Shown: positions 1 to 64,000 of the stretch, one piece after another
Position numbering within the stretch: the stretch's first letter is position 1
How the letters are laid out: every line of letters begins with the position of its first letter
Source: Microthyrium microscopicum
Lineage: Eukaryota; Ascomycota; Dothideomycetes; Microthyriales; Microthyriaceae
Assembly: GCA_010405405.1 (NCBI GenBank)
Contig: MU004235.1
Location: 2,240,426 to 2,304,425, forward strand
DNA: 64,000 nucleotides
Reading direction: 5' to 3'
Notes under the pieces: model-generated
What the model saw: only the letters and a program-made list of their open reading frames with translations
The model's database searches: none
What the model was told of the DNA's origin: nothing
Position numbers and translations under genes: made by a program

Positions 1-227
1 GTTGATACAATAACTGACACATCCTATCAACCTCTATCCGACTTAGTCCTTACCAAACAATATATGACATCAATGCCGTGATGTGTGGAAACTGGATAGC
101 ATCTTTACTTCAGTTCACCATTACAGATATGAGCCAGATTTCAATTATTGTGTTCATAAGTGAATTATGAGCCTCTACCCATATTGGAACGGCTAGAAGT
201 CTAACTATACACATCTAAACTAGTTCT

Positions 228-3200
228 CTATTCTTTAAGATCTCTCTCAATCTCACCACTCAGTCGCTCCCTCGCTTCTTCCAGTTCTTCCTCCTCCTCC
301 CAATCTTCCACAACCGCTTCCTTTTTCTTCTTCTTTCCCGCCGAGCTCCCTAGCACCACATAACTGCTCTTGCTTCCCAATGGCTCAACAACGGGCGCAG
401 TTCGCGGTGCCGCCCCTGCTCTAGCCACTTGGCTCCATCCTCCACTTGCCGAATCCGTCTCGCGCCGTTCTACATTCAATGAAGCATCGACAGTCGCTAG
501 TTGTACACTTGCCATCTGCTGCGCACCCAATGCAGCTGCAACCGGATTCTTGAGAGCGGTAAGTTGAGCTTCGAGCTGGAGATCTGCAATGGCACTCGGG
601 AATTGCAGCACGACTTCATCAGACGGTAAGAATTCTATGCTCATACTAGCAGTCGTTGGGTCAGCAGCGGCGAGTGTTTTCCGCAACTCATCGATCGTCA
701 AGCCAAATCGAATCTTGGTGAGTAAGAGCGCATTGAAGGGTGCGCCCACCAGATTACTAGCCCTCAACTTCGTCTTCGCCACTGGCGCAGTGCTCTGCAG
801 TTGACGTATTCGTACACAGTCTGCCAGCGTCTTCATCGGCGCCATGACGAACCGCGGCGTTTTGAACAGTGCGACATGTCGATGTGGCTCTGGATCCATA
901 CTCTCGCTATCAACACCAAAGTCTTGCGCAAGTGCGTGGATAAAGGCGCGCTGGTTGCGCTTCATGGGTTTGAAGCGAAGACGTTTCTGGTCCGGATCGA
1001 CTGCGAAGGCGCGCATAGCCTTTTCTTGTGTGGCTGCCCATACAGGTGCATCAAGGTACAGCTGAATGGTATCGGTGGAGTATGGGATGTGATCATCGGT
1101 GTGAGTAGCGGCGTCAATGTTGAAAGCAAGTTGGAGTTTGCGATTTCGTTCCAGTCGGAGACATTCTTCATCGCATGTCAACGTCTTTTCGTTGTTGCCG
1201 GGAGATGCGCGAGTGGCAGAGCAGCGAGTTTCTGTCTTGAGACGTTGGCAGGGACAGGTGATGAAGATTTTGTGAGCGCACGGCGTGTCTTCTTTACATG
1301 GAAATGGGGAATGACATGAAAGAGAGCATGGATGATGGCAGGACTTTGCTTTCCCACAGGCTTGGGTGCATGGTTTGGTAGAGTCTTCGCATTCGCCGGC
1401 CGTGTGACATTGTTTCTGACAGCGGTGATAACCACATTTCAGCTTCTTGTTGCAGACTTCACCGCAGCGAGGGGAGGTGATCCAGCATTGCTGGTTCTTA
1501 AGCTGATTTTTGCCGCATAGACAAGTCTTCGTGGTCAGAAAGACGCATTTTGGACAGGTTTCGCTGTCGGTATGGCAGTTGTGTGATACTTGTGGATGGC
1601 CACATTCTTTAGATCTTTCGCATTGATAGAAGCAGGGAGGAGCTTGTGTTCCACATGGTAGGGGAGGGTTAAGGACTGTTCTGCCGCAATGGCAACTGAC
1701 TTCTTCGAAGACAGCTTCTAGGCATGACTTGCAAGGACCACGATGACAGAGTTCCTGGCAAGTGTGACTTCCGCATTTAAGCTGTCTTCCACAGACTCGA
1801 GTGCAAATGTGCTCGGCTTCAAAGTCGTGCTCTGATCCTAAAGCTGATGTTGAAAGTAGAGATCTTCCAAGTTTTTTCTTCGTTGCAATTCTTTCATTGG
1901 CTTTACGTTCACCAGGACAGCAGTGCTCTCCGCATTCGTGTCGGCCACAATTGAGTGTAGATCGACATATTCGAGTGCACATTGGAGGTTCCAATGTACC
2001 TTGGTGACACATGGTATCAACAGTCATCCTACCACAACGACATGATACTTCCGCAAGGGAAAGACAGGGGAAGCATTCGCCTGTGTGACAAACTCGTTGA
2101 CAGCTGTGGCCACACTGCATCTTTTTGTGGCAGGGTTTCGCACAAAGAGGGATGTCATCCTCGCAGGAAGTTCGAGCATTATCCGTTATCTCAGCAAGAG
2201 CTGTCTTACCACAAGGGCAAGTGGTTACAACATCTGGAGATCGAGGACAGTGTGGAACTGGCTCATCCTGAGCATGACAAGTCTTTTGGCATTTATGTCG
2301 CCCACAATCGAAGTCACGATTACACGGCTTCTCACAATTGAACAAGCCAATCCATGATTCAGCCTTGCTGGAACCATCGTCCAGTATAATGGTCTTTCGA
2401 CTGTCCACGTCAGCGGCTCGTTCGAAGCATGATATTATCGAATGGTCTTGTCCGCAGTAACACGTGGCTTCAATTGGTACTTCGCAAGCTCCGCATAATC
2501 CTTCATGGCAAGGCTTCCCGCAGTAATGCTCGCCACAAGGCATAACCTCGTTGCAAACTTGACCACAGCTCCAGCCATTTTTGTAGTCAGTCTCCATACA
2601 CTTTCTTGTCTTGTCCTCCCGACCACAGAAGCAAGGTTGAGATGGCCCCATTTGTGCACAAGGCTCACAAGGTCCAGCATGACATATTGACGCGCAAGGA
2701 TGAGGACAAGCACGTTCTCTATGACAGGTTTGACCACAAGAAAATGGCGGTAGTCCAGGTAAGGAAGCCGGATCAGTATCTTTTTCACACCAACATCGAA
2801 ATGAAGTGGGAAGAACATCCTGTGGTAAATTGCATCCAGGACATCGCCATGTCTTTGGAGTTTCATCATCTTCGGCTCTATTTTGATTTTGTGATGCTTG
2901 CTGAATGCTTCTTGATGACCATTTTTTGATGCAGTTCAGATGAAAGACTGTCCAGCATGTATGACACGACCATATCTTGTCTCTGCGGGTTACTTCGCTT
3001 GTGCAGACGTTACACTCATATAAGCGACGGTCGATATCCTCATGGATTCTGGTTGATAAATCGGGAGCAGAAGATATTGATGTCCGCCGTTGTTTGCCAC
3101 GACCCCTAGATCCTCCTCTAGATCCACCTCGAGCTCTTGGGTTTGGGGTAAAAGAAGCTCCTGGAGTAAATGATGGTGCATGTGCATCGAGTTGTGCATT

Positions 3201-3716
3201 CTGTATCGATGAGTCCTCTGGTATAGGTGATGATGCTCCACCAGGTTGCGTCAATTGTCCTCCAAAGGCTCTTGCGCCAACCGTTCGAGGGACATTGGCT
3301 CGCTGATTGCCGCGACCTCCTCGACCGCCTCTTCCACGCCCTCCTCGTCCAGCATTTGCATTGACAGGAATGTTTTGCAAGTCTACTGCACCATCTGTTT
3401 GAGCAGGTGCTGGAACAGATGTTTGTGGTGTTTGTGGTTGTCTTGTTGATGGCTGGGCATTGTTGCCGGTTCTACTTCTTCCTCCGCGAACTCTATGACC
3501 TCCTCTTCGTGCTCCACGATTTGGGGATGCATTAGAGTTTGCTGGCCGATCAGGTGGTTCATTTTCATTGCCACCGCTACTTGATGGCTCTGGCCCGGCT
3601 CTTGAATTACGACCTCGTGGTCGACGAGGTGTAGAACTTCCTCTAGATCCTCGTGAGGATGGGTTGGATACATTTGGTGCAGAAGGCACCCCTTGACCAG
3701 ATTCCATGGACGCCAT
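228..3716 (-). CDS. FAP1: NF-X1-type zinc finger protein (Fap1-like), R3H domain
   Basis: Single-exon gene of about 1162 aa. The frame is open 5' of the first ATG (to 3809) but only through a GTG; the first ATG is at 3716, with a second three codons on, so I chose 3716. The N-terminal 200 residues are rich in Arg, Gly and Ser with RGG-like runs. A RING/PHD-like Cys-His domain starts near residue 232 (YECNVC, then WRCPGC). A long series of NF-X1 zinc fingers follows, with repeated CG-H-C-x-CH-x-G-C spacing. An R3H-like region lies near residues 880-950, and the C-terminus is Lys/Glu-rich. Yeast Fap1 (965 aa) binds the prolyl isomerase Fpr1 and is related to human NFX1, a nucleic-acid-binding protein with a RING-type ubiquitin ligase module. 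Function here is inferred from the family; identity of the family is secure. It is divergently arranged with the ABC1 kinase gene. Confidence 0.95.
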   Translation of the reverse strand: MASMESGQGVPSAPNVSNPSSRGSRGSSTPRRPRGRNSRAGPEPSSSGGNENEPPDRPANSNASPNRGARRGGHRVRGGRSRTGNNAQPSTRQPQTPQTSVPAPAQTDGAVDLQNIPVNANAGRGGRGRGGRGGRGNQRANVPRTVGARAFGGQLTQPGGASSPIPEDSSIQNAQLDAHAPSFTPGASFTPNPRARGGSRGGSRGRGKQRRTSISSAPDLSTRIHEDIDRRLYECNVCTSEVTRRDKIWSCHTCWTVFHLNCIKKWSSRSIQQASQNQNRAEDDETPKTWRCPGCNLPQDVLPTSFRCWCEKDTDPASLPGLPPFSCGQTCHRERACPHPCASICHAGPCEPCAQMGPSQPCFCGREDKTRKCMETDYKNGWSCGQVCNEVMPCGEHYCGKPCHEGLCGACEVPIEATCYCGQDHSIISCFERAADVDSRKTIILDDGSSKAESWIGLFNCEKPCNRDFDCGRHKCQKTCHAQDEPVPHCPRSPDVVTTCPCGKTALAEITDNARTSCEDDIPLCAKPCHKKMQCGHSCQRVCHTGECFPCLSLAEVSCRCGRMTVDTMCHQGTLEPPMCTRICRSTLNCGRHECGEHCCPGERKANERIATKKKLGRSLLSTSALGSEHDFEAEHICTRVCGRQLKCGSHTCQELCHRGPCKSCLEAVFEEVSCHCGRTVLNPPLPCGTQAPPCFYQCERSKECGHPQVSHNCHTDSETCPKCVFLTTKTCLCGKNQLKNQQCWITSPRCGEVCNKKLKCGYHRCQKQCHTAGECEDSTKPCTQACGKAKSCHHPCSLSCHSPFPCKEDTPCAHKIFITCPCQRLKTETRCSATRASPGNNEKTLTCDEECLRLERNRKLQLAFNIDAATHTDDHIPYSTDTIQLYLDAPVWAATQEKAMRAFAVDPDQKRLRFKPMKRNQRAFIHALAQDFGVDSESMDPEPHRHVALFKTPRFVMAPMKTLADCVRIRQLQSTAPVAKTKLRASNLVGAPFNALLLTKIRFGLTIDELRKTLAAADPTTASMSIEFLPSDEVVLQFPSAIADLQLEAQLTALKNPVAAALGAQQMASVQLATVDASLNVERRETDSASGGWSQVARAGAAPRTAPVVEPLGSKSSYVVLGSSAGKKKKKEAVVEDWEEEEELEEARERLSGEIERDLKE

Positions 3717-4602
3717 GCTATGCTGTAAATTTTGAAGATCCGTTTTAACCGTAACGTCTATAATGCTTGTGTGCCTCGGGAAGGTGGACAACAGAAACGT
3801 TTGGGCCACTTGAAATAAGTGAGGTGGCCGTATGCAACGCTATGAACTCAAGCAGGTAATTTGCTTGGAATGAAAGAAACTGGAGAAGATGGAAATAAAA
3901 GATCGAGAAGTGGCAAGCTTTAGAAGTAGGAGGTTTGATATGGAAAGAAAGGATGAGTGACCAATCAAGCTGGATCGGATAGTTACGTCGGACCGTTGGC
4001 AAGAGGGCAAGGCTGAGCTGGGATTTGTGACTCAACTTTACACTGTATTTTGACACCAAAATTCGGCTTTTCTAGTTCTACAGAAGCGTGTTGAGTCACA
4101 CTCAATGGAGAATCTGGAGGACTGCCAAACTGCCTAAGTGCCTCAAATTTGGCGGTACTCGAGCAGCGAAGCACTGCCCCAATGGGATCAGGAATGATAG
4201 CTTCAAGTCAATGTCACAGAAACATTTATTGGTGTATCGATTGATCATCTGTAGAAATATTATGATTCTTGTGGTTGGTTTTGTGAGGCTTGCCACTTTG
4301 GAGTGGATCAAAAATGGTTGAGAAAGAAGATCGCTAGTTCCCAGCGACGAGACTCACTAAGTTTAGTGAGATCCTCACTAGATGTTGGGATTGATTTTGG
4401 CTCAGTCCGTGCACCCAACTCTATCTTCGCTTCATGGAAAGTTGAATTCAATCCATGATGCCATGACCATCAAACACAGACTTCTCTTTCTTGCCCCGGT
4501 TAGAGTCTGATATCCATTCTTTTCTTTCCATAAGCCAGTGTGATCCTTCCAAGCTAGCGGCATTCTTCAGACTGCCCCCGATATCCTTCCTCAACACCAA
4601 GA
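3717..4602. promoter_or_regulatory. Divergent intergenic region between FAP1 and ABC1 kinase gene
   Basis: About 890 bp separates the two start codons and should hold both promoters. No convincing ORF is present. The clearest feature is a triple half-site: CTCACTA at 4353-4359, its inverse TAGTGAG at 4364-4370, and CTCACTA again at 4374-4380. The central copy can pair with either neighbour. Its function is unknown. Confidence 0.5.
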
Positions 4603-6555
4603 ATGCGTTATGGCTTGATAAGTCTTAGACTTTCTCCCATTCAGGCGATACATTCACGACCTCTTAGACTTTCACAAGGGATCCGTCGGATACATGACAC
4701 TCGATTTTCACCTCTTGTCCCTCCCGATCCAAAATCTCTCCCGAAACCACGCTCTCCAACCTTTCGTCGCAAAAGACGGGCCTTCTTTCGCTTCACCGCA
4801 TACACAACTCTCACATTCGGCACATTATACTACGCCGATAAATACTTCAATGCCTCTTCTGTCACTCGCTCTGTGCGGACATTCTCTACCGCCCTCTTGA
4901 TCGGCATTGATTACAAGATCAACTTCCGGGCGCATCCGCCCTTCGCTTCATCCATTGAAGATGTACACAACCGAAATGCCCGGCGGGTGTTCGAGCTGAT
5001 TAGAGCAAATGGTGGGCTATACTTGAAGATTGGGCAGGCAATTGCCATGCAGAGTGCCGTGCTGCCTCCAGAGTTCCAAAAAATGTTTGGGCGCATGTTT
5101 GACGATGCGCCGCAAAATGACTGGGCCGATGTAGAAAAAGTCTTGCGCGAAGACTTCGGTATGTCTCCAGAAGAAATGTTTGGAGTAAGCTTTAGCGGTG
5201 AGCCGGGTAAGGGAGTTATGGAAAAGAAGGCGCGCGCAAGTGCCAGTGTTGCTCAAGTTCATTGGGCTAGACTAGCGGATGGTCGTGAAGTTGCAATCAA
5301 GATTCAGAAGCGTGAGATTGCAAAACAGCTCTGGTGGGATTTATCGGCTTTTCAAAACATAGCCAAGTTGTTCAGTTGGTGGTTTGAGATACCGTTCTAC
5401 AGCCTCGTTCCTAGTATTTGTGAACGCCTGCAGCTGGAGACGGATTTCGAAAATGAGGCAAACAATTCAGAGCAGATGAAAGCATTTATACAAGCCGAGC
5501 CACGACTACGAGACCGAGTGTATATACCTATCATCTACAAGGACTTGAGTTCAAAACGAGTACTCGTGGCGGAATGGATCGAAGGCTCGCGACTATGGGA
5601 CAAAGAAGCCATTACAAATCCCTGGTACGGTCAATATGGAACCGGAAGTCCAGGTGCAGGCGGAGCACCTCTGAAATGGCCAGCATCGACTACCCTGAAA
5701 GCCGATGATGAAGGATTCATGAAACCAGATCGCACTGACTGGCGTCAACCCAAAGGAAAAGGCGGACTCGGACTGTCCTTCAAATCCATTATGACAACAA
5801 TGGTAGATCTCTTTTCCGCACAAATGTTCCTCTTCGGCTTAGTCCACTGCGATCCTCACCCCGGAAATATCTTCGTGCGACGTCTACCATCCGGTAAAGC
5901 AGAGCTTGTACTCATTGATCACGGTCTATACATCTCCATGACACCCGAATTTCGCAGAACCTGGAGTGAGCTCTGGAAAGCGCTCATCGGTCTCGACAAT
6001 GCCAAAATCATCGAGATCGTCAAGAGCTGGGGCATCGACAATCCTGATATCTTTGCATCAATGACCCTGATGCGGCCATATGACGGCGGTGACGGAAGTA
6101 CCGCACGGTCGCTTGGTAGAGAACTCAAAGGCGCGACTGCGCAGGAGCGTGCATATGAGATGCATCAACGCTCAATGCATGGAATCAAACAAGTCCTTGG
6201 AGACGAGACCAAACTACCTCGAGAGCTCATTTTCATTCTCCGGAACTTGCGTATTGTACAAGGCAATAACCAATTCCTCGGATCTCCAGTCAACCGGATC
6301 AAGATCACTGGACTATGGGCTAGCAGATCACTCGTGGAAGATCGAGACCTGGCCCTGAGCCAAAGAGTGACAAATCTAGGCCGACATTTGGTTTTCAGAT
6401 TCGTCTTGCTTGTCACTGATATTGCCTGGTGGACGGCAAGATTCCGCCAAATGCTTGGCTTCGGAGGTGGAATGGAAGATGAGTTGGAAGCGAGACTTCG
6501 TACTGTAGCGAAGGACTTTGGTGTTGAGTTACAACATGGCGTGTTTGATGGATAG
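4603..6555 (+). CDS. MCP2: ABC1/UbiB-family atypical kinase, mitochondrial (Mcp2/ADCK1-like)
   Basis: Intron-less gene of 650 aa starting at ATG 4603. The first 60 residues are rich in Arg, Ser and Pro without acidic residues in the first 30, fitting a mitochondrial presequence, followed by a hydrophobic stretch near 70-80. The UbiB signatures are visible: the KxGQ motif (YLKIGQ, residues 140-145), the Ala/Ser-rich nucleotide loop (ARASASVAQVH, about 210-220) with AIKIQ after it, the catalytic HCDPHPGN (415-422) and LIDHG at 437-441 in place of kinase DFG. Family members of this group (yeast Mcp2/Cqd2, animal ADCK1/5) sit in mitochondria and influence lipid and coenzyme Q homeostasis. Assignment to the family is firm; assignment to the Mcp2 branch rather than Cqd1 is inferred from the overall look and less certain. 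It converges with the next gene, with 128 bp between stops. Confidence 0.93.
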   Translation: MRYGLISLRLSPIQAIHSRPLRLSQGIRRIHDTRFSPLVPPDPKSLPKPRSPTFRRKRRAFFRFTAYTTLTFGTLYYADKYFNASSVTRSVRTFSTALLIGIDYKINFRAHPPFASSIEDVHNRNARRVFELIRANGGLYLKIGQAIAMQSAVLPPEFQKMFGRMFDDAPQNDWADVEKVLREDFGMSPEEMFGVSFSGEPGKGVMEKKARASASVAQVHWARLADGREVAIKIQKREIAKQLWWDLSAFQNIAKLFSWWFEIPFYSLVPSICERLQLETDFENEANNSEQMKAFIQAEPRLRDRVYIPIIYKDLSSKRVLVAEWIEGSRLWDKEAITNPWYGQYGTGSPGAGGAPLKWPASTTLKADDEGFMKPDRTDWRQPKGKGGLGLSFKSIMTTMVDLFSAQMFLFGLVHCDPHPGNIFVRRLPSGKAELVLIDHGLYISMTPEFRRTWSELWKALIGLDNAKIIEIVKSWGIDNPDIFASMTLMRPYDGGDGSTARSLGRELKGATAQERAYEMHQRSMHGIKQVLGDETKLPRELIFILRNLRIVQGNNQFLGSPVNRIKITGLWASRSLVEDRDLALSQRVTNLGRHLVFRFVLLVTDIAWWTARFRQMLGFGGGMEDELEARLRTVAKDFGVELQHGVFDG

Positions 6556-6683
6556 GTTCGCCATCTCGGTTCTCATGTTGTCGCATATTTCTTTGATATA
6601 GACACAACTACAATGATACCCCACTCTGTAGATTCCTTTTTCTCAATACTTTCACAAATACTATCCCCATTTCCATCCATCTC

Positions 6684-8078
6684 TCAAAATCCCTTGTATC
6701 TATTCCCGAATATTAACCCCTGTGGTGCAACGAAACAGATCCACCAATCTACCCCCTTCTCCTTGGACCGCTCACTGCTCATCGGCACAGCATATATCGT
6801 CCTCAACTCCTTCGCCTCTTTTCCAAGGCCCCAATACACGGTATCCATCCTCTCGGCTTCCTTATCGAAAAGTCTGAAGGCTCTCAACCACCCAAGCTGC
6901 GACCGCACTGCCTCCACCAGCTTGTCTCGCGACTTATTGTAGGCGACGAGTGCGTCATACGAGGCATATCGCAACATCATCGCTTTAGATTTCCTGCGTG
7001 TAGACCGATCTGAAGTGGAAGGGGAAGGGTCAGGACGGGAGCGACTGAATACCAACACATGCGCATAAAACGGCGCAAACTTCTCAACGTACCGCGATAT
7101 CTGCGGCTGATCGATTGTATGTCTGCGCCAGTCGAAATATCCGGCAGTTTCCTCGCGGCCGCACAAATCCTCCGCTCCTAAACTTTCTTTTGTGGGTTTG
7201 TCATGATTTAACCAGTGCTGGATATCCAATCCTTCCGTGCCAGGCTTCTCTCTACTCCAACGACTTTTCGGCTTAGCAGGTGTGTGTAAAGCATCTGTGA
7301 TATCCACGCTCGAAGTCCAGATAAGATGGCAGCGTCGACTACTAGTGATGTCGATGAGGGCGCCGTAGAAGTCTAGAAAGAGTCGGTTACTTGGCGTACT
7401 GGGCTCTGTGCGAAGGGAGACAGATAGTGGTTCGCTGGTCAGTTTTGCTGGAATTGGGTTGCATCCTCTGGTGAATAGTTTCCTAGCTAACGAACTTGCG
7501 GTAAGCGATTCTTTGGCGATGGGTCTTGTAAGCTGGTTTGCGTAGTACGGAATTAGGTTGACGAATTGACATGTCCCGATGTTGAAACTTGCAGTGGCTG
7601 GAATGTAGGAGCGGCTGCAAAGTTGAAGCGCTTGCCCGGGAATGCTGTTGTCGCAGATGGTGCTGTTGGTGTATAGATGAGAGTGTCTGATATCGATATT
7701 GAGGGATGGTTTTGTGGGAAGGAAGAACCGTTTTAGGGAGGCCCGTTTCTGAGTGAGGGATCTTAGTCTCTTTGGGATCGAGGGCCTTGGTATCTCTGAG
7801 CTTGTAGACGAGGTCACGGCGCTGGGAGATCTGGGACGAGTGATCCTCAGGGGAGCGATAGCTGGTGGTTGACCTGGTGGAGTTATGGGAGCACTGGTGT
7901 CTGGATATGCTGAGAACCTGGGTATTGGGCTTTTTGAGGTCGTTTTTGGAGTTGCTGGAGGAGTTATGGGTGGGCTGGGAAGTCCTGATGGCCAGAGATG
8001 TTGGATTATGTTGTGGTCCGCACTATATCTGGTGAAGCTACGCCTCTTGCTCTTCGACTTCCTCCTGGAGTGGATCAT
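6684..8078 (-). CDS. Hypothetical protein, 464 aa, basic Ser/Pro-rich N-terminus
   Basis: A single open frame from ATG 8078 to the stop at 6684. The family is not recognised. The first 30 residues are Lys/Arg/Ser-rich (MIHSRRKSKSKRRSFTR), followed by a Pro/Thr/Ser-rich low-complexity region to about residue 130 that is probably disordered. The remaining 330 residues look folded, with mixed hydrophobic and aromatic segments (DWRRHTIDQPQISRYVEKF, WWICFVAPQGLIFGNRYKGF at the end). There is no signal peptide or membrane span. The basic start could be a nuclear targeting signal, but that is a guess. The long uninterrupted frame and conserved-looking C-terminal half support a real gene. It lies 304 bp downstream of nothing and upstream of the ADE2 3' end in the same orientation. 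Confidence 0.75.
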   Translation of the reverse strand: MIHSRRKSKSKRRSFTRYSADHNIIQHLWPSGLPSPPITPPATPKTTSKSPIPRFSAYPDTSAPITPPGQPPAIAPLRITRPRSPSAVTSSTSSEIPRPSIPKRLRSLTQKRASLKRFFLPTKPSLNIDIRHSHLYTNSTICDNSIPGQALQLCSRSYIPATASFNIGTCQFVNLIPYYANQLTRPIAKESLTASSLARKLFTRGCNPIPAKLTSEPLSVSLRTEPSTPSNRLFLDFYGALIDITSSRRCHLIWTSSVDITDALHTPAKPKSRWSREKPGTEGLDIQHWLNHDKPTKESLGAEDLCGREETAGYFDWRRHTIDQPQISRYVEKFAPFYAHVLVFSRSRPDPSPSTSDRSTRRKSKAMMLRYASYDALVAYNKSRDKLVEAVRSQLGWLRAFRLFDKEAERMDTVYWGLGKEAKELRTIYAVPMSSERSKEKGVDWWICFVAPQGLIFGNRYKGF

Positions 8079-8319
8079 ATTAGACGCTGCTGGCGGAATA
8101 TTCGACGACTAGGTATAGAAAGAAGCAGTGCGATGGTATGGGTAGCATAGAGTAGGATAGTAGTGTGGCAGGAAGAGCGAATATGTATGCGATAATGGCG
8201 GCGGCTGTTTGCATATCACTGACTGGTAAGTACGCGAGGAAGCATCTTATTGTTCAATGGTACATGGATTGCTTTTGACATTTCCGGGTATACTCTCTAA
8301 TTGTCTCAGACATCTTTGT

Positions 8320-8355
8320 CAACGATCAAAGGACAGACAACGATCAAAGGACAGA
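8320..8355. repeat. Perfect 18-bp tandem duplication
   Basis: The unit caacgatcaaaggacaga occurs twice back to back (8320-8337 and 8338-8355), just beyond the ADE2 stop codon and so probably in its 3' untranslated region. No function is evident. Confidence 0.9.
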
Positions 8356-8382
8356 TACTGACACCAGACCTGCTTGTCTCCC

Positions 8383-10563
8383 CTATTTCTTCTTCGCCAT
8401 ACCCTCCAGATATGCATCGGACCCCATCTCCTGAAGTTTGGCATCCTTGGCCAAACTCTCATCGGCATTTCCTTGCGCAAACTCTTCCACCTGTCGTTGA
8501 ATCCTATCATCTCCCACACCTATTATTCTCGCAGCCAACAACGCCGCATTCGTTGAATTTCCAATACCTACAGTCGCGACCGGCACACCTCGAGGCATCT
8601 GGACGATACTGTATAGGCTGTCTACACCATCTAGCACGCTGCCTTTGACGGGTACACCGATGACTGGTAGTGTTGTATGTGAGGCGACCATGCCGGGTAG
8701 ATGGGCAGCACCACCGGCCCCTGCGATGATGACTTTGATACCTTTGTTCACTGCCTCAGCGGCGAACTTGGCCATGAACTCGGGAGTACGGTGAGCGGAG
8801 GTGACGCGCACAGTATGTGGGATGTTGAACTTCTGGAGTATTTGGATGCCCGCATTCATAGTTGGTAGATCAGAGTCCGATCCCATCAACACCGCTACCA
8901 ACGGCGACAGACTTGACTTCGCGTCAGAAGAATCTGAGATAGCGGTTCCGCTGACGACTTTATCAAATATCTGGATAAGCGGTTGAACTTGTGCTTCTGC
9001 TTCGGCCATGGTTGGTGCAGTCACAGTGATATGTCCCATCTTGCGACCAAGAGAACCGTCTCCTTTACCATAGAGATGCACTGTTCCATCACGCGCCAAA
9101 GCCTGATTGGCGAGCTCCAGATGTGCATCGGCAGTCTTGCCACCTAAGATGTTAAGCATGATACTTGGTTCGCGGAGCCGTAATCTACGCTCTGGGATCG
9201 GGAGGTCGAGGATAGCATGAAGATGTGCTTCGTATTGACTCATATAGCAGCCTTCGATGGTATAATGTCCAGAGTTGTGCGGTCTGGGTGCGATTTCGTT
9301 GACGAGGAGTGTGTTGTCTGGTAGCAGGAACATTTCTACGGCATATATGCCTTTGCCATCGAAGCAGTCAACGGCCTTCTTGGCGAGATCTTGGGCTTGC
9401 TGGGAGATGGCGGAGGAGACACCACGGGCTGGGGCATAGACGAGTTTGCAGATGCTGTTTTCGTGAACGGTTTCTACTGTTGGGAAGGCGAGGGTGCCGT
9501 TAGATGTGCGGATGACCTGAAATTTATTAGCATAGGATTATAGTCTTAAAATCGACATGCGCTGTAAACAGTTTTTATAATTTCATAGTGAACTCCCATA
9601 GCACACTGTGGGAATCATTGAGTGCTATGGATATCGAGTGCTTTGGAAGCCATCCTCATCAAGTGTTCTGGGATTGTCAACGTACCATGACCGCCAATTC
9701 CATGGTAAAGGGAGCCCATCGTTCGGCGTAAAGCTTTCTTTCTCCAAGGGCAGCGAAAGCTTTTGCGAAGTCGGATAGTTGACGAACGACATAGTTTCCG
9801 CGCCCGTCGTAGGCATCAGTGCGAGCTTTGAGCATAAAGGGATAGCCAAATTCGCCAGCAACGCGAGGTAGATCTTTCTCGGAATCTAGTGCTATAGACT
9901 CCGCTACTGGGACTTTGTGTGAAATTAGGACTTCTTTTTGATGGTATTTGTCCTGGATGATTTTGATGGATTTGGGACTAGGGTGAACCGGCGTTGTTTT
10001 TTCGATTTCTTGGAGAATCTCAACATCGACATGTTCAATTTCGATAGTAAGAACATCAGATAGCTCAGCGAGCTTTCTGATCGCGGCGGGATCTTTGAAA
10101 CTTCCAGTGACGTGATCTGGATGAGCGGTGATTTGTTTGGTGGGAGCGCCTTCTTTATCCAAGGCTATGATTTTGATATTCAGTCGATTGGCAGCTACAC
10201 TTTGTTAGTACGATAGTATGAACAAATTGTTGCAAATAATTATTCTTGTATGAGAATGAGGTGGTGTGTCTTCAAAAAGAATTCCATAGCATACGGTGTG
10301 CAGTGGCCATCAACTGCCATGGAAGCCAGTGGATGGGATAGCAATAGCTTGTGGAAATAGGACCATAAGTATATTTTGATATTTTTTGAAAGGTCTCAAA
10401 GCATATAATAGTAGCAGTGAACTGCAGAAAGTGCCAGCGAAGGAGTTCAATATTATCGAAATGACTTATAATTTGATGCAAGTGTGTCTTCAGGCGAGTG
10501 CTTACCTTCAGCGAGCATTCGGCCAAGTTGGCCACCGCCCAAGACTCCAACTTTACGATCCAT
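8383..10563 (-). CDS. ADE2: Phosphoribosylaminoimidazole carboxylase (Ade2, PurK-PurE fusion)
   Basis: Three exons: 10563-10506, 10194-9686 and 9516-8383, summing to 566 aa, the expected length for fungal Ade2. Exon 1 encodes the start [19 protein letters not shown], the PurK nucleotide-binding loop, and ends in phase 1. Exon 2 and the start of exon 3 carry the ATP-grasp domain ([39 protein letters not shown]). The C-terminal 160 residues are the PurE mutase domain ([29 protein letters not shown]). The enzyme carboxylates AIR to CAIR in de novo purine synthesis in the cytosol; loss causes red pigment in yeasts. Both introns are long for this window (311 nt at 10505-10195 and 169 nt at 9685-9517), each with a usable GT donor and AG acceptor; intron 1 has a TACTAAC branch site 9 nt before the acceptor. 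It is divergent with the RhoGAP gene across 760 bp. Confidence 0.97.
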
Positions 10564-11325
10564 TGATTGAAGTTGTTGAAGTTGTTGGAGCTGAGAGCGA
10601 GTGCTTCAAGTTGTATCCTTTGGTGTGGTGGAAGAGGCGCCAAAGACTGAATCTCGAGTTATATAGACTCTCACAAATTTATTGGGGATCTAGACACATA
10701 TCGTACCGTTGATGACAGTTGCAAACGCTAACTCAAGATACAAGTTGAGAAAGTATTGATATAAAATGTTTGATATCACATGCGAGGAATTTGAAGAGGA
10801 ATTATGCGAGCGAGAAAGATTACTGGCCGTTCTGGCTTATTAAGGGCTCATGCTACCTGTATGTAACATTGAAGAAGGAACGAGTTCTCAAGGCTGAAAT
10901 GGTCGTCAGAGGGGCCATGAATCGCACTAGTAGATGGTGGGGGCCAATTATCTGCCCAGACCCACCCTTGATGCACTTACCAGATCCAATGGAGTGGACA
11001 GGCTAGGAAGGGGCCATGACCACGCGATGGGGCCACGAGGGCAAGCCCAGAACCAACTTCAGCCGTAAGAGAGTAAGACGAGACGGATGCAACTCAGCTT
11101 CAAGCCAGTCTGACCCATTTAAGACGCTGAACTCTCCTTGTCGCTTGCCCGGTTTGCGACTTTCGTCTCACCTCCAGTCTGCACCTTGCCGTGTATCCTT
11201 CGCTTCTTCATCACCAACCTCCCCATTGTCCATCAAGTCTGCGCGTATTGAGAGCTTGATCCTCATCCGCAGCAACCCCTTACACCTTTTCACCACGTCT
11301 GCATAACGAACTCAGTCCTCACATC
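10564..11325. promoter_or_regulatory. Divergent intergenic region ADE2 / RhoGAP gene
   Basis: About 760 bp between start codons, holding both promoters. The RhoGAP side (11,150-11,320) is CT-rich, as is common near fungal transcription starts. I see no ORF worth calling and no clear regulatory motif. Confidence 0.4.
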
Positions 11326-13994
11326 ATGTCAACCTTTGCCAGCTCCTTCTGGTCTGCAGACTATGCTGCCGGTATGTTATCTACCCCTATTGTCCCTCGA
11401 GTCCGGTGACTAATGCATGATTCCTCTTTTAGGTCTCGGGGTACTGTTCGATAAGCTTCAGCAGGGCGTACAAGAAAACCAACAAGTGCTGAACATTGCT
11501 CGTCTACGCGCTGATGCTGAAGACCTGTATGGCTCAAAACTCGCCGATATTGTTCCTGCGACGGAACGTATGGGTTCTGGTTTTCAACGCGATGATGGTG
11601 CTAGCGTGCGAAAGGTGAGATCACCCGCGAATTTGTCAATCGCGTCAGCCCCACTAAATTACCATCCTAGGCCTACGAAGGGGTCAAGACTGAAATGGAT
11701 GCAGCGGCCCAAAGTCATCGCAAGATTGCTTCAAATATCCGCGAACTAGTCGTGAACCCATTTGGTCGCTGGTGTGACCAGCACTCAGCTCGCGTACAAA
11801 CAGCTCAAGACGACCTTCAGCAGCGCATCAAAACCCACGATCGCCAAGCAGATTCTGTGCGCAAACTCCGCAGTCAATACTACAATAAATGCCGCCTGGT
11901 AGAAGATCTAGAGGAGGAAGATAAACTCGCTTTCCAAGATCCACAAAGCGAGGTTGCTCAAAGTAGTCCCAAAGGCAAGGGCAAAGAAGTCGAGGTGCCT
12001 ACCATCAAAGAGCCGGAATCAGAAGAGGAGCCAGAACCAATTGAGATTGGCGAGCAATATTACAAACCTGAGCAAGTCAAGAAAATTCTGACCCATATGC
12101 TCGAAACCCTGAAGCTGGGCGAGACCAAAGTCCCAATTCTCGGCACCTACCTGAACGTTTCCACTGGTTCTGACATCACGGAATACATTCAAGCACACTT
12201 GGGCGCGACGAATGTGGCTGCTGCAGAGAAAATTGGCCAGGATCTCGTTGAGCATGGCTTTCTGCGCCTGATCGGAAATGTCGGCAATGCATTTGCCAAC
12301 AGCTCTAGAATGAATTACCAATGGAAGCCAAAGACCTTCCAACTTACCGGAATCCCAGAAAAGAAGAAGACACCAGAAAGATCCAATACTTTGGGTCTAG
12401 ATGCTACTGATTCACCGGTTGGCGCTGTTGGTGAATATCTGGCAGGCTGGAACCCATTGAACAATCCATATCCAAATGAAACTCCATCTGAACGACTTCG
12501 TCGCGAAGCTCGCGAGTCCGATGACAGATATAAAGCTAGCATTCGCAAACTGGATGCTCTGCGATGCAACCTCGAAGAGGCTATGGTCGACCGTTTGAAG
12601 TGGATGGAGCGCTGTGAGTTGGATCGTCTAAAGGCCATCAAGGCTGTTGTTTTGGACTTTTCTGGCGCCATTGGCAATGTCATCCCTAGCCTACAAAGCA
12701 CTGTTGATCAAATGATGCTCTTCCAAGAGACCATTCAGCCTGTTGGAGATCTTAGATATCTTCTCGAGAATTATAGAACTGGCAACTTTGTGCCCAGAGT
12801 TCAGATCTACGAGAACTATTATAACAACATTGATGGTAAGCAGGGGCACCCAAGTCACTTCTAACCTCAGCTAACAGTACAAAGGTCAAACTTTTGGTGT
12901 TGATCTAGAGGCACGAGCAAGAGCGGATAGAAAGCGAGTACCGCTCATCATCACAACGCTTTTGACTTATCTTGACGATCGTAAGTTTTATACCCGGTAT
13001 TATCTTACCCAAACTAACAGTCTTAGACTATCCAAATCTCGATGGAGACGAGGCACGACGAGCTATTTGGCTTGTTGACGTACCCCTAGCAGCAACCCAT
13101 CATCTTCGAGCAGCTCTCAATGACGGCAAACCAATCGCGCGAGAAACTCTAGAGAAATACGAGATTCCAATCGTTGCATCAGCCCTCAAGTTATACCTCC
13201 TTGAGCTACCAGATCCCATCGTGTCCTCCCACGTCTACGAAATTATCAAGACCATCTACAGCACCACCGCCACCGATTCGCAAGACTCAACCCGCATCGC
13301 TGTAATCCAAAACACCCTCGGCACGCTCCGCCTTGCTAACATTGCCACCCTCGACGCCATAAGCACTCATTTCACCCGCCTTATCGAACTCACCTCCGCC
13401 GACGAAACATACATCTCTTCTCTCGCCACAAACCTCGCTCCCTGCATCCTGCGTCCCCGCCTCGAAACGACACTCACCATGAACGAGCGCTACGCCTACC
13501 GTCTCCTACGTGATCTCTTCGCCCACAAAGACGACATCTTCGGCGAGCTCAAACGCGCCTCCTCCGTAAAACTCCGCGAACAAGCCAACACCACTCCCGG
13601 CGCAACCGCCACTCAGCAACGCGGCCGCGGTTTCAGCACAGATGACCGCTCCCGCCGCGAAATGGAAATGGAGCGCCAGGCAGCCATCGCATCCGCGACG
13701 AACCGTTCCCGCGCTACAAGTCCAGCACCTGGCTCCGCTCGTAGCATACGTCGCGAGCGCAGTCCTCATCGCATGAGTGGTGATGCGGGCACGCGATTCC
13801 CAGTCAAGGTTGAGGGGCAGACGAGTCCTACGCACACGGATCGTCGGCATACGATGAGTAGGAATAGTTTGGAGGTGCCGGGTAGCTTTTCGGTGGTTAG
13901 TCCTACTGCTGCGGAGACACCGGTCGCACCACCAATTGAGACGAATGGGACGGGTAGGGGTGTGGAGTTATCGGATAAACCAATGGATGATTGA
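11326..13994 (+). CDS. F-BAR / DEP / RhoGAP domain protein
   Basis: Five exons: 11326-11371, 11433-11614, 11671-12835, 12885-12980 and 13027-13994, giving 818 aa. The start is MSTFASSFWSADYAAG, a typical F-BAR opening. The F-BAR (FCH) helices run from residue 1 to about 200 and resume near 330-450; a DEP domain is inserted at about 205-297 (YKPEQVKKILTHMLETLK to MNYQWKPKTF). RhoGAP-like sequence follows from about 465 (FGVDLEARARADRKRVP), then SALKLYLLELPDPI. The last 130 residues are Ser/Arg/Pro-rich and probably disordered. Proteins with this layout (yeast Rgd3 relatives) link membrane curvature to Rho GTPase control at sites of polar growth. At the usual arginine-finger position the sequence reads RRAIWLVDVPLAATHHLR, without the canonical GxFRxxG, so catalysis may be altered. 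The domain order is well supported; the target GTPase is unknown. Confidence 0.93.
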
Positions 13995-15170
13995 GGCTAT
14001 GGTGTAAAATCCATAGAAAAGATAGGTTAGAGATGAGTTGATGTTGTTATGGGTATGGTGTGTAGCGGTACTGCTCTACGTTTCCTGCTTCTGCGAGGGG
14101 TTGGGCATTGTATGGAGTCGGTTTGAGTCATACTTATAGGAATGTTTTGAGTGTATAAGATATATATGAACCGACTAATGTATTTCATTCAATTGTACTG
14201 ATCAAGTCAAGTTCTTGCTGGAACGCAGTTTACTCGTGTCTCTTAGCATCCAGTCAACAATGGTCAGTCGGATTGCGCTTTCGATATTGTGTCGAATCTT
14301 CCAGGCTTGTTCAAACACGGTCAGTCTTCAGATCGATGACCCTTCGCATTATCGCATACAACACGTCCTATGGAAGATTTGCCGCGGTTAGATGTTCTTT
14401 GGGTCATGAGCGCTTTACCGTACTTGTTCTTACGGCGACATGAGCTTCACATCAGGATCTCTTCCGATCGAAAGCTCCCGGTACAATCGGCAGTCCCCAA
14501 CAGTTTCCTTGATCTGCAGAACAATGTAAGTGGCGCAAAATTCTTGAAGATGGAGCTGAACTTGGCAGAGCGCCAGAGATTTCTGCCGCCAATCGCACGT
14601 TGAGATGGCAACCACCACGCTATCAAAGCTTAGTTGACGCCACAGAACTCTCTGATTCGATCGCGCAACACTTTAAATGTTTAACCGCTGGAGAAGAATG
14701 TTGAAAATGCAGCAAACAGCCACAGCCTGATGCTCTCACCGTCGATTCTCATGCAGGTCCACTGCAAAGTTTGTCTTGAAGCCTTGTTTGGCTTTAACCT
14801 GTAGAGGCAGCCGTTGTTCAGCAAGCCCAGTTCTGCAGCGTCAGAGCGCTGAGGACGGAAAGATGGGGATGATCTTGGGGACGGAGAAGAGTATTTGAAG
14901 TGGTGGAGGGACTCGACCGATACTTCTCTTGGCTCCTTAAGTTACGCTTTATCACTGATCAATCCTATATCTCTATCGCTCTCACGCATCTCACACTTGA
15001 ACGCATACACATTCAATCCTCTTCAGTGCAAACTCTCAGTGCTATACCAATAACCACATCATTCGTGTCATACTCTTCCACCACAGATCTTCCATTCCAG
15101 CTTTCTTGATCCAGACACAGACAAGAAGTAAGTATCAACATCTAACCAACTGACCCTCAAAGCAAGCAGA
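13995..15170. other. Intergenic region, 1.2 kb
   Basis: Holds the 3' end of the RhoGAP transcript and the promoter and 5' leader of the next gene. A 77-codon ATG frame at 14370-14603 has no recognisable features and I do not call it. A 42-nt intron in the 5' leader of the following gene is likely at 15128-15169 (GTAAGT donor, CTAAC branch, CAG acceptor). Confidence 0.5.
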
Positions 15171-15768
15171 ATGTATCTCTCAACCATGCTAACCAGCACC
15201 CTCCTCTCAACAATCCTCCTCCTAAATCCGCTCTTCGCCAGGTAACCACACCCCTCCCACCACCCTATACCCAGCTAAGAGCCCATCCAGCGCGCGACCA
15301 CTGACACCTACACCAACCAAGAACGACACAATCCCCCAAATGCCATGGATGACCAGCCTACCAACCACCATACCCAGCGACATCCCAATCACCAACCCAT
15401 ACGCCAACCTACTTCCCAGCAGTCTCCTCAGCGCCGTACCAACACCAAGCAGCTTTCCCAGATATACTAACCACACCACATCCAATAGCACATTCACGCC
15501 TGGCCATGGATACCATCTTACTAACCACACAACTACTAACCACAACAGTTCCGGTAGCCCATACCACAGCACGGCAGCATCTAATGGCACAATCATGCAA
15601 TGGCAGAACAGCACTGCTGGTCTGCCATGGACGACGAATGGCTCTGTGGCAACGCCTACGCCTAGTGTGTCATTTAAGCCGTTTGAGGGTTCTGCTGCGG
15701 GTCTACGGATGCCAGTGGGGACGACGGGCTTTGTGGTTGTTATAGGAATCTTGGCTTCGGTATATTGA
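15171..15768 (+). CDS. Small Ser/Thr/Pro-rich secreted protein, probably GPI-anchored
   Basis: Two exons, 15171-15241 and 15291-15768, giving 182 aa. Exon 1 encodes a signal peptide (MYLSTMLTSTLLSTILLLNP, then LFASARP after splicing). The mature part is rich in Thr, Ser, Pro and Asn with several N-glycosylation sequons (NHT, NST, NSS, NGS), as expected of a cell-wall mannoprotein. The C-terminus ends in a hydrophobic tail (TGFVVVIGILASVY) after small residues, fitting a GPI-attachment signal. No enzyme domain is present. The role is probably structural or adhesive at the cell surface; this is inference from composition. The splice junction joins AG to C to make a Ser codon and keeps the frame that stays open to the stop, which supports the model. 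A short intron appears to end one base before the ATG. Confidence 0.75.
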
Positions 15769-17445
15769 ACCCAGAACATGTGATGATACTTGGCTAATGA
15801 TGGTGTTCCAGATGATTTGAGCTATGGATATAATTTGAACGACACCTGGACGGACGGATACCTACAAGCGGGCGTTTACTTTTTCGTGGCAGGAACAGGA
15901 TATCTTTTTGGCGTTCAAGGACATCATCAGTCACGATGCAATGGATGCTATTATATGAGATATAACCGTTATTAGATTACCCACGATACATGAAATAACA
16001 AAACGTTAAAACATTATAAATATTGTGTGCCAACTCCTATGGAAATCCACGCATTCGCCGGGGCGGAGTGGAAACCTCAAACGGGGCATTCTTATATTTG
16101 GTCTGGCAAACAGGAAATGAACAACCATCTCGTACATGGAGGTAGGTACGAATGGGAGGACTGCTTGCGGCTGATTTTATGGTACGAGGGTTATGGATGG
16201 TGGGATGTTATGGTTCGACTGTCGTGGTTTGTTTGACTAGTCTGGATTGATGACGTTATAAATGGAAGCATCTGGCTGTTGAAGCTGTATACAATACGAT
16301 GTAGGCAGCAGCAGATATTCTAAACGGCTTATTGTGTGGTGTTGATGGGAGGTGAGGTTGATGGAAATAATTTTTTTGGTGATTAAATTGGGGTCAGGCA
16401 TCAGGCTGTTTTGCCCTGAAATGCAAGGCCTCAATTTGATATCAACTCCACCATCTTTGAAAACTCCAGGTCGACATCATACAACCTTGGCATTGATTGA
16501 ATATCGATATGAATCTAATCTGCCACGCAAGGATATCTCAACATATCATCATACAATGACCAACTTCAATCGCAGCGCTGTTGCTGCCGCCTGATAGGGG
16601 TATGGCTCCATGGTCAGGGCCCTCAGGGGTCGATTTTGAGCTCGAATAGGAAATTGCGACGCCTCAATAAGGAATTACACGATACCAAGGCTTGGATCTG
16701 GACTGAATGCGGTCTAGAGCTTGTTAGTACCGTAGCGTGGAGGGGGGAGTAGCGGACATGAAGTTAAGCTAAATATATTATGCCGTAGGAAGACATTATA
16801 GTGTTTCTATTTCTTTGAAGACTTCATTCTTTCGTAGATTTTCATGTTTATTAGATAAAAGCATTTACAAGTAAAGATGAAGAAGGCACAATAGGATGTT
16901 GGCAAGAACGAAAGTGTAAAGTTTGAGAGCTAAATAAATCGGGGGCTATATACATAAGCTTGGCAATTTGTCTTTATTATTGTAAAACCCCTAGTAAAAC
17001 GTAGTCGTAAATCTGCCTCGCCTGACTAAGCTGTAGTATATTGATCTAACCTCCTTTGTAGTTCGAATTGTAATTTATAAAAAAAAAAGTACTTATTGCC
17101 AAATGTCTCGCTCTCTTAATCCTTTATTGAACTTGATGGTGATTTTTTTTGCCCCTCTTTATAGCTATGACATAGCTAAAAAATAGCTAAAACATAGTTT
17201 TTTCAGAAAATGCTTTTTTGAACAGAAAATATAGGTTTTCCAAAACAGGTATCTTCTCTTAGAAAGCGGCATCAATTGTACCTCTCTACAGAATATACAT
17301 TTTCTTGTCTAGAAGCTTGATAGGACGATCACTGGTAAATTTCCTTTACCCCCCCTCGCGCGCTACGGTATATAATAGACGAAAGGCTGCATATCTAAGC
17401 CCAGTGGTCTATGTAACCTTCAACTGATACATCAAACCAAAAGGA
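15769..17445. other. Intergenic region with AT-rich island
   Basis: No gene is supported here. From about 16,790 to 17,330 the base composition shifts to strongly AT-rich with repeated ATAGCTA-like words (near 17,160-17,210), poly-A and poly-T tracts, unlike the flanks. This could be a heavily decayed repeat, possibly mutated by RIP, but no terminal repeats or coding remnants can be seen. Short ORFs in 15,790-16,600 have no recognisable features. Confidence 0.4.
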
Positions 17446-18544
17446 ATGTCGCTGTAAGACACTCCTCCCTCACTGCTCACCAGCAGCTATAACTGACCAT
17501 CTCCATAGCCCTCTACGCCTCAAAACTCAAGTTCGCGATTTTTGGAATGCAGATGATAGCGACGTCCGTAAAGCTTTTGCTGCGCTAGAAACAGTCGTTG
17601 GCAAACCGATTCAATGTGAACCCGACTGGGCAATTCTGTGGAATGTTCTCAAACCCGGCTTCCCCGACCAAGCAGTCTTCATTCCGCTAGTATGCAATGC
17701 CGTAGCCTCCTGGGCGAAAGCATTTGCTGAGCTTGCAGATGATGAAGCCAATGAAAATTGGGTCGAGACGATGCTCACTGGCCTTCATCCCGACATTCGC
17801 ATCGTGCTCGCTGTTGACGACGGGAAATCATCCACGCGCTGGATCTCTAACGAAGCTGCGTTTGAGATCTGCTTTCCAAAGACGGCTGCCTCGCCTCATA
17901 CTCTGAGTACTGCATTGATTGCCAAATTCCACGCCGACTTGCTTTCCGCATTCACAACCAAAGCACCGAAGCAGACGTGCCGGACTGCGGAATCATGGAC
18001 GGACGTTGATGGCGTTGCATCTGAGTTTGATGGATCGCCAATACTAACTCCTACGTCAACGATGCCGACTCGAATTGTTATGCGACCAGCACCACCAACG
18101 AAGATACCCACATTGGCCATGATACCAAGACCCGAGGACATGCTAAGTCAAGCGCCATACTTCTTCATTGTAACTGCCAGTACTCGACAAATCAGGCTCG
18201 AGTGCAGCCACCAAGCAAGTCTGGATCTCCTGGTAGAGTATCTAAAGAAATGGGTGAAGCGAAATCATCGTCTAAATACCAAGGTATGTATATGCTGCAA
18301 TGAATAGAGAAATTAATCACGCTGACCTGTTTAGCCTCCACTTGTTGAGATAGAGTGCCGCCCCAGTGCCTTTGGGCTGAGTACTATGTATGATCAAGCG
18401 ACGATTTCTGTTCCTCAGGGCGACAATTGGACAATAATATCGCCAATGGTTGTTTTGAGCTTTCTGAATAATGCGCTGGGATATGAGTTGACGTACCAGA
18501 TTGACCATAGCTGGCACTTTATGAGACGGGTGGCTTTCCAGTAG
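17446..18544 (+). CDS. Hypothetical protein, 330 aa
   Basis: Three exons: 17446-17453 (only 8 nt, ATGTCGCT), 17509-18283 and 18335-18544. The sum is 993 nt, encoding 330 aa beginning MSLPLRLKTQVRDFWNADD. The donor after the 8-nt exon is GTAAGA and both acceptors are TAG; the joined frame is open across both junctions, which supports the model. I recognise no family. The N-terminal half is helical and Trp-rich (CEPDWAILWNVLKPGF, NENWVETMLTGLHPDIR); the middle (about 165-215) is Thr/Pro-rich; the C-terminus is aromatic (YQIDHSWHFMRRVAFQ). There is no signal peptide or membrane span. It may belong to an uncharacterised ascomycete family. The first exon is the least certain part. Confidence 0.7.
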
Positions 18545-19146
18545 GCCATATATTGTTTCTTAAATACTAGATACAGTTAACCAAAGGAAAGGGTGTCGTC
18601 AAATTATTCTTACGATATGCCCACAAATTACCTAGGTAGATTAGCTACACTGGTCCAGTGGTTGGGGCTTGGCCGTTGAAAGTAACCCTCAGCTGTTTGT
18701 TCAACTGGTCGCAGAGTTTACCATTGATCTCGAGATCAAGACTTCCAAATGTAATCGATGCGATGTTTGTAAATAAACCCCTGAAGCAGGGAATAGCTAA
18801 TCCATGGGAGCAACTGGTAGCTAAGCGACATGAAACATGAGCAACGTTTTGGTGTACCTTGCACTTTCCTTCCGCCTACGTCATAAAAAAAGTAGCCAGC
18901 ATTAAACCAGATCGCCAACTACTGCGCGGAATCCTGCAAGCAACTCGTTGCCTTGAACCATCAGAAGCAAAAAGTAAAAGAGCTTCATACCTTTCTCATC
19001 TTTACTGTTTGCTCAGCGTAATCCTCTACAGTGAGAGTTCTCCAATGACTGCATTACGCTAGCGGCATTGCTCTCGACCCCGTTTGTTTCCCAGCCTTTC
19101 AACAAGCTCTAAACCATCCGGGAAATAAGTTTGACACCTCATCATC
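18545..19146. other. Intergenic region, 0.6 kb
   Basis: Contains the 3' flank of the 330-aa gene and the promoter of the SMP/C2 gene. Nothing else is recognisable. Confidence 0.5.
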
Positions 19147-22100
19147 ATGTCAGAAAACGACAAGCCTTTAGAGGCCGACCGGAAGTATGCTGGTCCATAT
19201 ACGGCACGTCATCCAATTCCAACAGTAAAGCAGTTTATGCAGGAAAAGGACCGGCGACGAGCAGCTTCCAACGCCAACGGCTCGGGCACAGAACCACAAG
19301 AGCCTATTACTGAAGATGATGCTGAAAACAAAAATACACAAGATGGCGCCGAGGACAAAAGCGTGGAAAATACAGGAGATGGCGCTACTGACGACGGCTC
19401 CGATGTTGATGAAGTAGTGCAAGACACATCTGAAGCAGTATCATCAGAAAAGAATCCCAAGGAACAGAGAAAAGCTATGAAGAAAAGAAGTGACAATCGA
19501 GCGGAGCGGGTTGTTACAGATCCTGTAACGCATCTTCCCATCCGGATCCACGACTTTACCAGCAAGGATCTGAAAGAGGAGACCAAGGATGAGAACTTTC
19601 AGCAGAAGGAGTATGCAAGAAGTTCATCCGATCTGGCTGCACATGACAACAAACCGGATTCGGAGATGAAAGATGATGCGGCAAGGGGTCAAGTAACGCA
19701 TCGAGAGATGGAGCGGCTGTTTCCACCACCAAACTTTGACAGGATGCAAGTCCAGATGTCTAGGGTAAACGTGGTGGGACTTGCCGTGGTCGGATTTACC
19801 GCGACCTTTGTGACTACGATGCTCCATTCAGTACTCAGGCCGGAGAAACTCAGAAGTCATCTAGAGTCCTGGGGCATCATGTCTGCAGACGACCACGGAC
19901 ATGTAGCTTCATATTTGCTCTTTTCCCTGGTTTACATAGGATTCGCAGCATTTGTTGCTGGACTAGTTTGGCTCATTCAAAGCTGGAATGTTAACAGAAT
20001 TAAACATATCTGGGACTCGGCAGTCTGGGATGCCGAAAGGAAAAAGGGACACGAACTTGCTCTTGAGCCTACCCCGGAATCGACCCACTGGCTGAACTCC
20101 TTGATGGCTTCTATATGGCCTTTGATTAACCCTGATCTGTTCATAAGTCTTTCTGATACTCTGGAGGATGTAATGCAAGCGAGCTTGCCACATCTCGTTC
20201 GCATGATATCTGTAGACGACATTGGCCAAGGTAGTGAAGCTTTTCGCATTTTGGGCATCAGATGGCTACCAAAAGGTGCAGCCAGAAAATCTGTCACTTC
20301 GGATGGCAAGCTCTCAAGAAAAAAGACAGATCTGAAAGACAGCGACCGCACCGTACCGGGCCAGGGATCCGTTCAAAAGCCCGAGAACTCGAAGAAGGAA
20401 GAGGAAGAGCCCAAAGACAAACGCCAGAAAGATGAACAAGATGATGAAAATATTGCAGAAGGAATGGAAGCTGAAGAAGGCGATTTCATCAATCTTGAGG
20501 TTGCATTTGCTTACAAGGCACGACTCTCCGCGCATGGGATGAGAACACGGTCTAGAAATCCTCACTTGTACCTGGCGTTTTATCTACCTGGAGGCATCAA
20601 ACTCCCCATCTGGGTCGAACTTCGGGGACTCATTGGCACTATGCGATGCCGTCTCCAGCTCACTCCAGATCCACCATTTTTCCAGACCTGCTTATTGAGC
20701 TTGACTGGCCAGCCAAAAGTCGATCTTTCATGTTTCCCTCTTATTAAGAAGGGTCTCAACATTATGAATCTTCCTTTGATCAGCAACTTCGTACAAAGCA
20801 GCGTCGATGCTGCCTTGGCAGAATATGTCGCACCAAAATCACTAACTCTTGATCTGAAGAATATGCTTATGGGAGATGACTTCAAGAAGGACACTCTGGC
20901 TCGAGGTATTGTCAAGATACACATCAAGCGAGCCAAAGATTTTAAGCAAGGTGATGCTGGACTTGGGCCATTTAAAGACGGTTCATCTGATGGATATGTC
21001 ACAATTGGCTGGTAGGTTTACCACTGAAAATCCTTTGGTTCCTATTCTAACAACTTTCAGGGCAAAATTCGGAAAGCCAATCTGGTCAAGCAGGGTCATT
21101 ACAGCCGACATGAGTCCTGTCTGGGAGGAAACTGCATACCTCCTTGTTACTCCTCAAGAGATCAATGTGCAGGAAAAGCTACGAGTGCAGCTTTGGGACT
21201 CGGATCGTTTCACTGCTGATGATGATTTGGGTCGCATCGAAGTTGATCTTGCTGACATTATGCAAGGTGACAAGACCAAAGCTAAGATGATGGACCGTGA
21301 GGACGGCTTTAGATCATTGAAAGCCGGAGAGAAATATCCGGGCACCTTGGAATGGAGTGTGGGCTATTATGCAAAAACAGAATTGACGGACGAGCAACTT
21401 GCCAATAGCGATTCCGATATGCATTCTATTGCAGATGTCAAGCGAAAGGTTGAAGAAGAAAGCAAACGAAAGCTACGAGAAGCAACAAAAGACGAACACG
21501 ACGAAATAGAGCAGATCAAAGCTCAAGACTTCAAAGAGAAACAAGACGAGCTTATTATCAGCGCCCCACCATCTTCAGAATATCCAAGCGGAATTTTGTC
21601 TATTGTTGTCCATCAAATCCAAGGACTGGAACTGGAAACGCTGAACAAGGAAGAAGGAGATAAGGAAGAAACAGCTCCTGACGAGAAAGAAGAAGGCGGT
21701 GATCTTCCAAGCAGTTATTGCAACATTATCCTCAATCATCAAAAGATTTACCGCACTCGGACGAAACCAAAGAACTCCCGGCCATTTTTCAATGCTGGAA
21801 CAGAACGATTCATCCCATCCATACAAAGTGCTCATGTTCACATTGCTGTACGAGACCAGAGAGTTCACGAGGATGACGCCCTGATTGGTATTATTGATTT
21901 GCCTCTATCTGAAATATTCACCAAGCGATCTCAAGTGGAAGGAACCTGGCCGTTATCTGGCGGCATTGGCTTTGGATACGTTAGGATCAGCATGGTCTTC
22001 CGATCTGTTGAGCTCAAAGCACCAAAGGAGGCTCTGGGATGGGACTATGGAACACTCGACATGGATCGATCCATCAGGGGCAATGTAGCGGAAGATCTCA

Positions 22101-22848
22101 AGGGCTGTCGTATCAAGCTGCGCACCAATTTAGGTGCTTGCAAGTTTGTGAATGAAGATGGGACCTGGAAATCAAAGAAAGACAGGCCAGTTCGCCTGGC
22201 CGTCAAAAGTCGATATTCAAGTTGCTTGGTCGCCGAATTCTACTCCAGTTCTTCGTTATCAAATAGCACCTTGGCTTTTGGCATACTCTGGCTGAAGCAG
22301 ATTCCCGACGATGAAGAGACAACTATGACCATGACTGTTTGGAAAGGCGACATGAAAAGAGCACAAGCAAATTATATGGAAGAATGTGGAGAAAAGGTTG
22401 GAACCATTGAGCTCAAGCTAAAATTCTGGAGCGGACTCAGCGGTTACCACGTCAAACTTGCTAAGCGCGATTCAAACGTTGAAGATGTCATGGATGTTCT
22501 CGACTGTGCAGCAGACGATGCCGATACAGAAGATCTCAAGGACGACGATGACTCTAGTAGTGATGATGATGCTAGTTCGAAGGCACTCGAGGAAGATGGA
22601 AAGAGAGGTGTGGTTACCGAGTTTCAAGATTACAAGAAACACCACAAAGAACTGCATAGGAAGAACAGAGGTCTCATGCAGTGGAAGGTATGGAACAAAT
22701 TCTCGCTACTACTTTTGCATACTAACATGATGGGCAGATACCTCGTACCATGAAGTGGGCTCAACGAAAGGTGGATCATGCCAGTGACAAGATTTCTGGG
22801 GTCTTTAACCATCATGAAACGGGCTCCGCAGTCGAGACAGAGGTTTAG
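19147..22848 (+). CDS. SMP / C2 domain lipid-transfer protein (tricalbin-like, Mug190 type)
   Basis: Three exons: 19147-21011, 21061-22687 and 22738-22848, giving 1200 aa. The N-terminal 190 residues are charged and disordered. Two hydrophobic segments at about 207-230 and 253-280 (separated by a short loop) form a probable membrane hairpin. An SMP-like lipid-binding domain follows from about 310 to 600; it is interrupted by an acidic Lys/Glu/Asp-rich insert near 400-450. At least two C2 domains follow (one beginning GIVKIHIKRAKDF, another at SGILSIVVHQIQGLELE), then a Ser/Asp-rich acidic region (DDDDSSSDDDASS) and a short final exon. Proteins with TM hairpin, SMP and C2 modules tether the ER to other membranes and move lipids; S. 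pombe Mug190 shares this arrangement. The membrane, SMP and C2 reading is from sequence pattern; the tether role is inferred from the family. Confidence 0.9.
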
Positions 22849-24521
22849 CACATAGCATCTCTTTGCTTGAATCTATAATATCAGTCTTTGGAAGAGGTTT
22901 AGTACATATCATCTTTCTACTTGAATATTCAATACCAGCACAGCACATAGAGAGTAGGAAATAAACAACGCGTTGGAAGACCTTGTTCCAATGCAGCAAT
23001 TTCGCGGGTCAAAAACTTGAATCTGAAGCAGTTTCATGACGCTTTTACAATGAATGAGAATTGGATTTATTGTACTCCGCACAAGTCGCTGCCGCAAAGT
23101 GCACCAAGCAAGGCACATATGAAAGCATGGAGCTCGTAAGTCACACACAGAAAGGATTCAAAATAGTAGCAGTGTCGATCAAATAAACCGCTCGGAAAAT
23201 CTAACGAGTCTAATGAAAAGCAGCAAGTACAGTCCTAGCTCAGCGCTCGTCCATAAAGAGCGTCGTCAGCTCTTTAATGCTCGATATATATCTTAATCGG
23301 GAATATAATGCTGCTCTTATTGGTAATGGGATTCTGAAAAAGATGGCATAGAGTGTCAAAGGGCACGAAGCTATCGGAAAGGTTCCAGAGATTAGATTCT
23401 TTTATTTCTCCCAGGAACACACTGCTTTGCAAATGATCTCCACGTTATTGTACTCAGAATGATCTACTGTGGAGTTTGGAAGCCCTGTCGAAGAATGCAA
23501 TCAAAGTAGCAGTAAGCGCAATGAGTGCAATAATACCACTTAGCAACAAAGTCAAGCTTCTGTCACTTGATAACGTGTTATACATACATCCTTGGCAAAC
23601 CAAATTTACGTCACACGCGCTACGACAACACAGACCTCGAAGGAAGAGGGACAGGCCTCCGTGGGATAACAGACTGCGTAATGGGTGGTTTGCCTCTAAG
23701 CCCTACACTGTTGGCTCCAGGGACGTAGACTTTACGATCATGAGCGCGGGTACCTGAGCGCTGAACATGCTTAGACAGGAACATCGAGTACGGAGTAAAG
23801 GATTTACTGTTATATGATATTATGATATCACTCCATGAAAAGTGCAAAGTTCGAAGATCTTGTCTTGAAATGGATAAACTTGATTCAGCGGGCCGCTGTC
23901 AACGGAAACTTTCATATGTGCAACTGTATTTGGGGCTAATGTGCTCCAAGGCTTGCACGAGTTCATTCCTAAACACTGTTATATTCCGGGTGCGCATGCT
24001 ATGTTTGGGGGAGTATAGATAGAAAGAGTGGAGTCAAAAATGAGTTTCATACTCAAGAATTCACGTAGCTGTTGTTCAAATCAAATGGCTACCCATCATT
24101 TCGTGTATGTTGACACCCAATGTAGTTTGTCGAAGGTAAGACAGTCCCGAATATCCGTTACAATTCAGGACATTGCTTGACTACAAAACTCAAGGAACCC
24201 ATTAAATTCATCTGACCATAAAACATGACGATATTTGGCACGGGCATGAGATGATCCTTACTCGAACATGCATGTGCGCTTGGATCAGTACCATATACTG
24301 CTAATCATTCTCCTCACCCAATTGGTTTCTCGCCGCACATACAGGAGATGCAATATATTACCTTTGACCGGATTCGTCGGCGAGATGATAAGTTCCAGGT
24401 AGGTTCGCCGTTGGTTGCGAGCCAGCATGGGAATAATGAGGCATGAGCCTATGGAGAACGGTCATAGCCCATTGAACTACGAATAATGAAAATTGGTTAA
24501 CCTGGTGTGATCAAATTGCTG
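22849..24521. other. Intergenic region, 1.7 kb
   Basis: No coding frame of note; the few ORFs are under 100 codons and lack features. It is moderately AT-rich. The right end leads into the promoter of the small Ser/Ala-rich protein gene. Confidence 0.5.
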
Positions 24522-24527
24522 TATAAA
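24522..24527 (+). promoter_or_regulatory. TATA box of Ser/Ala-rich surface protein gene
   Basis: TATAAA lies in the sequence GCTGTATAAAGAGCC, 234 bp before the likely start codon. A CT-rich leader with TTTCTTTTCAACTTTCC follows about 35 bp on, a plausible transcription start. Position and spacing fit a strong TATA promoter; not tested. Confidence 0.5.
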
Positions 24528-24760
24528 GAGCCTTGTCGACTCACCCGTCAGCAATTCCTTTCTTTTCAACTTTCCAATATCATCATCACACGACCATACA
24601 AAATCCAGCCTTTCGTTCTTCAAAGTACTCAGCATCTTCATCAACTTTCACGACTTCCAATACCATATATTTTCTAATACCAACAAAACTTACACCGTAA
24701 GATATGCTCAAGAGCTGTACCAGGAAGTCATTCACTAACATTATGAAACAGACATTCAAA

Positions 24761-25063
24761 ATGAAGTTCACCATCGCTCTCATTGCTCTCATCGGCAGCG
24801 CTGTCGCCCAAACATCCGTCAGCTCTGCCGCCTCCAGGGCCTCAACCAGTGCCGCCTCCAGCGTTTCCTCCTCCGCCAAGTCTGCTGCCTCTTCTGCTGC
24901 ATCCTCTGCTGCCAGCTCTGCCAGCAAGGCCGTCACCAGCTCTGCTGCTCACGCCAAGACCTCCGCTGGAGCTTCTGCTGCCTCAGCCAAAGCTGCAGGT
25001 GCTGCCGCTACCGGTGTTCCAGTACTGTTCGGTGCCGCCGCCGCCGCTCTTGCTCTCCTATAA
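24761..25063 (+). CDS. Small Ser/Ala-rich GPI-anchored cell-wall protein
   Basis: A 100-aa protein from ATG 24761. A signal peptide (MKFTIALIALIGSAVAQ) is followed by about 65 residues made almost only of Ala and Ser with a few Lys, then a hydrophobic tail (GVPVLFGAAAAALALL) typical of GPI addition. An in-frame ATG at 24704 exists but lies in what looks like a 55-nt leader intron (24697-24751, GTAAGA donor, CTAAC branch, CAG acceptor), so 24761 is chosen. Short Ser/Ala proteins of this kind are common wall components of filamentous ascomycetes and are often highly expressed. The role is inferred from composition only. A TATA box lies upstream. Confidence 0.8.
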   Translation: MKFTIALIALIGSAVAQTSVSSAASRASTSAASSVSSSAKSAASSAASSAASSASKAVTSSAAHAKTSAGASAASAKAAGAAATGVPVLFGAAAAALALL

Positions 25064-26333
25064 ATGTTGAACTGAATTGGAGCTTTCAGCGAACGGGGTT
25101 AAGGGTGGTCGCATGTAGATGAAGATGATATTGGTACACATGTCACTGGACAATCAAGATGGTGACAGAAGGATACTGTCAGTCTAGTTCCTGGAGAATG
25201 ATCTGTAGTTTGGCTGGGATGTTTGCGTTTGCATACGGACTCTGTATATAATAGTTGCCCTTTATGGGTGTTGTGATCGGCTCAGCAAAGCTGCTTATCC
25301 TATAGACCGGGAGATTTCGTTTGAAATGACACTACTTGAAACCTTACTGCTGATTTCCGTTGCATTACTTACCTGTGATTTGTGAGACGGTGTATAACCA
25401 TTCTCTAAAATCTTTGATCGAATTCAAACCATGTCATTTTGAGTTGAAATTGGATCGAAATGTCAACTCTCGTGATTTCCCTGCGGTAGATCATAAACTC
25501 CACAGCCAAGCCGTATCTCGGGGAATGCAATCAACCCTCAAAACAGCTGACGTATGGCAATATTCGGTAAATCTACCACGGCTCCACAGGAACTCTACCT
25601 TCGACCGAGTAGGTGGGCCGATCCTGCGTATCCCCTGGAGATTAGATATTGCCCAATCTAAACTTTTGCAGGTAGATTACGGATACCAGTACAATCCTCA
25701 CATTGACCACGCAAATAACTAAGAACATTTTCAAGGTTTGAATGCTGGCTAAGTGACGTGAGAGGAGTGGAATCTGCTCACCATCATGAGAATCATGTAG
25801 GTACTCAATCGTCTAATTCCAAGATTTTCGAGGATAATATAACTGTCATGCAGGGAAATGTCATAAAAAAAGTTTCCAGGGCAATCAAATTTCTTGGTAC
25901 ACTAACAAATAACCAGAGCGCTATATGCAGTGGAGTATATTACCGTAAGTAATCATAGAGACGTAGGATCACACTAACAGCGAGCTGTATATTTCACCAG
26001 TCAGAGTTTAGCATGGTCTCTTTACTCACAGAAAGCGCTTCTTATCGACGGAAACTGGTTAGGAAATTGTAAGTTATTTTAGCGAACAACGATACCAATA
26101 GAAACAGAAAGAAAGAAATGTCATTACCATTATCATCGTGTTTGTGGTAGAGCAAACGTGTTCACCACGGTTCACGATTTTTCGGTCCCAAGATACGTGA
26201 TGGCCAACCAAACTTGAACGTTTGTACAGGGTCAAATTTCCCCCCTTCAGGTACAAGCCAGTATCGAACAGATTTGCGAAACCTGGGAGTTTTAAAATTG
26301 ACTGATCGAACACGATGGACGCCAAATGATGCG
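25064..26333. other. Intergenic region, 1.3 kb
   Basis: Contains the 3' flank of the Ser/Ala-rich gene. A 120-codon ORF at 25360-25722 has no recognisable features and is not called. Sequence resembling the edge of the 147-bp repeats begins near 26,310. Confidence 0.4.
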
Positions 26334-26930
26334 ATGGGAGCCACAAATTCCGAAGACGATATCTCCCTGAGTTTTATTTTCAAGGAATTCCAACGAGGTT
26401 TTGGATATTGTCAGATATGTGACCAGACAAGATGAAGACCATGAGAGGCGATGGGAGCCAGATGCTATGATAACATGATCTCACTGGATACTAATTTCGA
26501 TGAAAATAGCAAATATGAGGTCAAGATTTTGAAAGAATCAGCAAACTTCAGGTCGTTCTTTGAAACACGATCGAATATGATCGGCGCCATGAGATGCAAT
26601 GGGAGCCAGATGCTGTGATAAATGATCTCACTGGATACTAATCTCGGTGAAAATAGCAAATTTGAGGTCAAGATTTCTGAAGAATTAGCAAATTTGAGGT
26701 TGTTTTTCGAAACACGATCGCATATGATGGGCGCCATGAGATGCGATGGGAGCCAGCTGCTATGATAACATGATCTCACTAGATACTGATTTCGACGAAA
26801 ATAGCAAATTTGAGGTTGAATTTTCGAAAGAATTAGCAAATTTGAGGCTGTTCTTCGAAACATGATCGAATATGATGGGCGCCATAAGATGCGATGGGAG
26901 CCATAAGATGCGATGGGAGCCATGAACTCC
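26334..26930. repeat. Tandem repeat, unit 147-148 bp, about four copies
   Basis: The word atgggagcc recurs at 26334, 26451, 26599, 26746 and 26894, giving spacings of 117, 148, 147 and 148. The three full copies (26451-26598, 26599-26745, 26746-26893) share long blocks such as TGATCTCACT, GAAAATAGCAAAT, TTCGAAACA and GCGCCAT, with point differences of several kinds. The first copy is shorter and more diverged. At the right end a 19-bp unit (ccataagatgcgatgggag) is duplicated at 26882-26900 and 26901-26919. A 157-codon minus-strand frame runs through the array, but it is just the repeat read in a frame that happens to lack stops. Confidence 0.85.
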
Positions 26931-27156
26931 GATACCAATGTCTACTAAGTCACAAATATTGCGTTCACATGCAAAGAAAACGGAAAACTGGGTTGAAAAT
27001 CACAAAAATTTAGCTTCTAAACATTAAATTACATGTCCAAAATCCTTCCCTCCCATTCCATAACCCCTCCATCGCGATGCAAAACCAAAAAGCAAAAAAT
27101 CAAAACGGAGTGGATGGCAAAGATCGCACTCGATGGCAAATACAAGAGTTGCTCCT

Positions 27157-27492
27157 TCAGGAGGAAGGAGACAACGCAGCGCGGTTCCTCTGAGCTCTTC
27201 GCTCAGTTGGGGTCTTGTGGCCCCTGAGGCCCTTGAGTGGAAGGTACACCTTGGTGAGGCCCTTGAGCTTGATGGTGACCTTCTCTGCCTTCTTGGGGTG
27301 GCAAGCCTCAAGAGCCCTGTCGAACTCCATGCACTTGGCTTTTTTGATAATGGCATTGACCACGCGGTCGGTGCCTTCCAACATGTAGTCTTGGACTTCC
27401 TCATCTGGCTCTTTGTCAGCCTGTCGCACCAGCTCTTTGACGCCATGGAGGGTGTGGAGGAGCTCCTTGGCGGTGTAATCTTCGTATTGCAT
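27157..27492 (-). CDS. Orphan small charged protein, 111 aa
   Basis: An ATG-initiated frame of 111 aa (MQYEDYTAKELLHTLHGVKE at the start). The N-terminal half is acidic and looks helical (VRQADKEPDEEVQDYMLEG); the middle is Lys-rich (AIIKKAKCMEF, HPKKAEKVTIKLKGL); the C-terminus is basic (RRAQRNRAAL). There is no signal peptide, membrane span or recognised domain. A TATATA-type box lies about 270 bp upstream and a CT-rich leader in between, so it looks like a transcribed gene. Its upstream DNA is made of 38-bp-period repeats. Composition and codon usage look protein-like rather than random. I do not know its function; it may be lineage-restricted. Confidence 0.5.
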   Translation of the reverse strand: MQYEDYTAKELLHTLHGVKELVRQADKEPDEEVQDYMLEGTDRVVNAIIKKAKCMEFDRALEACHPKKAEKVTIKLKGLTKVYLPLKGLRGHKTPTERRAQRNRAALSPSS

Positions 27493-27567
27493 GTTTGCCA
27501 AGTGATGTGATGGGAGATATGTGATGTGTTGTTGAAGATGTGATCTGATGTTGACCACAAGATGCGT

Positions 27568-27643
27568 TGTTGGAGATGAAGTGCGTTGGCTGAGATGTGA
27601 TGTGATGTTGGAGATGAAGTGTGTTGTTTGAGATGTGATGTGA
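27568..27643. repeat. Imperfect 38-bp direct repeat, two copies
   Basis: A 38-bp segment beginning tgttggagatgaagtg starts at 27568 and again at 27606, with a few differences, in the presumed 5' leader of the orphan gene. Flanking DNA is also made of GATGTGATG-like words (27,490-27,680). The period equals that of the larger array at 27,788-28,140. Confidence 0.8.
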
Positions 27644-27765
27644 TGGATGCTGTTGGTTGGTTGTGTGGTGTGATGTGGTAGTGAGATCTGTTGCTAGACT
27701 GTCAGAAGTTCAGTGAATGGAAAGCTGGAGAGAAGAATAGATCGATAAGCCGGAGGGATCGTGTT

Positions 27766-27773
27766 ACTATATA
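27766..27773 (-). promoter_or_regulatory. Probable TATA box of the orphan small gene
   Basis: On the minus strand the sequence reads GGGTATATAGTAAC, about 275 bp before the ATG at 27492. A CT-rich stretch (TTCTTCTCTCCAGC) lies about 30-45 bp downstream where transcription would start. It sits directly between the 38-bp array and the leader. Confidence 0.45.
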
Positions 27774-27787
27774 CCCGTCAACGTACA

Positions 27788-28145
27788 GACGTGATGTGCA
27801 GTACCAAGAATTGAACATTGCACGACTGATGTGCTGTACCAGACTTGACGATAGCTAGAGGACGTGATGTCCAGTACCAAGAGCTTGAGGACATGGCCGA
27901 CGTGATGTGCTGCGTTAGAGCACGGCAGAATATGACAAACGTGATGTGCTGTACCAGACTTGACGATAGCTCGAGGACGTGATGTCCAGTACCAAGAACT
28001 TGAGGACATAAACGACGTGATGTGCTGCATCAGAACACGGAATATGACAGACGTGATGTGCTGTACCAGACTTGGGGATAGCTAGAGGACGTGATGTGCC
28101 GCATTAGAGACTCGACAGCATATGACAGACGTGATGTCCGCACCA
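27788..28145. repeat. 38-bp-period tandem array with A-B-C higher-order structure
   Basis: The core ACGTGATGT occurs nine times, plus one variant (ACTGATGTG), at intervals of about 36-40 bp. Monomers fall into three types by the sequence after the core: type A continues GCTGTACCAGACTTG, type B CCAGTACCAAGA, and type C GCTGC...AGA...CACGG...AATATGAC. They follow the order A-B-C, A-B-C, A-C', so the array has a higher-order unit of about 115 bp. It lies immediately upstream of the likely TATA box of the orphan gene. Confidence 0.85.
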
Positions 28146-30076
28146 GAGCTGAGTGATGTTGGTCCAGGCAGTCAGATGTCGTGAACCACAGTTGACTCGT
28201 TCACGCTAATGATTCTGTCGTTGGTGTGCCCGAACGACACGCCCGCCTATACATTCCATCAACGACGATAGCTCCCATCCGCCACTATGATTTGGGCAAA
28301 CCGCAGTCTCCATGTAATGCGATGGGGCTAGAACTTCACAGGGCACTAGATTGAATCCGGATGAGTCGTTACTACCTGGATATCTAAGGTGTATTGAAAG
28401 GAAGCATTTACAACGGTTACATTTGCCGGTGGTTATTTTGCCATCATCTGCTGGCCATTACAAGGCACAAGGCAATAGCGCTTTGGACTACGTTTTCTGA
28501 TCAGACCAAGACGCTAAGGAGACTTACAATAGGCGAAAATACTTGTTCCATGCAATCAACCGTGGTACTGATGAATGAGCCACGCCAATGGTAGCTGCAA
28601 ACTGACCAGATGAATGGTCACTGCGCGATTACAAAGGCGACAGGAACAAAAATTGCCTGCAATGAACCACATCTCAGTCACACCGGCTTTGGCAAGATAC
28701 TGTCAGAAGAACAGGGCGTGGAAATCAGCGTTGCGCTTATCGCGAGGAAAAGTTGATTGCAGGGACTTCATAGTCCACTCCCCCCAAAGGGGGGAATGGC
28801 CCATTTCATGGTTCAGATGCTAGATTACCACAAAACTTGATGCTGCGCAGATTTATTTACACCACTGATGTGTGAGAAAGCGTTTGATGGCAACGCGAAC
28901 TCGATAGTAAGCATCATGCTGGATGAGAGTGAACTATTCATCTTGTTCACGGCCTAAGTATTCATCTTCAAACACCGATTTCGACGTGCAGAATTTTTGG
29001 TTTTGTTTTGGGCTCCAGACCGATTCATCCCACAGTTGGATACTGTAGCGCTTCTTTGCCCAATATTTTGACATGGCGAATAATAAGTGAATGAATAGAA
29101 TGGAAGAATTGAGATGAAGATAGAGATGGAGGCGCTAGAGATGCGTACCGCGCTTGCCCATTCTCGGATTTTATTTGATCCGCGCCAAACCGCGCTAGCC
29201 GGCGCTAGTGTTGGTAGAAATATCTTCCAGTTTTGCAACTCTCTTCTTCTCTTTTCTTTCATGAACAACGCAAAAAAACCACACTCACATAAAAGCATTT
29301 TCGATTGAGACCTATATTGTCCATGAAAGCGAGAATCGTCAGCTGAGTGGAGAGCAATCCGAACGGAATATGGCAGACCTTGGGTGCGGTAGCATTCCTT
29401 TTCAAATGAACGTGAGCGCAATGGTCGGCCGGACATATCAAACTTTTTCATCGCCTATGGGTGATCTTCTCTTTAGCAACACGTTTTCGATTACTCTGTA
29501 TTTGCCGCCAAGGTATGTGATCGCTAAGCGGAACGTACGAGCTGTGGCGATGCGCCAGAGACTTTTCATCAGGCGACGACAGTATGATGCTGCCAGACCA
29601 ACAAAGCAGAGGCTTAAAGGGTGCAGCGATCTTTAAGCACTAAGATGTCAATACGATAAACCTAGAAAAGAACTGATATCGAGTAAGCGATCACAGGTGA
29701 AATGTACAAAATTAAAACAGAGACATCAAGACCAATGGTGGCCGATTTGACCACTACACAGAACATGAACCATTATGAAATACGGGTATATTAGCCATCT
29801 CAGCTATGATACATTAAAAAGCTCGTCTCGAATTTAAGAAGGAATATATACCTTCATTATTCAGCGTCAAGTGAAACGTGAAAAGACATGTGGAGCCAAA
29901 ATTGATGCCAAGATTTCACATTTCCGTGATGCGTGGGGCACTTCAATTGTTGTCGACTCCTTCCGCACCACTACCACCAACAACCAGCCAAATCTCCCTC
30001 CCATTTCCTTCACCCACCGCGCCACTCGACTCTCCGAAATCAGCCTTGGAATCGTCAGGATATTCACGCGCCCATC
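28146..30076. other. Intergenic region, 1.9 kb
   Basis: No gene is supported. A 7-bp inverted repeat with a 3-base loop (TCCCCCC/GGGGGGA) lies at 28777-28793. Several ORFs of 60-165 codons overlap one another on both strands and lack any features. The right end should hold the eIF3m promoter and leader. Confidence 0.4.
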
Positions 30077-31480
30077 ATGGCTGTCTCCACTAACACCCTT
30101 CTCATTGAAGGCCCATTTGAGGAACTTGCCGACGAACTCGCACAATTCATTGACGAACAAAAGAAAGAGGGCGACGAGAAGATACAGCCCGCAGTACAAA
30201 AGCTTTTGGAGGATGGCAAGAAGGAAGATGCGCTTAAGAAGCTCGTCTCTCAAGCCGTTGTGCTGAACAGCGCTCCTGAAAAAAGTACGCACAATTGACT
30301 CGATATTTTGCTTGAATTCCGCATACTGATATATTCTCAACTTACAGCCATCATACCTGCCTACAACCTTCTTCTACACATTGTACGGCAAGCTCCAAAC
30401 CCAACCATGTTCTATTCGAAAATATGCGGTAACCTATCTCAGCCTATGCCTGGCCAACAGCATGGCTCAGGTCTTGCGTTGACTGTTCTCGAAACCATGT
30501 TCAACATAATCCCAGCCGATGACGATGCTAGGTTCCACGTATTCATGGCAATACTCTCGGTCATCAAAAATACCAACAACTACGATGCGCTTAGACCCCA
30601 GCTCGACTCTCTAAAAGAATGGCTCGCTGCCTGGGACATTGATGAAGAAGACCAGCGCAAACTATACCTCACAATTGCTGATATTGCCAAAGAATCCGGC
30701 GAGGACGAAGACTCGTACCAGAACATCATCAAAGCCCTGCGCACATTCTCCGCCGACGATTCCTCCAGCAAAGAAGCCCGCGATCTCGCTCTCTCCGCCC
30801 TCAAAACATCACTTCAGTCCCCCACACACTTTGACTTTCATGATCTGACGACTCTCGATGCTGTGCAGGCGCTCCGCAAATCTGATGCCATATACTTTGA
30901 GCTACTCGAGCTTTTCACCACGGACACATACGAAGATCTCGCAGATTTTCAGGACGAGCACGACGGTTGGCTTGACGCGGAGAAATTCGACAAGGAGCTA
31001 CTAACCCGCAAAATCCGCCTGCTCACTCTCGCATCTATCGCCGCTTCTACCGGTCAAAAGCGCGAGTTGCCGTACAGCCAGATCGCCAAGGCGCTCATGA
31101 TCAAGGAGGAAGATGTCGAGATGTGGGTCATTGACGTGATCCGCTCAGGACTCGTGGAAGGCAAACTCTCGCAACTCGACAAGACATTCCTCATCCACCG
31201 CTCAACCTACCGCATCTTCGGCGAGAACCAGTGGCGTGAGATCGCAGCTCGTCTGGATATGTGGCGCAATAGCCTGTCTAGCGTGCTCAAGAATGTGCGC
31301 GCCGAACGTGAAGCGTTTAGGGTACAGAAGGAGCAGGAGAAGAAGGAAGCTGATACGAAAGAGCGTGATAGAGAGGGCCGACGGGATGGTGGACGAGGTG
31401 GATTTAGAGGTCGAAATATGCCTATTCGTGAGCAGCAGAAGCCCGTGGATCTACCACCGATTGACCCAGAGGCTGATTAG
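30077..31480 (+). CDS. EIF3M: Eukaryotic translation initiation factor 3 subunit M
   Basis: Two exons, 30077-30284 and 30348-31480, giving 446 aa. The intron (62-63 nt) splits an ACC codon and restores the frame (SAPEK then TIIPAYNLLL). The start is MAVSTNTLLIEGPFEELADEL. The N-terminal 200 residues are helical repeats (TMFYSKICGNLSQPMPGQQH is a recognisable block), followed by a PCI domain at about 220-360 (LLELFTTDTYEDL, PYSQIAKALMIKEEDVEMWV, VIRSGLVEGKLSQ). The C-terminus is Arg/Gly-rich (RDGGRGGFRGRN). eIF3m is a core subunit of the eIF3 complex that brings the 40S ribosome to mRNA in the cytoplasm. It converges with the URA6 gene, 261 bp apart. Confidence 0.96.
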
Positions 31481-31741
31481 AGGTGTGCGGCTGAACTCAT
31501 TCTTTCTATTCGTGTAGTTTGTTAGACCGTCCTTATGCATAAATCGGGGCCAAATAGCCAAAACAATGGAAAACGGCTTGTGGGCATTATGACGACAAGA
31601 AATGAATGAAAAGGGGGGCATTAATTCCATCGTATCCCAATGATCTATATCTAAGTATGTGTGCTCTCGTCCCTAGGTGTAAGAAAAAGGAGAACTGCTC
31701 AAGCTATACGCACTCATACGCAAACAACCCATTTTACATCT

Positions 31742-32866
<1,125 letters not shown>

Positions 32867-33415
32867 GGAGTTTGAGGAGAGAGAGAAGTGAGGCAGAGAG
32901 TAGAAAGTTGGCGTGGGCGAAAAAGAAGATGCACGAGGGATGTGCTGGTGCTTTAGAGCCAGGCTTTGATTGGCCAATTGTTGAGATATAATTCTCGTGA
33001 GATGGCCAGATGATCACGATCCAGGATAATTTAGAAATGATTATACTTACAGTCTTTCGAATATGCTTCCAAGGCGAAGGCCTAGATCATTTGAAATAGT
33101 CTGGTAGCAAAAGGGAGAAGAGACGGTCTGGTTCCGACGGTGGAGTTCATGAGAGCCAGCATAGAGTACAAACTAAAACCACCACACGCTACAATACTCT
33201 GGAGCTTATAATGTTACTACGGCTTGCATAAAATCGGCGTTTGATTGATTTAAAGACTGAGTGATAAGTCCAAGAGATTCACGGTCTATCAACTAGTAAT
33301 AGTAGTATGAACAACCATCAATGTGATGAGCAAACCTGATAATGCCCATAAACAACGACAGCAGTTGAGTCCGTATATTCCCGTATCTTATATTCAATGT
33401 TTTCCAACAGCCGAT
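32867..33415. other. Intergenic region, 0.55 kb
   Basis: Holds the URA6 promoter and the 3' flank of PRP28, both on the minus strand. Nothing else is recognised. Confidence 0.5.
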
Positions 33416-35596
33416 TTACCACTTCTTGTTTCCACTCAAAAAGCCATTCCCATCATCCTTCTTTTGATTAGGCTGTCGTCCCTTTGGTTTCTGCTGTGAC
33501 GCTTCATGCTTCCTCAACTCCTCTGGCACATTCGAGATATTCGACTTCATCATCATCTGCTTGAGATCATACATCACCTCATTATCCTCTGGCCCTAGGA
33601 ACGTAATCGCAATACCACTCTTGCCAGCACGACCTGTTCGTCCAATACGATGAGTATAGCTTTCAATGTTATGCGCCATATTAAAGTTGACCACCAGGCT
33701 GACATTCGGCACATCAATACCACGACCTGCCAGATCAGTTGCAACCAAGACATCAGTGTTACCGGCACGTAAACTAGCCAGTGCTGCCTCACGCTGGTCC
33801 TGCGTTTTGCTGCCGTGCAGTGTGACGGCTGAGAAGCCCATGTGCCGTACGTCCCGTGCGACTGCGTCGCAATTGCGCTTGATGTTGACGAAAACGATGA
33901 TGGGTGGTGCGTATTGTCGTGAAGCCAGAATCTCATTGAGCCGCTTTTTACGTCTATCCTCGCCGCTGACGAATTCGACGCGCTGTTCAACCGTCTCTAC
34001 GGCCTCGCCAACGTTGCCGATGGTGACGATGGCAGGTCGGCGCAAGTACTTGCGTGCAATGCGCTCGACAGCGGACGGCATGGTGGCAGTGTACATCATA
34101 GTCTGGCGATAACGGTGTTGACCCCCAAGATAGGAAGACATGGCGGCGGCGCTTTCGGCATCGTCAGTGTCAGGTTTTTCATTTTGCACTGGGAGGGCGT
34201 CGAGGATGCGATTGACGGGATCCTCGAAACCGAGATCGATCATGCGGTCAGCTTCGTCCATAATTATGTAGCAGCATTGGGCGAGGACGAGAAGACGGCG
34301 CTCGATGCAATCGACTAGACGGCCAGGTGTTGCAATAACAATTTCGGCGCCGTCACGGAGTCTGTAGGCCTGTTCTTCAATTGAATGACCACCAACGATA
34401 GAGACACAGGTGAACTTTAAAGGGGTGGCGAATTTCTTAGCCTCGAGTTCGATCTGTTGAGCCAGCTCACGAGTTGGTGCAAGAATGATTGCATATGGGC
34501 CGGCTTCCTTGTCTCCTTCCGGGCTATCAAGGCGTGGCAAGTTAGAGATGTATACGAGTAATGGGAGAAGAAAAGCAGCTGTTTTACCAGAACCCGTGAC
34601 AGCGACACCGATCAAGTCGCGAGACTTCAGCGCTATGGGAATAGCAGCTCGTTGAATCGGTGTTGGATCAGTGTATCCGACTTGATCGATGACATCCATG
34701 AGCTGCTTGGGTAAAGTTGATTCTTGCCAATTTCGCATAGGATCTGGTATAGATCCACCTTTTGTCTGTATGTCGAAATCCTCCTTGAAGATACGCCAAT
34801 CTCGCTCCTTCATATCCTCGAGTCTTTTGGCGCTCCAATGTTTTCCAAATTTCTGGGTGCTGAGATCTGCCTTTTCCTTTCGCTTTATTTCAATTGCTGA
34901 TGGGGTTCGGTTCTGATATATAGGGTCATTTGTAATCGTTGTGTCTTCATTCGCATCCCAGTCAAAGTTGAACTTATCCCGTGTTCTCTTGCGCTTCTTG
35001 TTTGCACTAAAAGCCGAATGCGACAGATCAGGTCCCAAATACCGCTCTTTAATCATGTCTTCCTGCAAATCCTCCCAAGTGCGCTTTGTATCCTTTGTAT
35101 TCTTTGGCGCCGCTTGTTGCTTGCCATTTGAACGGCCTTTCCCTTCTCTAGGCCGCATAGATGCTGGCTCCTTGGGCACATTTGAGGGTTTCGCTTGAGG
35201 TTTAGAGGCTCCATTCGTAGGAGCTTTTGCTGCTGCTTCTTGTCGCTTTTTCGCGTCCTGCTCTTCCTTGATCTTCGCTTCTTTCGCAAGCCGTTCTCGC
35301 TCAGCTTTCGGTATGAACCTGACTTTGGCTTTGGCAGCATCTGCTTCAAACTTCTTTTTCAGCAGCTCCTCAACCTTTGGTGGATCCTTTTTCTTCGTCC
35401 CCACTACTTTTTTCTTTAGTACTGGTCTACCAACTGTTAGCTTGAAGCGAAAAGCAAGCCTGCAGCAAAATCCATACCCAGAGTCATCTAAAGGAGGTGG
35501 GGGTGGCGGAATATCTGTAGATGAAGGCGGAGGTGGAATCGCATCGCTTGGAGGTGGAGGAGGAACATCAGGCGGAGGAGGAGGTATGGCAGACAT
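33416..35596 (-). CDS. PRP28: Pre-mRNA splicing DEAD-box RNA helicase Prp28
   Basis: Two exons, 35596-35478 and 35426-33416, giving 709 aa. The N-terminus is a run of Pro with Asp/Ser (PPPPPDVPPPPPSD), then a Lys/Glu-rich region. All helicase motifs are present: Q motif (YTDPTPIQ), motif I AVTGSGKT (about 315-322), Ia PTRELAQQ, GG doublet, Ib TPGRL, II DEAD (430-433), III TAT, IV IIVFVN, V ATDLAGRGIDV and VI HRIGRTGRAG. Prp28 displaces U1 snRNP from the 5' splice site during spliceosome activation in the nucleus. The frame reads straight through a 51-nt segment (35477-35427) that has a GTATGG donor, a GCTAAC branch site and a TAG acceptor; it lacks stops and is a multiple of three. The extra 17 residues it would encode (YGFCCRLAFRFKL and so on) are out of character, so I treat it as an intron. 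Confidence 0.95.
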   Translation of the reverse strand: MSAIPPPPPDVPPPPPSDAIPPPPSSTDIPPPPPPLDDSGYGFCCRLAFRFKLTVGRPVLKKKVVGTKKKDPPKVEELLKKKFEADAAKAKVRFIPKAERERLAKEAKIKEEQDAKKRQEAAAKAPTNGASKPQAKPSNVPKEPASMRPREGKGRSNGKQQAAPKNTKDTKRTWEDLQEDMIKERYLGPDLSHSAFSANKKRKRTRDKFNFDWDANEDTTITNDPIYQNRTPSAIEIKRKEKADLSTQKFGKHWSAKRLEDMKERDWRIFKEDFDIQTKGGSIPDPMRNWQESTLPKQLMDVIDQVGYTDPTPIQRAAIPIALKSRDLIGVAVTGSGKTAAFLLPLLVYISNLPRLDSPEGDKEAGPYAIILAPTRELAQQIELEAKKFATPLKFTCVSIVGGHSIEEQAYRLRDGAEIVIATPGRLVDCIERRLLVLAQCCYIIMDEADRMIDLGFEDPVNRILDALPVQNEKPDTDDAESAAAMSSYLGGQHRYRQTMMYTATMPSAVERIARKYLRRPAIVTIGNVGEAVETVEQRVEFVSGEDRRKKRLNEILASRQYAPPIIVFVNIKRNCDAVARDVRHMGFSAVTLHGSKTQDQREAALASLRAGNTDVLVATDLAGRGIDVPNVSLVVNFNMAHNIESYTHRIGRTGRAGKSGIAITFLGPEDNEVMYDLKQMMMKSNISNVPEELRKHEASQQKPKGRQPNQKKDDGNGFLSGNKKW

Positions 35597-36178
35597 GGTG
35601 AGGGTACGTCGCCTAATATCCGGGCGCTCAGAAAAAGTATCAGTCGGAGAATTGGCGGTAATGGAGTTATGCGAAAGAATTCAAGGGTGTGCAGGTATGC
35701 GAAACTTATATGTCGAAATCGCAGCAAGGCAAACTTAGGCATTGAAGTGCTCACGTGACTCGCCCAAACTCTTAATCGTGAATGTTCGGATTGAATAGAA
35801 TGTACATCTTATAATGTGTATCGGAAAAGTTGATTTGAAGATCTTCAAGTGACCAAATTGATGGGTCAACCTAGATAGGAAAGAGCATTTTGTGCCGTTG
35901 CGCTGAGACATAAATTTCAACTCATGACCCAGAATACTGAGTTCATGCGCTGGAGAAGGAGAGTTTGCAGGTACAAGCGGAGATCTAATAAAATAACCTA
36001 GTATTTATCTGGCTCTCATTGCCCGTCGGAACTTTGCACTACCATAACAAGAAAGCTTGGGATATTGCCATCTCTACATGACATGGCATGCCGCCTGTGT
36101 GGACTGATCAAATTGCGACGACAAGTTAGTAAAAAAGTTTCTGACGCTGATTGACGTATGTATTAGTAGCTGCTATAG
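35597..36178. promoter_or_regulatory. Intergenic region between PRP28 and PRE10
   Basis: About 580 bp holding the PRP28 promoter and the PRE10 3' flank. No ORF or motif of note. Confidence 0.4.
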
Positions 36179-37244
36179 TTACTCTTCCATCTTAGCATCA
36201 TCCTCGTCACCCTCGTCCAGCGACTTCTTGGCTATGCGCTCTGCCTCCTCACGTAGTGCCTTTGGAACTTCCTCATGGCGTCCTTTCGTTGGGCCGCTTA
36301 ACGAGCTTACCCATGTCATTTCGAGTTCGAATTCCTTGTCTTTGCTGTCCTCGTGTGCAATGTAGATGATTTTGGCTGCAGCCTTGACACCTTCCTCCAG
36401 AGAGAGCTTGTTACCGCTAAGCTCGAGCTTTTCCAACTCGGACTTTGCTGCTTGACGACCTTTTCCAGTTGCAGCACCATAGTATCCCTATCAGTCCTGT
36501 CAGTATGGGTATCAATTCAGATGAAAATTTGTCGTACCCAGTACGATCCGCTTGGTTCGATCATGTAAAGAAAAGGACCACCATGCTTCTCGCCCTCTAC
36601 CTTTCCGCCAGCACCAGTCGAAGGACCAACTCCGACTTGGCCATCAACTTCATGTTCCGCCTCAGAGTCCCACCCACCCACTATCGCTGTGATGCCGAAT
36701 GGTCGAACGCTGTTGTACATGGTGTATGCTTGGACATAAGCTCCCATACGATTCGCGAGGGTGGAAACTGGGATGGGAGACTTGTACATGTTTCTCCACG
36801 ACGAAGACTCTTCTCGTGCACGGGAGACGAAGTGACGACCATCGGGGACAAGACCTGATGTGACCTAATAAACTGTAAGTCTCGAGCTTCAAAGCAGGGA
36901 AGTGTGTACACATACAGCACCGACATGACGATCGACTGTAGCAATTCTCTTGTTTGCGCCTGGCTTGAGTAGCTTGCTGCTGACTAGTTTCTCCAGGGCG
37001 AGAACAACGCCGTCTTTGCATCGAATGCCAATGGCAGTTCCACCATTCTCAACTGCTTTCACTGCATATTCGACCTTTGTACATCAGCGACTGTTCCTTG
37101 TATGAGGTAGTGGCGGAATTACTTGGAAGTTTCTGCCATCGGGAGAGAAGACGGAGTTGGATAGATCGTAGCCTGTACCTATTGACGTCTGTGGGGAGTT
37201 AGCGGTGGGCTGGCAAGAAGCTGAGAAGCTCGTAGGCTCACCAT
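36179..37244 (-). CDS. PRE10: 20S proteasome subunit alpha-7 (Pre10 / PSMA3 orthologue)
   Basis: Five exons: 37244-37242, 37188-37123, 37074-36916, 36864-36538 and 36487-36179, giving 287 aa. Exon 1 is only the ATG. Exon 2 gives the proteasome alpha signature [18 protein letters not shown], followed by [48 protein letters not shown] and [20 protein letters not shown], all characteristic of alpha-7 (C8). A family-atypical Gly-rich acidic insert (about residues 155-180: [19 protein letters not shown]) lengthens the protein. The acidic C-terminal tail ([13 protein letters not shown]) is usual for this subunit. It forms part of the outer alpha ring of the 20S core in nucleus and cytosol and has no catalytic site. 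All four introns are about 48-53 nt. Confidence 0.96.
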
Positions 37245-39097
37245 TGTGTAGAATAGGCCGGTGATGGAGAAAGCACGGAAAAGACGTTGAAATCAGAGAG
37301 GTCTAAAGGGTATCTCAAAGCACAAAATACAATGGGGAAACCGAGTCTTGGGGTTGGATAGAAGTGCTTAGTAGTGGGTAGGCACTTTGAAGCTTTAACC
37401 TTTGAGGCAGTAACGACTTGCGCGTAGCCAGCCTAGCCACTAAGAGCTTAGCGCACATCAGCCACACCCACGAGGAGCTCACCAGCCACATATAGGATCT
37501 CCAAATGTGGCACTTCAAAATTGGGCAGAGTACCAATACGCAATGAACTGAAAAGAATGATAATGATTTCTAACTCGTGAAGTATCTGAGTACTCTAGGT
37601 ATCGTCAATGGTAGTTCAAGCCCTTTTCAGTTGATTTGGCACCCGAGACGATTCTTAATGGTTGTGTTCCCCTCAAATCGTACCTAATTATTCGCGCTGA
37701 AAATTGACGAATATGGTAAGATAGAGAACGTATTAAGCTTCGCGAAACCTCTATCAAAATGCCGTCGAAAAATTGTGCCAAGATACCTTCTTCATTGCTT
37801 TGTTCATCTACTCTTTCTTCTCTCCTTTATTCAACCTCTATCTCTCAGTCCGTACCTCCACCTCTAATGCAATGGATGAAAAGGTTTGATGCACTAGTTG
37901 ATCATGAGACTGATTCCGCTCGTCTACACGCGAATTACCCATCGGTTAAGATCCCGCTTGGGCATCAAATGATGTCCCAGGTCTCCTAACCCATCCACTA
38001 GTCCAATTCCTATTGGGTAGCCGTGAATGACTGAGCCGCTTCGGGAGCAAGTGATTCTGTTTCATCTCAGGCATCTTCCACTCATCGTAGGTGATTTGCG
38101 CCAGGGTTTACCTATTGCAGGTAGCGATGCAGGAGTGCGTTGTTCTTGTTGGCTTCCTTGGGTGTTTTCTGGCACGTCTAGTATCTTACGTCTGGCACTG
38201 TCTTGGGCTCACGACCGACAGGCTTGTGGCTTGCTGTCAAAATAGAGTATAGAACAAGGAGGGCCATGCTTGATGCATGGACCTGGCGTGCCTGGTTGGT
38301 CTCGGTGTTGGCTGGCGAGCAAGGCGTGTTTCGCAGCTCTCCACTCATGACGTTGGGTCGGACTCCCCACCCATTTAAAGTGTCCGAAGCTGCATCTGCT
38401 TCTGCACTACTTCTGCTTTCTCTCGTAAAATCACGCACTCTGGGCTTCTGTGAATCTACTTCTTTCTGCAAAGCAATTGGTATATATCAGTTGCTGCTCG
38501 AGTCGAAATTTGCCCGAGTTACTGTCTGATTAACCTGTTGCTTTGCAAGCGAACGATCACAGCCCATTTCTAGGCTTCCGCGAAACACCCCGAAGGTCAT
38601 CTGTCATCTTCGAATTTGACTCCCATTCCAGGACGTTTGACATCGTTGATTATCACAAAGCTCCGGACCAACAAGAAAATCGGCTTTGTGTCTGTTGCTT
38701 CTATTGACTGTTCTTTCAGCTACTACTTTTTGGATCCAATTGTGACTTCCCGAGGACCTTTTTACTCGCCAGTTCACCGCCTGTCGTTGCATTCCTGTAA
38801 TTACAGCCCTTGCTGCTTTATAGTCCTTGTTTCTTGCCGGAATTGCTATCTTCAATCAAGAATCATATGTTCTATCCTGTCCTTAACCATCACTGCCCTC
38901 GGTGCTCCTACGATACTCCAATTCCCGTATCTGCCTCTGTCTTTTCCGAGACCCAGCACTGCTCTCACGTACGCTGCAGCTAAGCGTCTTGCTCGCTGCA
39001 TGAGATTGTCCTACTAACAATTATTGCACAGTGCGGTACTTCAAACCTGGGTATATCAGTGTCATCACCCCAACTAAAAGAGAAGGAATCTTCGACC
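37245..39097. other. Intergenic region, 1.85 kb, with likely leader intron of the next gene
   Basis: Holds the divergent promoters of PRE10 and the 268-aa gene. A 76-codon ATG frame at 37759-37989 and open frames at 38,200-39,017 show no recognisable features. A TACTAAC branch site and CACAG acceptor at about 39,012-39,030, with a GTACGC donor near 38,968, suggest an intron in the 5' leader of the gene starting at 39,098. Confidence 0.45.
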
Positions 39098-39904
39098 ATG
39101 TGGCAACCTCAGCAACCAGGACAGCAAGATGAGTTGGCGGGCTTGTTTGCCCGCACCATGAACCTCGATACCATGACCCCACCACCAGATCCACAGTTGC
39201 AAGCTCCTCCTCCACCTTTCGAAGAGCCAAAAGAGGACGAATCGAAGCAAATTGTGTACACATCAATGCATTACAATCATTCGCGTCATGTTGTGCCCAT
39301 CCGATTCCATAGAACGGAAGAGACGACCCCCGAACCACAACTCCCACTAACAGACGAAGAAATGTTTGGTCTGCTAGTCCAAAACAGCATTGACCCGCAT
39401 TCTCTCTTCGCTTCCCAAGTACACCTTCTCCGCCATGCCGACGGCGAGCAGCGACTCCGTCTCCTTGAGCTTTGGCGAATCAGCCCACCAAATGTCGGCT
39501 CCTACGACCTTTCCAAGCAACAGCAGTCCTGGACCACCACGACTATGCAGCAAGAGGAGGAATTGGCCAAACAGCGCTATGAACGGATGATGGAGGAGCG
39601 AAGTTTTGGCGTAACTCGTAACATGAACTCAAACCCAGACCTCAGTAATGGGCCCGGTTTGACGACGGGCACTTTAGACATCACGCCGCCCGAGCGGCCC
39701 GCTACGGCACCAGGAACGAAGACCATCTATGCGGAACCATACATGGCATCTGGCTACGAATATCTAGCGAAGAGAGAATACGAACAATCTTGCCAACCAC
39801 GATACAGCCAGGCGACTGATCCAGTGTATATTGCGTTTGGACAGAACACGACGCCGGTGACAGAGACGTTTGATATTGGACAGGATCAAGAGATGGAACT
39901 GTAA
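39098..39904 (+). CDS. Hypothetical protein, 268 aa, Gln/Pro/Thr-rich
   Basis: A single frame from ATG 39098 (MWQPQQPGQQDELAGLFART) to the stop at 39904. The frame is open for 13 more codons upstream, but only from a GTG. The family is not recognised. The first 60 residues are Gln/Pro/Asp/Glu-rich; a central part (about 80-180) is helical and charged (TDEEMFGLLVQNSIDPHSLF, LRLLELWRIS, EEELAKQRYERMMEERSFG); the C-terminus is Thr/Pro/Tyr-rich. There is no signal peptide or membrane span, so it is probably intracellular. A long leader with at least one likely intron lies upstream. It converges with PUP3, 480 bp between stops. Confidence 0.7.
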   Translation: MWQPQQPGQQDELAGLFARTMNLDTMTPPPDPQLQAPPPPFEEPKEDESKQIVYTSMHYNHSRHVVPIRFHRTEETTPEPQLPLTDEEMFGLLVQNSIDPHSLFASQVHLLRHADGEQRLRLLELWRISPPNVGSYDLSKQQQSWTTTTMQQEEELAKQRYERMMEERSFGVTRNMNSNPDLSNGPGLTTGTLDITPPERPATAPGTKTIYAEPYMASGYEYLAKREYEQSCQPRYSQATDPVYIAFGQNTTPVTETFDIGQDQEMEL

Positions 39905-40385
39905 ATAGTATCTCCTAGTGTCTCTTTACCTGCTATACGTTGAGATCATTGGATATTATTCTGGTTTGCGAGCTGCATTGAAGCGGAGTTTGCTAAAGTT
40001 CAACATTATGTCGAGCATATACCATCATGCATTTTCCTTTGTTTCATTCCCTTTCAGAAAGATACCCCAAAGATTGTCGTAGATTCAATTCCATTTCCTT
40101 TGTTCCATAAATTTACACAAGATACCCAGGTCACGATTAGCAATGGACTCAAACTATAACTTTCAAATTAGTAAACTGTATCATAAAGTGGATGAGAGTC
40201 TGAGCATTCCAATGGGATTGATGTGATATCCGATGATAGTCCAGTGAAGTCGTCCTTTTCGTAGTCTAAGATTATATCGCTTGACGTAACGCTCCACGCC
40301 CGTGGCAAGAACCACATGAAGGCCACCATTCCAATCTCGCTCAAAACTTCCTTGATTGGTTTTGTGTGTATCCACAGCTCATTTT
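39905..40385. other. Convergent 3' region, 0.48 kb
   Basis: Between the stops of the 268-aa gene and PUP3. AT-rich 3' flanks with no ORF that I would support. Confidence 0.5.
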
Positions 40386-41160
40386 CTAGTCCTGTCGTCC
40401 CTTTAATAGCCGTTTTGTGACCTTGTCCTTCTCGATTATGTAGACGTGTGCTCCCCAACCTGACAACGCATCTCTGTCCACGGCACTCAACAGCGCTTGC
40501 GATAGGGTCTCGAACAGCTCATCTGGGCCCTAAGCACACCAAATTAGCACGGCTCAAAGAGATCCAAAAGAAGAACACTTACCAAATCTGGCTCATATAA
40601 CCCCTCACACATACCAAACAACTGATCACTCGCCGTTCCAGACACAATGAAATCCTTTGCAAAATCAATGCACCCAATACTATCAAACCCGCAAATAAAC
40701 GGCTTGCCCGACGTCTGATTGATGCCCGCCACCACCGGACTCACAAAGTACGGTCCAAATCTCCGCTCGTACAGACTCGTGCTCACCAGATTCGCAAACG
40801 TATCTGGGCTGATGTTGCGCTCCTCTCGTAGACGGTACATGTTGACTTTGAAGCGGAATAGGTCGGAGACTGTGGCAACGTCCGTGGCTAGACCGGTGAG
40901 GCCTAGGTATACGCTGTCGTTGATGCCGAAGATTTTGGGGAAGTTGTTGGAGACGGTGAGGGCTTGCATGCCGAGACGGAGATCGCAGGCGATACCGACG
41001 CAGTCTTTGCCGACCATGGCGACGCAGGCGCCGCCATTCATTGAGAAGGGTGAACCCTGGAGATGTTAGTTGAGCTTCGGAGGGGTGGGCGGTGGGGGCA
41101 TTGGAAGCTTTGAGGACGGAGGTGTGTGGCAGAAGGCATTGAAGCTTCAGAACGTACCAT
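40386..41160 (-). CDS. PUP3: 20S proteasome subunit beta-3 (Pup3 orthologue)
   Basis: Three exons: 41160-41158 (only the ATG), 41056-40583 and 40529-40386, giving 206 aa, close to the 205 aa of yeast Pup3. The joined sequence begins [19 protein letters not shown] and contains [62 protein letters not shown] and [16 protein letters not shown], all typical of beta-3. This subunit lies in the inner ring and is catalytically inactive; it lacks the Thr-1 processing site, as expected. Introns are 101 and 53 nt. It is divergent with CYM1 across about 390 bp. Like PRE10 it begins with an ATG-only exon. Confidence 0.96.
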
Positions 41161-41552
41161 TTTGGCGAGCGTATGTGTGATGAAGGGTGGAGAGAGTTTT
41201 GGGAGAAATTGGAGAATTGGAGAGCTGTTGGAGCTCTGATGTTGAGAGTTGACGATGCCCACTCTGAGGGTGCCGCGTTGCTGCTCTGCCTGCGCGCTAA
41301 AGGCTCTGTAACCGCGCATAGTAGGCACTTGTGTTTATTGGGCCTTCTATACGCGCTTAGAGAGGCACTAGCTCCTTCCCGGTATTCTAAGGCCTTGTTA
41401 TGGTTTAGTCTTCTCACTGCTAGCTCCGAGCCTCCCTGCGATCTTTTTGTTAGTGTAGCAGATATTGTTGTATCATCATGAAGTTGTCTACTCTGATTAT
41501 TCTTCCCAATCCCCTCCTCCTCCTCACCCTCCTCTCCTCCTCCGACATCACC
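41161..41552. promoter_or_regulatory. Divergent promoter region PUP3 / CYM1
   Basis: About 390 bp between start codons. No TATA box or known control element was confidently seen; I looked for the yeast proteasome element GGTGGCAAA and did not find it. Confidence 0.4.
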
Positions 41553-44500
41553 ATGATCCGCGCATGCTGTAACCCGGCATGGCGAAACTCATTCCTCCCT
41601 CAATCCTCCCGAAGCTTCCGTCGTGCCAATCGACTGGCTAGCTTCCAGCGTCCATTGGCCACCATTGCGCGCGACGTCCCTCTACAACAACCAGGAGACA
41701 AATTATATGGATTCACGGTTGAGAGGATACAAGAATACCCAGAGGTTCAAACACAAGCCTGGCAGCTTCGACATGACCAGACGGGTGCGGAATACTTGCA
41801 TCTCAAGCGAGACGACTCGAACAATGTCTTTTCCATCGCCTTTAAAACCAATCCTCCAGATGCTACAGGTGTACCTCACATTCTAGAGCATACGACGCTT
41901 TGTGGCAGTCAAAAATATCCAGTCCGGGATCCGTTCTTCAAGATGCTTCCTCGCTCTCTGTCAAATTTGATGAATGCCTGGACTCACTCAGATTTCACCC
42001 AGTATCCTTTTGCCACCACAAATGAACAAGATTTTAAGAATTTAATGAGTGTATACATGGATGCTACACTACATCCGCTATTGAAAGCCAGCGATTTCAA
42101 GCAGGAGGGTTGGAGAATTGGCCCAGAGCATCCACTAGGCGCGCCCAAGGAAGCTGGAGATAGTGCCAATGCTACAAACCCACTTGTTTTCAAAGGTGTG
42201 GTATATAACGAAATGAAGGGCCAGATGTCCGACGCCAGTTACCTGTTCTACGTACGGTTCCAAGAGCACCTGATTCCTAGTCTGAATAACTCTGGTGGAG
42301 ACCCTCAGAACATCACGGACCTTACACATGAGCAATTGACCAAATTCCATGCTGATCATTACCACCCCAGCAATGCAAAGATATTCACATACGGTGACAT
42401 TCCTCTAGAACGGAACTTGGAACACATCTCTCAGTCTTTGCAAGGTTTCAACAGTTCCCCTTCTGATACACGCTTGATTGACCCTATCGATCTTTCCAAA
42501 GGTCCCGTAGAAATCACAGTCGATGGTCCAGTCGATTCGCTATTGGATATAAACAAACAGCACAAAACATCATTGTCCTGGGTACTTGGCGATAACACAG
42601 ATATCGTTGAGCGTATGGCATATGGGATGATAGCGAATCTTCTCACGAGTGGATTTGGATCACCCATGTATCGTTCACTGATCGAAAGTGGATTGGCTAC
42701 GACATGGGCTCCAAACAATGGTTTTGGACAGCTTGGTACCAAGACTGTCCTGACTTTGGGAGGCGTAGGTGTTGCTGAGGAGAATGTCAGAAGAGTCAAG
42801 GAAGTGATATACGAGACACTGGCTGAAGTCTCCCAACGTGGTCTCGAGAAGAGAAAGATCGAGGGCCTTCTCCATCAATTCGAGCTTGGATTGAAGCACA
42901 AAACGGCCAGTTTTGGAGAATCTGTTATGAGTAGAATCACAGCGGACTGGTTCAATGGGGTGGATGTCTTTGAAACATTGGCAACTCAGAAAGTAATTGA
43001 TGAGTTCAAAGTACGCTACGCACAGCCGAGATATTTGGAGGGCTTGATTGAAAAAGGTTTCCTTAACAACAATACGCTAAGCTTCACGATGCGTCCATCA
43101 ACAAAGTTTGCCGAAGAGCACGCGGCTGAAGAAAAAGCCCGCCTGGCCAAGAAAATTGCAGAGGTCAACTCGAAGTTTGGGGGTGAAGATAAAGCCAGGG
43201 AATTTTTGGAAGCCCAAGAGCTTGATCTCATGAAGGCACAGGCAGCACCTCAAGATTTGAGTGTTCTACCAACCCTTCGAGTAAGTGATATTGAAAGGAA
43301 GAAGTTAGTAAAAAAGGTTACCCATTCTCAAGTCGATGGAGTACCGGTTCAATGGCGAGAAGCTCCAACGAATGGGCTTACCTACTTCCGTGCAATCAAC
43401 ACTTTCCCAGAGCTTCCAGAAGAACTACGACAACTAGTCCCCCTATTTACAGATTGCTTGCATAGACTTGGGACACGGAATAGGACCATGGAACAAATTG
43501 AAGAGGATATCAATCTCAAAGTTGGTAGAGTCTCGATTGATTACCACTCCACTACCTCGATTTCTGATGTCGGCAGTTGGAATGAGGGATTTTCATTCTC
43601 TGGCTTTGCTCTGGACAGACATGTTCCAGCCATGTTCGACCTGCTTCGCGAACTCGTGCTGGAGACTAATTTCGATGGCTCAGATGCCGCAAAGCAAATC
43701 CAAGAACTTCTCCAGATGACCTCAAGTATGACTTTGGACACCATTAGCGGTTCTGGTAACGCCTATGCCATAAAATTGGCTAGAAGCGCCCTCACACCGG
43801 AGGCTCATGCGGTAGAGCAAATTGCTGGCATTCACCAACTCAAATTCTCGCACCTACTCTCTCAGCGGCAATCTCTTGAATCTGTAATTAAGCAACTGAA
43901 AGAAATACAGAAATACTGTCTTTCGAGTATGGGTAAAATGCGTGTTGCCATAACCTGTGGCACGGAATCGAGGGAAGCCAACGAAAAAAGTCTATCCTCT
44001 TTCCTTGCTTGGAGACCGGAGTACACATCGAATATCACCGAACGATTCGCCTCTCATTCCATGGGATACACTCGTCAATTACATAGCAAAGTCTTCCTCG
44101 AAATGCCATCCTTTCACGTTGGCTACGTCGGTCTAGCTGTTCCAGCTGTTCCATACACTCATCCATCGAGTCCGTCGCTCGCAGTGCTGTCCCAGCTTCT
44201 CAACTATAAGCATCTCCATCCAACCATCCGCGAACGAGGCGGTGCCTACGGCGCCGGTTCAAGCGCTCCTGGAGTAGGGGGTACCTTCTCCATGTGGTCG
44301 TACCGCGATCCCAGCCCAAGTAATACCCTCGAAGTATTCCGCAGTGCTGGTGCCTGGGCCGTACAGCAGAATTTCAGTGCCACCGATCTCGAAGAAGCGA
44401 AAATCAGCATTTTCAAGGGCCTCGATGCTCCTGAGTCTATTAACATGGAAGGCATAACAGAGTTCGAGATAGGCCTTGATCCTGCAACCCAACAAGCCCG

Positions 44501-44753
44501 CCGTGATGCCCTCTTCGATGTCACCGAGGAGCAAGTCAAGGCTGCGGCGAGAGAATTCTTGTTGGACAACATTGGCAGCGCGCGTGAGGTCGTGATTAGT
44601 CCAGCTCGACCAAAACGCGATGAGACAGGATGGACGACCATACGCAATCTGGCACTGTTCAAGGACCAGTCAGTGGATGCGCAGCCGAAGGATGAAAAGA
44701 AGTCTGGTGGTTTCCTCGGCGCGATCTTGGGCGCTGTCGGCGCGAAGGCTTGA
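41553..44753 (+). CDS. CYM1: Presequence protease, mitochondrial (Cym1)
   Basis: A single exon. The frame is open from ATG 41478, but the ATG at 41553 starts a good mitochondrial presequence (MIRACCNPAWRNSFLPQSSR, rich in Arg/Ser and without acids), so I favour 41553, giving 1066 aa; from 41478 it would be 1091 aa. The inverted zinc-binding motif HILEH lies at about 109-113, followed by TTLCGSQKYPVRDPFF, and the downstream Glu is in VVYNEMKGQMSD. The four M16C-type domains run to the end (LHPTIRERGGAYGAGSSAPG near the C-terminus). The peptidase degrades cleaved presequences and other short peptides in the matrix. It ends in a short Gly/Ala tail (GGFLGAILGAVGAKA). Confidence 0.96.
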   Translation: MIRACCNPAWRNSFLPQSSRSFRRANRLASFQRPLATIARDVPLQQPGDKLYGFTVERIQEYPEVQTQAWQLRHDQTGAEYLHLKRDDSNNVFSIAFKTNPPDATGVPHILEHTTLCGSQKYPVRDPFFKMLPRSLSNLMNAWTHSDFTQYPFATTNEQDFKNLMSVYMDATLHPLLKASDFKQEGWRIGPEHPLGAPKEAGDSANATNPLVFKGVVYNEMKGQMSDASYLFYVRFQEHLIPSLNNSGGDPQNITDLTHEQLTKFHADHYHPSNAKIFTYGDIPLERNLEHISQSLQGFNSSPSDTRLIDPIDLSKGPVEITVDGPVDSLLDINKQHKTSLSWVLGDNTDIVERMAYGMIANLLTSGFGSPMYRSLIESGLATTWAPNNGFGQLGTKTVLTLGGVGVAEENVRRVKEVIYETLAEVSQRGLEKRKIEGLLHQFELGLKHKTASFGESVMSRITADWFNGVDVFETLATQKVIDEFKVRYAQPRYLEGLIEKGFLNNNTLSFTMRPSTKFAEEHAAEEKARLAKKIAEVNSKFGGEDKAREFLEAQELDLMKAQAAPQDLSVLPTLRVSDIERKKLVKKVTHSQVDGVPVQWREAPTNGLTYFRAINTFPELPEELRQLVPLFTDCLHRLGTRNRTMEQIEEDINLKVGRVSIDYHSTTSISDVGSWNEGFSFSGFALDRHVPAMFDLLRELVLETNFDGSDAAKQIQELLQMTSSMTLDTISGSGNAYAIKLARSALTPEAHAVEQIAGIHQLKFSHLLSQRQSLESVIKQLKEIQKYCLSSMGKMRVAITCGTESREANEKSLSSFLAWRPEYTSNITERFASHSMGYTRQLHSKVFLEMPSFHVGYVGLAVPAVPYTHPSSPSLAVLSQLLNYKHLHPTIRERGGAYGAGSSAPGVGGTFSMWSYRDPSPSNTLEVFRSAGAWAVQQNFSATDLEEAKISIFKGLDAPESINMEGITEFEIGLDPATQQARRDALFDVTEEQVKAAAREFLLDNIGSAREVVISPARPKRDETGWTTIRNLALFKDQSVDAQPKDEKKSGGFLGAILGAVGAKA

Positions 44754-45249
44754 GTTGTTCTTGGGTGAGGCGTTTTTACCTAGCATGATACCACACACTA
44801 CGCATTTTTCCTCCACTCCTATTGTACATTATTTTACAGATGTAGGTACCTAGCTACTCCTACTTATACTCTTGTTCAAGCAATACCTCACTTCCGTAAT
44901 TAGGCTTGCTTCATGTATTGTTGCTCTGCCGTTTCTAATTATTTGCAGCGCCAAACTCTGAGGCCTGATTCATAGCTTTATATCAGTGCCTTGGATCTAT
45001 GCGCAAGACTGAACTGATAGCCTTCGAACCGCCTTCGTGGCTGGTTCTTTGATTCGAGCTCCCCATAAACAGACCTCTTGGCCTTGAGCAACGGCCAATA
45101 GACTACACAAAAGGAGACATTTGATCTTTCGACATTCCCGTCTTCGGACCATAAAATACACTACCGAGCAACGTTCTTGCGGTAGAGGAGAAATGTTTGA
45201 ATTTTATTGTTTTGTAGTTTGTCATGAATGCTGTCTCTGCTCCTTCGTT
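44754..45249. other. Convergent 3' region, 0.5 kb
   Basis: Between the stops of CYM1 and the sirtuin gene. No supported gene; short AT-rich 3' flanks. Confidence 0.5.
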
Positions 45250-46480
45250 CTAATTTTTCCCGCTTCTTTGACTCTCTATTGCTTTCACAACAGGAGGCAG
45301 GACTTCTGCGGCATCGAGATTGATTCTTACAGACGTCCTTTCTTTTCCTTCCCCAGAAATTCGCTCAAAGAAGGCCTCTTCTCCGCGAGTTCCGCCAAGG
45401 TTCAATATACCCAACGGCATGCCCATATCCACAGCTCGTTTGGCCAATCGCCATGCTGAGTACGTTGCCAAACTGCTTCCAATGACTAGAACTCTATCCG
45501 CACCGTCGATGGCGGCTTCGGCTGCGTCTTTCACCTCGGTTTTGATTCCCTCGCCAAACATGACCACTGCTGGTTTCAAGATACCAGCGTCAGAGCTTTC
45601 CAGCCAGGCGCCATCTTGATCGATGTCGATTCTGCCCTGTTGCCCATTGGGCAGGGTAGGTGGTTTCCTGAGACATGTCGGGCATGCTGGATAGCGGAAC
45701 GTGCTGTATGAAGCGCCTGGTATGTCGATGTCACCATCAGGGTTCGTGCGAAGGCCTCTGTCCTTTTGAATGGTTGGATCTTCGGTGCTTATTGCGCCGC
45801 TCGCAATCATTTGATTCACAAAGTCTGCCCATGCTGGGTTTAGTGCCGAAAGCTGATCCTGGAATTCGTCTCGTGGGTGATATGTGCCGCAGGTAATGCA
45901 GATGGCTGACCGTAGAAAGCCATGAAGCTCTACAGTGGGTAGTGAAGGGTGGATTTGATGAAATGAATCCACGTCTTCTTAATCAGCAAAGCTATCCACT
46001 TATCCCCAAGCACAAAAACTTACTTTGCGTTATGACGCTGCGGAAGATCTCAAGCTCACCCAATCTCTTGATTAGGTGATGTACACTATTTGGCCCCTTC
46101 GCACGGAGACCAGGCCATCCTACGTAAGATCGAGCCCAATACCGTTTGCGAAAGGCATGGCCATCCAAGAACTCGTTGTAGTAGATCGGACGGAATGACT
46201 TGTTCACGATGTATGCCCCAGCAATGCCTCGGTAGTCATTAAGTCCCGACTGTTCACAGAGTCATTACTTGGCATTATTTGAAAAGGAGAAGTGAGTCGT
46301 TACTGCTACTGAAATTCCTGCGCCTGTCAAACACACAGTCCCCCGTTTCGATCCGGTAGTTTTGGCAGAGGTCAGAAATTCTGTGAGGGCCGCGATGGCG
46401 CCTGGAAGCTCCTGGGCACTTGGAGGGATCACACGAGGTACTGGAAAGGGGCTCGTGTATGGAATACGTATTGACGGCAT
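45250..46480 (-). CDS. NAD-dependent protein deacylase, class II sirtuin (SIRT4-like)
   Basis: Three exons: 46480-46304, 46249-46024 and 45974-45250, giving 375 aa. The joins rebuild the sirtuin signatures exactly: GAGISVA from exon 1 with SGLNDYRG from exon 2, and VITQ from exon 2 with NVDSFHQ from exon 3. The catalytic His is in VELHG, and four zinc-binding Cys are seen as CITC and CPTC. GILNLGG and VIGSSLATYSAWRLAK form the rest of the NAD pocket. Class II sirtuins of this type are mostly mitochondrial and act as lipoamidases, ADP-ribosyltransferases or deacylases; substrate here is unknown. The N-terminus (MPSIRIPYTSPFPVPR) has few acids and could be a presequence. Introns are 54 and 49 nt. 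Confidence 0.94.
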
Positions 46481-49400
46481 TACAGGCCGGAAGCTGTTGT
46501 GGTATGATTGCCTCTGTCGAAAATTAAAAAGAGACTGTCATCGATTTAATCGCGGGAGAGACTAAGCGCGCGTAGAATCGCGTGGGGCGCTAGAAGCGTT
46601 AAAATCTGCCAATTAGCTAACATGAGTATGATAATCATCGCAACTTTCGACTGTTCGCATAATGTCATCCAATTAGCTGTAGAATGAAGGCTGAGCTGTA
46701 GAGCTTCGGAAAGCTGCAGCGATTCTATGTTCTCTTCATCAATTGTTCCGTTGTTGTCTCTCACCTCGTCCATGTTCTCTCTTGATTTAAATTGATTGGG
46801 TAGGAAGCTGCCAATCAGGTGACTGAAAGGTAATGCGATGGCGTCAACGGTAAGCGCGTCATCTAAGCAGACGCGCGGAAGTGCCGCTTAGTGCGCTTCG
46901 ATGCAACTTCCTTCAACGATGCCCAGTTTTCTCATGCAGTCAATCAAAGGATAATTTGTATATCGACAATTGAAGTTGAGTGATCCCTCGTTGATGCAGT
47001 AGCGGCGAATTGAGTTATAGAAAACTTCCCCGATTCAGAAGTTGGCTGGTGCAAATTCGTGGAGCTAGTCGCCTGGTATCAAGCATGCCAATCAGAGCGA
47101 CGGGCGACTGAGCAATGTGGTCCCTTTCCTGTTCTGCTAATCGTTCAATCTACATCTTGAAAGCTCTGCATCGGAGATCATGTTGGCCACAACCTGATAG
47201 TCGCATGACTTTGGGATTGCGAAAGTCATTTCCCGAAGAACATCAACATATAGGTACCTACTACCTAGTCTTCTCTCACCGGCGTGCGAACGGTCACCAG
47301 GCCACAAAGATCTACCAGAAGGAATCAAAAATCCTTTCAAAATGAAGGAGCGCATATGCTCAATGGTCAGCGCGCAGTCCGAGCTCCTGAAAGTGCCGAT
47401 TGTTTGAGCAAAAAACATGGATCGCTTATGCTGTAATATCCTCATTGCAGCAGATTCAATCTGTTCAGTGGTCCTTAACGAACCAGCCAAGGGGAATTGA
47501 GGCCTGGACTAGGTTTTCTTATCCTCCACTTCTCGAACCGCGATGGATCCACTTGACCGACCAGTGATAAGAGCGCTGGCCGCCAACTCACTGAAGCGCA
47601 TCACGGCACTGCCTTGTAGTGTATGCTGTGTAACATGAGGAGCGAGTGAGCTCTCGCGCTTAAAGCCTATGCCGCCGATTGACCTGAAGCCATGGCTGTT
47701 TTTGGCCACTGGGGTATCAAAAGCGCTGGCGTAGGTCAGGGAGCAGGCCTTCGGCGCATCGGAGCAACACTCGGCCTCATGGAGGGTGATTCAAATGGCT
47801 GCTTTACAAGGTCTCCCAGCGATGATCGCGTTTGTTTCTTACTGGTTCGCCTCCTTCTCATGTCGCCAACCTGTTGCCCCAGGCGGGAACTAGGCGGACA
47901 ATAAGGTCTAGATCTATTACTGGTCCGATATGACGCTCCCGTGCCGCAAAGTCTGCTAATTTACCAAAATATCTTCCCATTTTGGGTCGACAGCATCCAT
48001 CGACCGGTCGTCCGTCGCGTTCATTTCCACTGCGCCCATCACTATCATGCGTCAGAGATTTGCTCCCTGGGGCCTGAACCTAGCCGAAATTTGCAGACTC
48101 TGCGGCATTCCTATGTTAGGCATTTCCAAATTCAGGTCAATTTGCTCTGCAAAAGCAAGACTAACAACAGGAGGCGACCTTAACGTGCAGAGGCCACCCG
48201 TGGCCTGGAGTTGATCCTGGCAACATTGGCCAGGATGCATCAGAGACATACAAGGATACAGCTGATAGCACGATGAAGAAGAGTCCACGTATTGGCAGAG
48301 ATGTGATCGCTAACTTGTCGACAGGTCATAATCAGTGCAATACAATATTCGCATTTCGTCTACAGGCGGTGAACACTGAGAAGAATAGTACGGGATTCAA
48401 CGAGCAACAATGGATTATCGATACCCTATTAGGATGCGACATGGTTCGTTGTGACTTGTGTCACACTCAGTATAATTGCGCATGGAGGAGATGAAATACC
48501 CCAGATGAATGAATACGCCTTACATATCTGGATTTTCGTAAAGAAGCAAACTCTATCAGAGAACCATGGATTCCAGACTTAGATTGAGTGAATTCTTTTC
48601 TTCTTTGGAACGGAGCTTTCGAAAAGCCATGTATTCTGTTTTGCTGCCGCGGGCCCTTGTGGCCGGGAACCTTTTCTGGCTTTTAACGCGGTCTTTAAAT
48701 CGTGGAATCTTACTCGCTAGATTCCTACCTGCCGTATTAATACTGACATTGTATGGATTGAAAGAGTTGGTGGCATGGTTTAAGCTGGAGACGCGCTTAC
48801 AATTCACAGGCAGTTGATCCTTCGATGTGGTCCTGCTGCACTTCGCAAACCGACATGCATCGGCGCATGGCTAGGAAGGAGAAAATCATGGAAGACGTAA
48901 CACGCCTGCGCGCTTCTCCCATTTTCGTGCAACGACATGAGAAGCTCGGATGCCTACATTCGCATTACAATCCCCTTTTTGATAGTCGAAACCATGATAC
49001 AATACTTCGGATTATATGGACCAGCTTGCAATTCAAACAGCAAGTACCATGTACACAGAGTATAAGTAATTCGTCGGACACAGAGTTGGACGCAGATTTT
49101 AATCAGTCTAATGGCCAACTCATTCCGTCCCTGGTTGCTGCATGATGCGCCAATCTCAGTTATGGTCTTAGCCTGGGCCCTTCGTTACACAACATGAATC
49201 CTTCCAACAATAAAACGGGCGCTCAGCATGCTGGTATCCACAGACCACAAATCTGGCGCGGCGCGCTTGCGGGCTTAGAGGAGTAGGACTAAAAGCAATC
49301 AACCATATTGAACTTATCCAAATCGAATGAACAGCCACATTGATACTGCGCTGGAATGTTGTAAAGGAAGCTAAGTAATCCTTTGAAAATGGCGTACTTA

Positions 49401-49981
49401 AGTACTCGCTAAACCCTGGTCGATATGCAGAACAACTTCCCAAAGGTACCTCTTATTGGTTCTTTCAAGCGGCGAAGTCGTAGTGAATTCCAGGAATCTG
49501 GGACAATCCTACATTTACCGCTCACTTTGATACTTTCTTAATCTGCTTCAGCCCATGTTGCAGGATTGGTTGAATTGACATGCCTGACCAAGCCTGTCGC
49601 AGAAGTGTTGAATGTTGTCAAATATGTAAAGTTACTGTGCCGCCCAATCTAGACTAATGGGGAAAAACGTCCTGTAAATTCCTTGTTGCACTAGTCGCGC
49701 CTCTTGTCATTCTTTAATTCCTGGACTGAGCTTCTGAGCGGCAGTAGTGTCAGATCCAGCATATCGGGATGTGGTCAACGGCCAGCTTTGCCGCCCTCCC
49801 AGGTCTCATGTAGGTCATGAGATATTTAACTCGACCAAGATCTCCCATGTTTTCCGTTCCGCATCACACTATTTTCTAAGCTATTTGCCGCGTCCTACAT
49901 CTTCTCCGTATTCGCGCTTATTTCTTGAGACCCATTTTCTCACCCAGCCTCAACTTCTTACCTGATCACTCCCTGTGGATC
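46481..49981. other. Gene-poor region, 3.5 kb
   Basis: No gene is supported by homology. Two small ATG frames are worth recording: 46546-46773 on the minus strand (75 aa, upstream of the sirtuin, with one hydrophobic segment) and 48566-48817 on the plus strand (83 aa, starting MDSRLRLSEFF in a good ACCATGG context, with a hydrophobic stretch FLPAVLILTLYGLKEL). Neither has a family. The rest is ordinary single-copy DNA with stops in all frames. The right end holds the leader of the Myb-like gene. Confidence 0.4.
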
Positions 49982-51115
49982 ATGTCTATCATAAAACTGT
50001 CTCCCAAGTCAAGGTCTCGAACGCCACCATCTCGTCGTCCTCGACTGAATTCATGTAACCAATCGATGAGAAAGTCTTCCCAGTGGCTACCAGAGGACGA
50101 TAAACTCTTGCTGGAAGCACGCGCGAAAGGACAAGGATGGACTGACATTGCCGAGATCTTCAAGGAAAGAAGTGGAAGGTGTATTCAAAAATCCAAGCTC
50201 TCGCCAAGTTCCAATGCTTGTCGAAAGCGTCATGAAAGAATCACAGCTTCACTGAATCCTTTTCCTGAAGATGGTGATGGACCAGGCAGAGAGTTGTTCT
50301 GTTCTGTTTACAAGAGAGTGCAGAGACAAATGTGGGAGCTGATGGCAACCGAGCTTGATCGTGAGCTGGTCAAGAATGGCCAAGATCATTACAAAGTGTC
50401 GTGGGAGCAGTTAGAAGAGCTCGTATGTATTGACTCTTCCTTACTTCACCCTTTAGTCATTAACTGTAGGATAGATTTTTTCAATGGGAAAGAAAACTGT
50501 CATGGTCATGGTGCGCCGACACGAGAAGAAATTGAGTATGCACACCGAGATCATTTCAGATAACCTTATACTGACGCATGCATAGGCTCTACTCAGCCAG
50601 ATTCTTCTCCTTCGACTAGAGAGTCCAGTTTGGCTGCGCTCCCTCACGCCAATGAATTTGATCAATCCCGTCATTCTGCACTTGTGCTGCCATCGACATA
50701 TCCCATGTACACGCAGCCTCCGCCACAGAACAGGATGTACGATGGTTACGACTACACGCAATTGCCTGCGATGATGGCCCAGCACTCGCCTATGAGCCAT
50801 GCTGCTCCCATACAGCAGCCATCGCCAAGACACTACGATAATGCTGTTGCTCCACCAGTCATCTCTCGTCAAATGCAATACCACCATACGCCTCCTCAGC
50901 AGACATACGAATTCACGGCTCAGTATAGCATCCCCGAGCAGGCTTATCATGAGCAACAGCGAAGAATGATGCCTCCGCAAGGCTATCAACCAGCTCATCA
51001 GCCACATCGCGACACAGAGCCTTCAGATCGGTCAAATGGTCGCTCTGTATCAATTCGCTCTATGCTACACACGCCTGGAATGGAGCAAAACGGTCCCGAA
51101 AGAGATGTTCGCTGA
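49982..51115 (+). CDS. Myb/SANT-like DNA-binding protein
   Basis: Three exons: 49982-50422, 50475-50535 and 50586-51115, giving 343 aa (MSIIKLSPKSRSRTPPSRRP at the start). Residues about 35-85 form a Myb/SANT-like domain: QWLPEDDKLLLEARAKGQ, then GWTDIAEIF and CRKRHERI with regularly spaced Trp and Arg. A second helical part (YKRVQRQMWELMATELDREL, about 105-145) follows. The C-terminal half is Pro/Gln/Tyr/His-rich (PPPQNRMYDGYDYTQ, HTPPQQTYEF) and resembles an activation region. The second exon must begin at the downstream of two close AG acceptors (50474, not 50469) to keep the frame; the donor at 50536 and acceptor at 50585 then join into the long open C-terminal frame. A transcription factor or chromatin role is inferred; target genes are unknown. 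Confidence 0.78.
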
Positions 51116-54100
51116 ATTTTTAGCTAACGTCGAACATAATTCTGTCGTCTTTTTTGCTTTACTATCGTTTGGAGGCAGCGCTATTTTTTATTTATGATAC
51201 ATCAACTTGTTTTGGTATGTTTGGAGGATCCAGTCACTTTTTTGTTATATATCTGCGGCACAGTGCTATTTTGGAAAGGCGTTACGTGGTATTTTTGGAT
51301 TTAACTTGCAAACCTACGTGCAACATTGTCTAAAGTAGTTCTACAATTATATACTGTCCAAGTTTACTCAACGACATTTCCTGACTCTTCTACGTGGAAG
51401 TAGCATTTCTCTCACCAATGTGAGATCCTTTTTGAGTACTTAGTTCTCTCCTTTGTTTACTTCCTAGCTTCCTATCAGCTTGAAATCGTGATCACATCGT
51501 ATGAATGTCCCGTATGTCTTGGAATCTTGGAATGTACAGAAAAATCGGGCCGAAACCAGCGGAAAGGACCATTCCTTGTCGAAAGTTGCATGACAGCCAA
51601 GGAAATATTAGCAGCTTGGGTGCTTGTAAAGCAGATAGAATACGTTTCAAGGATTTGCCGCAAGAAAAACTTGAGATTGGAGGAGGGTTAATGAGAAAAC
51701 TTCAGCTTGTTCTCACTGGTCTGAGGGTTCCTGAGCCGCCGTGGAATATTTCGCAAGGCTGAGAAGCTGGCTTGAGAGGGTGGGCAGAAGCCACATAGTG
51801 GGCCGATCTATTTGTAGGGGCTTGATGCAACTGCTGGGCCCAGAGCGGCTATCCTGCGCTGAAGGATCAGGCTGCTAGGGGCGGAGACAGAGGCACTGTT
51901 TGGGTAGCTCATACCCATTGCTGTACAGAAGGTTTGATGTAGAAATCCCCGAATATTCTTCGACGGGGTGACCTTCTTTGCGAGTTACAGGCTGGTTTTA
52001 CAGTAATCAGTGCGGTGATATGAATCCTCCACTGCAAACATTCGCAATCCGTATCCGTCTGCTTCAATCACAGGCGCTTGATGAGCGATTCACTGTTTGT
52101 GGATTAACACGTCCTCTCACGCTGAGATCATCAAACAGCACATGCCGATTATTAATGAGCGTCTAGCAGAAAGAAGGATTCAGACACTGATCCCACGGCA
52201 GACCAAGGATGATCAGATCATCTTTCCACTCCAAGCTTCCATGGATGATGGGGCTTGACCACTCTCGTAACAAGGACCGTAACAAGCTTCTAGCCAGCGG
52301 CTTGTGCTCAAAGCTTCAGCGCGGCACAGTAGTGCAAAAGAAAAAGCGATAGGTATGCCGACAAACAAGAGCACGAATTGACCATCTCAAAGCCCGTCAC
52401 ACACCTTTCATGTATCAAGTAACCTGCTCTCTGATCTCCCCTATGCTATCCTCAAGGTGTCCAGGCAAGATGGGAGGCGCTTCGCCCAATATGAAGAACG
52501 AGCCATCTTAGAAATGTTGGCCGCTGTCCTGACATATTTCGCACTCCTAGCAGGTAGGCCGGCCTGGGTTTAAGAAGCCCGAATTAAGTCATTACGGAGA
52601 ACGTCACTACTTGGAGCAGGAACATCGTACCGCCTAGACACATGCACTGGGGAAAGTATAGGAGCCATGCCTCTCGATCCGCTGTCGCTGGGCTATGCGA
52701 TCCGTTAGGGAACTCTGCTCTTTCCATCCAGTTTGTTGCAAGTCCTGCTCAGTGTGACTCAAAACTTCTATTAATTCCACACAAGAACACTCTACAGACC
52801 ACAACTAATCATAAAGTGAATCCACTGCACTTAACACTTCACTGAGCTCCTTATCCTCTATTCGAACCTCAGTCAGTCCCAGACCCAATCTTCAACCACC
52901 TTCAATGCCCATCATCTCCACCACGACTCAGCGTCTATCCCTCAAGCGATAACCGCGAATTTGCGGCCTGTTTAGCCACCGGCTAGCTCCACTCTGCAAA
53001 GCAGAACCGCCAGACTCGTTTTGTACGACCTGCATAGACGACCTACGCGGCCGCATGACATGGAAACTAGTGTTAGCGATCGCTTGAATCGACAGACGCT
53101 TGGGTCAAGTTTTCGGCCAAACCCGCTGTAAACAGGCGCTTAAGTTACAATCCTAGTGCAAATCAGGAGGAAACTTAATGCAGGGCTGCTGGAGGGCCTT
53201 TTGTTGGGGGAATTACTAAGCGATTTTATTTTCGGCAGCCAGTGCTCGCGCAGGGTTAAAGTGTAATCAGTCGCTGAGATTCATTTCGTGATGGGATTTG
53301 TTCGAAAAGATTTCTAGACACCGGGGATGAATTGACGAATATGAGTGTGGTCGATATGGTCGAAGACGGGAACAATTCGGCAGTCTTTGCGTATGGAATG
53401 ACTTTTGCACGACTTTGTTGCAAGCAAAATAGCTTCCGAAAAGACATCAGAATTGGTGCAGCCTTGGTCTTCCTTCATCTTCCCTCACAAGTTACAGGAC
53501 ATGATTGGGCCATTTCTGACAATCAACAGTTCAAACTTTCCGAGCCCAGATCAACTATGTCAACTTTCAAGCTACTAGAACATCATCAGCGGAAGATTTT
53601 CCCGAGCCGGAGTCAGCCTGACCGAAAACAAAACCTCTATTCGTTACGTGCATTATGTCCAGTGTTGAGGCTGGCGTGAGGTGAACTTCACCATGAATAT
53701 GCAAGCTCTCCGCGCCTCTGAACGTCAAGATAGGGTGAGAGCGACCCTTGGTGCCCTTAAATATCCTGCCTACAATGCCTTTTGGGCTTCTCACTCCTTT
53801 GATCTCGATCGGCAAACATTAGGCACGTTTTGGTCCCCGAATGGGCTTCTCCTGAACTCGCCTTGGATTGCAAATGGCCATGAACGATTCCATCAGCACG
53901 ATACAAGCCGGCAATCCGAAAGATTTGTGTATCAAATGCTCGAGGCTGCTCTAGAAGCAGGTCGTTGAGGATCATTCCTGTTGGCTCCATTTCGACTCAT
54001 CAGAACTTGACTTGATGTACCACAACAGTTGTCGTGTCTGCTTGATCACTCACTCGCGACACGCCGGCTTTACCAAGAATGAAGAGATAGGAGGAGAGAC

Positions 54101-55405
54101 AGTGAACTTGATCGGAGTTGAGCTTGCGAGTCGAGGCGAGAGCAGAGGCGTCAACAGTGTTTTGATATTCATTGTTCGGTATTAGAATGATGAAGTACCG
54201 CATTTTATCATGCTAAAAATTTCCCCTGCTGGTGGTAAGCAGTCGCGAAAAGAATTATTAGCACCAGAGACTGATACTTGCAAGATTTAGTCACCCAAAG
54301 CCTAGTCTCGGCTCGGAGCTCAACGTCCAGTACAAGATCAGAAGCTTCAATCAAGTTCTTGAAATCAAAATTGTTGGAATGTCAGGAGAAGCATATAAAT
54401 TACCTCCAGCGATCTGATCTCACACCCGAATGGCATTCAAACAACCTTCTTCGCATAGGAGGATCAGATTCTCGTACCTTATGCCTTTGAAGCCGGGCTA
54501 ATTGGGTGTCCGAACCAACGTCTCAATGTTACTTCACTTTAAGTCATTGCTGGGATAAAATACAGCCATTCCAGCTTAACAGAGGCACCATGAGCAGCGT
54601 GCGTTGTTGATGTAGGAACATACTGGTGCTCAGATGTCACAGGTATTCAATCATCTGATTAGCCAGGTCTTGGATACAAAGGACAACGAACCCTACCGCA
54701 CGCAGTTAAATCAAGGTTTAGCGCGATCGCAGCCACGAGAATCCACTCTTCAACGTGTGCCATGTGGACGCGTTAAAGAAGAAGTCAGGTCCAAAAGAAA
54801 GATCGTGCGAAGACAGGTCCTCACTGGCGCTTATTTAAGGAGAGGCGAGGCGGTGAGCAAGAGGTCCATGCGAGCAGGGACAACCTTGGGGAACGACAAG
54901 CGCGGGTGGCCTCCAGAGAGTGTTGAACCGGCTTGCATTTTGAGTCCAGAGAGGCTAGGAATTGAATTGCATGGAGGAGCATAGGATTTCAATGATATAT
55001 GTTGTTGCTCTTGAAGGATCAGAGGCCCGAAGGACCGGAGGATCAGAACTTTCTAAAGAGTTGGGCCTGTCATCTTTGGTTCATCATGACTTTCTGCCAG
55101 ATGATACGCTCGAGTATGTACACCAGGAGATCATGTAAACAATTGAAGTTGAGAGAGAAACGTGGTGGAGACAAACAAGGAAAGAACAGAAGGCCAGGAA
55201 CATACGGCTGCACATGCCCAATTGGGAACAGGCGTGGAGCTTGCGATAGCTGCAAGAACGATGGGGATTGATAGGGCAGTTGCAATCCACTCGCTTACCT
55301 AGACATCCCAAGATCCCAATCCAGACCTCAAAATAATTCCCCTCCTCCAGAGTCCAGAGTGTATCATGCTCCCTCCTTTGCGTTCCTGTTAAAACATACT
55401 CCCGT
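51116..55405. other. Gene-poor region, 4.3 kb
   Basis: No homology-supported gene. Candidate small frames are 53693-53968 plus strand (91 aa, MNMQALRASERQDRVRATLG at the start) and 54634-54984 plus strand (116 aa, basic); both may be chance. About 51,760-51,900 is locally GC-rich. I found no tandem arrays, terminal repeats or transposase remnants. The right end is the promoter of the transporter gene. Confidence 0.4.
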
Positions 55406-57008
55406 ATGCTTTCGCGAAGCACCAGCTCCTCATGGCTGCAATTACGCTCCACGACTCGTCGTTTGCTACTCCTTCGCCCTGCCACCTTGCCCGGCCCTCG
55501 CGCCTCGCTGCTTTGTGCTCCCGGTTCCAATGACAACACCTGTCCCTCCCTCATCCCACCACATATTACATACTCCGATGCCCGCACCTTTTCAACTTCT
55601 AGCCCGTTGAATCCTCAATCAGTGAGACACTCATTCGCTTCACCTGGCGGCGTTGTCTCGCCGCGCGTCTCAGCTCTCCTGAGTAGTACTGCCACATCTA
55701 TAACCAGCAAATCTACCCACCTTCAACACTCTCGTCTCGTACATTCTCGCTTGCCCTCACGACAGTTTGCCCGCACTTCCATTATGACGAGCCAGGTGCG
55801 CCATCATGGTGGTGGACACCATCACCATCACGATAACACATATCTGGTCTCAGCGAACAAGAATGATGCGGGCGTGCGTATAACGCGTATTGGATTGTTT
55901 GTCAATTTGGGCATGGCCATCTGCAAAGGCGCCGGAGGTTACTTCTTTCACAGCCAAGGTAATTATTCATACCATACAAATGCGACTAAGCTAACAATCG
56001 CAAGCTTTGGCCGCCGACGCCGTACACAGCCTTACAGACCTCGTCTCCGATTTCATGACACTTGCTGCGGTCGGATGGGCATTGAAACCGCCTACGGAGA
56101 AATTCCCACTAGGATACGGAAAGATTGAAAGTTTGGGCAGCTTGGGCGTTAGTGGACTACTGCTCGTTGGTGGTTTGCTCATGGGCTGGTCCTCGTTGAT
56201 TGACTTGTGTCAAATCTACATGCCTGCGTTTGCGCATATGTTGGAATCAATTGGTCTTATTGGATGTGGCCATAGTCATACACACCAAATACCGAACATT
56301 CAGGCAGCATGGTTAGCAGGGGGAAGTGTGGTGATCAAGGAATGGCTATATCGAGCTAGTGAGTACTCCTGGACAGTGGCATTGATTGCACTAGGCTAAC
56401 ATATCACAGCTATGAAAGTAGCCAAGGAACGTAAATCCGCCGTCCTCGAATCCAACGCCGTGCATCACCGAGTCGACTCGCTCACTGGAATTGCCGCGCT
56501 CCTCTCGATTGCGGTGGCCAACATGTTCCCTACATTCGCTGGAATGGATGCAGTAGGCGGACTCGCCATCTCATTCATGGTCGTCCGCGCTGGCTGGGGC
56601 AACACAATCACTTCCCTTGAAGAACTCGCCGATGCATCAATCTCCGAAGAAGTCAAGACCAAGACGCAAAAAGTCGCCAGACAGGCCCTGGCAGACAGCA
56701 ATTGCTCCAATTTCGAAGTACAAGATGTCAGCGGCACAAAGGCAGGCCAAAACTTTCTGCTCGATGTGACGATCGGCGTCCCGGCAACTATGACATTGGA
56801 GCAATTGGCGTCAGTAGAGAGTGTTGTGCGTGAGAGAATAGGTAGCAAGGTTCGGGGTGCGAGACGGATACGGATACGGTTCGTGGACGCGCAAGCTGAA
56901 GAGGCTTTGGATGAGTTTATTGCGCCTTCAAGTACGGCGGCTTCGACTCCAGAGAGTGAAGAAGAGCATCATCATCATAACGGTAACGGCAAGGACAAGT
57001 CGATATAG
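55406..57008 (+). CDS. Mitochondrial cation diffusion facilitator (Mmt1/Mmt2-like metal transporter)
   Basis: Three exons: 55406-55958, 56005-56358 and 56410-57008, giving 501 aa. The first 125 residues are rich in Ser, Arg, Thr and Leu with almost no acids, a long mitochondrial presequence. A His-rich stretch (HHGGGHHHHHDNT) follows. Then the CDF transmembrane domain: GLFVNLGMAICKGAGGYFF, ALAADAVHSLTDLVSDF with its metal-binding His/Asp, LGVSGLLLVGGLLMGW, and NAVHHRVDSLTG as the second metal site. The C-terminal cytosolic-type domain (VDAQAEEALDEF) ends in another His cluster (EEEHHHHNGN). Yeast Mmt1/2 export iron from the matrix; the metal here is not certain. Introns of 46 and 51 nt split a GCT and an ACT codon cleanly. 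The start at 55406 is the first in-frame ATG. Confidence 0.93.
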
Positions 57009-57499
57009 ACTCTCACAGAGTTAGTCCCTCTGTGACACATAGATTTGAGCAATCAGAAGTGTTGAAAAGCTAATGTATGATCAACCCTTGCAAGCATATG
57101 AAGCCTAACAAAGCCAAAGCTGGAGTAGTGTCGAGTAGTATGCCGTATATCCGAAATCCTGAGTTGTGATTGATCAGAATTTATGGTTTTAATTCTCGAA
57201 AATGCGCTCGGACCGGTTTATAGCTTGAGTCCTGAGATTTGGAAAGGTTGAAAGTGGGAAACTGCGCCACGCGAGCTCAGGGGTCCTTCAATCGTCACTC
57301 ACTCATTTGACATTTCTGGGGTTTGACTTTAGGACGAGACCGACTACAAAGTCGTCCATCCTTCTCCAACTTCACTCTTTTGCCAATTGGCTTCACTCTT
57401 TCCTTGCTATACACAACTCTCTAATTCTATATAATAATCTTTTAATACCTATTCTCAAATACTCGTCCTCACAACTTGTAAGCGGGATTTATTTCCATC
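57009..57499. promoter_or_regulatory. Intergenic region between transporter and ERG12
   Basis: About 490 bp with the ERG12 promoter. The stretch 57,340-57,490 is CT-rich with TTCTCCAACTTCACTC-like sequence near the likely transcription start. No other motif was identified. Confidence 0.4.
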
Positions 57500-59119
57500 A
57501 TGACTTCGTCTCCATCGCGCTCTAATGGCGCGCGAAAGTCCCTCGTCAATGGGGTTATCGATAGCGATCGTCCTGGCATCGCTCGTAAATCTTCGAATCC
57601 ACTGCTACCATCTTTCATGGTCTCTGCCCCCGGCAAAGTCATTGTCTATGGCGAACATGCCGTAGTATACGGAAAAGTAGTGCCCAACCAACCTGCATAC
57701 ATACTATGCCCCAACGCTAATTGTCTCCAGGCTGCCATAGCAGCTGCTATATCCCTCCGATCTTATCTACACGTTACTTTCCTTTCCAAAAGCAAACGAA
57801 CCGTCCGCCTAATATTTCCCGACATTGGACTCGATCAATCATGGAATATCGACGATCTACCGTGGAAGGTCTTCTCGGCACCAGGCAAGAAGAAGAACTA
57901 CACAGACCGTGTAACCTCTCTCGACCAAGATCTACTAGATTCTCTACAACCGCATATAATAAGCGTATCAGCCAGCAAGCCTGAAGCAACGCGCAAACTA
58001 CATCAAAACTCCGCCACAACCTTCCTCTACCTCTTCCTCTCCCTCGGCTCCATCAAATCGCCTCCATGCATCTACACCCTTCGCTCTACAATCCCCATCG
58101 GCGCCGGACTCGGCAGCAGCGCTACCATCTCCGTCTGTCTCTCCGCCGCCCTCCTCCTTCAAATCCGCGCCCTCTCAGGCCCACACGACGACCAGCCGTC
58201 CGAAGAATCACAGATCCAAATCGACCGCATAAACCACTGGGCCTACGTCGGCGAACTCTGCATCCATGGCAGTCCCTCTGGCGTCGACAACACCGTCTCC
58301 GCCGGCGGAAAGGCAGTGCTGTTCCGCCGTCTAGACTATAATAAACCACCCTCCGTCATACCACTGCGCGAATTTCCTGAACTACCCCTTTTACTCGTCA
58401 ACACGCGACAATCGCGTAGCACATCCGCACAAGTAGGTCGCGTCGCAAAGTTCCGCGAAGAAAAACCAAAAATCGCAAATCACATACTCGACTCAGTCCA
58501 CGAAGTCACCATGGACGCGCACCGGATGCTCACAAGTGAAGACTTTGACCCAGAAGATCCGCAAACGCTCGAGAATCTCGGCGAACTAATAAGTGTGAAC
58601 CACGGCCTTCTCGTCGCGCTCCGCATGAGCCATCCACGCCTCGAACGGATTCGCGAACTCATTGACCACGCCGGCATAGGCTGGACGAAACTCACTGGCG
58701 CCGGTGGCGGAGGTTGCGCGATAACACTACTAAAACCATCTGCTCTCGTCGAAACTCCTTCGTCAATACCCAACGGTACCACTAAACCTACGCACAGCAA
58801 ATCCTCATCAACATCCAAAGCCACGCAGCGGGCTCGCTCTGGCTCTCTGGCGCTGCAAAATATGCAGTCTCAACTATCGTCCGAAAACTACGAAATCTTC
58901 AGCACAACACTAGGCGGCGATGGCGTCGGTGTCCTCTGGCCTGCGGTCCTACATAACAATAGTGGCGAAGAAGGAGGCGAAGAGATCGACCAGGAGAAGT
59001 TTTTGAACGCGGTCGGTAATGATGGGATTGAGCGCTTAGTGGGCGTGCAGCAGACGAGTTCCTATAGTCGAGAAGGGTCAGAGGCTGTGCGAGAGGGATG
59101 GAAGTTTTGGAGACCTTAG
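57500..59119 (+). CDS. ERG12: Mevalonate kinase
   Basis: Two exons, 57500-57676 and 57731-59119, giving 521 aa. GHMP-kinase motifs are clear: SAPGKVIVYGEHAVVYGK (about 42-59), PIGAGLGSSATIS (181-193), SPSGVDNTVS, and GAGGGGCAITLL near the C-terminal third. The enzyme phosphorylates mevalonate on the way to isoprenoids and ergosterol. The frame also reads through a 54-nt segment (57677-57730) that interrupts the conserved VVYGK-AAIAAAISLRSY junction; it begins GTAGTG, has a GCTAAT branch-like site and ends CCAG. It is a stopless intron of length 3n. The protein is longer than yeast Erg12 (443 aa) because of a Ser/Thr-rich insert near residues 420-450 and an N-terminal extension of about 38 residues. 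Start chosen at the first ATG. Confidence 0.96.
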   Translation: MTSSPSRSNGARKSLVNGVIDSDRPGIARKSSNPLLPSFMVSAPGKVIVYGEHAVVYGKVVPNQPAYILCPNANCLQAAIAAAISLRSYLHVTFLSKSKRTVRLIFPDIGLDQSWNIDDLPWKVFSAPGKKKNYTDRVTSLDQDLLDSLQPHIISVSASKPEATRKLHQNSATTFLYLFLSLGSIKSPPCIYTLRSTIPIGAGLGSSATISVCLSAALLLQIRALSGPHDDQPSEESQIQIDRINHWAYVGELCIHGSPSGVDNTVSAGGKAVLFRRLDYNKPPSVIPLREFPELPLLLVNTRQSRSTSAQVGRVAKFREEKPKIANHILDSVHEVTMDAHRMLTSEDFDPEDPQTLENLGELISVNHGLLVALRMSHPRLERIRELIDHAGIGWTKLTGAGGGGCAITLLKPSALVETPSSIPNGTTKPTHSKSSSTSKATQRARSGSLALQNMQSQLSSENYEIFSTTLGGDGVGVLWPAVLHNNSGEEGGEEIDQEKFLNAVGNDGIERLVGVQQTSSYSREGSEAVREGWKFWRP

Positions 59120-60417
59120 TGTGGGAAGGAAAGAGAACAGGGATGGGGATGGGAGACGTAATGTTTTATGATCGGGGTAGATGGGTGGGAGAGACTGGGT
59201 GTGAAAGTATAAGTGATGGTGAATGCTGTAATTCTTGTATGAGTAGATGCGAGTAGAATGAAGTTACTTACTGTCACCCGGCCTGTTCAGTTAATCGATC
59301 GATACTCGGCAGGCTAAACTATGGACTCTGATATCTGGACTGGATTTTGTCGGATGCTTAGGACTATAAGAGTATGGGATCATAAGAGCATGGGATCCTA
59401 CGAGCGTGAAATGCGAGACTCAAGATCCTCATACTTGGACATGGAATGGAACGGGGCAACGGACGAACTTATACCCACGGACTATTTAGTATACAGGACA
59501 AATCTTAGATATAATTACGCCGACTACCGCTTCACGAACCCACAGCAAGGCCACTCTCTAGTGGTCATGCCATATTCTAGCGACCGACTGCTGTTATGGT
59601 CGAGGAACGCGATGCCAAATTTGATCTATCGTCGATTACCAGTGTTCAATTCCCTCGCCCACCACCAAAAATTTTAAGAAGAATCCAATTAAAAACAGCG
59701 ATATCTGTCGTCAATACATTGGAAATCCCCCAAAAAGTTTTCTGGACCTAGTATATATCAGTTGGATAGCGATATCGAACAAAAAACTCGCGCAACCAAA
59801 AGTAAACACACCTAAAACGATCAAAAAAATTCAACGCCCACCACTTCAGAAGTAGTAAAGTATTGATAAAAAGCCAATAATTGAGAACTACAATGCCTAT
59901 TAATAAAGCGGCTCCCTTACTATGCTGGCTGCTAAATCCCCGGAACTAGCCAAAGAATCCGTCGTCGCCGTAAGCGTGGTAATTCCTTTCCTATAAATGC
60001 ACTGCAGCGTGTCGACAAGGAAAGAAACCGTCATGGCTAAGCAGTTTCGGGTTAGCTTCAAATATTCATGTGGTGTACTTTTCACGATACATTCACAAGC
60101 TACTTTCAGCAGAACTTTTATAAACGAAATTCCAGACTTGTTGAATATATGCAGGTTTTCGACTCCTGCAAAATGTAATAACCTGAAAAACCAAGCCTAG
60201 AAAAAATAATTGAACATCAGGACAACACGAGAATTGCGTGCCACATACATGAAAATAAAATACATATATTTCCGTCCATGAGGCTGATATTCAGCCTTAT
60301 ACATGGCTCGTACCTGGATATCAGCAGCAACAGCAATTGCTTCCTTAATATTTCCCTTTGGAAATTCAATTTAATTTTGCATATGCGAAACAAGTAGTGT
60401 CATTTATTCATTGCTAT
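59120..60417. other. Convergent intergenic region, 1.3 kb, partly AT-rich
   Basis: Between the stops of ERG12 and the ATP-grasp gene. From about 59,690 to 60,400 it is AT-rich. A 118-codon frame at 59321-59677 has no features and is not called. No methyltransferase or other pathway gene lies here, so the mycosporine locus ends on this side at the ATP-grasp gene. Confidence 0.5.
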
Positions 60418-61953
60418 CTAACATGCAAACATTTTTGTTGTGCTGACGTTTATCCTGCTCCACTTTTGACCCGTCCTCAGTGACATCCAAAACTGCATCG
60501 GCCAGTACACATGGTATAGCCACCATAGAGGCAGAGGATCCCGTCTCTCGAAAGTGCCATCGCGCCAGTGAACCAAGTGTTCGAAGAATAAGGATAGCTT
60601 GCGTGCTAGGTCTGTGAAAGAATTATTTGGCCGTAGAAGAAGTGGTGCGAATAGCGGCTGCAGTACAAGCTCAACGAGGTCATGGCCAATCCAGTAGTAT
60701 TTGTCCTGAAGTCGTGGTCTTATCGGCAAGTCCACACGGCCTTCGTTCTCGGCGTGACCATTCTGGTCGTTAGTTGGATTTGGTGCATCCAAGATTGAAA
60801 GATAGGCCGCTGCCATCTCCGGCGTACTGTTGAATAAGACCACAGCGGTATGGGCCCTGGGGTTGCATTCGATGGGATACAGTATCAAATCGGCATCTTC
60901 ACGGATGCTGTGTTCACCGTCCATCTGATGTTCTTCAACCATAAAGTCGAAACTGAGATGCCCAGTAAAGCCGCTTCCTGCTCTAGCCGCAAATTTCTGT
61001 GTAAACTCCAGCAAGGCTCGATCAAGTTTGCAATCGACTTGCAACGCAGCATAGTGCATGAGCAGTTCCGCACTAGGTAAAGAAGTAAAAAGCTTCACCG
61101 CGCCATTAATCACCAGAGCGTGAGTACAATACTCCGGCCCCTTGATATATTGCTGAAGTATCCACGGACACTTTGCAGAAATTGACAGTGTCTCCAAGTG
61201 CCTCTTGGTCTCCTTGTCCGTTGCCTTGGGAAGTAATGTCATATCGCCACGATGTGTATCGTCCATTCCTGTTGGCTTCATGATAAACTTGCGATCCTTC
61301 GGCGCCTGTCGCAGCGCTCTTTCCACCGCGTCCAAGCTAGTAATCTCATGTGTTTCTGGAACAGTGAGACCTATACTTTGGGTATGCTTGATGAAGCTAT
61401 GCTTCTCATGCAAGAGCTGTGTAGTCGTAACATTAAATTGTATTGCCTTGCATTTCGTCCTAGCTTCCAGGATCTCCTTGACTTCACCATCTTCTACTGC
61501 CGAAGCGACACCAGAACACGAACACCATAGATCAACGTCTTCGGCTTCCACGAGTCGAAGGATATCTTGAATATAAGCTCCCGAGCCTCTGACAGCATCT
61601 GGCTTCCGCAGTGTGAAGTATTTGGACAGTGAGGTGGATACTCGGCCGCATGCAAGTGAGGAAAAGTCTGCTCCAATGACATTGTGACCAGCTTCATAGA
61701 ATGATCGGGCAATGGCCAGTCCTTTGCTCATTCCAACGCCAGTGACAAGGATGGTTTTTGGTTGAAATGGTGATTTTTGCCTGGCCGCATTTCGACGTTT
61801 TTCTGCGGTTGATGGAGTAATCCGGTTTATTATCAAACTCGCAAGACATATCAACGTCGTCAAAGGTAGTAGTCCCAGGCTGAGAATGAGCAGTGAAATA
61901 TTTTTGAGCCAATGTCGGATTTGATTTAGGCGTGGGCCTATCATTGTTGACAT
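60418..61953 (-). CDS. ATP-grasp ligase, MysC-type (4-deoxygadusol:amino acid ligase), mycosporine pathway
   Basis: Single exon, 511 aa, from ATG 61953 (MSTMIGPRLNQIRHWLKNIS). A hydrophobic segment at about 19-43 (ISLLILSLGLLPLTTLICLA) matches the N-terminal hydrophobic region of cyanobacterial MysC. A pre-ATP-grasp domain follows (ILVTGVGMSKGLAIARSFYE), then the ATP-grasp fold: KFIMKPTGMDDTHRGD, CPWILQQYIKGPEYCTH, GHLSFDF, and the metal-binding YPIECNPRAHTAVVLF. These blocks align closely by eye with MysC (CPWI-Q-x-I-G-E-CTH; IECNPR-H). The MysC reaction joins 4-deoxygadusol to glycine; in fungi the amino acid may be another (glutamine, serine), giving mycosporines. It lies 524 bp downstream of the cyclase gene on the same strand, which supports the assignment. 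No MysD/MysE partner is seen, so the product would be a mono-substituted mycosporine. Confidence 0.88.
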   Translation of the reverse strand: MSTMIGPRLNQIRHWLKNISLLILSLGLLPLTTLICLASLIINRITPSTAEKRRNAARQKSPFQPKTILVTGVGMSKGLAIARSFYEAGHNVIGADFSSLACGRVSTSLSKYFTLRKPDAVRGSGAYIQDILRLVEAEDVDLWCSCSGVASAVEDGEVKEILEARTKCKAIQFNVTTTQLLHEKHSFIKHTQSIGLTVPETHEITSLDAVERALRQAPKDRKFIMKPTGMDDTHRGDMTLLPKATDKETKRHLETLSISAKCPWILQQYIKGPEYCTHALVINGAVKLFTSLPSAELLMHYAALQVDCKLDRALLEFTQKFAARAGSGFTGHLSFDFMVEEHQMDGEHSIREDADLILYPIECNPRAHTAVVLFNSTPEMAAAYLSILDAPNPTNDQNGHAENEGRVDLPIRPRLQDKYYWIGHDLVELVLQPLFAPLLLRPNNSFTDLARKLSLFFEHLVHWRDGTFERRDPLPLWWLYHVYWPMQFWMSLRTGQKWSRINVSTTKMFAC

Positions 61954-62477
61954 GGCAGTATTTATATGGCAGCTATGTTAACAGATATCGCCTGAGCGCA
62001 GCATCTATCATTGTTTGCCACTATGGTCAATGGTAACAAGCGTCCGAAATTGAGGTAGAATGAAAATGAACAGGACTGACTCCGGTGCTCGGCTGTATTA
62101 GTCAAAGGATAAAAGAAAGCTAATGTATACGTCATGACTGTATCCTGTAAGCTAATAACAGCCTCCAGAATGCTCGTTTACATGTGCCGCTCTTGCTTGA
62201 AATAAAATGAGGGAAATGAGGTGGAAGCAGAACTACAGAAGTTCGACATATTAGTAATCTCCATTTCCGTTCACGATTACGGTCAGATCTGTTCTTTTGA
62301 TTTCCAAACATAATAATTGATGTCTATACTTTAGAGTGCCAGAGCTGCATCTTTTTACCCAAAATCGAAATGGAACCACCATCGCTTATGCTGTTTGACA
62401 ATTATTACCCACCCATCAGAAGTGGACACAGCAGTTCGCAACCCATCAACCATCAGCATGGTTCAGAAAGTATCCGC
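61954..62477. promoter_or_regulatory. Intergenic region between the two mycosporine genes
   Basis: About 520 bp between the stop of the cyclase gene and the ATG of the ATP-grasp gene, both on the minus strand. It is wide enough for an own promoter, so the genes are probably transcribed separately. No motif is recognised. Confidence 0.4.
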
Positions 62478-64000
62478 TCATGCACCATTGCTGACACCAT
62501 TTTGTACACCATTCGTGGCAGCGGCCTTGACGCCATTGCTGTCACCGTTCTTGGCTCCGTTACTATGGCCGTTCTGGACCCCGTTGCCAACGCCATTGGG
62601 GATGACCGTCTTTAGGTCGTTAGCCACGCCGTTCTTGACTTCACCATTGGCTAAATCGTCGTTGAGCACATTGATCTTGACAGCATTCGAATCGCTGGTA
62701 GTCGTCATAACCGACTTGCCGTTCATGGTGTAGCCAGTATCGCTCGGGTCCACAAAGGCATCAATACCCTCACCATTGCGAGGATAGCCCTTCATGATTT
62801 CCTTGTGCTTGCGTAAGGCAGCAAGGAGATCTTCCTGTGACACGTCGTTCAAGAAAACGCACTTCCCAAGTGGACTTGGAACGGCCGCTCGTAAAAGACC
62901 ATCTCTTGTTCTCAAAATTGCTTGTGTACCCTTGTCGAGAATTTCTTCGTCGAATTGAGGATGGTCCATTGATAAACCGGCCTTGGAGAACAGGTTGAGT
63001 AGACGCTCATGTTGCTCATTGCTAAGCAAACCTTGGACGTTAGCCAGTGTAGCGGAATAAGCCATATCAATTGAAATGGCATGACCATGTCGTAGAGGAA
63101 CTTCAGGTACTAGTTCATGTAGAGGGGACCACCTGTGGAGGTTAGTAATGAGAAATATATTGTCTGACAAAAGCTTCTTACGTATGTCCGTAGGCAATGA
63201 CTCTATCGAGACCAATTTCGTGTAAGTTTGGCGTCTCGAGTTTCAACATCTCGTAGATACCGGCCTTGTTGATTGTATCTGCTGCATCACGCACCTCTTG
63301 GGATGCGCCATCGGCACGACCAAATGCAGTACCAATGAGCTGCTCACAGTATTTGTCGAGGAGATCGAAGGTAGAGATGTGAGCACAAGATGATATCTTG
63401 ATCAACTCTGCAAATCCATTGCGAATCTGGGCCTCTGGAAGTGTTCGCAGAAAGCTAAAGTCAAGAAATGTTTTCATGGGCGCATGATAAGCACCAAGAC
63501 GATTCTTATAGTTGCCATGATTGACAGCTACCTTGATCGAAACCGATGCATCAATCAGACCAATCAAGGTCGTTGGAACACGAATGAAGTTCGTGTTTCG
63601 TCGGTAAGCGGCGGCAGCGAAACTATATCAGGTCAGTATGTTATCGTGGTGAAAGTGTAGCGTAGACAGAGGACTTTGTACCCAGCGACGTCAGTAACTA
63701 GTCCACCTCCAACAACGAGAACCGGTTCCTAGGGAAGTCAGCCAAAGTTTATCTCATCATATTGCGCGTGATTTACTTTTCTGTAAATGCCAAACTTGGT
63801 CATGGAATCCACAATGCTCAAGAATGTATCGATGGTTTTTGCTTTCTCACCAATCTTGGTCTTATGCACGCTCAGGGTGATGTCGTGGTGATCGAAATAC
63901 TTCTGAATCTGCATGCCATAGCTGTTGAAGATGTTGGCGTCCATGACAGCCAAACATCTGCCCCATCTTTTGTAGCTTTCCGCAAGGTTGGGCTTCGAGG
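62478..64000 (-). CDS. Sedoheptulose-7-phosphate cyclase, desmethyl-4-deoxygadusol synthase type (MysA-like), 5'-partial
   Basis: Cut by the right edge. Visible exons: 64000-63777, 63728-63682, 63622-63182 and 63132-62478, giving 454 residues in frame; perhaps 50-80 N-terminal residues are missing. The dehydroquinate-synthase fold is clear: [16 protein letters not shown] across exons 1-2, [51 protein letters not shown], and YGHTWSPLHE joined across the last intron, with [14 protein letters not shown] providing metal-site His. The AAYRRNT and [14 protein letters not shown] blocks are those of sugar phosphate cyclases using sedoheptulose 7-phosphate, not of true dehydroquinate synthases. Next to a MysC-type ligase this points to desmethyl-4-deoxygadusol synthase. 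The C-terminus carries an unusual tail of eleven Asn-Gly pairs in about the last 56 residues. A 2-epi-5-epi-valiolone synthase is the main alternative. Introns are 48, 59 and 49 nt. Confidence 0.88.
62481..62648 (-). repeat. Asn-Gly-rich coding repeat in the cyclase C-terminus
   Basis: The last 56 codons of the cyclase contain eleven NG dipeptides spaced 3-10 residues apart ([20 protein letters not shown] is a representative part). At DNA level this is a degenerate array of AATGG-like and AACGG-like words. It lies beyond the conserved enzyme fold. Confidence 0.85.

Follow-up and report, generated by a model that had tools for sequence, protein, structure and literature searches.

By mapping the genes at one end of a 64,000-nucleotide stretch of the Microthyrium microscopicum genome (the window), together with those on the adjoining part of the same contig, we found what is with high probability a fungal mycosporine biosynthetic cluster, encoding the core pathway towards a natural UV sunscreen. 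In the proposed pathway, desmethyl-4-deoxygadusol synthase (DDGS) would convert sedoheptulose 7-phosphate into desmethyl-4-deoxygadusol, a methyltransferase of the catechol-O-methyltransferase (COMT) family would yield 4-deoxygadusol, and a MysC-type ligase would activate the ring with ATP and couple a single amino compound to it; the resulting mono-substituted mycosporine would absorb near 310 nm. These reactions are taken from characterised relatives. A mono-substituted product is in line with the absence of a MysD-type (D-Ala ligase-like) match at the cluster: the genome holds eight such matches, none of them on the cluster contig (C6).

Layout of the locus

An earlier sequence-only reading had placed adjacent cyclase and ligase genes on one strand. 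Both indeed lie on the - strand and carry the motifs reported for them, i.e. AAYRRNT and HGNYKN in the cyclase and CPWILQQYIKGPEYCTH and IECNPRAHT in the 511-aa frame of the ligase. The same reading had the pair produce a mono-substituted mycosporine; the enzyme identities behind this stand, but the pair would not suffice because the pathway needs a methyltransferase, whose gene adjoins outside the window. The features are as follows (L003 is C6:2300426-2310425 and L004 continues the cluster after L003).

60418..61953, - strand: MysC-type ATP-grasp ligase (ATPG), 511 aa as counted from the chosen ATG (61953-60418), single exon in one open frame, N-terminal hydrophobic stretch
62478..63132, - strand: DDGS exon 4, which holds a C-terminal tail rich in Asn and Gly and the stop codon
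63182..63622, - strand: DDGS exon 3, through to GHT, carrying AAYRRNT and HGNYKN
63682..63728, - strand: DDGS exon 2, carrying the remaining, ten-residue cyclase motif of the earlier reading
63777..64000, continuing to 64106 (L003:4001-4106), - strand: DDGS exon 1, truncated by the window end
L003:5272-5328, 5376-6140, 6187-6225, + strand: O-methyltransferase (OMT), three exons, outside the window on the same contig
L003:6814-10000 and L004:1-47, + strand: A-T-R protein, 1077 aa, outside the window on the same contig
From L004:401, + strand: candidate Zn2Cys6 regulator, outside the window on the same contig

The DDGS gene is not a single open reading frame. It consists of four exons (64106-63777, 63728-63682, 63622-63182 and 63132-62478) separated by three GT-AG introns of 48, 59 and 49 bases and encodes a protein of 490 aa, the start codon of which, 106 bases past the window end, was read from the adjoining C6 sequence. 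The ATPG, DDGS and OMT genes are thus clustered within 5.8 kb of one contig (window 60418 to L003:6225), with OMT (+) and DDGS (-) divergent, and the A-T-R gene follows OMT at 588 bases on the same strand. When words of length 7, 8 and 9 were tried, the 8-mer TTTCCAAA proved common to the four intergenic stretches, where 0.01 shared 8-mers would be expected, and the first three stretches shared fewer 7-mers than expected (3 against 8.5); as a signal of common promoter words this is too weak to be used.

Identity of the core enzymes

Sequence and phylogeny, together with bacterial synteny and fold, show the identities of the core enzymes. Judged from its sequence, the cyclase is a DDGS of the MysA type, as had been proposed earlier. 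Among the PDB chains it scores 495.9 bits with the Anabaena enzyme 5tpr (56% identity), against 230.6 bits with ValA/EEVS (4p53) and at most 116 with the other 14 chains. In a tree of 70 rows, which included DDGS loci from 14 of the 41 Mycobacteriales and all 20 cyanobacteria and omitted L116-L123, L085-L093, L098 and L099 as repeats of genomes already present, it joins the DDGS sequences at 100/100 and stands outside the valiolone synthases (EEVS) and the dehydroquinate synthases (DHQS). The placement recurs at 100/100 in a tree of 62 rows from which eight long or unsure rows were removed; in both trees the fungal branch is long, according to a warning of the tree tool. At the 26 columns that separate DDGS from EEVS the cyclase has the DDGS residue 22 times, the EEVS residue once and another residue three times, and for the 49 columns that separate DDGS from DHQS the respective numbers are 42, 3 and 4 (counts made with omission of the unsure EEVS L101 and L102, and of L082-L084). 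A268 and T347 of the Anabaena enzyme, which we take to be active-site fingerprint sites, are matched by A269 and T348. In addition, 24 of the 30 residues of the Phaffia DDGS recognition peptide given in PMC10057719 are matched.

That the cyclase could instead be a valiolone or dehydroquinate synthase, and the locus yield another cyclitol, is suggested by the superfamily that these enzymes share with DDGS, by the Pfam labels (DHQ_synthase at 113.5 bits and DHQS_C at 49.9 bits, both above cut-off) and by the best NCBIfam match, aroB, which stays below cut-off. We nevertheless consider this hardly credible, as bit scores, tree and diagnostic columns speak against both enzymes as far as sequence can show and the partner genes for a ligase and an OMT are present. 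Elsewhere in the 36.9-Mb genome there is one other PF01761 match (contig C4), within an open frame of 1626 aa that, judged also by its size, is presumably an AROM-type DHQS.

In the case of the ligase, the assignment as a MysC-type ATP-grasp enzyme is based on homology, bacterial synteny and fold. A homologue lies beside DDGS in every one of the 61 bacterial loci fetched (20 from cyanobacteria, 41 from Mycobacteriales), so that the ligase does not group outside the MysC homologues; the matched segments mostly run from residue 2-68 to 508, with L014 (168-508) and L051, at a contig end (66-289), as exceptions. In an alignment of 23 rows, holding 22 of the 61 bacterial ligases, the fungal protein is 30-34% identical to MysC, and K184, K226, D336, E362, N364 and R366, which we assume to be the ATP-grasp catalytic residues, are invariant. 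The predicted structure (pLDDT 78.2, pTM 0.83) has an ATP-grasp fold, and a Foldseek search with it (best 4.4e-12) gave GAR synthetases, PurK and L-amino acid ligases among the top matches. Family searches were less telling: Pfam gave no match at E 0.1, all NCBIfam matches were below cut-off, a PDB search with the sequence alone reached at best E 0.16, and in a profile search of the PDB the best match (E 5.6e-4), which covers the N-terminal part, was a short-chain dehydrogenase, with 2pn1 at 0.011. A whole-genome search with the ligase yielded one match among the 5 candidates scored. The fungal ligase keeps 71 of the 136 columns conserved in bacterial MysC and departs at the other 65, so its substrate may differ from that of MysC. 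The acceptor amino compound can not be read from the sequence, a point on which we agree with the earlier reading; the Phaffia ligase reportedly joins glutaminol (PMC10057719).

The OMT (Pfam Methyltransf_3, 49.1 bits, above cut-off) belongs by its position in the tree to the COMT family. One split at 100/100 places it with COMT and the 13 MysB proteins included (out of 61, with the first 100 residues removed from each) with OMT3/CCoAOMT, and PDB searches agree with this separation; both results exclude that it is a MysB orthologue. PDB entry 2avd, labelled catechol-O-methyltransferase, is presumably a member of the OMT3 group, in which the tree also put it. A MysB open reading frame was found in all 61 bacterial loci, and tblastn with the fungal OMT reaches its position in only 43 of them, at 22-31% identity. 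The conversion of desmethyl-4-deoxygadusol into 4-deoxygadusol is ascribed to the fungal enzyme by virtue of its gene position and of the situation in Phaffia. The use of a methyltransferase family other than the bacterial one suggests that the fungal pathway was not simply inherited whole from bacteria.

The A-T-R protein and the origin of the amino alcohol

Fungal mycosporines often bear amino alcohols, and cyanobacterial ones amino acids. In the openly licensed literature we found no gene assigned to this difference; subscription papers may hold one. The gene that follows OMT past the window end bears on the acceptor question raised above. Its product is predicted to consist of adenylation, carrier and thioester reductase domains (AMP-binding, PP-binding and NAD_binding_4 in Pfam, each above cut-off) with the active-site motifs FGIDS, GATGFLG and YSQSK. 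Adjacency and chemistry lead us to propose, at about even odds, that this A-T-R protein forms the amino alcohol by reduction of a mycosporine-amino acid: it would activate the carboxylate and load it on the carrier, after which the bound carboxylate would be reduced by NAD(P)H to an alcohol of the glutaminol or serinol type. The wider proposal, namely that in this and other ascomycetes the ATP-grasp ligase joins glutamine or serine and a clustered A-T-R protein then reduces the carboxylate by four electrons, the alcohol being made on the finished mycosporine, falls just short of an even chance. If true, the A-T-R protein would supply a hitherto missing fourth step in the synthesis of fungal mycosporines and would act on a substrate that has no free amine; the methyltransferase of that pathway would stem from an independent recruitment out of the COMT family. 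The adjoining reductase gene could then account for the presence on the fungal ring of an amino alcohol in place of an amino acid; clustering makes the origin of the alcohol directly testable by genetics, and the protein is a candidate fourth enzyme for the production of natural UV filters in yeast.

There is a tentative but serious case for a different view, in which the three core genes give a mycosporine-amino acid or use a ready-made amino alcohol and the neighbouring A-T-R gene has nothing to do with them, perhaps forming a small cluster of its own with the Zn2Cys6-type gene. According to PMC10057719, gene deletions in Phaffia and expression in yeast support a pathway of three genes, which by its authors' account are all that is needed: without an A-T-R gene they reportedly gave mycosporine-glutaminol in S. 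cerevisiae, a product identified by retention time and spectrum only, co-migrating with the peak of Phaffia itself. This sufficiency counts against a reduction step by an A-T-R protein. Furthermore, at least three other proteins of the M. microscopicum genome have an A-T-R core (L069, L070 and L071), and the linkage of an A-T-R gene to mycosporine genes was observed in this one fungal genome. On the other hand, the short same-strand distance to OMT argues against a chance neighbour, as does the report that most Hypoxylaceae have NRPS-like genes in 'mycosporine-like' clusters (PMC8403587).

We regard it as improbable that the A-T-R protein functions in the manner of the Anabaena NRPS-like enzyme, activating a free amino acid and joining it to the ring ketone; reductive release would then yield an imine-type, di-substituted product, one arm of which is an amino alcohol. 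The order of an adenylation, a carrier and a release domain would fit. In amino-acid-activating domains an Asp at the A4 motif binds the amino group, whereas the A4 motif here, TTTPLYHGGPADIF, has no Asp that can be aligned to it (in a weak alignment). An NRPS-like enzyme does perform the fourth step in Anabaena (PMC5666432), but the aminocyclohexenones of fungi are said to be mono-substituted without exception (PMC10057719).

Relation to known clusters

That fungi possess mycosporine genes is already known from the Phaffia rhodozyma MYC cluster and from the DHQS-like and ATP-grasp homologues named for P. tritici-repentis and P. nodorum (PMC10057719). As described there, the MYC cluster, like the present one, holds DDGS, OMT and the ATP-grasp ligase together with DDGS and OMT divergent; it differs in that ATPG follows OMT instead of DDGS and in that the three genes stand without the A-T-R gene that here comes after OMT. 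The 61 bacterial mysABC loci resemble the fungal cluster in cyclase and ligase and differ from it, besides the methyltransferase family and the ligase columns noted above, in gene order and strands. Scans of 96 viral contig stretches and, in a first round, of 20 stretches of genome contigs gave no relative, and PADLOC gave 0 families.

A carboxylic acid reductase scores above cut-off in 32 of the 41 actinobacterial DDGS genomes. It lies within 15 kb of DDGS in seven, all Rhodococcus/Rhodococcoides and with differing orientations, at 50-69 kb in four more and at 599 kb in one; in the others it is on another contig or was not found. Since the linkage concerns one lineage and the spacing is loose, we do not count it as support for the A-T-R proposal.

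The Hypoxylaceae clusters likewise combine, in ascomycetes, an NRPS-like gene, named amid A-T-R enzymes, with a cluster of mycosporine type; the passages of PMC8403587 that mention that gene state no product, no role in amino alcohol formation and no plain domain set. The ChNPS10-type synthetases also share the A-T-R core (PMC2823734), and the present protein was dismissed as a member because, by the same source, that subfamily has an additional dehydrogenase domain, which is missing here. Elsewhere in the same genome, L070 contains a frame that by eye has the ChNPS10-type architecture.

Layout and genomic setting of the cluster

The locus, which had been read from the sequence alone as a MysA-type cyclase gene beside a MysC-type ligase gene at window 60418-64000, lies in a genome of 36.9 Mb on 20 contigs (window G000:C6:2240426-2304425) and continues past the window into the consecutive stretches L003 and L004 (L003 position = window position minus 60000). 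That reading holds: both genes are present, although its coordinates truncate the cyclase, exon 1 of which extends 106 bases past the window end to L003:4106. Together with an O-methyltransferase (OMT) gene they form a core cluster of three identified enzymes, followed by a gene for a protein with adenylation, carrier and thioester reductase domains (A-T-R).

Genes of the cluster
Window 61953-60418, - strand: MysC-type ATP-grasp ligase, 511 aa, intronless frame
First exon reaching L003:4106, - strand: desmethyl-4-deoxygadusol synthase (DDGS) cyclase, 490 aa, four exons, three GT-AG introns
L003:5272-5328, 5376-6140, 6187-6225, + strand: OMT, 286 aa, three exons
L003:6814 to L004:47, + strand: A-T-R protein, 1077 aa
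From L004:401, after the A-T-R gene: candidate Zn2Cys6 regulator, Cys spacing 2-6-8-2-6 over a presumed intron; no Pfam match at E 0.01

The short spliced introns, a Zn2Cys6 regulator above the Pfam cut-off at L004:4994-6145 and a large AROM-type frame in the genome, which we take as a fungal trait, argue for a fungal origin of the DNA. No recent foreign origin of the cluster shows, since the GC content of its four genes (0.460-0.482) equals that of the surroundings (0.478 for the window). The nearest recognisable gene on the ligase side encodes a GHMP kinase, presumably mevalonate kinase.

Four intergenic stretches of the cluster (L003:4107-5271 and 6226-6813, window 61954-62477 and L004:48-412) share the 8-mer TTTCCAAA, with 0.01 shared 8-mers expected; the support is too weak to call it a regulatory site. 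Past the candidate regulator, L004:3720-9481 holds PAF-acetylhydrolase-like, Zn2Cys6 and NmrA-like frames, besides one with weak GT8 similarity. Any glycosyltransferase at the cluster would matter for a mycosporine glucoside; the GT8-like candidate scores below the Pfam cut-off. D-Ala ligase-type frames (among them L133 and L134) occur in other parts of the genome, none of them on the cluster's contig.

Cyclase and ligase

In a PDB search the cyclase matched 5tpr with 495.9 bits (56% identity), the valiolone synthase (EEVS)-type ValA (4p53) with 230.6 and the remaining 14 chains with at most 116. The Anabaena enzyme 5tpr, labelled 3-dehydroquinate synthase (DHQS) in the PDB, we take to be a DDGS. 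Scanning bacterial and archaeal genomes yielded 61 relatives, 41 from Mycobacteriales and 20 from cyanobacteria. In a tree of 70 rows (36 DDGS, 7 EEVS, 26 DHQS and the fungal cyclase), in which the EEVS and DHQS rows, ValA excepted, were assigned to their groups by score, the DDGS rows and the fungal cyclase were united at 100/100 and DHQS stood separate at 100/97, the EEVS rows not forming a single group. The fungal branch was flagged as long by the tree tool, and the bacterial DDGS rows without it formed one side in 53% of bootstraps; when eight long or unsure rows were removed, both groupings stood at 100/100. The cyclase is moreover DDGS-like in 22 of the 26 columns that separate DDGS from EEVS and in 42 of the 49 that separate it from DHQS, supporting its MysA-type assignment. 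In the text of the Phaffia study, DDGS is distinguished from DHQS by a diagnostic peptide (PMC10057719), at which the Phaffia enzyme agrees with the Microthyrium cyclase in 24 of 30 residues. The C-terminal tail (window 62478-62650) extends past the part that aligns with 5tpr and is rich in Asn and Gly; its last stretch is encoded at 62483-62553 by 2.9 copies of an imperfect 24-base repeat.

Three cyanobacterial genomes with a DDGS carry an extra PF01761 protein (L082, L083, L084); these three make up a separate group with a long branch on the DHQS side. A second DDGS-like match, with 41% identity to the Anabaena enzyme, occurs in one Rhodococcus genome (G227:C17:58723-59850).

The ligase is of the MysC type: tblastn placed a homologue 3' of DDGS in all 61 bacterial loci, each of which also has a MysB ORF, and alignment with 22 of these ligases gave 30-34% identity. 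Its predicted structure (pLDDT 78.2, pTM 0.83) matches ATP-grasp enzymes, best 2pn1 at 4.4e-12, and also GAR synthetases, PurK and L-amino acid ligases. Sequence-based searches were less telling, with no Pfam match at E 0.1, NCBIfam matches under the cut-off and, among PDB sequences, a short-chain dehydrogenase as top match of the ligase profile over its N-terminal part. The fungal protein retains 71 of the 136 columns conserved in bacterial MysC. An N-terminal hydrophobic stretch is present in all 16 rows (15 bacterial) having at least 30 residues within the first 70 alignment columns, which suggests that MysC-type ligases may be membrane-anchored. We agree that the amino compound joined by the ligase cannot be read from sequence.

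A different methyltransferase family

The OMT gene is divergent from that of the cyclase, across a gap of 1165 bases. Its product matched catechol O-methyltransferases (COMT) best in the PDB (5zy5, 161.1 bits; top from another family 55.6), whereas a MysB profile matched 3r3h (164.6) and 2avd (132.5), the next COMT-labelled chain reaching 68.7; 2avd is a catechol-O-methyltransferase by label and belongs to OMT family 3 (OMT3) by tree grouping. In a 27-row tree, 25 of whose rows differed, a single split at 100/100 separated the fungal OMT, a paralogue from the same genome (40% identity) and three COMT chains from 13 MysB and five OMT3 chains. Judged from these matches and this split, the fungal methylation step appears to rely on a different family from that of MysB in bacterial mysABC. 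The word catechol is absent from the main text of the Phaffia paper (PMC10057719).

The A-T-R protein and the proposed pathway

By analogy with the portions consulted of the work on Phaffia (PMC10057719) and cyanobacteria (PMC5666432, PMC4426668), the core enzymes would convert sedoheptulose 7-phosphate via desmethyl-4-deoxygadusol and 4-deoxygadusol into a mono-substituted mycosporine. We propose that the A-T-R protein would then reduce the carboxylate of a mycosporine-amino acid to the alcohol. In favour of this speak its domain chemistry, the position of its gene, on the same strand as the OMT gene and 588 bases further on, and a remark that NRPS-like genes accompany mycosporine-like clusters in most Hypoxylaceae (PMC8403587, in part). 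Against it, the Phaffia authors state, in the part consulted, that three genes sufficed in S. cerevisiae, with a product co-migrating with the native Phaffia peak (PMC10057719). This objection is weakened by the identification of the products there through absorption spectrum and retention time: the spectrum might fail to separate mycosporine-glutamine from mycosporine-glutaminol, and the main text holds no mass spectrometry or NMR terms save LC-MS in one reference (PMC10057719). In searches of openly licensed papers, judged by title and start of abstract, none assigning the reductase was found.

The carrier and reductase motifs of the A-T-R protein are intact. In adenylation domains that activate amino acids, an Asp of motif A4 holds the amino group of the substrate; in the A-T-R protein no such Asp could be aligned (the alignment being weak), which would fit an amine-blocked substrate such as a mycosporine-amino acid. 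Of the seven genomic candidates that were scored, L069 is the closest paralogue, with 28% identity over residues 470-1010, and two others resemble, by eye, an A-T-R-dehydrogenase and a Lys2-like protein.

The core cluster adds a new member to a kind already known; its type of methyltransferase and the A-T-R gene beside it set it apart as a variant that merits follow-up, the A-T-R point coming from one genome. A bacterial parallel, close in one lineage and loosely spaced, is not counted as support: in 7 of the 41 actinobacterial genomes, all Rhodococcus/Rhodococcoides (L032, L033, L043; G205, G206, G216, G227), a carboxylic acid reductase is encoded 2.9-13 kb from DDGS, and in four Mycobacterium/Mycolicibacterium genomes 50-69 kb away.
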